DNA of 64,000 bases. Source: Siphonodentalium dalli. Lineage: Eukaryota > Mollusca > Scaphopoda > Gadilida > Siphonodentaliidae. Shown in pieces: positions 1 through 64,000 of this stretch. The notes beneath the pieces were generated by a model, which had not been told where the DNA came from, did no database searches, and saw nothing but the letters and a program-made list of their open reading frames with translations. Both the position numbers and the translations under genes were made by a program. Where the stretch lies: the NCBI GenBank assembly GCA_032622095.1, contig CP136063.1, forward strand, positions 280,109,426 through 280,173,425. Direction: 5' to 3'. Position 1 is the stretch's first letter, and every line of letters begins with the position of its first letter.

Positions 1-79
1 AGGTCAAGGTCTGGTCGGAGTCGCTATTTGACCCGTCCAAAACACTCCCCGGACAAAATAACCCGTAGGTATCAAATTT

Positions 80-172
80 CGTCGAAATCCGTCCAGCAGT
101 TTTCCCGGCCATATAGCTAACAGACAAACAAACTGACAGAAGTCCCAAAATATATATTAGATCATTTGTGGG
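80..172 (+). repeat. LINE/SINE-like 3' tail, copy 1
   Basis: A block reading ATCCGTCCAGCAG, then a CAAA-rich stretch, then AGTCCCAAAATATATATTAGAT. It recurs at 433-513. The 'ATCCGTCC.GCAGTTT' phrase followed by (CAAA)n is typical of RTE-type LINE or SINE 3' ends (family knowledge). No coding part is attached here. Confidence 0.5.
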
Positions 173-432
173 TACCCGTTTCAAGGTGAAGGTCACCTCG
201 GGCGGACAAACTGACCCGATGAAAATCTCCCCCATTCACAGGAACCCCTAAGTACGAACACAGACAACACGCTCATGTCTGTACACGGACACTACACGCT
301 CATGTCTGGACACGCAGATTAACCCATGAATTCCCATTGCGGTGGCGGGGGATTGGAGAATGAGTGCTCTGACGTTCTCAGAAGCGGTGCGATGACAATC
401 CATCTGATATTTTACCCTTAGATAGGAAGTTT

Positions 433-513
433 GGGCTCAATCCGTCCGGCAGTTTACCCGGCCATAGCTAACAAACAAACAAACAAACAGAAGTCCCAAA
501 ATATATATTAGAT
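433..513 (+). repeat. LINE/SINE-like 3' tail, copy 2
   Basis: Second copy of the 80-172 block, with a longer CAAA run. Between the two copies lie short imperfect repeats containing ACACGCTCATGTCTG (around 269 and 295). Confidence 0.5.
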
Positions 514-877
514 ATATATATATATTTTTTTTAATTTTTTTTTGCACAAGAACCATAATAAAATGAATATGACATAAGGCATATACTAATATGTATTTCA
601 CAGGACTCCTGCATGATGCACAGGAGCAGTATGGCCATAGTTGGTCGTCTTCTTGATGCCACTAGCACGATTAAACGATTATATATACAATAGATGACGA
701 AATACATTTATGAATATGCATGCATGAAGTATAAATTCTGTTCCAAAATTGAATAATAGGCGGCTGTTATTGAAACGTATAATTATTAGCAATAATGGTA
801 ATGTGTCATTTATGCAGGTTTGCGCACCGCAATATAATTCCTGTTTCCAACAGATAATTACTAAACAATCCCAAGAT
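514..877. other. no gene recognised
   Basis: AT-rich sequence starting with a TA/T tract (511-541). I see no coding signature or repeat family here. Confidence 0.5.
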
Positions 878-963
878 GAATAAGAATGGCGAGACATTCC
901 GGGAGAATAAGAATGGCGAGACATTCCGGGAGAATAAGAATGGCGAGACATTCCGGGAGAATA
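878..963. repeat. 27-bp tandem repeat, three copies
   Basis: Three identical units beginning GAATAAGAATGGCGAGAC and ending CATTCCGGGA follow each other, with a short partial fourth. 27 is a multiple of three, so the repeat reads through as an ORF, but nothing suggests it is coding. Confidence 0.9.
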
Positions 964-1659
964 GTATATAGTTAAATGCCTACTTAATTTTAGAACCTTC
1001 AGATAACATTATATAAAATATATGCCATATTATATACCATTTCAAAGAGGAAGCTCTAAAAGCGTTGTATTATCAACTTATCCGGTGTAATAAACTGTAA
1101 ACATATTGTTTTTGTTGAGGTACCGACGTGTTTTCTGCGCTTACGTTTCGTCTGGACTGTACTTCAAGTTATATTATTTTCAAAGGAAGGGGGGTAACTC
1201 TATATCTTAGTTTGAATTGTGTTGTATTCTGGTAGCGCAACGGGGGAATGTTTCTATGATTTCAGCTATTTTCTATTACTATATTGACACCTTCTGAAAC
1301 GTTCCAAATGGCGATGAATTATAGTATTTTAATCATATTTTATATCATAGATTATTATTAAAACCGTATATATATATCAAGGCACTATAAGATATATCGT
1401 TGAATCGACAATTAAATGGGCCTTTAAGGTACTTCGTATGCTATATATGTATTTTTATTACATATCTATCAACGTATAATTCGCATGATCGCACAAGTTT
1501 CCAGGCGTGTGATAATTCTCAGAATCGCACCAGTGCAATCTGTCGACGGAACTATATTCATTCAGTGTTGTTAGACTGGTTCTCGCCGTTACTATTTTAA
1601 CTTTTTCAATCACGACAATAAAGAAACAATAAGCGATCAATCGATGAGATGATTCATTC
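964..1659. other. no gene recognised
   Basis: AT-rich, with a GGAAGGGGGG run near 1185. Only short ORFs with no family resemblance. Confidence 0.4.
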
Positions 1660-1756
1660 AAGTGAATACAACATTCTACTAACACCGCCGAAAATATGAA
1701 GCAAATCGACCGTACCACTCCATAAAAAAAAACATCGTCTGAACTACGCTCAATTG
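1660..1756 (+). repeat. dispersed repeat R1, copy A, left part
   Basis: Matches 8680-8760 and 14105-14200 (CATTCTACTAACA, CGCCGAAAAT, GCAAATCGACCGTA). The copy is split by the element at 1757-2559 and resumes at 2560, so the insertion came later. Confidence 0.75.
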
Positions 1757-1794
1757 TATGGGAAGCCAAATTGAGATTTAATAAATAATTGAGC

Positions 1795-2296
1795 TTAAAG
1801 ACACGGTTGGCCTTGGCGGTGGGTATCCTGTGAAAATATCTCCACCCGTCAAAAACCGCCACAAACAGAAAGAACATCAAAATGTAGATAGACTTTGTCC
1901 GTATACAAATAAGAAATATCGCATAAACAGTATGTTATGGTCATATGTTTGACCATTGTTATGTAAACAAAGGCGTAAAAAGTAACTTTTCTTGTGTTTG
2001 TTTATATTATGATGGTAAACATAAAGAGCGTTCTTTGTTGGTGAATACCTGATATGGAACTAATAAAGAGCGTTTATGCCATTTGTGTGTGATTAGCCAG
2101 TAGCATTGTGCTGTCTTCTGTAACACAATCAGGCTCTTGCTTAGGTAAAATATAGTAGGTCTTTATGATAACATGCTGTTTACGCGATGGTCATGGTATA
2201 TATGGACGGAACTGTATGCGTTTTACTGTTTTTCTGTTTATGGTGTTTGGAACAAATGTGAATATTTTCGACAATTAAGGCCGCACGTGCCTTTAA
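1795..2296. mobile_element. TTAAAG-ended MITE, copy A
   Basis: About 500 bp, starting TTAAAGACACGG and ending GCACGTGCCTTTAA. Further copies at 48673-49207 and 58409-58926 share internal phrases such as AAAGAGCGTTCTTTGTT and AAAGAGCGTTTAT. The TTAA at both ends suggests a TTAA target, as in piggyBac-type elements (inference). Non-coding. Confidence 0.75.
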
Positions 2297-2300
2297 GCCA

Positions 2301-2520
2301 AATAAGGAATATTCTTATTGCGCAAGGAATCTCTTATTGCGCTTAAGCGCAATAAGGAATATTCTTATTGCGCTTAAGCGCAATAAGAGCTAATTGCGCT
2401 TAAGCGCAATAAGAAATCCCTTATTGCACTTAAGCACAATAAGGGAAGATCTAATTGCGCTTAAGCGCAATAAGATATTCCTTATTGCGCTTAAGCGCAA
2501 TAAGTGATTCCTTAAGCTTA
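2301..2520. repeat. array of short perfect palindromes
   Basis: Six or so palindromes with the core TTGCGCTTAAGCGCAA, most flanked by TTAT/ATAA, occur back to back with short variable spacers. One unit carries a compensated change (TTGCACTTAAGCACAA). Confidence 0.85.
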
Positions 2521-2565
2521 AGCTCACTTATTTATTAAATGTCAATTTGGCTTCCCATACAATTG

Positions 2566-2790
2566 TAAATATCTACTACTCAATTCGGGACGCATCTATC
2601 GGCAATAAACTAACGAAAACGATTCCACCATCGAGTCACTGCATTTGATTAATACATACGGATGACGGTGTGTGTTGTAAATATATAATATTTGTAAAAA
2701 TAATTACTTTGAACAAGAATATTCTCAATTTCTATTCGATCACCCTACCGGAGTGTTTCATATCACTTTAACATAGTTGAGATATTCGTA
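2566..2790 (+). repeat. dispersed repeat R1, copy A, right part
   Basis: Continuation of R1 after the insertion, ending CCCTACCGGAGTGTTTCA as at 8945 and 14385. Confidence 0.75.
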
Positions 2791-3600
2791 TTAATTAGTA
2801 AACGATTTTGGCAGATCATACATAAACAGATATATCAGTATGCGCTCACGTTTGAAAAGAAGTTCGGTATGACTTCTCAATTTAGCGTCATATTAACTTC
2901 TTTTTTTCTGGAGAGTACTAATTCTGCTGATTTGGTTAGAATTTCCCCATATATGCATATAATAAATTGCTATACACTAGATATAGTATTTTTCTCGAGT
3001 TGTCAGGCAAAAAACGTTTCACTTTGTGTAGTTGAGCGTATTGTAACTTGAGGAAATATGATCTTTGAAGGTTAAATAGTGATGTCAAGGAATTTAACAG
3101 ATAAGATAAGATATACCCTGTATTTGGTTACCAACTCGGATTGAATCGCTGGTGTTTAATTTTAGTCTGAAATTACTCCGCATGTATATCATTATTTTTA
3201 GGGTAGATCAACATCTATTTACTTTTAAGGGTTTGTTAATAATATGTTGCAACAGCACCATTCAAAGCATTTTCTCATTTAAGAATTTGCTTATTTTCGC
3301 AATCTATCGTTGTCTTGATCGGATGTATAACGGGTGGTATTATCAGCGAAAGATATTAATCACAAATATGTTGACATATAAATAAGAAAAAAACAGTCGG
3401 CGCGATGATAGATCACTGTCTGGCTATGTTGTTTGTATCAGACTAGTAATTCTACATAGTTTTGGTAACTCCTGAACCACTCGTTTGATTATCCTCTGAT
3501 TCCGTATGTTCTATTTTTTCCTCAAAACTATATCATGATTAATGGTATGGAATGATGACGACAGCTAATAGAAGTGCAGAATGTTTCGTATTCCGATAAT
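2791..3600. other. no gene recognised
   Basis: ORFs of 60 and 77 codons lie here, but they are AT-rich and resemble nothing I know. The missing 5' exons of the ubiquitin-like gene could be here or left of the window; I cannot point to one. Confidence 0.35.
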
Positions 3601-3606
3601 AATTTC

Positions 3607-3690
3607 AACAAACGACCGGAACTTATCATATGAACAGTTCATGTGGGTTAACTACTCGTCAATGGGTATTTAGTATAAGGAGAGTTAACA
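3607..3690 (-). repeat. dispersed repeat G, half copy
   Basis: Inverted relative to 7562-7830 and 15482-15733. It shares CAACAAACGACC, TGAACAGTTC and ATTTAGTATA phrases. Confidence 0.55.
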
Positions 3691-3987
3691 CAATCTTTCG
3701 AACACTCTGTTAGTAGTGGCCTTTATCAATATTAGTGTTCCAGTATACACAATAATATATAGTATACACAATAATTTCCCTTGATTAATGCCAGTCTATG
3801 TAAACATACTCTCATACCATTATTTTTTATATGTGGGTATGTAGTTTACTCCAGACTGGATTAATGCATGCCATTGTAATGTTTTGTTTCATATTCTTAA
3901 AATGCCGAGTAACTATATACATCAACAAGTATTCATTATTATACGCGCCGCGTGTATACTAATGTACAAATTCTTGTTTAGTCTAGA

Positions 3988-4324
3988 CCCAAACTCCATA
4001 TAGCGCCCTCTACGCTATCGCTGCGATATATCACTGCCACAATGAGTGTACTTTGCAGACTATAAATCTATTTTTACATATCGTCGCGGAACTGTATTTA
4101 CTACTATTTAGTCACATATTATCTTGTTTTGACCACCAATTTTTTTAAAGTTTGCAATAATGGTAATTCTTTCTGTATTGATAAGAACAATATGAACTGA
4201 GCCAGACATAGACAATTTTAATCCTAAAACATAAGAACTAAAAACACGTAAGAATTCCTTATCAATTAATGTCATTATGGAATCTCAGCGGAGCGATGGA
4301 GATTATACTCTGCCTGGAGTTTGG
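3988..4324 (+). mobile_element. CCAAACTCC-ended MITE, copy 1
   Basis: Begins CCCAAACTCCATATAGCGCC and ends GGAGTTTGG. TCTAGA is repeated on both sides (3982-3987, 4325-4330), a likely target duplication. A full copy lies inverted at 16649-16946. Confidence 0.8.
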
Positions 4325-4335
4325 TCTAGACCCTG

Positions 4336-4414
4336 CCCAAACTCCATGCAGAGTTATCTCCCATCGCTACGCTGATACACAGTGATAACGTAGAGGGCGC
4401 TGTATGGAGTTTGG
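4336..4414 (-). mobile_element. CCAAACTCC-ended MITE, 80-bp derivative
   Basis: Both ends of the 3988-4324 family, with the middle missing, so it is an internal-deletion derivative. CCCTGC occurs on both flanks. Confidence 0.7.
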
Positions 4415-4622
4415 ACCCTGCCATAGCGCTGGTGGTTCTATTTATAGAATGTTTTATTATTGAGACACATTAAAAGTTGTAGTGCAACCCCAATGCCGAG
4501 CTGTAGTGCTGCGACCCCGAGGCCGAGCCCCGTAAAAGGTGTAGTTGTAGAATTTCAATTTCGTTTATTGGCGTTTACATTATTTCAATAATGTTGATTT
4601 TGTTTGTTTGTGATAAGCTATG

Positions 4623-4731
4623 CCAATTACAAATAACAGAAATGAAAAAGATTCTATAATTACAATCATGGGTATATAATATATGATCTTGAGCGCGTTA
4701 CCATTTCTGACTATGGTTTTCTTGTCTTCAG
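4623..4731 (+). repeat. intron-end repeat M1, stops at the 3' splice site
   Basis: A 109-base block from CCAATTACAAATAACAG through GCGTTACCATTTCTGACTA to TTCTTGTCTTCAG. It matches 57938-58061 (reverse strand) nearly base for base, and its last 40-50 bases match 54685-54735 (reverse strand). In all three places similarity ends exactly at the CAG before an exon, and the exons that follow are unrelated. Confidence 0.85.
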
Positions 4732-4944
4732 ATCCTGCCAATCTTAAACACAGGTTAATGGTTGTTAAACAAGGCCCGGCTAGCTGTAACAAGAAGAAGC
4801 TCTTTTACGTGTACGGTATCGGAATGGACTGCGAGGACAAGCCAAAGATAAAACCATCGGAACACAAAGAGCGCAAACAAGACTTTACATGGCCGGGCAT
4901 CAGAATTCCAGGAGATGTGTACTTTGATATGATCAGGCAAGAAG
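4732..4944 (+). CDS. internal exon of a gene ending in a ubiquitin-like domain
   Basis: The exon is open, bounded by TTCTTGTCTTCAG before and GAAG/GTACAC after. It starts in phase 1 and ends in phase 1; the next three exons (7915-7978, 9617-9727, 15839-15932) continue the frame without a break to a TGA. The encoded part begins DPANLKHRLMVVKQG and includes KLFYVYGIGMDCED and DFTWPGIRIPGDVYF, which I do not recognise. It is basic and Lys-rich with three Cys. The C-terminal exons look like a ubiquitin fold, so this could be an adaptor or modifier-type protein, but no function is assigned. The 5' exons are missing. Its 3' end has been copied into an array of 83-bp repeats in the following intron. 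Confidence 0.7.
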
Positions 4945-5245
4945 GTACACACTTATTTTTGATTATACTAACCTCAAATTGATCAGAATTCCACGAACCA
5001 TGTACATTGCTATGGTCATGAAAGAAAGTACAGATTTGTTTCTGATTATATTAATCTAAAATAGATAATAATTCCAGGAAACATGTACTTTTGATATTGT
5101 CATGAAAGAAAGAACATACTTCATTCTGATTATAATAATCTAAAATTAATCACAATTCCAGGAAATATGTACTTTGATATGTCATGAAAGAAAGTACTTG
5201 CTTTTTATTTCACTAATCTAATTTGATCAGAATTTTAGGAAACAT
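4901..5245 (+). repeat. 83-bp tandem repeat spanning exon end and intron start
   Basis: About five degenerate units start at 4901, 4984, 5067, 5151 and 5228, each with ATTCCAGGA.A.ATGTACTT and GAAAGAAAGTAC phrases. The first unit is the last 44 bases of the exon plus the splice donor and 39 intron bases; the later ones are intronic. The fifth unit is cut by the element at 5256-5613 and continues at 5622. Confidence 0.8.
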
Positions 5246-5255
5246 ATACTTATAT

Positions 5256-5613
5256 CACCTGATACAACCATATGTTACACTATAATATAAGAAATCTGTT
5301 AAGGAAAATGCATCTGTTATGCAGAGGTTCTGGCATGCCGCGACGTCCGCCCTGGCATGCTATACAGACTGTAATACACTAAAACGCTAACATTAGGCGA
5401 AGGGTAATAACTCTCATACAAATCGCCGTTATTTCGTAAAGGTACATTCTTTATAGAGTTATTACCCTTCGCCTAATGTTAGCGTTTTGGTCATTTACAG
5501 TCTGTATAGCATGCCAGGGCGGACGTCGCGGCATGCCAGAACCTCTCTATTACAGATGCCTTTTCCTTAACATATTTCTTATATTATAGTGTAACATAGT
5601 GTTGTATCAGGTG
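5256..5613. mobile_element. foldback MITE with 8-bp target duplication
   Basis: The two halves are near-perfect reverse complements of about 165 bases, starting CACCTGATACAAC. ACTTATAT flanks both sides (5248-5255 and 5614-5621). An 8-bp duplication is typical of hAT elements (family knowledge). Non-coding; it sits in the fifth 83-bp repeat unit, so it is younger than that array. Confidence 0.9.
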
Positions 5614-5689
5614 ACTTATATATGGTCATGCAAGAGGAAGGTACAGACTTATTTTTGATTACACTAATCTTTAATAAGCGAGATCACTG

Positions 5690-6160
5690 ATTCGCTGCCA
5701 TATTGTATTCATCCAGCCCCCATTCCGCGGTTTAAGTGCTACAGGTCAATGTTCTGGATGTGCACTTTACTGTTCTATTTTTAGAACAGACCATTCAGAC
5801 GATACCATATAGCGATATAGATCATTATAGGGTGTTCCCATAGCTATGCTCCGAACGTCAGATGTCCCAGATTTATTATTTGTATTGTTTTATTATTAAA
5901 CAGTTATAAGCAACAATGAGTCTAATTAACGTTTATTTGTGACAAATTTTACACAATAAAATTTCTGGTCTCTGTTAACAGTAACCACTATTGTTCGTTA
6001 GCTAAAAAATCACATGTTTTTAGACCAGAAACTATTCGAAAAATAATCAATATTAATCGATAGAAGCGTTTCCGGGCAGTGATCTTCAATTCATATCTAA
6101 AGTTTTATACCCCGCGGTAACTATGTTTACAAGAGATAATACCATAATATCATGTACGAT
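5690..6160. other. intron sequence, no gene recognised
   Basis: Contains a short self-complementary pair (TTTCTGGTCT near 5959 and AGACCAGAAA near 6023). Nothing coding seen. Confidence 0.4.
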
Positions 6161-6628
6161 TTAACCCTTTCAGTGCCAGGGGTCGATCTCATCGGCCCTA
6201 ATTTACGGTCTGTAAAATCGGCACTAAAAAAAATTAAAAAATGTTTTGTTTTTTTTTTGGGTTGAATTATTTTGGGTATGCTTAAGCATGCTATAGCGAA
6301 TTTTAAAACAAACTGGATTAAACCTTAGGGGCATGTTATAACTCAAAACTATCACCAAGTATTCATAGTAATAATTTTGATGCCCATGAAAAACGTGAGA
6401 TTCTCTGGCACTAAACCTACAAAATAAGTCTGTTAAAGAATATAAGAAAAAATTATTAAAATTGTAAAAAATTGTAAAAAATAATAACAAATGATGAAAA
6501 ATTGTTAGGCCAATGCATTCTCTTATATATGCGAGGCGACATATGGTCGACTCGCATATATAAGAGAATGCATTGGCACAGGGTATATGGGTTGATACAA
6601 AAATCGGACCTGGCACTCAAAGGGTTAA
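6161..6628. mobile_element. TTAACCCTTT MITE (AGTGCCAGG subtype) with palindrome cassette
   Basis: Ends are TTAACCCTTTCAGTGCCAGG and its near reverse complement, closing in TTAA. Near the right end is a 69-bp palindrome (6509-6577, GCCAATGCATTCTC...GAGAATGCATTGGC) also found in two other MITE families in this window. Confidence 0.8.
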
Positions 6629-7179
6629 CAATGATCCCGCCGCTCACATATAACAGGATATATAGTTGAGCTTCAGTGTCGCCGACGAAGTCATATTAGA
6701 AACACGTTGGTGTTGAACCATGTTGGGTATACCCATTATGATATATAAAGAAGAGCATGGGCGTGGCAAATTACGCCCTTGATTAGCCATTTCGAATTGT
6801 GCTACCGCAAAATACAATGACAATTTGAGCTTACCAAGATTAGCTGATATACCCCTAATTTCAATGTCAAATTGCGGTCAAATGCTAAGGCTAAAAGGGC
6901 CGTAACTCTTGTAAAAATAATTGTACGGAACCCACATTCCAACTGGGCCTGTAATTTTAGCTGCGAAATACACATACCAACATTGGTTCAGATCAAGTAA
7001 TCCAAACTGGAGTTATCAGTCAGAAACCAAAAATGTTAACATACTGATTACATAATACAACATTTTTTTTCCAAACATAATTATCAATCAAAATTATTAT
7101 CATCTCAAAATACCGACAGCAAAGACGGTTACCCATGGCGGAATGACGATTGTGAGCGGATGCTATATTTCTGAAACAA
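6629..7179. other. intron sequence, no gene recognised
   Basis: No repeat match or coding pattern noted. Confidence 0.35.
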
Positions 7180-7565
7180 ACAAACCGGCCAAAACCGGCC
7201 AAATAAAGCTTCAACAGCCTAAAATATCTTGGGTCTGTCTCAATAAAACCATACAAATATGGATATCATTGGAACCGGCTCATTGACCACATTGTGATGG
7301 TTACAGTTATACCCTGTGCCAATGCATTCTCTTATATATGCGAGTCGACCATAGGTCGCATCGCATATATAAGAGAATGCATTGGCCTAAAAAAACAACT
7401 TTTTTTAACACTTTTTACCATTTTTTCTTACATTCTTTAACAATTTTATAATTTTTAATGTGTTAAGCCAATGCATTCTCTTATATATGCGAGGCGACCT
7501 ATGGTCGACTCGCATATATAAGAGAATGCATTGGCACAGGGCCCTTCTGTTGGGTAAAGGGTTAA
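7180..7565 (+). mobile_element. TTAACCCTTTACCCAAC MITE, left end lost
   Basis: Same element as 40908-41263 and 51539-51920 but missing the left terminus. It holds two 69-bp palindromes (7318-7386 and 7467-7535) separated by about 80 AT-rich bases, and ends GGGTAAAGGGTTAA. Confidence 0.8.
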
Positions 7566-7830
7566 CCTTTATTATACTAAATACTCGTTGACGAATAGTT
7601 TTCAAAGGAAATGTTCAGATATACGAGTAAACTGTTCAACAAACGACCACGTTGAACTTATTATCTGAACAGTTCCCTCCAATACATAAGAATCCTTCAG
7701 CACTTATGTTATCTTTTCGTCTGACAGTCGTCTGCTAATTTATCCCGAACACTCATCCCAATGAATAATACACTATTCCAATGTTTACCTTTATAACTGG
7801 GTGGGAGAACCCATTTAGTATAGAAGGGGT
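7562..7830 (+). repeat. dispersed repeat G
   Basis: Matches 15482-15733: ATACTAAATACTCGTTGACGA, TTATCTGAACAGTTCCCTC and GGGAGAACCCATTTAGTATA in the same order. The ends are a weak inverted repeat, so it may be a MITE. It is inserted directly beside the previous element. Confidence 0.7.
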
Positions 7831-7914
7831 TGTTAAACTGGGTATCAAAACTCCGAAATGTGGTGACAATAGCCCCTCCATCTTCACTGACGCTGATATT
7901 TGTATTACTTTCAG

Positions 7915-7978
7915 ATGTGAGTAGCCGACCTACTGGTGTTAACGACGAGAGAACAGAACCTTGTGTGGTTGATTTAAT
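7915..7978 (+). CDS. second visible exon of the ubiquitin-like gene
   Basis: 64 bases between ATTACTTTCAG and GTGAGTAATT, both good splice signals. Only one frame is open and it is the one that joins in phase to 4732-4944 before and 9617-9727 after, reading D/VSSRPTGVNDERTEPCVVDL/I. The last residues (CVVDLI) look like the first beta strand of the ubiquitin-like fold that follows. The phase match on both sides is the main support, because the exon is too short to judge alone. Confidence 0.7.
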
Positions 7979-8594
7979 GTGAGTAATTAATATTTTTCAA
8001 CTTGATATCACTGCCAGGCAACAAAAATGTATCGACATAAATTTCAGATATCTCTCGACATTTTGTTTAAGATTTCCCAAATGTATCAGATTTAAAAAGA
8101 CAATTTTGAAAATGCAGTGGCTATATGTAATTTCAAAGAGAGCAAGTTTTTTTTATACACAAGAAGTATTTGGTGAAGTGGGTAGTGTCACGTTTTGATC
8201 AGTTCTGCGGATATTTGTAGCATCATCCCATAAAATTAATGTCAAAATCAGAATGAAAACGAAAAATGACCGCATACACACTAAAAACCAGAGTGATAAA
8301 TTGCCCCCATACTCAATCAGAGAGTGGTAAAATGTTCTACGCATGCATGATGTTCGGGAGCTATTGGAAAATTGTCTATCTGAGTGCTACTATTGAGAAG
8401 GTAAACCAGATCTACCGTCCTCCCCTATTAGTGCTAAGATTTTACCCATCCGGAGCAACATTGGAAAAATACAACAAGCACTTCGCGTGGCTACTCTTGG
8501 TGGGTATACATATACCTCTCAGGAGTGGCACCTTAGAACTATTGGAGGGCCAAGAATCCAAGATATTACCTCCCCGGAGAGGCGACCTAATATT

Positions 8595-8965
8595 TTAAAG
8601 ACATAATATGGACTTGTTCGGGTGTGTGAAACTGATACATTAGTACCCAGTCGCTTTGTTGACTGGATGAATGTAGCATTCTACTAACATCGCCGAAAAT
8701 CTTAAGCAAATCGACCGTAACACTCCATAGAAAACATCGACGCGCAATTGAAAATATTTATCTCTCGATTCGGACGCAACTATCGGCGTTAACTAACGAA
8801 AACGACTTCGCCACCGAGAGTCATTGCATTTAATTAAGATGTAAGAATGACGAAGTGTGTGTTGTCAATTTGGATATAATATTTGAAAAAAATATATCTT
8901 GCTCAAACTACTTTGAGCAAGATTATTATCCATTTATATTTGATAACCCTACCGGAGTGTTTCAC
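8595..8965 (+). repeat. dispersed repeat R1, copy B
   Basis: About 370 bp, from TTAAAGACATAATATGGACTTG to CCGGAGTGTTTCAC. Copy C at 14037-14404 is co-linear; copy A at 1660-2790 is interrupted. Non-coding. Confidence 0.8.
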
Positions 8966-9480
8966 ATAAGGATTAACTGTCATGTGGACTGTTTTTATGG
9001 AGATGTAACCGTGAGTTAAGTGGACATAACTTGTGTAAAACCCGAAGGGTTTTACATACAAGTTATGACAACATACCTCACGGTTACATCTCCATAAAAA
9101 TAGTCCACATGACAGTTAATCCTTATATTTATATACATTTAGCGAAAAAGCCACTTTTGTAAATGTATTAAATCGAAAAGTGTATCGTGACAAAAACAGC
9201 CCAAAATACCCAATAGCACCCTTGGCAAAAGTTAATAGGAACAATTTCTCTTCATATTGAAACCCGATGATGTATTAAGTCAATCCTGCGCGAGTCCAAA
9301 TGCGCCCAAAACATTACGCGTTCGTCTTTCCAAACCCAATGACGTATCGATGTTGTTATGAGCTTGGTGTTATTGAGCCGTTGCGCATTCACCGAGAAAT
9401 AACTGCAACTAGCCACGTGGGCGCCGACCAATCAGAATGCTGGATTTAGTGATGACAACACTTAGTATGTAAATATATCA
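8966..9480 (+). mobile_element. foldback element F2, single arm
   Basis: Starts with a perfect-looking 160-bp hairpin (8966-9126, ATAAGGATTAACTGTCATG arms with a loop at AACCCGAAGGGTT) followed by about 350 bp of single-copy arm. Two arms in tail-to-tail orientation make the full element at 56807-57791; another single arm is at 59648-60160. Confidence 0.85.
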
Positions 9481-9616
9481 CTTTATCTGTATACTTGCAT
9501 TAAATTATATAGGTGCAACCGCCACACATTTTCACATATATATAAACACATACACCGGCGGCGCATGTGACTTCATGTATCCTTAGTATACATAATAATC
9601 CATTTTTCACTTACAG

Positions 9617-9727
9617 ATTAGATATTTCGAATGAGGAGTCCATAAATGAAGTCAGAAATCGGCTAGCAGCTCTCATTAAGAGACCGGCTTCTGCGGTCCA
9701 TTTAATTCACCAAGGCCGAGAACTGAA
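9617..9727 (+). CDS. third visible exon: first half of a ubiquitin-like domain
   Basis: Bounded by TTTTCACTTACAG and GTGAGTAA. With two bases from the previous exon it reads I/LDISNEESINEVRNRLAAL then IKRPASAVHLIHQGRELK. The pattern (short strand, an acidic turn, an amphipathic helix starting INEVRNRLAALI, then a strand HLIHQGRELK) is that of strands 2-3 and helix 1 of ubiquitin-like domains, where the family has '.LIF.GK.L.'. It ends in phase 2 and joins to 15839-15932. The intron after it is 6.1 kb and made almost entirely of repeats. Confidence 0.75.
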
Positions 9728-9804
9728 GTGAGTAAAAGGTTACAAACAACTATATCAAATTCTGAATAGAGTAACGCCTCTTGAATTTGTATAGCCACAT
9801 TTAA

Positions 9805-10300
9805 AAATATTTACATAGCCCGTCTGCGCTACACTATAAAAAGTGGTCGGTGATTGGTCAACTACCAACTGGGCCACCCGTTTCATATCCCAATAACACA
9901 GAGACACCTAATAACACACAGACCGTATAACACGAACTCGACGTCACAAATTGTTGACCTATATGTCACATAATCTGACAAAATCACCAGAATAATTGGG
10001 CGTTCTTTCCAACGTTCAACCGAATTGCATCTGAAGCCAGTTATTTATTTCGAACACGTTATCATCGCTAAATGTTTGGCAATCGTATATTGGGCTGACC
10101 TAATGTTCTGAGTGGGCTAGTCTCAAATTCTAGGCAGATTTTGTGAAAATAAATAAGAATACACTCAGCTTTTTATGAGATATATATCAAATTGCTATAT
10201 AAATATATGAAATGAATAAAGTGGGTATGTGTGTGCATGTTATTGGGGGATACGGCGCTGTGGTCGTTGGGGCGCATTTAGCGAGAACCGCTATCGGTTT
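9805..10300 (+). repeat. dispersed repeat H, copy 1
   Basis: Matches 47556-48020 from AATATTTACATAGCCCGTCTG to GCACATTTAG. The second copy interrupts a duplicated intron segment that is intact at 55370, so H is mobile. Confidence 0.7.
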
Positions 10301-10324
10301 TAGGACGTTCCATTTAGCCTTCAG

Positions 10325-11280
10325 TTTTTAGCTCACCTGAGACGAAGTCTCCGGTGGAGCTATAGTCATCACTCCTCGTCCGTCGTCCGCCCGTCCGTCT
10401 GTCTGTCTGTCCGTCTGTCCGTCCGTCCGTCTGTCCGTCCGTCAACTTTTTTAAAAACATCTTCTCCTCTGAAACCATCATACCAAATTGGTTCATATTT
10501 GGTGTGGATGTTCCCTAGGTGACTCTCATTCAGATTTGTTCAAATGAGGTCACTGGGTCAAATAGTTGCCAAACCAGGGTCATAACTCTATTCCTCCACA
10601 GTAATTCTTACAACAACTTCTTGTCCATAACCATTGTGCCGATTTAGCTAATATTTGGTATGGAGGGTCCTTGGGTGACTGGTGTTCAGATTTGTTCAAA
10701 TGAGGTCACCCGGTCAATTAGTTGAGAAACCAGGGCCATAACTCATAGTAATTCTTACAATGACTTCATCTACAAAAATATTGGGCCGATTTAGCTTATA
10801 TTTGGTACTGAGGGACCTTGGGTGACTGGGAATCAGATTTGTTCAAATTGGATCACTGGGTCATTAGGGGCAGAGCCAGGGACATAACTCTAAAAACCAA
10901 AAAATTACATTTTTGTATTTTGATCATATTTGGTGTGGATGTTCCCTAGGTGACTGTCATTCAGATTTGTTCAAATGAGGTCACTGTGTCAAACAGTTGC
11001 GAAACCAGGGCCATAACTATATTCCTCCTTGGTAATTCTTATAACGACTTCTTGTCTATAACCATTGTGCCGATTTAGTTTATATTTGGTATGTGGGGTC
11101 ATTGAATGACTGGGGTTCAGATTTGTTCAAATGGGGTCACTGGGTCAAATTCGGGTGCAGGCAGGGCCATAATTCCCAAAAAAATAATAAAAAATTCAGG
11201 AACTCCTTGATCAATTTAACATACAAAATTTTTTATCACCCTCCCCCCACATGACCCAGAACCCCACCCTGCCCCCAACC
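10325..11280 (+). repeat. large mollusc-type repeat with internal units, copy 1
   Basis: Opens TAGCTCACCTGAGACGAAG, has a (CGTC/CTGT)n run at 10375-10445, then several 130-180 bp units each with TTCATATTTGGTGTGGATGT or similar, CAGATTTGTTCAAATG.GGTCA and CAGGGCCATAACTC. I have seen such repeats described for bivalves and gastropods; not checked here. Non-coding. Confidence 0.75.
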
Positions 11281-11509
11281 AACAGCATTCCACCCTATCT
11301 CATTTCCTAACTCACAGGATCTCCCCCACCAGCATATTAAGTCAATTGTATTAGCTACAGACAGAGAGATTTAATATAAATACACACACAGGCATCAATT
11401 GAGATGTTTATCAGGCTGACAGGTGTGAACTTAATGCACCAGACAGCACTCATGCCAATGTGTGTTATTAAAATAAAAACAAATTATTGTTCTCTAACCT
11501 GAATTTAGT

Positions 11510-11918
11510 GTGTCTGGCATTTGCAGAATGAGGTTCCCAGAGGGTGAATTTAGTTATGCTACCCTGCACAGCAGTCTAGCATCACCAAATACACTAGCCA
11601 GGGTCCTCATTCTGCTTAAGCCTCATCCTCTGGGAAGTATATAGGCACTTAAATTGACATTTTTACTTACTTTTTCCCTTCTATTTAGTTTCTATATCCC
11701 CTAATTTGTGAATATAAAATGCATAATTGAGGTGCCCAGTGGGTGCACATCACCAACTTTAACTGGAGAACTTCAATCTAATGCTATGTCTCCCATAGCA
11801 GTTGAGGCCTACACAGAATGAGGTCCTCAGAGGGTGAATTTGGTGATGATAGCCCGCATTGCAGGATTGTGTCATTAAATTCACCCTTATGGGACCTCAT
11901 TGTGCAAATGTCAGACAC
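11510..11918. mobile_element. hairpin-ended MITE F3, copy 1
   Basis: Each end is a hairpin of about 120 bp: GCAGAATGAGG..CC, GGGTGAATTTAG, a GC-rich loop and the complement. The middle is about 170 bp. Outer ends match as GTGTCTG.CATTTGCAG / CAAATGTCAGACAC. Other copies: 52763-53170, 53272-53494, 54143-54553. Confidence 0.85.
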
Positions 11919-12604
11919 TATGTTCAGGCTTGGCTGTTCGAATATTATGTTCTTAACCACCAGTATCCAATTGAACTCATTATACCCTGAAAAGAAAACT
12001 TGGGGGGGGGGGGTATATTGGATTGAATTTGTCAGTATCTATGTCAGACTGTTTTCCCATCCATCCATCTGTCATTATGTCTCTATCCGTCCATCAATTG
12101 TTTTCTTCTCCAGATACATATTAAAGACCAAATGGGTTTAAATATTTAGGTGTGGATGTAAATCCTTGTTTTGAACACAGCTGTAGGAGTAACACAATAC
12201 ATTGGTATCATTGGGCAAATGTTTGTGCCATCATTAATTATCTTCATGTCAACAGGTCTCCCAGACATTCTTGTTGCTGATAGTGGCTTTATGAATGGAA
12301 TTTTATCCCATGTTTATCTCAGATACAAATTGCCTGTTTGAAAGATAAAGTTTATTTTTACTATTAATATTAACCATTTCATGACCAGAGTTGTGCTGGT
12401 GAGACCCTGTGATTGTGCATTCTCTGATATATGCTCCCATGGGAAGCCTCCCATATAAAAGAGAATGCACTGGCTTTCCAGGTCATGGTAATTTTGTTAA
12501 GGCAATAGGCATCCAAATAAATGATGTATGTCATATTCTTGCAGGGATGTCGCCACTGTGTTGGGGGGGGGGGGGTGATTTACAGATTTTTTCAATGAAA
12601 TGTA
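11919..12604. other. intron with decayed repeat ends
   Basis: Holds G runs at 12001 and 12561 and a degenerate palindrome at about 12413-12475 (GCATTCTCTGATATATGC / AAGAGAATGCACTGG), which looks like an old copy of the cassette in the TTAACCCTTT MITEs. Confidence 0.5.
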
Positions 12605-13330
12605 ATTTTTGAGCTCACATCTTCTCTAGACTGAATGGGTTCATATTTGGTGTAGATGTTCCCTAGGTGACTTACATTCATATTTGTTTAAATGAGGTCA
12701 CTCTATCAAATGGTTATGAAGGCAGGGCCATAACTCTTGCTCTCCATAGTGATTCTTAAAAACTACCTCTTCTGCTGTACCATCAGGTTGAACGGGTTCA
12801 TATTTGGTATGAACAGTCCTTGGGTGACCTGGAGTTCAGATTTTTTTTTCAAATGGGGTCATTGGTTTTAAATGGGGTCAACTTGTCAACTAGGGGTCAA
12901 GCAAAGGAAAGTTTTCCTCTTAATATGCTTCCTTCACACAGACCATCAGGTCTATTTTATTGATATTTAGTATGAAGGGTTCTTTGGTATCTGGGATTCA
13001 AATTTATTCAGATGGGGTCACCAGATTAAATAGACTGGGACCAGGGACATAACTGTATGTCTCTATAGTAATACTTAAAAATGTCTTCTCAAGAGAGGTT
13101 GGACTATTTAGCTTACATATAGTATGGAGGATCCTTTAGTGACTGAGATTCAGATTTGTTAACATGAGGTCAACCTGTCAAGAAATGACGGGGCTATGGG
13201 GACTTCACTTAAAACATCTACCTTGGAACTACCTGACTGATTAATCTTGACATATATATGTTGTTTTCGGGTTCATGGATAATTGGGCTTCAAACATGTC
13301 TAAATAGTTTATAAAACGGTGCTTGTGAGA
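12605..13330 (+). repeat. large mollusc-type repeat, copy 2
   Basis: Same internal units as 10325-11280 (TTCATATTTGGTGTAGATGT, CCATAACTC) but more decayed and without the 5' end. Confidence 0.7.
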
Positions 13331-13599
13331 TTGGAAATTTCGAACAATTGAGAAAGTTTGAGACGTCAGTTGTGAAATTCTAACCTAAGACTTGGGAATC
13401 TGGAGCCCGGTCAGGAGGGGATATGTTGAGCTGGAGGGGGATCTGTAGTGTTCCATTGGTAATTTAAAGGTAGATATTCGCTGATCGACATGAAGCCTCT
13501 CTAGCCACATATCCTGTGTAGATCCGCTTCTTTTAAAGTGATTATGAAAAGTTCTGCCTGTTATGGTCTCAAGAGTCCCAGTCTTATCAGTCTTTGCAG

Positions 13600-13960
13600 T
13601 CTAGTGAGCGACCCCACAGTATTTGACTGTCTTGTTTGTTTCAAATTGAGGCATCGATAAAGATGAATTTTCCCAATCCCTCAGTGGAGCTGATGATGGA
13701 GATATTTCCCATGTTGCCTCCAAAAGCTTCGCTTTTCGTGAATTGAAGACAATCACAGTACATATGCATGTTTAGTGTACAACCCAACCGGATGAGTAGC
13801 TATATGTTTATGACGTTTCGTTTGGTCAGTTTCTTCAAATTGTGGCATATATAATGATGGTAATGTTCCCAATCCGACAGAGGAGCAGATAATGGAGATA
13901 TTTCCCATGTAGCATCCAAAAGTCTCATATCATGCACCGAAGGCAATCACATGGTATACT
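13600..13960 (+). repeat. 150-bp repeat, two tandem copies
   Basis: Units at about 13617-13760 and 13806-13960 share TTTGGTCAGTTTCTTCAAATTG-like, AATGTTCCCAATCC, GGAGATATTTCCCATGT and GAAGGCAATCAC phrases in the same order. A third copy is at 14755-14900. Confidence 0.75.
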
Positions 13961-14036
13961 ATGACATGTAGTTTACCACCCATATTTCCCCAAATATAGC
14001 TATTGTGCTAATAGATGTAATATATGGCATTCAGCT

Positions 14037-14404
14037 TAAAGACATATTATGTACTTATTCGGGTGCGTGAAACAAATAAGTTGGTACTCAGGCGCTATGC
14101 CAACTGGGGGAGAGTAGCATTCTAGTAAAATCGCCGAAAATTCAAACAAATCGACCTTACCACTTCATAGAAAACATCGTCTGAGCTACGCACAATTGTA
14201 AATATTTACTTCTCGATTCGGGACGCAACTATCTGTGATAAACTAACGAAAACATATCGCCATTGAGAGTCACTGTATTTAATTAATATATAAGAATGAC
14301 GGTGCTTGTTGTCAATTTGGATATAATATTTATAAAATTTACTACTTTGAGCAAGAATATTCTCCATTTCTATTTGATCACCCTACTGGAGTGGTTCACA
14401 CTGA
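14037..14404 (+). repeat. dispersed repeat R1, copy C
   Basis: Uninterrupted copy. It shows the empty CAATTGTAAATA site that is occupied in copy A. Confidence 0.8.
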
Positions 14405-14754
14405 AGACAATCGGATGGCATATGCAGTTTACCACATATATATTGCCAAATATAGCTATTGTGGTAATATATGTCATATTTGGAATTCAACTTAATCAAT
14501 TTCTTAATAAGATAAACAAATGTTGAGTTATATGGATATATTGTCCCTCAAAGAGACATAGACAACTGTTGTATATGTTGACATAACACCACGATAGCTT
14601 GGTGCATATGGTGTGATAGGGTGCACACCTTGTGCACCCTATCATGTATATAACTATATACATATCATGTATATAACTATATACATTTACTATAAATATA
14701 TATATGAGATGTTTCACAGGTACATTTAAACTTGATGAGTGGTTTTAAGTTAGG

Positions 14755-14900
14755 TTCAGGACGTATCCTTTGGTCAGTTCCTTCAAATTGAGGCATTATA
14801 ATGGTAAAGAATGTTCCCAAATCCACCAGAGGAGCAGATAACAGAGATCTATCCCATGTATTGCTTCCATAAGCTTCTCATATCATGCACTGAAGGCAAT
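14755..14900 (+). repeat. 150-bp repeat, third copy
   Basis: Matches 13617-13760 and 13806-13960. A small perfect hairpin (GATAGGGTGCACA / TGTGCACCCTATC) lies just upstream at 14616-14645. Confidence 0.7.
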
Positions 14901-15480
14901 TTTACTATTGAGAGTCAAATATAGGCACAATTTGACAAAAATCACCTCAAATAAGGTTGAAAACAGGTTTTTTTTATAAATCGCTGTCACATGTGACATA
15001 TTTTCAGGTTGCTTGCTACCTGTTGCTATTGTGGCAACATTTGTATTGCCAAATGGATTTTTATGAAATAAAAAGGTCATAAAATAAGATTGAAAATAGA
15101 CATAAGTCTTGTAGTCCTGAAGTTTTTCTATGACTAAAGCCCAAACATGGCTGATGAATCTCAAATGCGTGACAAATCTAGATTTATGCTAAATATAGCC
15201 TTGATAATAGTGTAACGATAACATAGATGTTCGTAAAATTATAGACAAAGTGGTAGGATCCAAAAACGGACAAAAATGAAAGTTAGTTAGTACTCGTTCA
15301 ACTCCTGCAACTTATTGTAAAAAATATGTATTTTGGGCTTTTGTGAATTAATTTTCGGTCATTGAGTCCAACAACTGTGATTCTAGATTTATGCGATAGG
15401 TTTGTATGTGTCAGACTTTTTACTTTATATATTTTATTTGTGCTATAAATACAGAAAAGGATTTAGGCACAATTTTTAAA
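14901..15480. other. intron sequence, no gene recognised
   Basis: AT-rich; a 93-codon antisense ORF has no recognisable pattern. Confidence 0.35.
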
Positions 15481-15481
15481 A

Positions 15482-15733
15482 CTTAACCCTTTATATAATA
15501 AATACTCATTGACGAGTAGTTATCCCGTAGGATGTGTTCAGATAGGTCGTTTGTTTAACTTATTATCTGAACATTTCCCTCAATGAATATGACTCCTCCT
15601 TCTTCACTTATATTATCTGTCGTCTGCTTATATTACCCGTGCATCCCTCCAAATCAATAATAGACAATTCCGATGTACACTTGTTTAACTTGCTGGGAGA
15701 ACCCATTTAGTATATAAAGAGTTCAGCCCATCT
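15482..15733 (+). repeat. dispersed repeat G, second full copy
   Basis: Co-linear with 7562-7830. It lies about 100 bases before the last exon of the ubiquitin-like gene. Confidence 0.7.
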
Positions 15734-15838
15734 CCAGTATACACTGCTATAAACACTGACACATAGTGTGTTCCTCTGACGGGATTTGACACCAAACACC
15801 CGCATTTATATACTTTCTTTGGTTTTTATATTTTTCAG

Positions 15839-15932
15839 AGAAGTATCTGAAGGGTCTAGACTAATGGAGATATTGCGGTTGGGTGATAATGACATCTCAG
15901 ACGCAACCTTCACATTCCGAACTCTTTTATGA
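15839..15932 (+). CDS. last exon: end of the ubiquitin-like domain and stop
   Basis: After TTTTTATATTTTTCAG the frame set by the previous exon reads K/EVSEGSRLMEILRL then GDNDISDATFTFRTLL and TGA. The pattern 'G..L.E....R.....L...G......F.F' matches the last third of ubiquitin-like domains, where a helix-turn (LMEILRLGDNDI) is followed by the final strand (TFTFRTLL). There is no C-terminal Gly-Gly, so it is not a conjugated modifier; the domain is an integral part of the protein. A poly(A) signal is at 16616. Visible coding in the four exons totals 482 bases, about 160 residues. Confidence 0.75.
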
Positions 15933-15966
15933 CAAGTGTTACGTAAATGTATGTCTCTACCAGTAT

Positions 15967-16493
15967 TAGATCATGCCTTGAATCTCTACCTCTGGCTAAC
16001 GCCCGTATTTGATCATAGTCCACCAGTACAAAACCTGGGAACTGAAGTTTTGACAGGAAACCTTAAGGCTTAAGCTTATGAAATCGAAATATAACACAGG
16101 GATTATATTTCTTGTTATTTTTTGTTTTTTAATAATGTACTTCACTATAGGCGAAGGCCCCAACTCGAAATCTCACGATTTAAGTGACTTTGTGAGCGAT
16201 TTTGCTTTGCGTTTCTTACAATTATGGAATTTATCCTGGGTAATTAATTGAATGTTTATTGTGATATTGGCTCACAAAAGTCACAGAAAAGCATGCAATT
16301 ACGAGTTTGGTCCTTCACCTACAGTGAAGTACATTACTAAGGAACAGATAATAATTAAGAAATATATTTCCCGTGTTATTTTTTCGACTTTATAATGTTC
16401 CCTGTCAAAACTTCAAAAAGTTCCAGGGTTTTGTGCTGGTGGAATATGATATATACGGGCGTTAGCCAGAGTAGAGATTCATGGCATGATCTA
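15967..16493. mobile_element. nested foldback element in the 3' UTR
   Basis: Outer arms of about 110 bases (15967-16080 and 16385-16493) are reverse complements (TAGATCATGCC / GGCATGATCTA; GGCTAACGCCCGTAT / ATACGGGCGTTAGCC). Inside is a second inverted pair, 16131-16165 and 16303-16341 (AATGTACTTCACTATAGG / CCTACAGTGAAGTACATT). If the poly(A) signal at 16616 is used, both would be in the mRNA. Confidence 0.85.
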
Positions 16494-16615
16494 TGTCAGT
16501 ATATAATGTGCACTGATTATCGCATCGTGTACATGCATGCTGGTGTGTTTTCTTCCTTCTATCATTATTTTGTACATACTCTACTATTTTCTGAATATCC
16601 TGTAATGATTTTATG

Positions 16616-16621
16616 AATAAA
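16616..16621 (+). terminator. AATAAA poly(A) signal
   Basis: AATAAA about 680 bases after the stop codon at 15932, followed by a GT-rich stretch (TTGTGATGTGTTC). This is the first good candidate downstream of the last exon. Confidence 0.5.
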
Positions 16622-16648
16622 GAACTATATCATTGTGATGTGTTCATG

Positions 16649-16946
16649 CAAACTCCAGGCTGAGTTATCTCCCATCGCTCCACTGAGATACCACTGCCAT
16701 AAGGACAGTTGGTAAGGATTTCTTACGTGTTCTTAGTTCTTATGTTTTAGGATTAAAATTGTCTATGTCTGGCTCAGTACATATTGTTCTTATCAATACC
16801 AAAAGAATTACCATTATTGCAAGATAATAGGTGACTAAATATAGTTCCGACGATATGTAAAAATAGATGTATCGTTCCGCAAAGTACCATCCTTGTGGCA
16901 GTGCTATATCGCAGTTATAACGTAGAGGGCGCTGCATGGAATTTGG
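16649..16946 (-). mobile_element. CCAAACTCC-ended MITE, copy 2
   Basis: Reverse complement of 3988-4324, with GTAGAGGGCGCTGCATGG at its right end and CAAACTCC at the left. Confidence 0.8.
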
Positions 16947-17164
16947 TGTTCATGTTGTATTTTAGAATGAGTCCACTAATGCGTGATTGGAAAACTTAGA
17001 TAAGTAATACAAATTTATCAATAAGTTCAAGTTGAAATGTTCAACAGCATCGCGTTCTGTTCGACATTGTTTTGAATAAATCTATACATATAGTGTACGT
17101 AGATGTGGTCACACGTCTTCTCGGTAGACCACTCAATAATTAGGAGATGTACATGGCAGTGTTA

Positions 17165-17770
17165 AACAATATTTCGAAAATTCAGTTAGTGGAATATATC
17201 AGAATTTTTTTTTCACTTGGTGACTAAAGCATGAAATTTTGCACATATGCACATATTCACATACTAATTGTTAGATGTGGAGCCCTGATGTTATTTTACT
17301 TTAACCCATCTTTTAATGGATTTTCCTAATTTAAAGAGCGTTTCATGATTAGATAATTTATTAAATGTCGCAATTGATCGTACCATGGAATATGCTATTT
17401 AAAATTAGTCACATATAAAAAAAAATGGCTTTGCGATATACTATGGCACATTTTTAGGGCGAAACTGGAACTCCCCGTCCAAGATGGTTGTCAAAATGGC
17501 AGCCATAAGTGGAAAATTGGACATTTTTTCACTAATATCTTCTAGATCAGTATACTGCTGTGTGGAGCCGGTTCGGAAATTTGACATTGTAATGTACATG
17601 TTAACTTATCACATGAGCAATGGAATATGCTATTCGAGGGATAGCAGCCCTTCCGTTCCCTCAATAATTCGCTTTTACAGAACGCGGTATGAAATTTCAC
17701 TATAAATCACCATTGGGATTCTTGTCATATTTCAACAAGAAATGTGCAGAACTGTGCAAAGTAAGTGAGG
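17165..17770 (+). repeat. dispersed repeat J, copy 1
   Basis: Matches 29000-30020 in reverse: ATTTATTAAATGTCGCAATT, CATACTAATTGTTAGATGTGG, GCAGCCAT and GCACAGTTCTGT in mirrored order. The second copy carries a later MITE insertion. Confidence 0.7.
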
Positions 17771-18204
17771 TGAATATTACTCATGAATATTTCAACTCAA
17801 TGGAAGCAAATTGTCAATTTGGCTAAAAATGGCGGTCAAAATGGCAGCCAAAATAAGGAAAATTGTAAATATTAATTGTCCCAGCGTGTCATGCAATCGC
17901 TTAAAAGTTGTGGTTGTTGAATGTATATACGACAGGATATCCAATTTTATTCCACACCCATTGACGTGAGGCACATGTATTCCACGGAATCCCAGCTCTC
18001 GCGAAATATATCCTTGCGCCGTCCGCAACTCATTCGATAAAAGATTATCGATTAAGATGCGCGTTGTGTTCTGTCTATATATCCTGTCGTATATACATTG
18101 AACACTAACATTTATGATCCATCTTGAAATGTTCTCTCAAAATAGGCAAAAAAACAACTTTTCAGGGTTGGAACTATCTTTGGTGTTTATTGTTTAGATC
18201 CGTC
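17771..18204. other. inverted pair, no gene
   Basis: TGTATATACGACAGGATAT (17920-17941) is mirrored by ATATCCTGTCGTATATACA (18078-18097), about 140 bases apart. No gene seen. Confidence 0.5.
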
Positions 18205-18325
18205 TTAAATGGATCACACTGAGGTGTTTTTTTTTTTAGAAAAAAATACTCAAGATGGCTCGAAAAATGGATCACACTGAGGTGTTTTATTTTTAGAAAA
18301 AAAATATACTCAAGATGGCTCGCAA
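18205..18325 (+). repeat. 60-bp tandem duplication
   Basis: GGATCACACTGAGGTGTTTT, an A-rich stretch and ACTCAAGATGGCTCG occur twice in direct succession. Confidence 0.85.
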
Positions 18326-18429
18326 AATGTCCACAAAATTAGGTAGAAAAGTTGATATTTTCAAATATATTCGAAAATTATTCTCTGCTCTTCTGTAAAG
18401 GTAGAACATTGTGATTCAGTTGGTTATTA

Positions 18430-18914
18430 AACACGTTACTTAATCAACTACACCCCACACGTGACTATACATCCATGAGTAACCATGCATGTACACCAGG
18501 TATACTCCTACCTGTGACTATAGTCACTTCCTCTCTGTATACCAATTTGCCTCATACATGGCCATATATCCACACAAGATGTACATATACACTGCAACCA
18601 TAACCATTTAGACAATCCGGGTATACACATACACCCCGCCAATGGCCATAAAACCCTTTTATATATACCAATGCCCCACATACATGGCAATGCACACACT
18701 CCAGACTTTAATATGCTTCTCTCTCAAGATAATTCAGCCACTCGCTGTAAACACATACACCACATTCATGGTTATCACATTGTTTACCAATTCACCATTG
18801 ACCATACGATCACTTCCTGTACACATATTTACCACACACATGGCCTTGTAGCCACTGAATATATACAATGTACATATACCAGAGAGATGGAGAGAGATAT
18901 ATAGATATAGAGAG

Positions 18915-18954
<40 letters not shown>

Positions 18955-19960
18955 AGTGAGAGAGAGATAGAGAGAGTAGTTGCGCCCGGGATAGTCGAAA
19001 ATATCGAGTGATCTCCTTCACCCCAATGCACATATACACCCCACCCATTTCTATTATATAGTCACTCCAGGTATACATCGACTCATCATTGACCACACAT
19101 ACCTTCTAGATATAGCAATACAACGCATAGCACATCATCATTGGCCATAGTCTATCCCTGTATATTTTCGTCACACTCATGGTCATATACCCACTCAATA
19201 TATACATACACATCCCATTCATGAACATAGAGTCAATCCAGTTATACATAATTACATACACATCTCACCAATCGATTTACCAATACCCCGCACAATTATT
19301 CGTACACTCTAGATTTGCATATACACATCGCCCATGACAATTCTTCCCCTCAATGTATACTCACACACCCCATACATGACCATACAGCTACTCCCTGTAT
19401 AGCTATACACCAAACAGTGACAATACACCGAAGTTAGAGATACATATACATCACATATACAACCATGACCACAAGGGCACTTCATATATACCCACACGCC
19501 GCCAATGACCGTCCAACTATACTCCAGGTGTGCACATACACTTCAACAATCATGACCGTACTGTCATTCCATGTACACCCATATACAGTACACATAAGCA
19601 TACACCAACCCTATTTATTCATAAAGCAAACATATGTATATATTATACACCCACCCATGACAATAGTCACACAAGGTCACAAGGTACACACGTATATCCC
19701 ACACACGACCAGTCACTCTATATATACATAAGCAACACACAGATGACCCTGTATAGCTATTATATCATTATACCCATACATCACTTCAATGAGATGCAAC
19801 TAGCATTGTATAGCTATTCATCTCAAACATGGGTATAGTCACTCAATGTATACATAAACCTCTCACCATGGACACACCACCCATCACCATATAACCATAT
19901 AACTCCGTCGCACAATTCATGCCCATACCATAACTGCATGTAGAACTATTCACCTCACAT
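18430..19960 (+). repeat. degenerate satellite, units of roughly 45-70 bp
   Basis: About 1.5 kb in which phrases such as CATGACCATA, AGTCACTCC.TGTATA and ACATACACC recur at roughly regular spacing with much divergence. Several ORFs run through it, but they encode only the His/Thr/Tyr-rich translation of the repeat. Confidence 0.75.
18901..18978 (+). repeat. (GA)n(GT)n microsatellite
   Basis: AGAGAGAG, then about 17 GT dinucleotides, then AGAGAG again, inside the satellite. Confidence 0.95.
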
Positions 19961-20289
19961 AATTATGACCACACATTCATAGTGGCTGTCATTTTGACAT
20001 TCACATTATATTAAGTTAATTTTGATGCTAATGGGCGAGAGTAGCCACATAATATGGTCCCACTCAGTTCCGTTTAGACGTTCTGTTCATTTCCGTTCAA
20101 AAATATGGCCAGAATCCCAAAAGATTATTTTTTTGGGCAAAATTTCATACTACATCATTTAAAATGAATTTGTCATGCAAAAGAACGTACTGGGACAACC
20201 GAAACGAAACACGTAGTAGTGAGTTGATTAAGTAGCATGGCTAATAACCAAGTGAGTCATTATTTGCTACCTTTTTGGAACAACAGAGA

Positions 20290-20750
20290 ATAATGTTCGG
20301 GATAAATGTAAACAAAAATCAACAGTTTATTTTTATCAAATTTGGTTGCCATTTTGGAAGCCACATTGAGTAATTTTGTCTAAACCATGCATTTAAGACA
20401 GCTCAAAGCAATAAACATCTCTGATACCAAAGATAGTTCCATTTTACTTGAATCAATGGTCCAAACCTGGAAAGTAAATTTTCGCCGATTTTGATGTCAA
20501 GTTTGTGATAGAAAAATCCAATATTTCTGGTAATGTCAGTGGTTACAATAGTAAAACTTAACAAATGTGCATCAGAAATGTTAGAATTTAATATACAAGA
20601 CAGAATAGCCAATTTTATTCACCAACCACAACTTGTAAACGATTACATGGCATGCTGGACTAATATATTCAATTTTCTTGGTTTTGGACACCATTTTGGT
20701 AGCCATTTCAGATCAAGTGACAATTTTGGTTTCATTGAGTTGAAATAATT
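20290..20750. repeat. CCATTTTGG-type repeat pair
   Basis: TGGTTGCCATTTTGGAAGCCA (20343) and ACACCATTTTGGTAGCCA (20688) mark two ends about 350 bases apart. The same kind of motif recurs in several unrelated repeats in the window. Confidence 0.5.
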
Positions 20751-20910
20751 ATAACAAGCCCATTCGGCGCGCTTGCGCGCCCGAGCTCGGGTCGTGTATA
20801 GGTACAGGCGGGCGTACGTACGTGTGACGTCGCACATAAATTTCCAATCGCAACTTCTCGGATTATCGATTATTTGCTACGGAAAGCACCGAGGTTTGCC
20901 GATTGATAAA

Positions 20911-21195
20911 TTACAGTATACCGTGGGTAGAGCGGTAATGTCGCAAGAGCTATACTCGACCTTCACCTCAGAATTTGCAGTCACGTTATATTCAACTAAT
21001 TAACGGGTCTTTTTCGGGTGGTTTCTAGAACACCATTGAAGTGGGTGGAACATCTTGATATATAAGTAAAATTGTACATGCGGGTGGAATGGAGTCGATT
21101 TGAGATTATAGATGCGCGCCCTACGAGTATACCATTTATCGAGGTCAAGGATGAGTATAGCTCTTGCGACATTACACCGCTACCTATACCGTGAA
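20911..21195. mobile_element. 285-bp inverted-repeat element
   Basis: Ends of about 50 bases are reverse complements: AATGTCGCAAGAGCTATACTC (20958) and GAGTATAGCTCTTGCGACATT (21153). A CpG-rich block (GCGCGCTTGCGCGCCCGAGC, 20766) lies before it. Confidence 0.8.
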
Positions 21196-21603
21196 GTAGA
21201 AATTGTTAGCGAACCAATTTTTTCGCGAAAAAATCACGTGACTACCGGTAGTGGTTTCACAAAATCGCGGAATCAGCAATGAAACGAATTTTCTACTTCC
21301 AACTTTCGATATGTGGCAATGGACAACTGAAATATTTATTTATTTATAAACAGTAAGTATGTCCTGCATAGGTTCATATTAGATCAGCTTCATTTGTTAG
21401 CTAAATGAAGGCAGTTACGGCGTCATGACGTCAACACGTCATTTATCTCTGCGGGTCAGAATCCAGACATGATTGAACGTGTCATGTCGTGTTCGCGGAC
21501 AACTGATTTCACCTCACAATAAACTAGACATATATTAATTGATTTATTGATTGAGAGTTTAACGTCGTATTGGACATATAAACGCAGACACGCGCTTCAA
21601 TGG

Positions 21604-21626
21604 ACCTATCCATAGGGACCGCCCAC
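21604..21626 (+). promoter_or_regulatory. 23-bp element shared with the 27.8-kb promoter region
   Basis: ACCTATCCATAGGGACCGCCC lies 90 bases before the SWIM-gene start codon. Its reverse complement with one change is at 27772-27793, before the THAP-like gene. Promoter role is inference. Confidence 0.35.
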
Positions 21627-21696
21627 CAGTATACTGCATGGTTACTGTTACTACGCACCACAAGCCATTTGGATTTCGCTATATCTCAGTGCTGAA

Positions 21697-22026
21697 ATGG
21701 CTTCCGATGAGAACGGATCTTGTGTTTCAAGTTCGCTTTTAAATGTTCCAGACGATATCAACGTTTGTTATTTACCCGACATTGATAAATTATCAAAAAG
21801 GGCACAAGAAAAGGGGCTTAATTATTATACCCAGGGATATATTCATGACATTAGAACGAGTGAAGTTAACCAATGCATCAGGGTTGACTCGAAGTGTTAT
21901 AGGTCGATGGCAAAGTCACAACCACCACACCGATACATATAGAATTATCGAATCGAATCGAAAAAACTTACCCGGCTTTGCAGGAGCACATCGATTCAAT
22001 CGATCGATGTGCTCCTGCAAAGCCGG
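21697..22026 (+). pseudogene. broken SWIM-domain gene, first exon
   Basis: From ATG at 21697 the frame reads MASDENGSCVSSS, then INVCYLPDIDKLSKRAQEKG, LNYYTQGYIHDIRTSEVN and KCYRSMAKSQPPHRY before a TAG at 21940. The end of the exon, in another frame, reads SMCSCKAG up to the donor GG/GTAAGT. C.C here plus C.H in the next exon (GRCSHVIGL) make a SWIM zinc-binding motif. Proteins with this layout, often with a YqaJ-type nuclease domain, are common in molluscs and cnidarians (recollection). The frame change and stop coincide with an inverted duplication at 21960-22038, so I read it as recently disabled. A rescued reading by an unseen splice cannot be excluded. Confidence 0.7.
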
Positions 22027-22038
22027 GTAAGTTTTTTC
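21960..22038. repeat. perfect inverted duplication of exon end and splice donor
   Basis: Two 36-base arms (21960-21995 and 22003-22038) are exact reverse complements around a 7-base spacer. The right arm is the natural exon end (ATGTGCTCCTGCAAAGCCGG) plus the donor GTAAGTTTTTTC; the left arm is its inverted copy placed inside the exon. Confidence 0.95.
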
Positions 22039-22546
22039 TTTTATCTTTCTGAATTTTAGATATATGGAATATATCCTCGTAATTTCGGTTATGACGAAAA
22101 TAGGCAACATAATCTCCAAATCAACTTGACCTGTTATATTTCATCTACTATACATGTAATATTATTTCTAATCAGTCACACGCCATCTAGTTTCACTTGA
22201 CAAAATCATGTTAATCGTTGCCATGTTTATTTTGTTGTTTTTTCTAAATAAAATGAATAATATTCGTGCTAAATTGGTGCTCTCAGTATCTTCGAATGAT
22301 TTGGTCCGCCCAGTGTCCCATACATGTACGCTACATGTGTAAATGTAGTCAATGAACATGGCAATAAACAAATTTAACATGCATTGATGATTTTTGTGAA
22401 TGATATTAGTGCACGTGCAAGTATTTCCGAAAAGTATAGAATTAATACTCACATGAACATATCCTCCGATTATCGGTAAAAGTTATCCTTATCTATTTTG
22501 TTCGTACAAAATGTTATAGTGAATATCTCTGTCTCGTTTATTTTAG

Positions 22547-22733
22547 GTTAGTTGGAAGGTGCTCTCATGTTATTGGATTGATAAAATCACTTCAGGGTTT
22601 GAAGTTACACAACATTTCATCTGCTCCGGAACATCTTAGTTGCACAAGTGTTCCTCAACAATGGCATGTCCCGCGACAAACGAAAATACAAGCTGTTATT
22701 AATGTACATGATTCACATAATATAGCAGTTTGA
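22547..22733 (+). pseudogene. broken SWIM-domain gene, second exon
   Basis: After TCGTTTATTTTAG, the phase of the SMCSCKAG donor gives G/LVGRCSHVIGLIKSL, then LHNISSAPEHLSCTSVPQQW and HVPRQTKIQAVINV, ending at an in-frame TGA (22731). C.C...C.H completes the SWIM motif, and 'CTS.PQQWH.PR' is a phrase I associate with SWIM/YqaJ proteins. A possible donor CAG/GTAACT lies just after the stop. No YqaJ domain follows within the window, so the gene is truncated or its rest has been lost. Confidence 0.65.
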
Positions 22734-22739
22734 TGCAGG

Positions 22740-23079
22740 TAACTATAAGTTGACACGTTTATTCAAGTATCATTAATGACCCATTTGTTGGCATTGTTCA
22801 ATTTTATCACCAGTGATTAGTATTTACGCAAACACACAGTGAAATTAATAGTATCATACTTCCTGTCATCACCTTTATCATACCGACAAAGCATTGTGAA
22901 ACAACATACCCCACTCAGTACAGGAAGTGTGAAAATTTAAGGGGCTGTTGGTATTTTGTAATCGAGACCCTAGCTGAGGTGTTATGGTTTGTTTTGCTAA
23001 CTTCCCATTTCCCCTATGGCAAGTTATAACATTATCTGATGGTGATAAAATGTTTTAATAAAGTAACACAACATATATA
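22740..23079. other. no gene recognised
   Basis: Intergenic or intronic; the + strand SWIM remains and the - strand THAP-like exon converge here. Confidence 0.4.
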
Positions 23080-23274
23080 TTACTCATGGACACAGCTGGT
23101 CAACAAATTAAATACTAAATGAGCCGAGTGTGGTCGATGACATTGTTTAATCCAGTGTAAACACTTGTCTTTAGTACGTCCTGGTTTAGGAAACCGAACT
23201 AAAAACACTCCGGGATATTTGTATAAATATCGTTCGTCAACCGGACATGTTCCCCATGCACAATTCAACACCAT
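23080..23274 (-). CDS. THAP-like zinc-finger exon
   Basis: Starts MVLNCAWGTCPVDERYLYK, continues GVFLVRFPKPGRTKDKCLHW and IKQCHRPHSAHLVFN. C.W.TC, the FPKP, 'KC..WI..C.RPH' spacing and the start at the initiator Met match THAP-like DNA-binding domains, whose ATG precedes the first Cys by a few residues. The usual end of the domain (Y.CS.HF) is not seen; the frame runs to LLTSCVHE and a TAA, and possible donors (A/GTATTT at 23117, A/GTAATA at 23084) would lead to another exon not found. Its 5' leader is interrupted by the LINE at 23345-27667, inserted in the same orientation, so normal expression is doubtful. It may have formed one family with the nearby SWIM remains. Confidence 0.6.
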   Translation of the reverse strand: MVLNCAWGTCPVDERYLYKYPGVFLVRFPKPGRTKDKCLHWIKQCHRPHSAHLVFNLLTSCVHE

Positions 23275-23329
23275 TGTAGCTTTTTAAGACATATTTTGCT
23301 CTCGTGTTCGCAATTTCCCTATAGCTTAC

Positions 23330-23344
23330 TATGGTATCTAAGCA
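23330..23344. repeat. LINE target-site duplication, 3' side
   Basis: TATGGTATCTAAGCA, identical to 27668-27682. It fixes both ends of the LINE. Confidence 0.9.
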
Positions 23345-23364
23345 GCAGCAGGAACAGGATTTGC

Positions 23365-23386
23365 GTGCCCGCCCGAAGGGCGGCAC
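23365..23386 (-). promoter_or_regulatory. LINE terminal hairpin with UUCG loop
   Basis: On the LINE strand GTGCC, GCCC, TTCG, GGGC, a bulged G and GGCAC form a hairpin about 20 bases before the 3' end. C(UUCG)G is an exceptionally stable tetraloop. Position fits the 3' structure that some LINE reverse transcriptases recognise (inference). Confidence 0.6.
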
Positions 23387-23621
23387 GAGGACGGTGTGGG
23401 CTCACCCGGAGGTCGCCCTTACGCCCTGTCTTGGATCTTCTTGGTATTTTCTCTTAACAGTCAGGCCGCGGATCGGGTGGAGAAGTCTCGAGGTCGGGAT
23501 CGTTCAGCGTCGCAGGTGTCTTGAATCTTGTCTTGTCTTGAATCTTCCATCTTTTCTTGGGCTTTGCCTTGTACTTTGCCTTGATCTTTTTCTTTTTCTT
23601 TGCCTTGTCTCGGCATCTTGC

Positions 23622-23914
23622 AAAATGCGGGACGATCCAGTGATGATGCTGGATTGCGCATTTTCAGTTGGTTGTCCAGGCCCGGGACCTTCCAATGGAG
23701 GCATTGGATTGCGGGCTGCAAAGAGAGTACGGGACGGTCCAGTGATTCCACTGGACTGCGTGCTCTCTTCTGTTACCGCCCGGGACGGTCCAATACACTG
23801 TATTGGACTGCGGGTCTTTTCTGAAGTGGGATACGGGACGGTCAAGCATGGCCTGCTTGACTGCGTATCCTAAAACCCGGGACGGTCCAATAAGCCTATT
23901 GAACTGCGGGTCTT
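23622..23914 (-). repeat. six tandem two-stem hairpins in the LINE 3' UTR
   Basis: Hairpins at 23622-23664, 23678-23718, 23722-23768, 23779-23815, 23829-23870 and 23872-23914. Each has an outer stem (4-10 bp), an internal loop that is GGACG (GGACC in one) on one side and TG on the other as read on the + strand, and an inner stem of 6-9 bp with a 3-8 base loop. Stem sequences differ between units but stay complementary. Confidence 0.9.
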
Positions 23915-23915
23915 T

Positions 23916-26633
23916 TCAGCCACAGAGAAGATGTTTGCGTTGTAAACACTCCCTCATGATGTCACTGCCGTCCATTCTCGCCAGTGTACTTTCCGCCAGA
24001 TCGCGCAGGCGCTCTCTGATGGGTTCCACGTCAGCGATGGTATGCAGATCTACAATACGGGTGTGATACGGTGCTTGCAGTGCCATTCTCAGGGCTTTGT
24101 TTTGGACCACCTGGAGCATTTGGATCGCGCGATATGATGCCAGGTTGGTGACCACCGATGCGTATTCCATGATAGGTCTTACAAACGTTTTGAAGACTCT
24201 AAGCAGAGTGGCCATGCTAGCTCCCCAGGAAGTTCCCCTCAGCCGTCTGAGAAGATTAACTCGTTGCATGGTCCTCGTGGCTGTCTGCTTAACATGGGTT
24301 AGCATGGTGAGTCTGGAGTCCAAGGTGACGCCTAGGAAGGTCACCTCTTTTGCGGCAACTAAGTCAATGCCACTGACATTCAGTTTGACCACCGAATTGC
24401 GTTTTCGTTTCGTGAATATGGCGAATTGTGTTTTGTTTGCATTGAGCTTAATGCGCCATTTCGAGCACCACCTTTCCAGGTCACCGAGGGCCCGCCTCAG
24501 TCTGAGCTCCACATACTTTGTACTGCCATTGGTGATCCACAGACCCAAGTCATCAGCGAACTGCGACAGTTGCACTTGGTGCCTCGGGTCTATTTCAATG
24601 TCATTGACGTAGAAAATATAGAGCAATGGGCTTAAGACCGACCCCTGTGGTGTACCAGCGTTCAGTGGAACAGAGTCCGACGATTCTCTGTCCACCCTCA
24701 CCTTTATTGAGCGGTTGGTGAGGAAGGCGGAGAGAAGCCTTACAAGTTTGACCGGGAGGCCATACTTGTGTAACTTGTACCGGAGGCCGTTGTGCCAGAC
24801 GCTGTCGAACGCCTTTTCAACGTCAAGTAGCACTGTACCAGTTACCCAGTTTTTATGGAAGCCACTGCGTATGTCCTCCACAAGGCGGTAGATGTGTTCT
24901 ACTCCTTCGCATCCGTTTCGGTATGCCCTCTGCCATTTGTTGAAGAATAAATTCTTCTCCAGATGGTTTCGGAATCGTGATGCAATGATTGCTTCGAATA
25001 GCTTGCCGATGCAGCTAAGAAGACTGATTGGTCTAAAGTTGCCAGGGTATTTCAGATCTTTGCCATTTTTTGGTATCATGATGCCGATTGCCTCTTTCCA
25101 TGCAACTGGAAAGTAACCAATCATCAGGCAGGTGTTGTACAGCTTGGTAATGTAAGAGAAGAGTTCAGCTGGAGCTTCTTTGAGTACCCTGTATGGAATT
25201 CCATCGTGGCCAGCGGCCGATCTAGACTTGCACTTGGAGAGAATCCCGATGGTTTCTTCCGAAGTGATCTCTCTAGTGAGATCGTGGTCGTCTCCCACCT
25301 CATCACTCACGTTTTCCTGAGGTTTGAATAAGTCCTCATTCAGGCTGACTAGGTTGTCAACTTCCAGTTTCCAGTCGTCGTCAAATTGAGGGCCAATTTG
25401 AACTTGGTGGGCTCGACTGAGTGCGTCTGAAAAAGCGTCCGCTTTTTCCTTTGTGGAGGAAGTTAACGTACCGTCAATACGATACACCGGATTCTCAACG
25501 TTCCCATTGCTGTGATTTTTTGAGGTGCCAGTCAGGGTTTTGAGCTTTGACCAGAACTCGCGTCCGTTGTTCCGATCGTGTGTGTTGAGTTCAGAGGTGA
25601 CATTTTCCCACGCTTGTTTGCGGTCCGACTTGACCCGTTCCTTCACCTTTCGGTTTAGGGTGTTGTACCACGTCAACAGGGCCGGTGTTCTGTGCTTTTG
25701 CCACATCCGAAACACATGGCGCTTCTGCTTGATGAGGTCAAGCGTTTCCTTAGTCACCCTCGGTGCTCCACATTTAGTCAGTTTTTTTGGGCATGCCCTA
25801 TCCAGGGCCGACTGGATAGACTGCATCAGATGTTCACAAGCAACATCGATTTCTGATATGCAAGAGAGTGAAAGTTCAGTGTTCAGATGGATACGGATAT
25901 CTTCCCTGAACGCTGACCAGTCAGCTTTCTCCAAGTTGCGAGTAAGTTTTCTTGGATATTTGTCAATGTGGCTAAGTCTTTGATCAAATATTGCATGTAC
26001 CGGTAGGTGGTCGCTACCAACTGTTTCTCCAACGAAGGTGCTAACCGCCTTTCGTATGAGAGATTCACTGGCTATAATATAGTCAATAACTGACCCACGT
26101 CCGTTTTGAAAGTGAGTTTCCTCCCCTTCATCATTCAAGACGTGAGCTTCCGCCTTCTCAACTACATCAAACAGATGGTCGCCATGAGCGTCGGATTCCT
26201 TGCTTCCGTAGAACATATGCTTGGCATTAAGGTCGCCTCCGATGAGGCATTGGTCGTGGTTGTTCATCATATAGACAATGAGGTCACGGTTGACAAGGAG
26301 CTGTGGCGGGCAATAGTATGCCACCACCGCCAAATCCCTGCCCCCGAAGCTGGTTTTTAACGCCACAACTTCAGCCCCTGTCGAGATATTTTGAGGAATA
26401 TCTATCACAGAGTGCTTGACGTCGTTTCGTACGAGAATCGCGACGCCTCCCCCTCGATTGGTACGATCGAGTCGGTGCATTTTGTACTTGGGAATTCGAA
26501 GTTTTTGGCCATCAAGCTTGGTTTCGTTCAGGAGAACGAACTCCGGGTTGTGCTCATATAGGTAATGCTGTAGAAGCGCACGATGACCCCGCAGGCCATT
26601 GATGTTAATGTGTATAACATGCAGACCAGCCAT
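23916..26633 (-). CDS. LINE ORF2: endonuclease and reverse transcriptase
   Basis: 905 codons. Endonuclease in the first 215 residues: HININGLRG, NETKL, RGGGVAILVR, GGDLNAKH, DYIIASE and GSDHLPV carry the usual N, E, D, N, D and H positions of APE-type enzymes. Reverse transcriptase in about 450-760: SAAGHDGIPYRVLKEAP, FRPISLLSCIGKLFE, LLDVEKAFDSVWH, AGTPQGSVLSPLLY and the catalytic QFADDLGLW, then FLGVTLDSRL. A C-terminal 140 residues follow with no RNase H and no CCHC. The protein nicks target DNA and primes cDNA from the cut. The start is 2 bases after the ORF1 stop, so re-initiation or a stop-start mechanism is likely. All motifs are intact. Confidence 0.95.
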   Translation of the reverse strand: MAGLHVIHININGLRGHRALLQHYLYEHNPEFVLLNETKLDGQKLRIPKYKMHRLDRTNRGGGVAILVRNDVKHSVIDIPQNISTGAEVVALKTSFGGRDLAVVAYYCPPQLLVNRDLIVYMMNNHDQCLIGGDLNAKHMFYGSKESDAHGDHLFDVVEKAEAHVLNDEGEETHFQNGRGSVIDYIIASESLIRKAVSTFVGETVGSDHLPVHAIFDQRLSHIDKYPRKLTRNLEKADWSAFREDIRIHLNTELSLSCISEIDVACEHLMQSIQSALDRACPKKLTKCGAPRVTKETLDLIKQKRHVFRMWQKHRTPALLTWYNTLNRKVKERVKSDRKQAWENVTSELNTHDRNNGREFWSKLKTLTGTSKNHSNGNVENPVYRIDGTLTSSTKEKADAFSDALSRAHQVQIGPQFDDDWKLEVDNLVSLNEDLFKPQENVSDEVGDDHDLTREITSEETIGILSKCKSRSAAGHDGIPYRVLKEAPAELFSYITKLYNTCLMIGYFPVAWKEAIGIMIPKNGKDLKYPGNFRPISLLSCIGKLFEAIIASRFRNHLEKNLFFNKWQRAYRNGCEGVEHIYRLVEDIRSGFHKNWVTGTVLLDVEKAFDSVWHNGLRYKLHKYGLPVKLVRLLSAFLTNRSIKVRVDRESSDSVPLNAGTPQGSVLSPLLYIFYVNDIEIDPRHQVQLSQFADDLGLWITNGSTKYVELRLRRALGDLERWCSKWRIKLNANKTQFAIFTKRKRNSVVKLNVSGIDLVAAKEVTFLGVTLDSRLTMLTHVKQTATRTMQRVNLLRRLRGTSWGASMATLLRVFKTFVRPIMEYASVVTNLASYRAIQMLQVVQNKALRMALQAPYHTRIVDLHTIADVEPIRERLRDLAESTLARMDGSDIMRECLQRKHLLCG

Positions 26634-26635
26634 GA

Positions 26636-27721
26636 TTAAGCTGTCAGTTGCCTACAATACTCTGTAAGGTGTTCACTTGAAACACTAGTTTTATAGACTT
26701 TGCTCACTATAGACGCCACGCGAGCAGATATTCCCGATTTATTGATGAGAGAATCGGATGCGACAAGTGTAGCTGTGAGGCTGGCACAGAGTACGCAAGC
26801 AAGGTTGAGGGCTTCCCGGCCTGATGGGGACGAGCAAGAGGACTGAGCTAAGCTTAGTGATCTTGCCTCCTTCTTTGTTACCTCAGTTTTGTAACGAGGG
26901 CACACTTTGTCCGAGCTTTTGTGCCCTCCTCCGCAGTTTGCACATTTGACAGCGTCATTTGTACATTTTTGATGAGTGTGTTCACCACCACACTTCCGGC
27001 ACTTGGTTTTTGATTGGCAACTATAGCTAGCATGGCCATATGGTTGACAGTTGTAGCACTGTGTGGGTGTTGGTTTGGCTACGTAATCACTTGTTTTGTA
27101 TTTAGCAAAGTCAAGTACTAAGCCTTCTTTTAGGAGTCTCTGCTTGACTTCCTTGTTTGGACAGGTTATCTTCACTTTCCAGGTTGAAGATCCTGTCGCG
27201 GATGCAACCAAGCGCTTGGCTGTACATCCTGCCCCTGCGCTTGTAGCACAGTATGCGTCGTCGATGCTTGGATGGATCTTGAGCGCGACGACGCATAGGT
27301 TTTCCTTTACCCCTTTCTTGCCCAAGCCTGTGGGTTTGAAGGTGGTGTCACCAAGGTCTTTGGCTTGCAACAATTTTTGCCTTGAAGCTTCATCCCTCAC
27401 AAAGATCAGGATTTCAGCTTTGTTCCGTTGGCTAGGACGCGTCTTCATCACGTCCGTAACGCTGCACTTTTCACGCAGAACAGTTGCTAGTCTCCCGGGA
27501 TGGTTGCTAATCCCAGCCGGGAGGTTGACACCCAAGACAGGTGGTGTGCGTTTTTTTGCGTCATTTTTGGGTTTATCATCAATCTTTTCCTTTGTAGGAG
27601 GAGTCGATTGATCGCCTTGTGTTTTCTTGCCTTGTGTTTTGTTCTTGGGTACCACTGTAACCCATTTTATGGTATCTAAGCATCGGCTTGTGATGCGATT
27701 TATATCACTAGGCAGGCGCAA
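26636..27721 (-). CDS. LINE ORF1 gag-like protein, in frame with host ATG
   Basis: Lys-rich N-terminus, then a central part that may be an RNA-binding fold (AEILIFVRDEASRQKLLQAK; WKVKITCPNKEVKQRLL), then three zinc knuckles: CYNCQPYGHASYSC, CRKCGGEHTHQKC and CANCGGGHKSSDKVC. Such proteins coat LINE RNA and chaperone cDNA priming. The ORF is open to an ATG at 27721, but the LINE's 5' end is at 27667, so the first 18 codons (MRLPSDINRITSRCLDTI) are host sequence including the target duplication. The element's own start would be elsewhere: the next Met is MKTRPSQRN about 90 codons in. Either ORF1 is 5'-truncated or it now uses the host start. Confidence 0.9.
   Translation of the reverse strand: MRLPSDINRITSRCLDTIKWVTVVPKNKTQGKKTQGDQSTPPTKEKIDDKPKNDAKKRTPPVLGVNLPAGISNHPGRLATVLREKCSVTDVMKTRPSQRNKAEILIFVRDEASRQKLLQAKDLGDTTFKPTGLGKKGVKENLCVVALKIHPSIDDAYCATSAGAGCTAKRLVASATGSSTWKVKITCPNKEVKQRLLKEGLVLDFAKYKTSDYVAKPTPTQCYNCQPYGHASYSCQSKTKCRKCGGEHTHQKCTNDAVKCANCGGGHKSSDKVCPRYKTEVTKKEARSLSLAQSSCSSPSGREALNLACVLCASLTATLVASDSLINKSGISARVASIVSKVYKTSVSSEHLTEYCRQLTA
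27668..27682. repeat. LINE target-site duplication, 5' side
   Basis: Second copy of TATGGTATCTAAGCA; see 23330-23344. Confidence 0.9.
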
Positions 27722-27830
27722 GTCGCTTCCGGGTTTGAGTTATCGGCTCATTGGCTATAATTGAAATTGGGGCGGTTCCTATGGATAGGTCTATTAACAT
27801 ATTGTGTTTTGAGATGTGTGCATGTTATAT
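27683..27830 (-). promoter_or_regulatory. promoter-like region of the THAP-like gene
   Basis: Read on the - strand it holds ACCTATCCATAGGAACCGCCC, CCAAT, and AACCCGGAAGCGAC (an ETS-type CCGGAAG core) followed by an ATG at 27721. The combination and the upstream position suggest a TATA-less promoter separated from its THAP-like exon by the LINE. Inference only. Confidence 0.4.
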
Positions 27831-27850
27831 CAACTCGTTAGAAGTAGGAT

Positions 27851-27859
27851 TTATTATCA
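27851..27859. repeat. 9-bp target duplication of the 982-bp element, left
   Basis: TTATTATCA, repeated at 28842-28850. Confidence 0.75.
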
Positions 27860-27866
27860 TCCGATC

Positions 27867-27982
27867 CGGCAGCTCGCTGGGACGGTCGCACTAGTGCTTG
27901 ACGCGCTAAAGTCAGTGAGTTGCCGTGACTTTTTTGTCGAAGGCTCGGTGGACAATGGATTCTACTCTAATCCCCACCGAGC
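27867..27982 (+). promoter_or_regulatory. structured leader with start codon in a hairpin loop
   Basis: CGGCAGCTCGCTG (27867-27879) pairs with CAGTGAGTTGCCG (27913-27925) with two G.U pairs. Then GCTCGGTGG (27943-27951) pairs with CCACCGAGC (27974-27982), and the ATG at 27955 lies in the loop between them. Confidence 0.65.
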
Positions 27983-28680
27983 TTTTGCATGCGCTGAGCT
28001 GCTTTCAGTCGGCCCATTGTGTTAGCTGGACTCTCCATGCTAACAGGGGTCTGCTGGAAGTGGTTTTGGATATCCAGGTCACCCCGGTAGAACCTTCTAC
28101 TGGCCGGGGCCTGGATGGACCGACTGGACTCCTCCAGTCCGGGGCTAAAAGAAACAGCAGCACCGGGAAGAAGAAGAAAAAGACACCCTCAAGACGCCAC
28201 AGGGACGCCGAAAGAAGGGCCAAGTGGAAACGGAGAACTGAGAGACGCCCAGTTCTCCCCCACTTGGCCTCTGGCTCAGACCATCGACCTGTGGCGCCAG
28301 CTAGCACCACCAGCAGGGACGCCGACGCTCCTCCGGATGTCCCAGTTGTCGTCGAGGACAGCGGAGATGGGGACACCGACGTCACCCCGGACGTCCCCAC
28401 CGCTGCCTTCGTTGTGGAGATGGCAACACCACCTGGCCAGTCTCCACCAGGGGCGGAATCAACATACACCGCCCCTCCGACGCCGAGATACATGGAGAGG
28501 CCGGCGTCGCTCTCCGAGGAGGAGGCAGCACAGAGAGAGCAACAACAACAACAACTTGCACATCTCAAGGATCAACTTTTGAAAACAGGCAAGCGAAGAA
28601 CAAGACCGGGAGCTCGAAAGACTTCAGGCAACATCTCCACCATCCTCGTCGGAGAAGCACGCCAAGAAAAGAAGGAATAA
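27955..28680 (+). CDS. 241-residue basic, Pro-rich protein of the retroposed element
   Basis: Start chosen at GGACAATGG (good context): MDSTLIPTELLHALSCF, then SAHCVSWTLHANRG and LLEVVLDIQVTPVEP, a likely small folded part of about 45 residues. Next a very basic stretch (KKKKKTPSRRHRDAERRAKW), an acidic Pro-rich linker (VPVVVEDSGDGDTDVTPDVP), and a Gln-rich coiled coil with a basic tail (EEEAAQREQQQQQLAHLKDQ). Gly/Pro codons are GC-rich, unlike the AT-rich surroundings. It resembles a gag- or ORF1-like nucleic-acid-binding protein without zinc knuckles. I do not recognise the family. The frame opens 30 bases earlier (ATG at 27925), but that ATG lies in the leader structure. Confidence 0.65.
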   Translation: MDSTLIPTELLHALSCFQSAHCVSWTLHANRGLLEVVLDIQVTPVEPSTGRGLDGPTGLLQSGAKRNSSTGKKKKKTPSRRHRDAERRAKWKRRTERRPVLPHLASGSDHRPVAPASTTSRDADAPPDVPVVVEDSGDGDTDVTPDVPTAAFVVEMATPPGQSPPGAESTYTAPPTPRYMERPASLSEEEAAQREQQQQQLAHLKDQLLKTGKRRTRPGARKTSGNISTILVGEARQEKKE

Positions 28681-28999
28681 AAGACGATGACACAGGATGA
28701 CACTCTAAAAAAATGCTCTTTTTTTATTTCTTTTTCTGATTTCCAATTAAAGGCAAAATATGACGGGTTAAGGGGAGGACCAATCGGTCCTTCCGACAAT
28801 CCCGGGGTTAGCCCCTCCAAACCACCCATGCACAAAAAAAATTATTATCAAGCGTTCGCTGACATGCGTATAGGCCTAGCTAACATTTATGCTTATCATT
28901 TCATGACTATTTGCACGATCCTTCGCATTGTCCGTTTTCTTACTATTGTACCGGGGTCGTTCAATATGCCTTGCATATTATCATATTAAGTAATGGTAT

Positions 29000-30020
29000 G
29001 CATCACTTACTTTGCACAGTTCTGTCCATTTGTTGTAAAAATATGACTATAATCCTAACGGTGATTTTTGGTGAAATTTCATACTGAGTTCTGTAAAATC
29101 GAATTTTTGAGGGATCGGAAGGGGCTGGGACATCATGAATGGGATATTTCATTGCTCCAATGATCAGTGAATATGAATAATACAAAATTAAGTCACAATT
29201 CTGAACCATTTCCATACAGCAGAAACTGATCTAGATGATATTAGTGGAATGCCGGTTGCCATTTTGACGGCCATCTGGGACGGAGAGTTCCAATTTTACC
29301 CTAAAATTGTGGCATTATATCTCGCAGAATCATAGTTACTGTATATGCCTAATTTTAAATCGCATATTTCATGGTAAGATTAATTGCGACATTTAATAAA
29401 TTATATGTGACCAGCCATATCAAATTCAGTCGTAAGTCGGGATTTTTTTACCCTGTGCCAATGCATTCTCTTATATATGCGAGTCGACCATAGGTCGCCT
29501 CGCATATATAAGAGAATGCATTGGCCTAACAATTTTTTATCATTTATTTAAAATAAATGTTGCTTACAATTTTTAGGACATAAAATAAAAAACATCCATT
29601 ACCCTGCATAGAAGCATATAGAAGAGTGTCGTCTGCTCATGTTTGTCTGGGGCTCTGTATGGGTGAAATTATAAAATTGTTAAAGAATACAAGAAAAAAT
29701 TATTAAAATTGTAAAAAATTGTTAGGCCAATGCATTCTCTTATATATGCGAGGCGACCTATGGTCGACTCGCATATATAAGGGAATGCATTGGCACAGGG
29801 TAAACAAAATCCCGACTTACGACTGAATTTGATATGGCGGGTCACATATAATTACGAAAAGCTCTTTAAATTCGGAAAACCCTTTAGAAGAGGGGTCAAG
29901 GTGAAATGAAGAGGGGTTAAGGTGAAATTTCAGAGCGGATCCACATCTAATAACAATTAGTATGTGAATATGTACAAATTTTCATGCTCTAGTCACAAAT
30001 TGAACAATTGCCTTGACATT
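29000..30020 (-). repeat. dispersed repeat J, copy 2
   Basis: Reverse of 17165-17770, interrupted at 29404-29848 by a MITE. Confidence 0.7.
29404..29848. mobile_element. TATGTGACC-ended MITE with two palindrome cassettes
   Basis: Ends of about 50 bases are inverted (TATGTGACC.GCCATATCAA, then TTCAGTCGTAAGTCGGGATT). Inside are palindromes 29457-29525 and 29726-29794, the same GCCAATGCATTCTC cassette as in the TTAACCC families. TA occurs at both borders. The uninterrupted site is visible at 17360. Confidence 0.85.
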
Positions 30021-30594
30021 TGGACTTAATCTGCTCCACTAAGTGTGTTTATCGATTTAACACGAGTGAAAGTAATTAATAAAGTCCACGGTAGGGGTAT
30101 CTATACTGAGCGGAATTCCCTTAACTATTATATTCCATTGTTCAGTGTGTTTGTTCTCACGATTCTTCCCTTTTACATAATTTAAATCTATCCGCAATCT
30201 TCACAACATACCAAGGACATAATTATGTAGCAATCGCCTGTATCTTATTGTGACGTGTTGAAATCACCAAAGAAGGTATGTATTATATAATGGACTATAT
30301 TCGTCAATAGTGTATCCTGAAGAAATAGTATACTTTCACCATATTGTAGCCGAAATATCTTAATTTCAGGGACAAGCATTAATCGAGAATACTCTGTGAT
30401 AATATATATTTCCCGGCTTGTCTCATTGTCGAAACATATATAGGTGCTACTTTGCTAATCTTTTATTTCTGTAAGAAAAAGGGGACCTCGTATTTATTAT
30501 AAGTTTCTGGCATTTTTACTTTGGGATCAAGAATGTTACAACTTACAAAGGCCATAATACACGTTATTCGTGAAGTTTATAAAGCAGAGAGATT
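30021..30594. other. no gene recognised
   Basis: AT-rich, no repeat match found. Confidence 0.4.
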
Positions 30595-31010
30595 GCACTC
30601 AGAGACATGGCGACAGGGGGGTTTGGGGGGTGGGTGTCTCACCCCCAACTTTGGTCAAATTTTTCAACAGTTGGAAATTTCATACCTGACACAACATTAG
30701 TTGGAAATTTCACACCAACAATAGGTTGAAAATGTTCTTGTAGTTTGATTTTCAAACAATTTATTAGGGGGAATGTATTGTTTTTGGACCAATATTTGCA
30801 TATTTTCCTTCTTTTGGTAAAATTTTTGACTGAAATGGCCATCAGTTAGAAATTTTCCAACCTTAGGGGTATCAGGATGGAAATTTCCAACACTTGGAAA
30901 GCTTGTGTCCTGGTCTCTCCCCGTGGGCAGTCAAAAACTTCTAGTTAATTCAAGAAAATAATATCGTCACTGGAATTGTCATCGTTGGAAATTTCTAACT
31001 CTATGAATGC
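30595..31010 (+). repeat. dispersed repeat K, copy 1
   Basis: Begins GGTGGGTGTCTCACCCCCAA, with repeated GTTGGAAATTTC phrases and AAATGGCCATCAGTT. Copies at 31680-31900 (direct) and 36745-37105 (inverted). Confidence 0.75.
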
Positions 31011-31082
31011 TTGAGGCTAGTCTAGATGCTAGGATTTTGCGATTTTCTTGTTCAGATTTCAAAATGGGACGATAGACCGCAA

Positions 31083-31635
31083 ATTGCTGCCCCCACCCGA
31101 TACAATCATGACGGCTTCACAACATGACGCTGCCCCCACTCGATACATGACGGCTTCCCAACATGACGGTACCCCCACCGATACATGACGGCTTCACAGC
31201 ATGACGCTGCCCCCACCGATACATGACGGCTTCACAACATGACGCTGCCCCACCCGATACACGACGGCTTCACAACATGACGCTGCCCCAACTCGATACA
31301 TGACGGCTTCACAACATGACGCTGCCCCCACCCGATATATGGCGGCTTCACAACATGACGCTGCCCAACCCGATACATGACGGCTTCACAACATGACGCT
31401 GCCCCCACCCGACAGATGACGGCATCACAACATGACGCTGCCCCACCTCGATACATGACGGCTTCACAACATGACGCTGCCCCCACCCGATATATGGCGG
31501 CTTCACAACATGACGCTGCCCCACCCGATACATGACGGCTTCACAACATGACGCTGCCCCCACCCGATACATGACGGCATCACAACATAACGCTGCCCAC
31601 ACCCGATACATGACGGCTTCACAACATGACGTTAC
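31083..31635. repeat. 39-bp satellite, about 14 units
   Basis: Unit: GATACATGACGGCTTCACAA, CATGACGCTG, CCCCCACCC. Units of 39 or 40 bases alternate, so reading frames come and go. ORFs here (Met-Tyr-Arg-Val-Gly..Cys-Cys) are translations of the repeat. Confidence 0.95.
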
Positions 31636-31679
31636 GAGTCGAACACGTTATAACAAAAACAAATTGACGCCGGAAATGT

Positions 31680-31900
31680 AACACCAACTATATGTTGAAA
31701 TTGTTCTCATAGTTTGATTTACCAAGAATAATCAAATGGAATTTGTTGTTTTTAGACCAACAATAATATAATTCCTGCTTTTTGTCAAAATTTTGGACTG
31801 AAATGGCCATCAGTTGAACATTTTTCCAACCTTAGGGGGATATCAGGTCTGAAATTTCCAACACTTGGAGAGCTTAAATGGTGCCAGTCTAAATACTAGG
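31680..31900 (+). repeat. dispersed repeat K, copy 2
   Basis: Continues the K repeat on the other side of the satellite: AATGGCCATCAGTTGAACATT and AAATTTCCAACACTTGGA. The satellite may have expanded inside one K copy. Confidence 0.65.
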
Positions 31901-32397
31901 ATTGTGCAGTATTCAGGTGCAGATTACAAAATTTTCTCCCACTAGGCTGAGGGGGGCCTGTATGCTTGGTACCTTCCATGTAGCCAGTCACCAACTGATA
32001 ATCAATTTAAAAAATCAGGCCTTAATTTTACTGGAGGATTTTGTACTTTTCAGGTTCAGATTTCAAAATGTTCTCCCACCGGGCCGACCATGGTCTTCTT
32101 CCCTCCCGATAGTCAGTCAATAACTAATAATCGATTTCTAAAATCAAATTAGGGCTGTGAAGTGTCAGTGCAGTTGGCAAATTTCAAGCCAAGGTGGTGG
32201 GGGTGTTTGAAATGGAAACATGTTCACATACACAACAGATTTTTGAGTTTCCATATTCTTATCATTCTATATGGAATAGTTCGCATGAAATTAACGCCTC
32301 CCAGGCCAATTTGAGCCACAGTGCCATGCATGCATTAACACTTTCATTGATTACTTTCATCTTTGACAACGAATAACTATTCTCAAATGGTTACCGC

Positions 32398-32860
32398 ACC
32401 ACCAAATATACAAATACAACCGCACCACCAAATATACAAATACCACCGCACCACCAAATATACTAATACCATCGCCCCACAGAATATACAAATACCCCCG
32501 CACCACCAAATATACAAATACCACCGCACCACCAAATATACAAATACCACCGCACCACCAAATATACAAATACCACCGCCCCACCGAATATACAAATACC
32601 ACCGCACCACCAAATATACAAATACCACCGCCCCACCGAATATACAAATACCCCCGCACCACCAAATATACAAATACCACCGCACCAACAAATATACAAA
32701 TACCACCGCACCACCAAATATACAAATACCACCGCACCACCAAATATACAAATACCACCGCACCACCAAATATACAAATACCTCCGCACCACCAAATATA
32801 CAAATACCACCGCACCACCAAATATACAAATACCACCGCACCACCAAGTATACAAATACA
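32398..32860. repeat. 26-bp minisatellite, about 18 units
   Basis: Unit CCACCGCACCACCAAATATA plus CAAATA. Few substitutions between units (CCACC/CCCC), so it is young. 26 is not a multiple of three, which makes most frames open and explains the long ORFs on both strands. Confidence 0.95.
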
Positions 32861-33115
32861 CAACTTCCAACAACTCGTTATAACGACTTAGAACTCGTTA
32901 TAACCATTTGCAACTTGTTGTAACGAGTTGTTGGAAGTCGTTATAACGACTTGTAGAAATAAAAACAAGTCATTATAACGACTTGTAGAACAATTTATAA
33001 CGACTTGTTTTTATTTCTACAAGTCGTTGTAATGACTTCCGACAAGTCATTATAATGAGTTGGAAGTCGTTATATTTGTGACGAGTTGTTGAAGTCGTTA
33101 TAACGAAATGTTTGG
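32861..33115. repeat. cluster of GTCGTTATAACGAC palindromes
   Basis: The perfect palindrome AAGTCGTTATAACGACTT and variants (ACTCGTTATAACGA, AGTCATTATAACGACTT) occur about ten times in 250 bases, with a longer inverted pair TAGAAATAAAAACAAGTC / GACTTGTTTTTATTTCTA. Confidence 0.9.
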
Positions 33116-33588
33116 GTGCGGTGGTGTTTCGGATGGCCCGGCCTAAAGCGCTTTCGTACTTGGCACAATATAATCTCTACATTCACATCAGCGTTGGTTG
33201 TTTCTTTTATTATTAGAAGATTTGAGTATTCGTGGTCTCTACACGTTTGTTTTGTACACACGTTTGGAGACAAAACATCTAAACGGTTTGGCCGTGTACG
33301 AGTAGACCAAATTATTACCTCCGCTGGCAATGGCAACACACGTTACAAGTTACACGTACGTGTGGCTGAGCCTGGCTATTGTTTATAATGATCCTTCTGT
33401 AAATGTAATTTTGGGTAGATAGATGTAGATATTTATTAGCATATATAGAAACACACGTGAAGGTATACAGTATGTGGACAATAAAAAAGATATATAAAAA
33501 TCAAACATATGCACGTATAATAAAAACGTATAACAAAATGTAATCAATCAATTACTATCATATGTTGTTTCATAAATCTAATGAAATA
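33116..33588. other. no gene recognised
   Basis: An ORF of 90 codons (33116-33388) shows no motif. The rest is AT-rich. Confidence 0.35.
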
Positions 33589-33712
33589 TGATGACGGACG
33601 CTATATGGAGACCATGGTTGATGACAGACGCTATATGGAGACCATGGTTGATGACGGACGCTATATGGAGCCCATGGTTGATGACGGACGCTATATGGAG
33701 ACCATGGTTGGC
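33589..33712. repeat. 30-bp tandem repeat, four units
   Basis: GATGACGGACGCTATATGGA plus GACCATGGTT, nearly identical in all four. Confidence 0.95.
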
Positions 33713-36146
33713 CATGTGTATTTCTGGTATCGAAATATTCTGCAATTGTCGTGCCAGTGTGGTCAAGTTTCAATATAGATTTATAGGTACTCAATCCAAT
33801 TCGATAGTCCACAATAATCAGATTTAGTCCAGGAGATATTGGTCGACCTCTGCACCCCCCCCCCCCCAGGACTCAACTTCACCCCACTAATTTTCTTTCT
33901 TAATATCTCCTCTAATTTTTTTCACTTGTTAACAAGAAAAAAAAGTGGCCGCAGAGACTCCAGACAAGATGGCGTCCATCGTGGCGGCCATTTTTTTTAT
34001 ATGCACCAGGTCTCTTTGATCGCCATTATAGTAAAGATGATAGCACATGCGGTCTTGTTTTCCGCTCGATTCGTTATGCTAATATACAACCCTTACAAAT
34101 TAGCCAAATCCGACACCAGAATCCAATATGGCGGCCAAGATGGCCGCCGAAATGTGAAAATATGCTATTTTTCTGACATGTTACCACCTTTCGTTTGTCT
34201 CTGTGGGAAAATGTTAGCAATTTTGCGTCATATTATACATTTATCGTATAGAGGAGTCATTGGCGAACACACGGGGACCATAATATACATTCATTGCGGG
34301 ATATGTTTGTCCGATATCACGTTTTCCCAAATGCCGGTATAATAGGTCAAAGCCGAATCTACGTTAATAACGCGATGTAATGTTTCGAATCAATGAATGT
34401 TATTGCTACTATAACAACACCCAATGCATATATATTTGCAGGAAATACTCGAGCTAGGATTCCTCTTATACCTGAGTTGAGGAATATTTACCCAAATCCA
34501 AGATGGTGGCCAAAATGGCCACCAGAAATAACAAATCGCAGAAAATCGCCGATTTTAACATCAGTGAGCATTATTGTCATGAAAACTCCACACCTGCTTA
34601 CTATTGTGAGTTGGGAACACTTAGGCGAAGCACTTTACTTGTACCATATCCAAATAAAAGTCACCCAAATCCAAAATGGCGCCCACAATGGCGGACAGAT
34701 TTTGAAAAATCACCGAAATTCCCTCATATTCACATCATTGGGCATTATTGTCGAGACAACTCCATCCATGTGTACAGTTGAGTTGGAAATACTGAGGTGA
34801 AGTAATTACCTTACATCTCATGCAAGAAATTGTTTTCCAAATCGAAGATGGCGGCCAAAATGGCGACCGATATTTGAAAACAAGTCTACATTCCTTTACT
34901 TTCTTAGGATGGGCGTTATTGTTTCGCGATTTCTACCCACCATTACATGTTGATATGTATGAATTATTCATTAGGGTTTGGCAAGTGATACTCACAGTCA
35001 ATATGGCGGCCAAACTGGCGGGCAGAAATTGAAAAGAAGCCGATATTATCACATACTAATTTCAACTTTTTGTCATAATATTGATTTGTATAAACGAAAC
35101 GGTACATAATATAAACCATATATTAGTTCCAATGTAAGTCGTAGCCTTTTGGAAGGATGAAAACCCACAATCGCGATGTGGCATTTCAAATTCCATTCCC
35201 CACTAACGGCTCACACTGGCCGTAACCGTATATAGGTGCACCGAATAGTCATATTATGACTTCCAAGAATAAAAACAACAGTACCTAAGCTTATTCTGTA
35301 TTGCCACATTCAGCATTATCTAGACTCGTTTCCGTCTCTTCGTCAGATTAATCTATCTCACTCACAACAACAGTTTACTACACTTCTTTGTAGAAGGGTG
35401 CCACTAATCGGAATGTTTCAAACAATACATATGCCGGTGTCCTGCTCACGTGTTTGTTTCGAAAGCGAGCTTCATTCGTGGTATATCTTATGGTATAATT
35501 CAGATGCTACATATGGGGTATAGGCGTCATCTTGTGCGATACACTATAAAGGTATTCGGTCGATGCGTATACTAGCTTTCAGAAGGACCTATCTATCTGC
35601 GTATTGTCAGCTTTGGTGACCTAATGGGGATAACAACGTGTACACCTGGTGATTTTCCCAAACAGCCACTTCTCAATATATGGTTAATCAATTCACATAC
35701 TCATCTAATGCACTGACGTACCCGGACAACTTCTGTATATGGCTTCGCATGTTGAAAGCCCGACATTTGATGGATGCATTTCTACTAAGGCATAGAAGAC
35801 CATAATGCATAATATACCCAAACTCCTTGAACATGATCATAAGAACAAGCTTGTTGGCGTCCAGCAATCGTCTCACCGAACAGATCCAAGCAGATGATAA
35901 CAATACACACGGTGCTAGTTTGTGGGTATGTGTCATGATAGTGGAAATGAAATTGGACCATGACTGCACCGCCCCTTATTTTGTTATGTTTTAGATTCAG
36001 ACAGGATCTCATGTGTGGCTTTGCTTTCCTTGTATGCTAAGATTGTATGTTCCCATCCGTTTGGAAGCCGTTCTTAAACAATTGGACCAGGAGTATGCCA
36101 TTGGCTACTGCTGTATAAGCCCCACCAAGACTTGGGTGTAGTCTTA

Positions 36147-37687
36147 GGGGGTGTTTATACATTACCCGGCGAAGATCGCATTCGCTTTAGCCGGCAGCGA
36201 TAACAATAGAGTGTTTATACTTCGCCGGATAAGAATTACGGCTATCCGGATACTCAGCTATACGGTTTTCAACTTTTGGATAAAATGATTTAGTACAAGC
36301 ACCTGATTGTCGTATGTATTCTAGTTCGCTCTGCGGTTAAGTTAGATGTTTATCTGGGGTCATGCCGTCATGGGTGATTTCCTTTCAACAATTAACTCGA
36401 ACAATATTATTGCGCGATCGCTGATAGACCAGCCCGCTTTTCACCTGTGTATATATTGGTCAGTGTGCCAGTTTGATTGTCTCTAATCAGCTGTCAGGTC
36501 GGTGGTCACGCACCTTGGTTATAAGCTATTATTATAAATACTAACCGATGATGGTACACGTACTCTGCATGTGCATGGTACATTTGTTGCGCATTCGAGG
36601 GAATTAATTCATGTACATGTATGTCCATATATATATATATGGAAGAAATGGGATGGCACGTTTCTGTGGATTCAAACTTAATGGACAATTAGTTCAATAA
36701 TCTAAATCTGAGTGCACCGTGGACATATTAACACAGGGAATTTATCGACCGACCGTGGTTATGGCCAGGTGTGAGAATTGTTTTTAATCTGAACCCTGAA
36801 AATTGCAAAATCCTAGCATCCAGCCTTAAGATTTCCAATTGTTGGACATTTTCCAAACTTGACGCACCTCTAATAAGGTTGGTTCATTTCCAACTGATGG
36901 TCATTTCAGTCCAACAATTTGGTAAAAAAATAAGCAAATGTTGCCTAAAGAAATCACCAATAACAAATTGTTGAAAATAAAACTACGAGAACAATTTCAT
37001 CATATTGCTGATGTCAAATATCCAACCATTGCCGTGTCAGGTATGGAATTTCCAGCTTTTGAATATTTTGATTAAAGTTGGGATGAGACACCCCCATCGC
37101 CACGGCCCTATATACATGGACATGGTGAACGCCCGAGTAAAATGAAAAACATATTTTATTGTATAATGTGCAAACGGAAAATGTGTCACATTTGATTCGC
37201 GATGTTGAAACTTATATATATAATATAAAATCCAATCCGAATGATTAGACACCAATTTGTAGATGTATGCGACGAAAAGATCTCAAAACTGACAATGGCC
37301 ATGCTTTTGGTGCGACACTCACTTCACAGGCTGTATGTGAACCCAAACAAATCATTAACAATGTTTTTTAAATATCTATAAAATTACCAATAGCAATGAA
37401 AGTTTGAGTTGGATATTAATAATTTCGGCATTTCCATTTCTAAAAAGTTTCATTTCACTATACTGCCCAACCATATCTCTAACAGGAAGCGGCTCGATGT
37501 TTACAGGTGTACAGCAATATCATATTGCAGTTCAGTGAGAACTAAAACGAAAACTATTAACAAGTAAAGGAGACACGTGAATATATGCGTATCTTCGCCG
37601 GCGATGTGTAAACACTCTGCCCAACCTTCGCCGGCTAACGGGTTCGCCGGGTAACGGCTTCACCGGCTATGTGTAAACGTCACCTTA
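36147..37687. mobile_element. inverted-repeat element with GCCGGCGAA ends
   Basis: Left end: CTTAGGGGGTGTTTATACAT then ACCCGGCGAA. Right end, reversed: CTTTAAGGTGACGTTTACAC then AGCCGG.GAA, with further CGCCGG repeats inward. Lies in the core of F5 and itself contains repeat K (36745-37105). Confidence 0.65.
36745..37105 (-). repeat. dispersed repeat K, inverted copy
   Basis: Reverse complement of 30620-31000: GTTGGACATTTTCCAA, AACTGATGGTCATTTCAGTC and GTTGGGATGAGACACCCCCA. Confidence 0.7.
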
Positions 37688-40600
37688 AAGGCGATACCTT
37701 TGCTAGTTGGTTAATATGTCAAACTCACGCTGGGTGGTATGGTTCAAGAAAGTACAAATGCCGTCAACAAAAGGGTGAAATGTTCAACGCGAAGAACATC
37801 CAGAGGAATGTTACGTTGATGAGCTCTTGCATTCAGTTCAACAAACGTTGGTACACCAAGTGATTTCTTGGTAACATCACCATTGCGACCATTTTCCCGC
37901 ATGAGACATTAACTACTATATTCTAAAGTTATATATATATAAAGCTATATGATCATAAAGGTCGCGTTCCCCAACGTCCACAGCCATTGCCATCGAGGCT
38001 GTAAATTGTTCTTTAAATACATAGTGAAATAAATGCACCACAGTTCCTGACATTTTCTTGAATAATACCGCCAACATACTGACACTAACCCTGAGAGAGG
38101 ATAACAAAACAAAAAACTCATACATTCAAGCTATAAAGACATTATCCTTTAGTCAATTCGACTGTTTTGAGGGAGGCTAGCATAGTATTATCCAGACAAA
38201 AGTGTACGTAGTTGAATCAGAAAGGTTTCGAAACGGATGTGAAAATACAATCTTACCACACCAAATAAAACCGACACGCATGACATTCGATATCTTAAAC
38301 ATGCACCAGGTGTAGGGGTGGTGTATACAGACTACAGTGGCCCATTTCATTCCCACTATCATGGCGCATGTCCACAAACTAGCACCGCGAGCATTGTTCT
38401 TCTCTGCTGGGAGATATTCGACGAGACAACTGCGGGGCGTCACACAGTTTGCTTCGGATCATGGTCAAGAAGTGTGGGTAGTCTGTACACTATAGGGTCT
38501 TCTCCTTAGCAGATAGACATCTGTCTAAGGGAATGAGACAGCTAGCAACCTTCGAAACACTGTCGAAGTTGTCCACATATGCCAATGCGTTCGCTGGGTT
38601 TGTGAGTTGACGAACCATCTATTGAGAAGTGACTAGCTAACTGGTTCGCCAGGTGTACATGTCGTTATCCTCATGGGATATGAGACACATACATATAGAT
38701 AACCGTCTGTAAGCTTGTATACTCATCGGCCATATGCCTTCCTAGTTCAAGCGGACGCACAAATATCATATTTAGCAAATATTTAAAATCGTAAGCTAGA
38801 CATCGGAAAATGAATTGTTTGAAACGTTATGATTAGAGGGACCCTACTCCCATGAAGTGGTGAATACTTTGTCGGTGTGAGCGACCTAGATTTATAAGAC
38901 AAAGAAATGGAAGCTGGTCCAGATAATTATGGACGTGATGTGGCAAATCAGAATCTGTTATCAGGTAATTATTCTGATATAACTATTCGGCGCACCTACT
39001 CTTACAGCCATTATCGGCGCTAAGTGGAGACTGGATTTCGAAATGCCACATCGCGGTATTAATTGTGGTTGACGGATACGAGCTATGTTATGCGTTTTGA
39101 TACCTTTAAGTTGAACTAGTAGATGGTGTATGTACAGTTTCGTCCATACATACCGATATTATGACAAAAAGTTGAAATTAATATCGATTTCTTTTCAATT
39201 TCTAGCCGCCAATTTACCAGCGATCTTGGCTGTGAGTATCAATTGTCAAACCCTAATGAATACTTCATGTCACTATTCCATATCAACATGTAATGGTGGA
39301 TAGAAATCGCGAAACAATAACGCCGATCGTAAGAAAGTAAAGGAATGTAGACTTGTTTTCAAATTTCGGTCGCCATTTTGGCCGCCATCTTCGATTTGGA
39401 AAACAATTTCCTGCATGAGATGTAATGTAATTACTTCACCTCAGAATTTCCAACTCAACTGTAAGCATGGGTGGAGTTGTCTCGACAATAATGCCCAATG
39501 ATGTGAATATGAGGGAATTTCGGTGATTTTTCAAAATCTGTCCGCCATTGTGGGCGCCATTTTGGATTTAGGGAACTTTTATTTGGATATGGTACAATTA
39601 AAGTTCTTCGCCTAAGTGTTCCCAACTCACAATAGTAAGCAGGTGTGGAGTTTTCGTGACAATAATGCTCACTGATGTTAAAATCGGCAATTTTCGGCGA
39701 TTTTTTATTTCTGGTGGCCATTTTGGCCGCCATTTTGAATTTGGGTAAATATTAAGCAGGTGTGGAGCTGTCGTGACAATAACGCTCACTGATGTTAAAA
39801 TCCGCGATATTCGGCAATATTTCTATTTCTGGTGGCCATTTTAGCCGCCATCTTGGATTTGGGTAAATATTTCTCTACTCACGTATAAGAGGAATCCTAG
39901 CTCGAATATCTCCTGCAAATATATATACATGGGTGTTGTTATAATAGCAATAACATTCATTGATTCGAAACATTACATCGCGTTATTAACGTAGATTCGG
40001 CTTTGACCTATTATACCGGCATTTGGGAAAACGTGATATCGGACAAAAATATCCCGCAATGAATGTATATTATGGTCCGCATGTGTTCGCCAATGACTCC
40101 TCTATACGATAAATGTATAACTTGGCGCAAAAATGCTAACATTTTCCCACAGAGACAAACGAAAGGTGGTAACATGTCAGAAAAATAACATATTTTCACA
40201 TTTCGGCGGCCATCTTGGCCGCCATATTGGATTCTGGTGTCGGATTTGGCTAATTTGTAAGGGTTGTATATTAGCATAACGAATCGAGCGGAAAACAAGA
40301 CCGCATGTGCTATCATCTTTACTATAATGGTGATCAAAGAGACCTGGTGCATATAAACAAAATGGCCGCCATGATGGACGCCATCTTGTCTGGAGTCTCT
40401 GTGGCCACTTTTTTTTCTTGTTAACAAGTGAAAAAAATTAGAGGAGACATTAAGAAAGAAAATTAGTGGGGTGAAGCTGAGTCCTGGGGGGGGGGGGGGG
40501 GTGCAGAGATCGACCAATATCTCCTGGACTAATTCCAACAACAACAATATTTTTTAGAAATGCCGCTTCAGTTATCAGAATCGATTAATTGCCCACAAAA

Positions 40601-40907
40601 TAATGACAATCACTGTCAACTGTAGTATAACATTTCCCGAAACGTGTTATTTATCAAATAATTTGGCCTTATTATCCACAGACACGTTCTTGATTTTAGA
40701 GTTATCCATCTTCATCCGCAATTTGGTCCGAGACCGTTGGCTCGTCGATACCAGAAATACACTGGGCCATTAATAATTCTCTATGGTGAAAAATAATAGA
40801 TTTCAAAAATCGATACCTAATAACTCGGAGCTTTGATAGGTGGGTTCCTCGATTCGAATAAAATATTATTTACCCCCGAATCCAAATAAATAGTAATTCA
40901 GTGGCGC

Positions 40908-41263
40908 TTAACCCTTTACCCAACAAAACGGCCAAAACCGGCCAAATAAAGCTTCAACAGCCTAAAATATCTTCGGCCTGTCTCAATAGAACCATACACA
41001 TATGGATATCATTGGAACCGGCTCCTTGACCACATTGTGATAGTTACAGTTATGCCCTGTGCCAATGCATTCTCTTATATATGCGAGTCGACCATAGGTC
41101 GCCTCGCATATATAAGAGAATGCATTGGCCTAAAAAAAATCTTTTATAATTTTTAATGTGTTAAGCCAATGCATGCTCTTATATATTCGAGGCGACCTAT
41201 GGTCGACTCGCATATATAAGAGAATGCATTGGCACAGGGCCCTTCTGTTGGGTAAAGGGTTAA
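40908..41263 (+). mobile_element. TTAACCCTTTACCCAAC MITE, complete
   Basis: 356 bp bounded by TTAA, with inverted ends TTAACCCTTTACCCAACA. It contains palindromes 41061-41129 and 41165-41233. The only large difference from 51539-51920 (inverted) is the length of the spacer between the palindromes. Confidence 0.9.
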
Positions 41264-41499
41264 TCGGATTATGCATCTTTAAATTGCCTTTGGAACACAA
41301 TGCGTTGAATTCTTGAACACCTCGACATACATACTATTGTCAACACGTTTCACTAAATGTTGGCAGATATCTATAAACATATTGGTTTGGCGCCGCAAAA
41401 TAATTAGACTCTTTTCCCCATGCACATATCCAGGTGTATAGAAATACACACAGTAACACACGTCACAAATTAAAGATGCATTATCCGAATTAACGCTCC
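41264..41499. other. core of F4
   Basis: Single-copy sequence between the two F4 arms, itself flanked by TCGGATTATGCATCTTTAAA / TTAAAGATGCATTATCCGAA. No gene. Confidence 0.5.
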
Positions 41500-42059
41500 T
41501 AAATTACTTTTTCTTTGGCTTCGGGGGGGGGGTAAAAATATTTGATTCGAGTCGAGGAACCCACCCACCAAGGCTCAGAGTGATCAGATATCGATTTTTG
41601 AAGTTTGTTATTTCTCGAGATGTGCAATTATCTGTGGCCCTAAAACACGTCGTCAAACAGACGGTCTCGGACAAAATTGCGGATGAAGATGGATAACTCT
41701 ATACACAAGTGGTAATATGGCCAAATTTCGGGAATACTCAAGTGATAATACGGCCATATTTCGTTGAACAAAATGTTGATAAATAACACGTTTTGGGAAA
41801 TTTGATACCATAGTACACAGTGGTTGGCATTATTTTTTTTTGCAGTTAATCGATTCAGATAACTAAAGCGAATTTTAAAGAAATGTTGTTGTTTTTGTAT
41901 CTTGATGATATGGGGACCGTCTGATCGGATTGAGTACCTTTAATTGTACGTGTGGCTAAACCTGGCTAATATTTACATATTCAAATTTCGACTCATATTT
42001 TTGTTGACAATGTCTCCATTTTTCAATTGCGACCACCTCCGCTTTTTTTAGTTAGTTGA

Positions 42060-42302
42060 CTATGTGGTAATTTGACGTTGTGTAGCTGTGGTAGTGTATA
42101 TATCAACCTGTGCCACGTCGGAGGTAGATTGTGCCTTGTTTTGTTCCAGGCTATATGAATGTTTGTTTCCGAAGGCTTCCACGTCTTCGACAGAATCTGG
42201 GAGTGGCTTGCCATTGGTCTCGGGCAGAGTCAGTACCAGAATTCCACCGAGTATCGTCATAACACCGAACAGACCCAGCACATATAGATAGTCCGTTTTC
42301 AC
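42060..42302 (-). CDS. SLC22-type transporter, last exon
   Basis: Opens after ATTTCTATTCCAG and reads VKTDYLYVLGLFGVMTILGG, then ILVLTLPETNGKPLPDSVED and a polar tail to TAG at 42060. The first 30 residues are transmembrane segment 12; LPET.GK.LP....D.E.F directly after it is the signature end of SLC22 organic cation/anion transporters. The cytoplasmic tail (about 45 residues, Ser/Thr/Gln-rich) is not conserved. It joins in phase 0 to 44869-44941. The substrate cannot be told from this half of the protein; SLC22 members move organic cations, anions or carnitine across the plasma membrane. Confidence 0.9.
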   Translation of the reverse strand: MKTDYLYVLGLFGVMTILGGILVLTLPETNGKPLPDSVEDVEAFGNKHSYSLEQNKAQSTSDVAQVDIYTTTATQRQITT

Positions 42303-43065
42303 CTGGAATAGAAATATTCGACATGTTAGATACACTAAGTCTTTATGATGTTGTTTTGTCGTGTGAGATAAACCACCCCTGAGGCTTAACAATGTGTTAC
42401 CCCCCCCCCCCCATCCACCCCATCCCCTGATGAAATATATACACATGGCTGCCAAATTACGCCAACATTTCTTATGAATACAAAAATACCCCGTTTAATT
42501 CCCAATATATACATATATTCATACACATCATTGTGAATTGCATGCATATAACACATTTCTTCTCAATATGTATTGTTATACGATGAGAGTATCTAATAAA
42601 TTGAAATTGAATTGAATTGCGTGTTATCACTGCCAAACAATTACAAATTCAATAGAGAACACGAACATACTAATGCTCAAGAACATTTTATATCGAGCAT
42701 TATTTCTGGAGAATGTAATTAAAATAAGGCCAATATGCCATCGATCAAAATATCTAAAGGAAATAGGGACAACGTAATTAAATGTAATATGTATTTTGTT
42801 TTTAAAGTTAACTGCACTTTGCTTAACTAATGAACTTAACAGCTACATGGGTTTTGAGAGAGTGTGCAATTTTTTTGGGGGATAGGATGGGATTCGAATC
42901 CCGGCTTCGGTCCGATGACAATACCACCTCAGCAACCCCCGCCAAAAATGGAAGCTCAAATGGCTGCTGTATCCCCACGTCGAACTTAGAGACGCTATGT
43001 GCACATTGTAAGGTATCTACCATATAATTAGCTTAAATTGTGATTAAGCCAAATTACACATAATA
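42303..43065. other. intron, no gene recognised
   Basis: A 10-base C run at 42401. The - strand frame upstream of the acceptor is intron read-through. Confidence 0.5.
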
Positions 43066-43090
43066 CCCCCCCCCCCCCCCCCCCCCCCCC
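43066..43090. repeat. 25-base C homopolymer
   Basis: Uninterrupted C run. Other C/G runs of 8-14 are at 12001, 12561, 33857, 40487, 42401, 48409 and 61776. Confidence 0.95.
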
Positions 43091-43787
43091 GAGTTATGAA
43101 CCCCAATGTTTCCTCGTATTCTCACATGAGAAATTATTCCAGTGCAGTTTCCTTATTACGGATTACAGTTAATAGCACGAACCGGATCCAACTTGATTTG
43201 AACTTGACTTAAGTGATCAGGTAGTAATCAAAATACCAAATATGAAAAGAATTGGAAAACTATAAAAAACTAATTCTAAGTTAAACAAGTTGCATAACTC
43301 CGTCATAATTATTGGACCGGACCTCCATTCGAACTTGACATTGAGCATTGAACTTCATGGCTGACATAACGTCATTTGGAACTTTCGGACCAAAAAATCG
43401 GTTAAAATTGCTCGGATAGTTTGATTTTGCGACCAGCATTTTATATAGTTTTGTTAAATTTGTTTTCTTTCAAATCAAAAGTCGAAAATATTCCTACTCC
43501 CGGTATTTTATTATTTATTTTTTTAAAGAAAAAAGAAAATCCAACTGTTGTGGAGTTCAGTAACTAATGGTGAGAGTGTTCGACTTGTATAGTCAATGTG
43601 TGGTCACCGACGTTAGTTTGAGCCTCACCGGTGGATTGGCGAGCTTTATAACAGTGGCTATATTTCGAATTAAGCGGAGTGTGACTACAAAGTTATATCT
43701 TGATCTAATGTCGCGCCTAGCTATGACTCCTGATCAAGGTCGCTCGCACCATGTCGGCGTCGCACCACTCATGTGTTAAATATAGAA

Positions 43788-43915
43788 TACACCCATAGTA
43801 GCCGAGAATACCAAATTTTCACCACGAGTGGAATTGTGGTTTTAACCACGAGCCTTTGGCGAGTTGTTAAAAGTGGTGAAAATTTTGTACTCTCGGCTAC
43901 TATGCGTGTATTTTA
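43788..43915. mobile_element. 128-bp foldback element
   Basis: AATACACCCATAGTAGCCGA and TCGGCTACTATGCGTGTATT arms of about 45 bases, with a second inner hairpin ACCACGAG / CTCGTGGT. Confidence 0.8.
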
Positions 43916-44269
43916 TTTATGCCATAATTATTATTTTTGATTTGTTCATCCAATTCAACTACTCCGCTGTTTACTTTGAATGTGTATCCACACCAAGAGA
44001 CACAAACACGACGCTATACGGAATGTGCGTCACTCGTAGTGATGAACCCACTCATTTACGTCACATGTGGTGTCAGCCTGTTTCTGAGCGATCAGTCACT
44101 TTGTATTACCATTCATATGTTTCCTGGTTCATATAACACTGGCAAGCTGCAATGCTACATTTGATTGAAATTCAGGCAATTTTCCTGATATCTAATTTAC
44201 ATCATGACAACTTCCAATTTTAAATGAATGTGACATAGGAACTATTTTGCTAACTACGATGTAGTTCTA

Positions 44270-44375
44270 CTATGGGTATAAACGTTTAACACATGAAATT
44301 ACGTTTGAACATTTACGCCCACAGTAGAAATTTATACCCATAGTAGGAAGCTGTATACCCATAGTAGGGTGTAAA
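44270..44375. repeat. short repeats of TACCCATAGTAG
   Basis: Four occurrences of TACCCATAGTAG or its complement within 100 bases. Confidence 0.7.
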
Positions 44376-44868
44376 GATGAAGTTTACAAAATATGTGTTA
44401 TACACACAATGGAATAGGCAATTGTGGTATAAATGAGTATTAAGCTGCTTGTCATACCGGTGAGTATCACAATTACATGTTCTGATCGAACTACAGCAGC
44501 GCCTGTATACATTATAATGGCTGCAGCCGGGTTCATTGGTTGGCTTCTACAGATGACTAAAAGTGTCTCAGAGCATGCACGTAATTGGTTAAACGCTATA
44601 TAAAACCGTTATAATTCCAACCATAGGAAATCAAGGTGGTCAGGTTAATTGGAAATTCCAATCAGTAGGAAAGCTTGAAATATCAGTTGGAAAATCACAA
44701 TCCATGCGTGGTGATGCCGCATGGAATATCGCGAACTTGGTATTTTGAGTCTGGTTCAAGGAAAAGCCGTTGGAAATTCTAACAGAGATCCGACAACAAC
44801 GTCCTGGTCCCAAGAAAATTGTTTTCGTGGGACAAAAACAAAACCATGACAACAGTTTCTGTACTCAC

Positions 44869-44941
44869 ACTGTTCACTACAATAGGCGCTGCTATTGCTC
44901 CAGCATACTCTAGAAATGATGACACTCCTACAGCGTGATTT
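44869..44941 (-). CDS. SLC22-type transporter, exon with segment 11
   Basis: 73 bases between ACTACTTTCAG and GTGAGTAC. The first base completes the Arg codon left by 51303-51423, then NHAVGVSSFLEYAGAIAAPI VVNS. 'R.H..GV.S....G....P' is the start of segment 11 in SLC22. An earlier AG (CCAG/GTTGAC) gives the wrong phase, so the acceptor here is chosen by frame. Exon ends in phase 0. Confidence 0.85.
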
Positions 44942-45112
44942 CTGAAAGTAGTGTCAACCTGGTTTATGTGTATGTGTATATACAAAATTTCAAGCAAACA
45001 CTGTATTTAACAATAAATATTTACATAGACTTAATATTGCTTCCGCTTTTCACGTATATAGCGTTACGATAGACACCACCTCTGAGTGAATGTGTTTATA
45101 AACCTATGAACC

Positions 45113-45190
45113 ACATTGACCGCCATATTATCCGTCATAATCCAATGAACCAGATTGACCGCCATGTTGTATCCGCTATAATCCAATAAC
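45113..45190. repeat. 40-bp tandem duplication
   Basis: ATTGACCGCCAT.TT and ATAATCCAAT occur twice in succession. Confidence 0.7.
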
Positions 45191-45670
45191 CGCAACAAGA
45201 ATCCGGAAATGACCGGGGTTGGTCGAACATGAACGATCCATACGTAGGTTATTCATCACCATATGATGTGGCAGTATGTCAGAAGGAATCTGAGTTCGTC
45301 TAATTTGTGGGACGAGTGCATGAATTGTGAGATAACTTTAGTAGTAAATCCACGGATTCCGTTGAATTTAATATATAATTGGAATGATATAAAATCATAA
45401 TTCGTCATGTGTTCAAGTATATTCGGCGGATTCAACTTGGTAATTGGATTTGACAGCGATAACAATTCTGAATTCATCTCGCTGTCAAACCGCCGTTCAG
45501 TTCATAAGTTGCGTCAATTTGTCAATATTCAAAGCAGAATAATCCCATCAGCAGAATATTTTAAAAACAAATTGCAACAGGACGTTGCCATGGTTGCGAC
45601 AGGTAGTAGATCTCCCCGTTACTCAAAAGCAATTAACACCTTCCCATAATGAACTATAATACTGATAAGA

Positions 45671-46096
45671 ATTAAAGGTACTCAATCCGATCATCAAGTT
45701 AAAACAACATTTCTTCAAAATATCAGAATCGATTAATTACAACAAAATAATGCCAACCGCTGTCAACTATGGTATAAAATTTTCCAATATATATTATTTA
45801 TCAACATATTGTTCAACGAAATATGGCCGTATTATCACTTGAGTATCATATAATTTGGCCGTTTTACAGAGTTATTCATCTTATCCGCAATTTTGTCCGA
45901 GACGGTCGATTTGACGACTCTTTCCTGGGCCACAAATAATTACACATATCGAGAAATAACAAATTTCAAAAATCGATATCTGCTCACTCTGAGCTGTGAC
46001 GGGTGGGTTCCTCGACTCGAATCAAATATTGTTTACCCCCGAAGCCAAAGAAGTAGTAATTTGGGAGCGTTAATTCGGGTTATGCTCCTTTAACTA
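45671..46096. mobile_element. foldback F4, copy 2, one arm
   Basis: Starts AAAGGTACTCAATCCGATCA and follows the F4 arm sequence to TTAATTCGGGTTATGCTCC. The second arm is missing. Confidence 0.75.
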
Positions 46097-47015
46097 TAGC
46101 ATTTTAAGTCACTATGGAATGTGTGTTCGTCCTATCAGTTCTCGTTTTGCCATATCAGTATTACGGTTTCGTGAAGCTAGGCATCACCCCCGTGTACCTG
46201 GTATCACCAACCCGGAAGGTATCACCAAACCGGACTGAATGTGTAAGAAATTTTCACGTATATAATATGCGATTATGTTTGTTTCTCATTGTAAAACAGA
46301 CAAAGGACAAAATGTGTGTGCGTCCATATGAAGCAAGTATATTTACCCAATCGATGTCAGTCGGTTATCCCAGATCTAAACATTTACAAATTTTTAGCGA
46401 ATTATTTCAATAGTGTTTTTGATTTTGGTCTCTCATCTTTTCGAGAATATCTATTCACTAGTATAACCCCAGGCCTTCCAAACTGCCAACACTTTGCCGG
46501 TATATAGCTGCATAATTATGTCAATGAAGCATATGATTCCACAAAGTTTTAAAAACCCGAGTCATTCCCAATATACGCGCGATATGGTGGGACCACGATG
46601 GGTCTAGATAGATGTCAAAGTCGCGGATCACGATGCCACTAACACCAGATCCTCTGTGCAGTAAATATCCATAGTACTTATAGAGTTATGTGGAGCGTTC
46701 GTGAGTTATCTGAGTCTGGTCAGTTGGACTACGAATCTCATCTGAAATATGAAACCATTACATTTTAGAATCATCCATTATGAATGGAATAACATCTCAG
46801 CAGTCAAATTGCGCATTCAAATAGGCGAATGAAAGATGACGTATATCACAAGTAAGGCCTTTATCACACGAACAAGCATGCTGTCGTTCATGATATCATA
46901 ATTGGGTTTGTATTGAAACCCCACATGGCGATACGTTGCGACGATGAGTATATAACAATGTCATTTAGTCGGCACAGTGAATACCATATATACGATGTTA
47001 TCCCGCCCACATATA

Positions 47016-48361
47016 ATAAGAAAATCATAGTCAGAAATGATAACGCCCTCAAGATCATATTATTAGGCATTTATATAATAAAACGACTAATCCTTCAAAT
47101 TAGTACAACAACTACGGTTTATCACTGAAGGTGTCTCATTGACCACATCAGAAAACCTCTAAATGCGGACCAAAAATCTTTTAATCGGAATAAACACCAC
47201 AAGAGAGGCCCCGCCATTATTCTCACCTAAATATTGAAAGCAGTTAACGCGGTCATAAAAGTTACATACTTCCACAATGAGACATCCGCGAAGATACATC
47301 CGCGAATACATACAGCCTGCAAAAACTCTAACCGGTACGCAATACAGCGAGTACGTTAATGATCAAAGTTACCCCATATCTCCTATTTATATATATATTA
47401 TATTCGTCAAAATTAACACAAGAAACGAGTATATAACCATAAAATTGTTAATAAAAATACAGTGCAAATACAATACATTTATTATATATGTTACTATTTT
47501 ATTATTATATATTAGTATACGGTATATATCATGTGTGCAACATCAGACATTGTTGAATATTTACATAGCCCGTCTGTGTTACATTAAATCATGTTGGTGA
47601 TCGGTTAACTGCTAAGTGGGTCACCCGGTTCACATCCCAAATAATGCGAAGAATGTATCACGAACAGGAAGTTACAAACTGTTGACCTAATCTGAACTTA
47701 TCACTAAACGGGGTCAGCAGAATAATTGGACGCGCTTTTAAAGTTCAGCCGAATTGCATCTGAAGCCCGTTATTTATATCAATCACGTTATCGTAGCTAA
47801 TAGTTTGGAAATCTTATATTGGGCTGTCTTAATGTGCTGCATGGGATATTATCAAATTATCGGGAACTGTCGTGAAAATAAATAAGAAACACTCAGCTTT
47901 TATATAGCAATACAGCATCAAAAAGTTATATAAATATAAATATTAAATGTAGTGGGTGGGTGTGTTATTGGGGGGTACGGAGCTGTGGTCGTTGGGGGCA
48001 CATTTAGTGTAAACCGTTACCTGTTTACCGTCGTTCCGCTATTTTGATTTGTCGTAATATTTGGCGTATAAACAGTTTGTTGTATATTTACGGAAATTAA
48101 ATTACATCTTCTGCAAATGATACCTGAATACCTGATGTTTTGTTTATATTACTAATCTTGGAAAATATCCACAGAAAAACATTGGACGTCACCTTTTGTG
48201 TTATATTGTGGGAATAGGACATTACTCTTCGTTCTACTACAATTTCCTAAAATAACTCGCATCGTGTAAAACCCGAAATGTGTTGTTCTGCGAGATATCC
48301 CCATAGCTCCATGGACACGGCCAGATCAGCCTGGCAGTATACACCCATAGGGCGTAATGAA
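47016..48361 (-). repeat. duplicated intron segment, copy 2
   Basis: Co-linear with 54685-55738 in the same orientation but in a different intron of the transporter. It begins with a decayed version of the intron-end repeat (47016-47064) in which the splice-site AG is lost. It carries repeat H at 47556-48020; the 54-kb copy does not. Confidence 0.8.
47556..48020 (+). repeat. dispersed repeat H, copy 2
   Basis: Matches 9805-10300. The junctions against 55372 (ACATTGTTG then GGTTAATCC) mark the inserted piece. Confidence 0.7.
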
Positions 48362-48672
48362 GCCTGCATATTAAATGCATTTGTCATCAAGGACAGGGTG
48401 TTTTTTTTGGGGGGGGGGGTCTGGAGGGGTGGCGTCTCGCCCAACATCGGAGACCAATTTAGTTATTGTGGTGTGTGGTCAATGAAATGAACAATTGCGA
48501 TGATAATTCAAAACTTCGCAACAAAAGATAAATAATTATGCGTCCTCTATATATCCACGAACATACCAGGCTACATCTGAAGCCAATCTGTTCTCCGAGT
48601 CGGACAATTCATCCACTCCTGAACTTACATGGATGTAGGTGTATCATACCCCCATACCTTGGTCATCATTTT

Positions 48673-49207
48673 TTAAAATACGGGCGGCGTTGGCGGTGGG
48701 TATGCTGTTAAAATATTCACCTCCGTCAAAAACCACCATAAACAGAACGAATTGTAAAATATAAACAGAATTTGTTCTTATACCATTCATAAATATGGCA
48801 CAGACAGTATGTTATTGTCAAAGGTTTTTCCTTTGTTATGTGAACAAAAGCAAAACACGTTACAGAACCTGGCTTTTGTTTAGATCCCGATATGGTAAAC
48901 ATAGAGAGCGTTATTTGTTACTTTTTTCCTGATATGGAAAAAATAAAGAGCGTTTATATCATTTGTGTGTGATAAACCAATAGAATTGCTCTGTGTTATG
49001 TAAACAGAAGCAAAACTTCTGTAACACGAGAATGTTCTTGTTTACGTATATATACACCATCGTACGTCTTGACGACAATATATTATTTACGCGCTGATTA
49101 TGTTTGGCATATGAACTCAACTATATATATATATTAATATTCCTTCTGTTGATGGCGATTTGAACAAATATGAATATTTCTGCAACGAACACCGCCCGTG
49201 CCTTTAA
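48673..49207. mobile_element. TTAAAG-ended MITE, copy B
   Basis: TTAAAATACGGGCGGCGTTG to CACCGCCCGTGCCTTTAA; see 1795-2296. Confidence 0.8.
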
Positions 49208-50157
49208 CTGTTTTTCTTTCATTGCACCCGGGTCATTTATCATGGCATGCCATTATTAATAAACTTTATAACTGACGATAGAATGTCCTATTATACCAAA
49301 TAATTTATGGTACTCGAAAGGGATTACAATCATTTGATGTCCGGTAGTCACACAAACATATATACTGCGAATGACGCGATGTGTGATTTTCACCCCTGAT
49401 GTAATTTAGACATGCAACCCGTGATTCTGCATACGTGGATCGATTGTTCGAGAGTATAGGCTTATCATATTGTGTGTAAATACCGAATCAAACTCCACGA
49501 CCCATACACGATCAACATACCGAGAAAGTCTGCAGACAAAACGACATATTCTATGATTTTGTCGAAGAAACATGCTCATAACAATAGCTGCGTGTAACAT
49601 CGTGACTTGAATGCGAGCACAACCTAGATATCTGAATATTTCGTAATTGTTTTCGGATTTTAATGTTATCTTATTTGTTTTTTCCTGTTTGAATCGATTC
49701 AAAGGTAATTTAGTAGATACTTATATAGCTGTAATATAGTTACAGTCATTTGCTGATATTAAAATCGAGTGCTGACAATACACATTTTGCTTGTTGAAAT
49801 GTCAGTGAGTAAAGATATTCTCCAGAATACTGTACGCTGGAGAATGTTAGCTAGGGTATAACGTATTTGTTATGTCAGTTTTATTATACAATTTGCCAGA
49901 ATAACTCATGATGAACAATTTATGCGAATAATATAGCTGAATAATAAAGGTACATGTGTATATAATGGATCATTTATAGGCTACTGGTAAACGCATGCGG
50001 CTCGATATGCAACTTGATTATTTGCAAGAAAAACAGGGAATTCTTGTTCTCAATTTATGTACAAAGAAATAAGTCCATATCCACAAATAACGGTCTAAAG
50101 TGCTTTTTCGTTCGGCCATTATGTGTATTATCAAAATCAGCGGTTTATTTTCACATA
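49208..50157. other. intron, no gene recognised
   Basis: A small inverted pair at 49810-49850 (ATTCTCCAGAATACTG / ACGCTGGAGAATG). A 98-codon ORF has no motif. Confidence 0.4.
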
Positions 50158-50515
50158 TGGTACTCAATCCGATCAGGCGCTCATAAATTACTATTCATTT
50201 GGCTTCGGGGGTAAACAATAAAACGGACAAATTACGGTTGTAAGATGGATAACTCTAAAGTGGTTATTATTGTTAATAGTAATCACTTGATTTTAGAGTT
50301 ATCCATCTTACAACCGCAATTTGTCCGTTTTTAGCACGTGGTCATCGAAAAGATTGGTCCACAAACAATAGAAATAGCAAATTTCAAACATCGATATCTA
50401 ATCACTCTGAGATTTGATGGGTGGGTTCCTCGACTCGAATCAAATATTTTTTACTTTCGTAGCCAAAGAAATAGTAATTTAGGAGCGTCTGATCGGATTG
50501 AGTACCTTTAATTAC
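50158..50515. mobile_element. foldback F4, copy 3, short form
   Basis: GGTACTCAATCCGATCA at both ends in inverse orientation. In the centre, AAGATGGATAACTCTAAAG / TTTAGAGTTATCCATCTT form a tight hairpin around 50240-50320. Confidence 0.85.
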
Positions 50516-51302
50516 ATTTTTGCTGGCGATTTGTTAACAAAAAAGAACTCAACAGTCTATAAAATACAATTAGCTATTCGTATTATTATCAATATAGTAG
50601 TTCATTGTGTGAAAGGTCTATAAATAAATGGAAAATAGTCGATATACGTCTGCACAAAATTCCTATATTTAATAAATAAATGCACGGTGTATAGTGGATT
50701 TATTGTGGTGCTTTCTTGAATTGTGACCTAAAAACCACGTCAACATACCAATGGGAACATAAAATACGTCAGTGTACTTTGGACTATAGTATTCCAAGTG
50801 GAACTTAAACATTGTGTTGCCTTATATGTTGATCGTGCAGAGTATATCATCATCGCATCTGCTGCATTTCTGTATGTTGGCTGTCAACTAATTCGCCCCG
50901 GAAGTTGAAAGATGACATTCACATGACATTTGCGGGATGTTATCATTACAACGAGGAGCAAGAACGCAATTAAACTGTGCGCGCGAGGTGCTGATTTCCC
51001 TCTATATTCACCTCAATGACCCCAGTAGATCTCTCAAGTGGACAATATTCAACTATGATCTGGCCTCCTTGCCACCCATGCACATCTACAATGTTTCCTC
51101 ATATTCTCGTAGTTACCTTGCTCTTCGTACAATGTTCACCTCTTTCCAATTGATGTATACAATGTTCTTCCTTGTAAATAGCTGTCCATGTATAGTCCAG
51201 ATACAATGGTCTCGTTACCACATACTTTCTGTAACTGATATGTATATATGCTCTTCATACTTGGAGGTCAATAAACAATAATGAGATATATGTTCATCTA
51301 AC
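50516..51302. other. intron, no gene recognised
   Basis: A 114-codon + strand ORF (50937-51281) overlaps short imperfect repeats (TACAATGTT.., around 51085-51165) and has no recognisable domain. Confidence 0.4.
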
Positions 51303-51423
51303 CTGACACTCGTTGGAAATATCTCAGATGTGTACAGCCAAAGAACGCAATACGAGGCCGAAACTCCGAGTTTGCCGATCATGGCCAAAGCGGTGGTGAT
51401 CCAAGCGAGATCGATTCCCGAAT
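51303..51423 (-). CDS. SLC22-type transporter, exon with segment 10
   Basis: Between TTTTATTTGTAG and GTTAGATG. Reads D/SGIDLAWITTALAMIGKLG, then VSASYCVLWLYTSEIFPTSV and the start of R. 'GK.G.S..Y....YT.E.FPT.VRN' is one of the most conserved SLC22 motifs (segment 10 and the loop after it). Phase 1 in, phase 2 out, matching 54599-54684 and 44869-44941. Confidence 0.92.
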
Positions 51424-51538
51424 CTACAAATAAAATGTATACATTACACTCAAACAAATCTGGGTTCCAACGGGAACTATAATTGGTTCTAAATTGTATC
51501 ATACAACCAATCTGGATCGGTTTTCACATAGAACCAGA

Positions 51539-51920
51539 TTAACCCTTTACCCAACAGAAGGGCCCTGTGCCAATGCATTCTCTTATATATGCGAGTCGAC
51601 CATATGTCGCCTCGCATATATAAGAGAATGCATTGGCTTAACACATTAAAAATTATAAAATTGTTAAAGAATGTAAGAAAAAATGGTAAATGCATTAGGC
51701 CAATGCATTCTCTTATATATGCGAGGCTACCTATGGTCGACTCGCATATATAAGATAATGCATTGGCACAGGGCATAACTGTAACTATCACAATGTGGTC
51801 AAGGAGCCGGTTCCAATGATATCCATATATGTATGGTTCTATTGAGACAGACCGAAGATATTTTAGGCTGTTGAAGCTTTATTTGGCCGGTTTTGGCCGT
51901 TTTGTTGGGTAAAGGGTTAA
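51539..51920 (-). mobile_element. TTAACCCTTTACCCAAC MITE, complete, inverted
   Basis: Same as 40908-41263, reversed, TTAA on both sides. Palindromes at 51569-51637 and 51699-51767. A further GGGTAAAGGGTTA end lies at 52020-52034, probably a partial copy. Confidence 0.9.
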
Positions 51921-52034
51921 TTAAGAGATTTATCCCACAGGGAGCCTCACACAGATGGAAGCATGCACTGCAGAGTGTCGTCTGCTCCAGTCTACGTGGG
52001 GCTCTATAAGGGGTTTTGTTGGGTAAAGGGTTAT

Positions 52035-52762
52035 AGTATCAAATATTTCCTTTTGGGTTTCTGGTTTGGTTCACAAAGGAAACAAAATATTTGGTTGTTG
52101 GTTTGGTTCAAACTGTTTCGTTCTTCAATTCATATTCTATATTTCTAAACGTACCTAAAATGAACAGTTTGCAGCCGATCCAAACTTTCGAACTATCGTA
52201 TGCCATCTTCTAGCAAATGGCTGGCCCCAAATGATGTAGGTAAAATGAGGAATATAACCAAACCTACACGACAGATTTCAGACTAACCTTATCGAAATCG
52301 TCTCATCCCATTCCAATCACCCATAATCATCTATTAGCATTTTTGTAAAATATTCATCTTGTTTTGTATTGGGAATAAATATTGTTTGCACCAAATCGTT
52401 TTGCACGTAGGTCAGAACTTACTAAATGTCTTTCTGCCAAAATTGCTATAAGAAAACTGGTGCCTTTCATGCAGGCCCATTTTTTTTACTTTCCGAGGTG
52501 CACAGAAATTTCATACATGACACAGTTATGATGCATATGAAGCATGTTTAACGTTATTTTATGTATATATCGACACATTAGGTACTAAGAACGTGTTAAA
52601 AGAGAGTACTGTACTGTATGTGTACGTTGGGGCCTAAATTGACGTAAACACCCTGGTGTGGTGATCTTTTGGGGACACTGAATACAGTAATTATTTTAAA
52701 TAATTTGATATCCGAATTGACAGCACTCAACGTCGTGCTTACACACAAGTCTGGAAATAAGG
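52035..52762. other. intron, no gene recognised
   Basis: AT-rich; nothing identified. Confidence 0.4.
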
Positions 52763-53170
52763 TATCTGTCATTTGCAGAATGAGGTCCCCGGAGGGTGAT
52801 TTTAGTGACGCTATTCCTGGTATCCCACATGGCAGGCTGGCATAACCAAATTCGCCCTCTGTGAACCTCATTCTGCTTAGACCTCAACTGTTATGGGGTA
52901 CTTAGGATCAAATTGAAGTTGGTGATGTTTACCCATTAGTCACCTCAATTATGCATTTTATCTTCTGCAAATTAGGGGATAAAGCAACTGAATAGAAGGG
53001 GAAAAGGTAGCTGAAAACAATGCTAATTTGAGACTCCATAAAATTCCCAGAAGATGAGGCCAAAGCAGAATGGGGTTACCAGATGGTGCATTTGGTGATG
53101 CTATCTCGCTATGAGGGATAGCATCACTAAATTTACACTCTGGGGACCTCATTCTGCAATTGACAGACAC
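52763..53170. mobile_element. hairpin-ended MITE F3, copy 2
   Basis: Full length, both end hairpins present, one partly decayed. Confidence 0.85.
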
Positions 53171-53271
53171 CATATTTCCAGGCTTGCTAATATACACAAA
53201 TTATATTCAGAGACTGTCATTGGAGAAATGATTGCCGTTTGTTTATAGGCAAATACAAGCCTTGAAATAGG

Positions 53272-53494
53272 GTGTCTGTCATTTGCAGAATGAGGTCCCC
53301 AGAGGGTGAATTTAGTGATGCTACCCCGCATAGCGGGCTAGCATCACCAAATTCACCCACTGGGGACCTCATTCTGCTTACACCTCAGCAGAATGAGGTT
53401 CCCAGAGGATGGATTTGGTTATGCTAGCCCGCTATGCGGGGTAGCATCACTAAATTCACCCTCTGGGGGACCTCATTCTGCAAATGAAAGACAC
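53272..53494. mobile_element. hairpin-ended MITE F3, copy 3 without middle
   Basis: The two end hairpins are joined by only about ten bases (TTACACCTCA). Best-preserved hairpins: GATGCTA, CCCCGC/GCGGG, TAGCATC. Confidence 0.9.
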
Positions 53495-54142
53495 ACTATT
53501 TCAAGGCTTGGGCGAATATTCGTCCCAAATAAGAAGTAAATGTTTACAATTAAGCGTAGATCTGACATTGTGTTTTCTGAAATAATATGATAAGTGTGGC
53601 TAGAATTATTTGTAATATTAGTATAATGCTACATTCAATCAGTGTGCAAAGTGCATGAGTACACACTTAACTGTTTGATTTACTGCAATAAGTACATAAT
53701 ATGTCTTTAAAGAGTTAACACCCCTAGGTAGCTAATTCCTCGACTTCAGGCTTATCAATAATTATTTGAGACGCGACAGTCTCAGCTCCATCAGATTTCA
53801 ATTTAAAACTTTTTTGTCGGGTGCAAGTGAGTTCATATCTGCTTCGGAAATGTTCAAATGTCGTCGTCATGAGATATCGTTATTTGGTGGGATAATCTGG
53901 ATTCAGATTATGGATTAGACCCTGTACGGCGTGGTTCGGTAAACGAACAGACCAGAATCAGTAAACGAACAGACCGTAATCGTAATCAATCGTTATTTCG
54001 TCGTAATCCGGATTCACATTCTGATTCCGATTACGGACTCAAACGCTCATATGCATAATGTAAACAAATCGAGATTTCGCCACCTCGGAGTTTACCAGGG
54101 ATGTTCACGATCAGAAGTTGTTTGCAATCAAGCCTGGCAATA
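53495..54142. other. intron, no gene recognised
   Basis: Contains short repeats of CGTAATC.GGATTC / GATTCCGATTACG around 53930-54040, partly self-complementary. No gene. Confidence 0.45.
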
Positions 54143-54553
54143 GTGTCTGTCAAATGCAGAATGAGGTCCCCAGAGGGTGAATTTAGTTATGCTATCCCGC
54201 ACAGCGGGCTAGTATCACCAAATCACTTTGTGTGAATCTCATTCTGCTAAGGCCTCATATTCTGGGAAGCATCTATAGTCTCAAATTAACAATGTTTTTA
54301 GTCACATTTTCCCTTTTGGGAAGTTTTTATATCCTCTAATTTGGAGAAGATAAAATGCATAATCGATGTGACCAATGGGTGATCATCACCAACTTCAACT
54401 GGGAAACTTCAATCTGATCCTAGGTCTCCCATAGCAGTTGAGGTCTAAGCAGAATGAGGTTCCCAGAGGGTGAATTTGGTGATGCAAGCCCGCCGTGCGG
54501 GATAGAGTCACTAAATTCACCCTATGGGGACCTCATTCTGCAAATGACAGACC
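54143..54553. mobile_element. hairpin-ended MITE F3, copy 4
   Basis: Full length; its right end is 45 bases from the transporter exon at 54599, on the donor side. Confidence 0.85.
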
Positions 54554-54598
54554 CGCTATATTTGCTGGCTTGTTTATATATATATACCGGATAAGAAC

Positions 54599-54684
54599 CT
54601 GAGTTAGTTGGCACCAATAGAGTCGCTAGATTAGCGACGCCTCCCAGAATTAGAGCAGCTGTTATTGGGATTCTGCGTCCCATT
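54599..54684 (-). CDS. SLC22-type transporter, exon with segment 9
   Basis: Between TTTTCTTGTTTCAG and GTTCTTATCC. After completing an Arg codon it reads MGRRIPITAALILGGVANLA, then TLLVPTNS. With the end of the previous exon it forms IIDRMGRR, the DR.GRR loop between segments 8 and 9 found in SLC22 and other sugar-transporter-like carriers. Phases fit both neighbours. The intron immediately before it ends with the intron-end repeat (54685-54735). Confidence 0.92.
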
Positions 54685-55738
54685 CTGAAACAAGAAAACC
54701 GTAGTCAGAAATGGTAACGCCCATAATATCATATTACTAGGCATTTTTAAAATATATAATATATTGGTTTCATGAATGCACCACCTCAAAATTCCGTTAA
54801 AACAACTATTCCTTAAAAGTATTACAACAACTCCGGCTTATCACTGAAAGTTTCTCATTCACCACACCAGAACGCCTCTAAATGCGAACCAACAATCTAC
54901 TAATCTACACCCCCCAGAGTCTTCGCAATACGACCTTTCTACATTCCCACTGATAGATACTTCATCAGCAATGTTAGTTGTTGTAATTTGCATTGTGTTC
55001 CGCAAACAATCTTCAAGAGTGGCCCAGTCATTGTTCACACCTAAATATCGAAAGCAATTAACGCTGTCATAAAAGTTACGAACTGCAATAATGAGACATC
55101 CGCGAAGATACATTCGGGAATACATAAATCCTGCAAAAAATGTAACCGGTATGCAATATACGTTATTAATCAAAGATACCCCATAGCTCCTTTTAAAAAA
55201 AAAAATTTAATAAATTTTATTCGTCAAAAATAACACAAGTAACGCATATATAAACAGAAAACAGTTCATAACAATACAGTGTAAGTTCAATTCATTTATT
55301 ATTATGTTACTATTTGACTATTATATATTAAAATACGGTATCGATCATATAATCAACGTCAGACATTGTTGGTTAATCCTTTCTTATCGAAGTTTCCGTT
55401 ATCTGTTTAGTCGTTACGCTTTTTTGATTTGTCGTAATATTTGGCGTTGTGGATAAAAAAGTTTGTTGTATATTTACCGAAATTAAACTACATCTTCTGC
55501 AAATGATACCTGATGTCTTAGTTATATTACTAATCTTGGAAAATATTCCCAGAAAAACATTGGATGTCACCTGTTGTGTTATATTGTGGGAACAGGACAT
55601 AATCTTCGTTTTACTACAATTTCCTCAAATAACTCGCATCGCGTGAAATCAGAAATGGTTTGTTCTGCGAGATATCCCCATAGTTCCATTGACAAGGCCA
55701 GAGCAGCATAGCAGTAAACATGCATAGAGCGTAATGAG
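54685..55738 (-). repeat. duplicated intron segment, copy 1
   Basis: From the 3' splice site of exon 54599 outward, about 1.05 kb matches 47016-48361. It starts with the intron-end repeat (GCGTTACCATTTCTGACTA, TTTTCTTGTTTCAG). A 104-codon ORF (54859-55173) lies in it but is not kept open in the other copy. Confidence 0.8.
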
Positions 55739-56806
55739 GAATAAATGAGTACTATGTCTGAGAACAAACATGCATGATTTTAGTATTTTTGCATGGAACT
55801 AAACATGCAACATTAATTAACATGCACACCATATACATGTGTTTATATGACATACTTGTATGGTTGTTAGATAATAAACAGCGCACAGCATCGGACAATG
55901 TGTTTGCCTCTGATCTATCCATCCGCCTTTAGGCTTGCAAGTGGGTCCATGTTTTAGTTACTTGGGAATCACAGGGCATAAACAATTATACATACAAACG
56001 AGTAAAGCTAAAAATACGAATGCATTATTTTCGTTGAAAAAACATGGGGCTCAGATCTGGTTAATATATATAGGAAATGTTTCAAACCTAGTTTGATAAA
56101 GATTGCCAAATTGTTCAATATCACAGGGCTGGCCGAGCTAAGAAGTTCAAATAAAAGTGCTCTCGATGGTGCGTCATAACACGATTTCGGAATAATTTCT
56201 CACGCAATTCTTTGATTTGCAGACACACAAATATAAAATGGAATTCATCACATATCATCGGGTTGCAAGGTGCGCACGAATTGTCTTTGCTGTTAATTTT
56301 ATGTTTGCTTTTTCCGTTTTCTCCACCTACCAGTCTCAATACCCAATATATGATTTGATGTTCGTATTTTCAGGATCAAATTGTCCAATGGCGTGTTGAT
56401 ATAGTGCATTCCAACTAAGTGAGGCTGTGATATCAGATTTTGATAAAACTCCCCTCTTTCCGAGGAACCAACATCGTTATGCCACTGGATTATAAACTCT
56501 TAAATTATAGTATTACAATAAGACTTCTAAAGGAGCTGCACGATATATGAGTTATCTTTAAGATTCACAGACTGGACAACTCATGAAATGTAATCAACAT
56601 ATCGTATGAGTTTAGTTTTGTGCATGTTATAGAGTATACTGATGTGATACACATGCACATAACATCCAGGGAGAATGCAGGTGTATCCAGGTGTATTCAG
56701 ATAATTCAGTTGATGAGTGTCTAATTACTATAATAATAATCCACAAGCATGATATGGAGAATGAAATATGCTCACATGATATAAACGTAATTGTTTTCTG
56801 ATGTAT
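55739..56806. other. intron, no gene recognised
   Basis: No repeats matched. Small ORFs at 56121 and 56217 show no motif. Confidence 0.4.
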
Positions 56807-57791
56807 ATAAGGATTAACTGTCATGTGGACTGTTTTTATTCAGATGTAACCGTGAGGTAAGTGGACATAACTTGTGTAAACCCGAAGGGTTTTACATACA
56901 AGTTATGACCACTTACCTCACGGTTACATCTCCATAAAAATACTCCACATGACAGTTAATCCTTATATTTATATACATTTAGCGAAAAAGCCACTTTTGT
57001 AAATGTATTTAAATCGAAAAGTATATCGTGACAAAAACAGCCCAAAATATCCAATAGCACCCTTGGCAAAAGTTAATAGGAACAATTTCTCTTCATATTG
57101 AAACCCGATGATGTATTAAGTCAATCCTGCGCGAGTCCAAATGCGCCCAAAACATTACGCGTTCGTCTTTCCAAACCCAATGACGTATCGATGGTGTTAT
57201 GAGCTTGGTGTTATGAGGCGTTGCGCATTCACCGAGACTGGATTTAGTGATGACAACACTTAGTATGTAAATATATATATATATTTACACACTAAGTGTT
57301 GTCATCACTAAATCCAGCATTCTGATTGGTCGGCGCCCACGTGGCTAGTTGCAGTTATTTCTCGGTGAATGCGCAACAGCTCAATAACACCAAGCTCATA
57401 ACAACATCGATACGTCATTGGGTTTGGAAAGACGAACGCGTAATGTTTTGGGCGCATTTGGACTCGCGCAGGATTGACTTAATACATCATCGGGTTTCAA
57501 TATGAAGAGAAATTGTTCCTATTAACTTTTGCCAAGGGTGCTATTGGGTATTTTGGGCTGTTTTTGTCACGATACACTTTTCGATTTAATACATTTACAA
57601 AAGTGGCTTTTTCGCTAAATGTATATAAATATAAGGATTAACTGTCATGTGGACTATTTTTATGGAGATGTAACCGTGAGGTAAGTGGTCATAACTTGTA
57701 TGTAAAACCCTTCGGGTTTTACACAAGTTATGTCCACTTACCTCACGGTTACATCTCCATAAAAACAGTCCACATGACAGTTAATCCTTAT
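56807..57791. mobile_element. 985-bp foldback F2, two arms tail to tail
   Basis: Left arm 56807-57265 and right arm 57280-57791 are reverse complements and each carries a terminal 160-bp hairpin, so there are hairpins inside a larger hairpin. The left arm lacks about 45 bases (AAATAACTGCAACTAGCCAC onwards) present in the right. The right end stops 12 bases from exon 57803-57937. Confidence 0.95.
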
Positions 57792-57802
57792 ATTACGTGT
57801 AC

Positions 57803-57937
57803 CTGTCAATAATGAACGTAGACCACAGCAAGGCAGGTACCTCCACGGCACCACTGATAAACATGTTCATAAACTGGTCCCCGTGCAGCTGTGGTGTAGT
57901 AAATATAATACCGAAGTAACCCAAACCATTCATCAGA
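57803..57937 (-). CDS. SLC22-type transporter, exon with segments 7-8
   Basis: First transporter exon visible. Between TTCTTGTATTTCAG and GTACACGTAA. Reads LMNGLGYFGIIFTTPQLHGD, then QFMNMFISGAVEVPALLWST and FIID plus two bases of Arg. 'N.L.Y.G......L.GD...N.F.SG..E.PA' is the segment 7-8 signature of SLC22. It starts in phase 2, so at least one more exon precedes it on the right; I could not find it up to 64000. The donor is followed after only six intron bases by a 985-bp foldback. Confidence 0.92.
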
Positions 57938-58061
57938 CTGAAATACAAGAAAACCATAGTCAGAAATGGTAACGCGCCCAAGATCACACAAGATCATATG
58001 TTATATACCCATGCTTGATTGTAATTATAGAATCTTTTTCATTTCTGTTATTTGTAATTGG
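57938..58061 (-). repeat. intron-end repeat M2, stops at the 3' splice site
   Basis: Reverse-strand partner of 4623-4731, with a 15-base internal extra (a second GATCTTGxG). Ends GGTTTTCTTGTATTTCAG, immediately followed by the transporter exon. Confidence 0.85.
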
Positions 58062-58408
58062 CACTTCTCACTGATCACTATATAATGTGCACTGTTCTTT
58101 TCTGAGGAGATGGCTCTATATAACCATCTATATCATATAATGTTTGTTGTCAAATCCTCTCCCCCAAGTCTCTATATACATACTTGTGTCATGTTCAACA
58201 ATTATTATTTATTTGGGAAGAAATAATTATTGTTTAAACCAACATGGCAACGCACGAAAAGCTCGTGACGCCGTCTGCCCTGTCTGATTTGAAGCCATGT
58301 ATAACACCAGCGTATGTTTTTTTATACTTGGAAATAATTAGATCGCACCATCAGCCCATTAATATAGGGGTTTCGACGACCGAATATTGACGTTTACAAC
58401 GGAAAGTT
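58062..58408. other. no firm gene; possible small + strand exon
   Basis: ATG at 58243 in CAACATGG context starts MATHEKLVTPSALSDLKPCI and meets a GTATGT donor at 58311, which could be a first exon. No partner exon found. Confidence 0.2.
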
Positions 58409-58926
58409 TTAAAGAGACGGGCGGCGTTGGCGGTGTGTATGCTGTTAATATATTCACCTCCGTCAAAAACCGCCATAAACAGAAAGAATAGTAAAATATA
58501 GACAGCCCTTGTTCTTACACCAATCAGAAATATGGCATAAACAGTATGTTATTGTCAATTTCCCCACTTTGTTATGTAAACAAAAGCAAAAAATGTCACG
58601 TTACATGGTTTTTGTTTAGATCCGGATATGGTAAAAATAAAGAGCGTTCTTTGTTACTGTTTTCCTGATATGGAAATAATAAAGAGCGTTTATATCATTT
58701 GTGTGTGATTAATAAATATAATTGCGCTGTGTTATGTAAGCAACAGCAAAACTTATGTAACACGAGCAGGCTCTTGTTTACGTACACCACCGTACGTCTT
58801 GATGACAATATACTATTTATGTTTGGCATATGAACAAAACTATATATATATTTTAATATTCCTTCTGTTGATGGCGATTTGAACAATTATGAATATTTCT
58901 GCAACGAAAGCCGCCCGTGCCTTTAA
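58409..58926. mobile_element. TTAAAG-ended MITE, copy C
   Basis: TTAAAGAGACGGGCGGCGTT to GCCGCCCGTGCCTTTAA, the best-preserved ends of the family. Confidence 0.85.
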
Positions 58927-59647
58927 CACATTTCATTTTTTTGATCAGCCTGGAAAAACTCAAATGATCATCTCTTATAAAGAGCGTCTATGTTTCCTTA
59001 TCCCAAAAGCGGTAGCTAATAAAGAGCATTCTCAATTGTTATCAGTTGTACTCGTATTCAACGTATAACTGATGGAAGCTTTTTGTGGACATTGTCATAC
59101 AAACATAATGATGGTGGTTGTAAGTATTTTCTTTTACTTTTGCATGGTAAGCTGGCAATAAGCTTATGAAATTCTGACTAATTTGGTGTCAAATCGAACC
59201 GAACATCTTTATGATCTTAAGGTTTTGTTAACCCATTCTTTACTAAATGTATTATCCCATCCGTCATAAAATTATAGATAGGAATGGCCAATGTTTTATT
59301 TGGAGGGTGTTCATGATAAACTAGCAGACGACATTATGACAAAATAAATACAACGCAGAAGCAATCATATTCTTTGGTGGGAAAAGTTCATCAATGAGTA
59401 TTTAGTATAGAAAGTGTTATGTAGACACAAGTATTAGATTTCACCTTGTAGCTTGTAGTTATTAAATTCGCGTTATTTTTTATTTTGAGTTGCAATATGA
59501 AAAGCAGATAAACATTAAGTGCCGCGCATCCGCCTCGGTTACCCTTCGAATTATGGTCCGACCAAAGACTGGTACATAGCTGAAGTGGTGACCAGTTTAG
59601 CCACTTCATATAGCAGCTTCCCATCAGTACCAACTCCCCACATTGAG
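58927..59647. other. no gene recognised
   Basis: A G-repeat remnant near 59385 (GAGTATTTAGTATAGAAAG). An 80-codon - strand ORF (59391-59633) has no motif. Confidence 0.4.
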
Positions 59648-60160
59648 ATAAGGATTAACTGTCATGTGGACTGTTTTTATGGAGATGTAACGGTGGGGTA
59701 AGTGGACATAACTTGTGTAAAACCCGAAGGGTTTTACTTACAAGTTATGTCAACTTACCTCACCGTTACATCTCCATAAAAATAGTCCACATGACAGTTA
59801 ATCCTTATATTTATATACATTTAGCGAAAAGGCCACTTTTGTAAATATATTTAAATCGAAAAGTGTTACGTGACAAGATCAGCCCAAAATACCATATAGC
59901 ACCCTTGGCAAACGTTAATAGGAACAATTTCTCTTCATGTTGAAACCCGATGATGTATTAAGTCAATCCCGCGCCAGTCAAAATGCGCCCAAAGCATTAC
60001 GCGTTCGTCTTTCCAAACCTAATGACGTATCGATGGTGTTATTAGCTTGGTGTTATGAGGCGTTGCGCATTCACCGAGAAATAACTGCAACTAGCCACGT
60101 GGGCGCCGACGAATCAGAATGCTGGATTTAGTGATGACAACACTTAGTGTGTAAATATAC
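59648..60160 (+). mobile_element. foldback F2, single arm
   Basis: Hairpin 59648-59808 plus arm to GTGTGTAAATATA; co-linear with 8966-9480. Confidence 0.85.
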
Positions 60161-60177
60161 AGACATGAACAGTACTA

Positions 60178-60520
60178 GGTTCAACAGATAACTGAAATTT
60201 AGTTTGAAGCACTGTGGAGAGTCGTGACCAGCCGATTGATTGTTCCGGGTCAACCACCCATCTTGAAGATATGTATAGGACGCGAAGTGGACCATGAGCT
60301 AATCGGCACCGTAGGTCGATGCCTCACATAATATCAGGACTGCTACACCTCACCTCACGGGATGCACCCCGCGCAAACATGGTGCCAAATTAGGGGATTC
60401 TTACCTGCACGCAGTGGGGCGGTAGCCGGTAGGCCTATTCTACCCTGAACACACACAGGGTCAGCATGCCTGAAATTGCTTTATTGCTTAGGTGTGGGCA
60501 ACCAGACTAAATAAACGAAA
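60178..60520 (-). other. GC-rich non-repeat block, possible SINE or RNA-derived
   Basis: On the - strand it runs GGTAGAATAGGCCTACCGGC, then CACTGCGTGCAG/GTAAGAAT and on to GCATCGACCTACGG. The base composition differs sharply from its surroundings. A perfect donor-like CAG/GTAAGA occurs at 60402. I cannot name it; no tRNA boxes were found. Confidence 0.25.
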
Positions 60521-60807
60521 ATGTGTTTTGTGTGGTGCAAGAAAGGCTGAGCGGCCAAGGTGATATACATGTACAAAGTAACTATCGAACCTCATCGTCA
60601 ACTCGGTCCGATATTGACTTTGTACTTTATGCAGTCTCGCCCAAAACTACTAACCGGTACGGACCAGTAAAATGTGTAATAACCTCATACTATTGTTTGC
60701 TATAATAACATATTGTTGACACGCGAATGTCACATTTGTCATTCCAATCGTGTTTATGTGTAATGTATGCATATACATGTATACTAAGTCATCTGCTATT
60801 AACTGTA

Positions 60808-60967
60808 TATGTGACCCGCCATATCAAATTCAGTCGTAAGTCGGGATTTTTTTTACCCTGTGCCAATGCATTCTCTTATATATGCGATATTGTTATATAT
60901 TGTTAAAGAATACAAGAAAAAATTATTAAAATTGTAAAAATTTGAATTTGATATTGCGGGTCACATA
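60808..60967. mobile_element. TATGTGACC-ended MITE, deleted copy
   Basis: Same ends as 29404-29848. It keeps one half of the first palindrome and the AT-rich spacer; the rest is lost. Confidence 0.85.
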
Positions 60968-62338
60968 TGTGCAATGTACGCCGGCTCGTCCTGTCCGGAC
61001 ATGTATACTCAAATACCACAGACTGTAAATGGGTTAATAAAGTATATATACTTTGTTACGTGGGACTGCTGGTCAATACATGCTTATTGACTTGAATATC
61101 TACTAGCAGAAATACTGAAAGAGGAATTAACCATGTAAACCACTGCATGCATGGAGTACATGTAAGTCATGTAATAGTGTTACACAGTGAAATAAATGCA
61201 TTGCTTGTACATCTGTGATGAAATTATACAAATTTAGCATATAGTGTCCGTTGGTCACTAATAGAGACAGTAAGCAGTCCACAACTAAGTGCATACTATC
61301 ATTAAAATATATTGATGTTTCATATTAATCTCTGATAAATATATTGAATGGACAAATTTGCATTACAGTTTTTTCCGACCTCGAAACACCCATCGAACCC
61401 CTCTTGTGTCTGGAACATTTTTGCAGAACTCCTCCTGCTTGGGCTGAAATGTTCCTACTAGAACCTCGATCGAGCTTTCAACTATAAACAAATGTTCAAT
61501 CTAACACTCCTCTAGCTAGCTGTTGTTGAACATTTCAGTGAACAAACAAATGACCGAAACTATATAAACATTTTCGGCTTTTGATTTAAAGAAAAAAAGA
61601 TCGAATGTGTTATTTCTGAAAGTAAAAATGGGTGGTTTTGTTCGATTAAAAATAATGAATGGTAACAATATGGCTTTAGCCCCGTAGAACGAGTAGCACG
61701 GTGTGACCGACAGATTTACTACACAATTGTAATAACGTAAAATGTAAACACTGGGCTAAACCATGTAGTGCCAATGGGGGGGGGGGGTATAACAGAATGA
61801 CTGCATCGCATGCTGTTTTAGATGAAGTGCATGTGATGGCCAGAGATACACATTCTTAAGGTCGACGTACATTGAACAATATTACACAATAAATATATAA
61901 CATGAACTGTTATGGATATTACAGTGCATATACTTCAAATCTGAAACTGTGATGCTTACTTGGCTACTATGTCAGTCTGCAGGAAGTAATCCATTTTGTT
62001 GGAGGCATATCTTGCAACCATCATGACCCGACTTAACTCACTGGCATTTTGGCCTACCTCAAGAAAGAAGTCCACATGGCAAATTTAGAAACGTGTAGAT
62101 GCTTATACATGCAGTGTATTATGGACAAACGAATCTGATAATCAGCACAAGGACACTTTAAAACAGCCCCTATGAATTAGCTATCTTGGGATGCCGATTC
62201 AAAAATTAGGACATTAAAATACAGAATCACGCCCTATCGGGCCAATGTAGCGAAATGTTTGGACTGCTGCCATTATGTTCTACCACTTCGAATGTCCTCG
62301 TTCAAATGTTCACACAGATATATGAATAAACTAATGAT
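60968..62338. other. no gene recognised
   Basis: AT-rich with a G run at 61776. No repeat matched elsewhere in the window, nothing coding. Confidence 0.45.
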
Positions 62339-63748
62339 TTAGGGGAGACCCGGGAACGCGGCGGGACACCAAATAATGTTTTCAAGGAATTTTAGATATA
62401 TAGGGTATACAATTCATCGGCGCATATAACCGAGTGGTCATTGATATCAAACAACATCTCGGTATGTCCCTTTTGGAACCTCTTGTTTTGTCCCACTTTA
62501 CCCGTGTCTTTGGGCAAAGTGGGATATCGCACTGGGCAAAGTGGAATAATATGCCGGGCTAAGTGGGACTGGGGCAGCAAAACCAAAGATACAGTGCGAG
62601 TTGCCACTGCTCAGATTACTTCAGACAGACAGTATTTGAGTGACAGATGAGTTTCTGTTGGGTTACGTAGGATTGGTTTCTTGTCTGCGACCATAATTAT
62701 ATATCTTAACGATATATTCACCTCGTCACAGTACCGATGAAAACGAAGGTGACTTCCATTCCTTATTCGATTTTTTTTTATAATTAGGTCAAACAAAGAG
62801 TGTTGTAGGGTGCCCACAATGGACTCTTTCCACACACCCCACCCGATTCAAAATGGCCGTCGTCCAGAGGATTCAAATAGGGCAACCATGCCATTTCTCG
62901 TCCCCTTGATCGAATTAGGTCAAATAAAGGGTATTGTGTGGTGGCCCCCAAGCCAATCTAAATAATCACCCCTTTCACACTTGGTGCCCTATTTCAACAC
63001 TTCTGGACGGCGGCCATTTTTGATCGGGTGGGGCGAAAGGGGTGAATATTTATATTGGCTTGGGGGCCACCATACAACTCCCTTCGTTGACCTAAATCGG
63101 TATTTTTCAAAAAGGCCGAGAAATGGCATGAGTGCCCCATTTGAACCTTTCTGGATGGCTGCCATTTTGGACCGGGTGGGGTGAATATTCAGATTGGCTT
63201 GGGCCCGTCACCCTACAACACACTTTATTTGACCAAAATCTGTCAAATGGTCGAGAAGTGGCATGGTAAATTTGGAGATCCCGCAATCTAACATATATCA
63301 AAAATATACTATATTGACCACCATTCCGGGCAAAGCGGGATATGCTTTGCCTGTCCCACTTTGCCCGAAATGAACATATATATGACGCATGTCTTGACAG
63401 TTTACAGAGAGATAATTATTTATTTTTGTGTTATTCTTAGGCGAGGTAAGTTGGTAGGCTATAAATAGGAAATGGCCCTGGAGTGAAAGCAACGAACGAA
63501 AATTAGTGAAACTATGGTACTTAATGTTCAGAAAAATCGAATTTTGCACCACAAAAGTAGCCTGGTGATCTCTTCTAAACTCGAATGGCTTTCCAAACAA
63601 ATTGCACACTGAAATTAGTCATAACTGTTTGAACTGAATCATCTGACGTAATCAAGTTCCCCGGGAAATGCGCAGCACGTTTCAGGCACGTTATGCCGAT
63701 GTTCCGCTTTGCCCGGGTGTCCCACTTTACCCGGGACGTCTCCCCTAA
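62339..63748. mobile_element. 1.4-kb element with TTAGGGGAGAC ends
   Basis: TTAGGGGAGACCCGGGAACG at the left and, reversed, TTAGGGGAGACGTCCCGGGT at the right, followed by repeated GGGCAAAGTGGGA motifs on both sides (62510-62570, 63325-63375, 63700-63735). The middle has inverted pairs including CCGGGTGGGG and TGGCTTGGG.. around 62830-63220. No transposase seen. Confidence 0.75.
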
Positions 63749-64000
63749 TATATAGTAAAAGCAACCCACTTCGTAACATTCGTAAATTTGATGGTTCCAA
63801 TGAAAACAAAACAGACCATATATTTAATATAAAACAATTGAATGGTAAATAGTTTGTTCACATTTGTACAACGTATTTCCAATAAGATTAGAAGTAATTA
63901 ACACTTCCATGCATTCATTCTATATATATATCTTTAATTCCTCCATATAAATGAAGATATGATATACACATGTAATACAAGAACATACAAAAACAATAGA
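63749..64000. other. window edge, no gene recognised
   Basis: AT-rich; nothing noted. Confidence 0.4.

Follow-up and report, generated by a model that had tools for sequence, protein, structure and literature searches.

The window, a 64,000-nt stretch of the Siphonodentalium dalli genome, carries a 5′-truncated LINE on its minus strand (Table 1), and relatives of this element were sought across 2.2 Gb of the genome in nine contigs. Its ORF2 matched the Pfam families RVT_1 (E = 7e-37) and Exo_endo_phos_2 (E = 7e-20) and gave no RNase H match in the same Pfam domain search; the nearest solved structures are LINE-1 ORF2 proteins, followed by R2 proteins. The combination of an APE endonuclease and a reverse transcriptase in ORF2 with a target-site duplication and a 5′ truncation that cuts ORF1 is that of an APE-type LINE, and because the same 14 bases stand at both flanks, we regard it as a normal LINE insertion. 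The CCHC zinc knuckles of ORF1 were recognized by eye, with only a weak Pfam match to zf-CCHC_6 (E = 0.005, below the Pfam cut-off) and nothing at an E-value of 0.001; an RRM, checked as a feature of Jockey superfamily type I ORF1, was not found in ORF1 with Pfam. Adjoining the ORF2 stop codon, in the 3′ UTR, lies an array of six hairpins, followed by the 3′ tail of the element. By eye, old relatives have a motif similar to the hairpin that this tail carries close to its 3′ end.

Table 1. The LINE of the window, its target-site duplication, and its hairpin array. Arms are given as left/right, and units are written on the plus strand, i.e., antisense to the LINE.
Feature	Position	Strand	Details
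Target-site duplication, 5′ copy	27668-27681	minus	GCTTAGATACCATA at both ends
LINE	23344-27667	minus	5′-truncated
ORF1	26636-27667	minus	5′-truncated; CCHC zinc knuckles (motifs by eye)
ORF2	23916-26633	minus	905 aa; APE endonuclease and reverse transcriptase
Whole array	23622-23914		3′ UTR of the LINE; six hairpins with GGACG/TG internal loop
Unit 1, type A	23622-23664		outer AAAATGCG/CGCATTTT, loop GGACG/TG, inner ATCCAGTG/TGCTGGAT; two tip wobbles
Unit 2, type B	23680-23716		outer GCCCG/CGGGC, loop GGACC/TG, inner TCCAATG/CATTGGA; T.T at inner base
Unit 3, type A	23721-23769		outer AAGAGAGTACG/CGTGCTCTCTT, loop GGACG/TG, inner GTCCAGTG/CACTGGAC
Unit 4, type B	23778-23815		outer GCCCG/CGGGT, loop GGACG/TG, inner GTCCAATAC/GTATTGGAC
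Unit 5, type A	23829-23870		outer GGATACG/CGTATCC, loop GGACG/TG, inner GTCAAGCA/TGCTTGAC
Unit 6, type B	23873-23913		outer CCCG/CGGG, loop GGACG/TG, inner GTCCAATA/TATTGAAC; C.A (G.U on sense strand)
LINE 3′ tail	23344-23621	minus	about 280 nt, downstream of array
Hairpin near LINE 3′ end	23364-23387	minus	CGTGCCGCCCTTCGGGCGGGCACG, one bulged base (by eye)
Target-site duplication, 3′ copy	23330-23343	minus	GCTTAGATACCATA on minus strand

From the outside inward, each unit consists of an outer stem, an internal loop (GGACG in the left arm, TG in the right), an inner stem about 8 bp long, and a short terminal loop, and the six can be aligned with a single gap position. The first-pass annotation had described six such units in this interval, with a loop that was invariant save for one base in one unit; we found all six with their stems in the sequence, the exception being the GGACC of unit 2. 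An antisense open reading frame that crosses the array (23331-23873) was rejected: it starts outside the element, at a codon within the target-site duplication, and it is not open in any of 49 other copies, a set that includes partial ones. The unit spacings (55, 47, 51, 53, and 44 nt) are not uniformly divisible by three, and a peptide repeat would therefore not stay in frame. Two other repeats were observed in the window. Tandem 30-nt units with the palindrome TTGCGCTTAAGCGCAA form a hairpin-forming array at 2324-2504 whose sequence is unrelated to that of the LINE array, and a GGGACCTCATTCTGCAAATGACAGAC-like motif recurs at 11891, 53143, 53363, 53467, and 54527 as a separate dispersed repeat, which by eye also flanks the old LINE copies L062, L078, and L079.

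A genome search with a 501-nt query gave 203 candidates, 40 of which were scored, with array identities of 93 to 100%. The divergence within this young family alone is too small for informative covariation. Older relatives were reached with a degenerate pattern of the unit, which matched 422 genomic sites, while the same pattern reversed matched none. Some of the sites listed were divergent arrays, and one of these (L070) gave access, through DNA similarity, to old, decayed relatives, three of which led in the same way to further ones. A structure model detected units in 11 of 13 sources (L062, L070, L075, L077-L083, and L085) and none in L076 and L084, both of which are flank pieces; the old, decayed loci have 2 to 10 detected units each. 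The reverse transcriptase (RT) region beside the array showed identities of 55 to 73% in L085, 60% in L087, 66% in L080 and L100, and 57% in L101, but these loci are decayed copies and the divergence between families is therefore smaller. L089, first taken for a deep family because of its 47% ORF2 identity, was dropped as such, since its DNA over the RT region is 77% identical to the window copy (74 to 79% in the best rows), making it an old decayed copy. A homologous LINE tail was found in 24 of 45 loci (L061-L105), and several old relatives share the tail of the window copy by eye; the remaining loci (21) may be decayed or truncated, or may end short of the tail. Only two or three units were detected in the old copies L062, L078, L079, L081, L098, and L105, as though 5′ truncation often fell within the array, perhaps from stalling of the reverse transcriptase on the hairpins. 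The first-pass annotation had reasoned that the units would be chance inverted duplications if other copies of the LINE lacked them, but young copies and much older relatives alike carry the array, which is thus conserved across an old LINE lineage.

Outside this lineage the array was missing from the LINEs examined. It was matched in 50 of 60 loci compared, and the 10 without a match (L041-L050) are flanks of LINEs with 49 to 52% RT identity. In all 10, the covariance model found no array unit at E-values up to 1. They are a sample of the 42 LINEs listed at about 50% RT identity, for which 97 of 35,191 candidates were scored, and they indicate that the array is not generally needed for LINE mobility. 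Other features were observed in these flanks. One of the families, with 52% RT identity, has in its 3′ UTR two copies of a different module of about 110 nt that folds (L041:917-1230, L042:268-550, and L049:279-612); the module gave no Rfam match, and between its copies two positions change in a matched fashion by eye (C-G to T-A and G-C to C-G), and tandem structured modules may therefore be a wider habit of these LINEs. L050 contains a LINE copy of another family immediately upstream of an apparent histone H2A gene (by eye).

Within the window array, 84 of the 90 stem cells are paired, compared with 26 to 47% of cells when the partners are slid by one to three columns. The covariation score of the six units was 0.609, against 0.312 ± 0.056 after shuffling, and none of 500 shuffles reached it. 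Ten of 15 pairs have changed on both sides, a number matched by 2 of 500 shuffles; the count of further pair types is unremarkable (102 of 500 shuffles). Each strand has a lower folding energy than all of 100 dinucleotide shuffles, with -118.3 kcal/mol (z = -7.55) for the sense strand and -144.7 kcal/mol (z = -8.36) for the antisense strand. Together with the reversed-pattern control, the covariation and the shuffled folds led us to reject chance palindromes. The best fold of the whole sense array does not contain all six hairpins; units 4 and 6 pair with one another through their nearly identical arms. One inner pair of unit 5 (23844/23858) is A-T in the window copy only, being T.T in 44 and T.G in 3 of 48 copies; it has drifted without compensation in a recently active family, which counts against selected structure. 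Compensation therefore does not extend to every stem change.

A larger set of units was collected with a sequence-only model that assumes no structure, applied to 11 loci and afterwards to 28 more (39 of 105). Of its 216 matches, we removed 6 that lay on the opposite strand and 11 whose length was unfit; adding the six window units gave 205 units from 40 sources, 112 of them nonredundant. Watson-Crick pairs filled 1,102 of 1,680 cells in these 112 units, against 947 ± 17 (maximum, 985) in 300 shuffles in which right arms were dealt among units, a control that leaves the relatedness of the units in. Covariation was likewise higher than in the shuffles (0.189 against 0.087 ± 0.009; maximum, 0.110), and slid partners paired in 18 to 27% of cells. 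That pairing is not higher is probably explained by the decay of old copies; in two inner C-G pairs, changes to T.G and to C.A are about equally frequent (9 and 9 in one, 9 and 10 in the other).

The same 112 units delimit a conserved core. The letters of the internal loop are 79 to 93% constant, its two closing pairs 77 to 84%, and the TCCA/TGGA of the lower inner stem 83 to 96%. Beyond the CG/CG, the commonest letter of the outer stem reaches 33 to 67% on the left arm and 43 to 49% on the right, save for two T's at 79 to 80%. The first inner pair has its left base at 54% and its right base at 82%, and the top three inner pairs are at 55 to 58% on the left arm and 49 to 74% on the right. The core is thus wider than the internal loop and takes in TCCA/TGGA. 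The stem sequence, which had been described as free, is so in the outer stem beyond CG/CG, at the left base of the first inner pair, and in the top three inner pairs, but TCCA/TGGA is conserved like the loop. Apart from the uncompensated pair in unit 5, the covariation and the presence of the array in old relatives agree with the earlier proposal of a selected structure in the LINE 3′ UTR, which we consider well supported.

The units fall into two types, A with an ATACG-like outer stem and an inner CAG, and B with an outer CCCG and an inner CAA. With class references drawn from the units themselves, neighbors less than 75 nt apart alternated in type in 138 cases and were of the same type in 7, whereas permutation within loci gave a mean of 87 alternating neighbors and a maximum of 104 in 2,000. 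Old loci alone, by our own labeling of loci as old or young, gave 65 against 7 (permuted mean, 43; maximum, 55). The window array reads ABABAB, i.e., (A-B)x3, and that of the old copy L077 reads ABABABAB. The repeat unit is therefore a dimer of two alternating hairpin types, which the earlier description of six units had not brought out. A functional dimer, e.g., with one protein dimer per hairpin pair, would be a guess. The clearest exception to the A-B order is L080:1987-2587, a run of A-type hairpins at a 57-nt period that is probably a secondary tandem amplification.

Considering all these patterns, our favored reading, held tentatively and at somewhat less than even confidence, is that the six hairpins form a selected, multivalent docking array on the sense LINE RNA and that its partner is most likely a protein of the element's own RNP, above all ORF1p. 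We infer that the acting form is RNA, that the sense strand carries it, that it binds protein, and which protein this is. Each hairpin would offer one fixed recognition surface, composed of the asymmetric internal loop, its two closing pairs, and the TCCA/TGGA helix above, while the outer and apical stem pairs would mainly be required to pair. The hairpins would work as A-B pairs whose number can vary (three in the window and four in L077), as expected if avidity outweighs exact geometry. ORF1p would bind through its zinc knuckles and so mark the element's own RNA for assembly; in PMC4120745, the zinc knuckles of such ORF1s are described as participating in transcript binding. This docking reading is favored by the position of the array right after the ORF2 stop, the covariation, the 138:7 alternation, the fixed core beside more variable pairs, the retention in old relatives, several of which share the tail, and the CCHC knuckles of ORF1 (by eye; Pfam below cut-off). 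Against it stand wobbles that do not favor the sense strand, the more stable antisense fold, the pairing of units 4 and 6 in the best sense fold, the T.T at 23844/23858 in 44 of 48 copies, and the LINEs at about 50% RT identity without the array (10 of 10 examined).

The partner could instead be a host protein that exports, stabilizes, or translates the intronless LINE RNA, by analogy with retroviral RNA export elements, where export factors are recruited to structured sites with bulges or internal loops; we consider this rather unlikely. The repeated internal-loop sites are similar in logic to the Rev response element (PMC4488727), and the array does sit in an untranslated region. Nevertheless, it has no Rfam match: Rfam 15 at the gathering threshold gave none in the window or in L041, L042, L049, L083, and L089, nor did 23345-23960 give any at E-values up to 5, so that a known RNA family was rejected as its identity at these thresholds. 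The examined LINEs at about 50% RT identity also do without the array. The likeness to the Rev response element and the constitutive transport element would be one of working principle only, with several bulged or internal-loop protein sites per RNA, as sequence and layout differ. Retroviral RNA export elements are not known to consist of long rows of nearly equal hairpins.

The first-pass annotation had called the acting strand unclear from the wobbles, and these indeed do not decide between the strands: the class consensus has 104 Watson-Crick pairs of 120, 5 G.T (antisense-type) against 4 A.C (sense-type) wobbles, and 7 other mismatches. The acting form might be the antisense strand or DNA: the hairpins might work in an antisense transcript or in first-strand cDNA, or form cruciforms to which chromatin or recombination factors are drawn. 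The balance of the two wobble kinds at the class level would suit this, as would the greater stability of the antisense RNA, with similar z-scores though, and the excess of antisense-type wobbles in the outer stems of the 112 units (91 G.T and 63 A.C). We nonetheless hold it improbable, as the inner stem is richer in sense-type wobbles (116 A.C against 52 G.T) and the antisense coding frame is open in none of the 49 other copies. Either RNA could also narrow the internal loop, the antisense by closing C-G and G.U within it, leaving a GGA bulge, and the sense by closing C-G next to A.C, leaving a UCC bulge.

Quite improbable, in our judgment, is that the array takes part in 3′-end recognition by the LINE reverse transcriptase, as an enlarged version of the terminal stem-loop of stringent-type LINEs. 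PMC4176376 reports that the ORF2 of such LINEs binds a stem-loop in the 3′ tail, and the array shares the 3′ UTR with the tail and often accompanies it (24 of 45 loci). Stringent-type LINEs such as UnaL2, ZfL2-1, and ZfL2-2 likewise have structured RNA in the 3′ UTR, but theirs is a single short stem-loop of the 3′ tail that ORF2 reads, whereas the window has internal-loop hairpins in A-B pairs. These lie not at the very 3′ end but about 280 nt upstream of it, and any counterpart of the stringent-type stem-loop would be the separate hairpin at 23364-23387; some related families have a comparable 3′-end hairpin without the array (by eye). For the same two reasons, the distance and the separate hairpin, a role as a cDNA priming signal, which the first-pass annotation had named as a candidate beside a protein-binding array and a packaging signal, is unlikely. 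Finally, we consider it very unlikely that palindromes merely spread by tandem duplication and that template switching (quasi-palindrome correction), whether in reverse transcription or in replication, kept their arms alike without selection. Although the units are tandem duplicates and L080 has its 57-nt A-unit run, such correction should erase the asymmetric 5/2 internal loop, yet the loop is among the most conserved positions, and the A-B order and core conservation in old relatives are left unexplained.

Rows of the short coat-protein hairpins of phages MS2 and PP7 present many copies of one protein site and, as tandem tags, are man-made. The window array differs from them in that the row is natural, the conserved site is an internal loop, and the hairpins alternate between A and B. 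No description of such an array appeared among the open-access papers listed for LINE or retrotransposon hairpins in tandem or repeated form, nor among those listed on neighboring topics. As a more speculative and doubtful extension of the docking reading, the A-B array may be a natural multivalent RNA tag, evolved by LINEs of this lineage, that nucleates the element's RNP on its own RNA, i.e., an array of packaging signals that would create cis-preference. With a host protein as partner, the array would instead represent a new element of RNA export or stability. By what means a LINE protein picks out its own RNA from all others in the cell, known as cis-preference, is a long-standing question, and an array whose core is fixed, whose stem pairs are exchangeable, and whose copy number varies naturally would offer ready variants for testing it.
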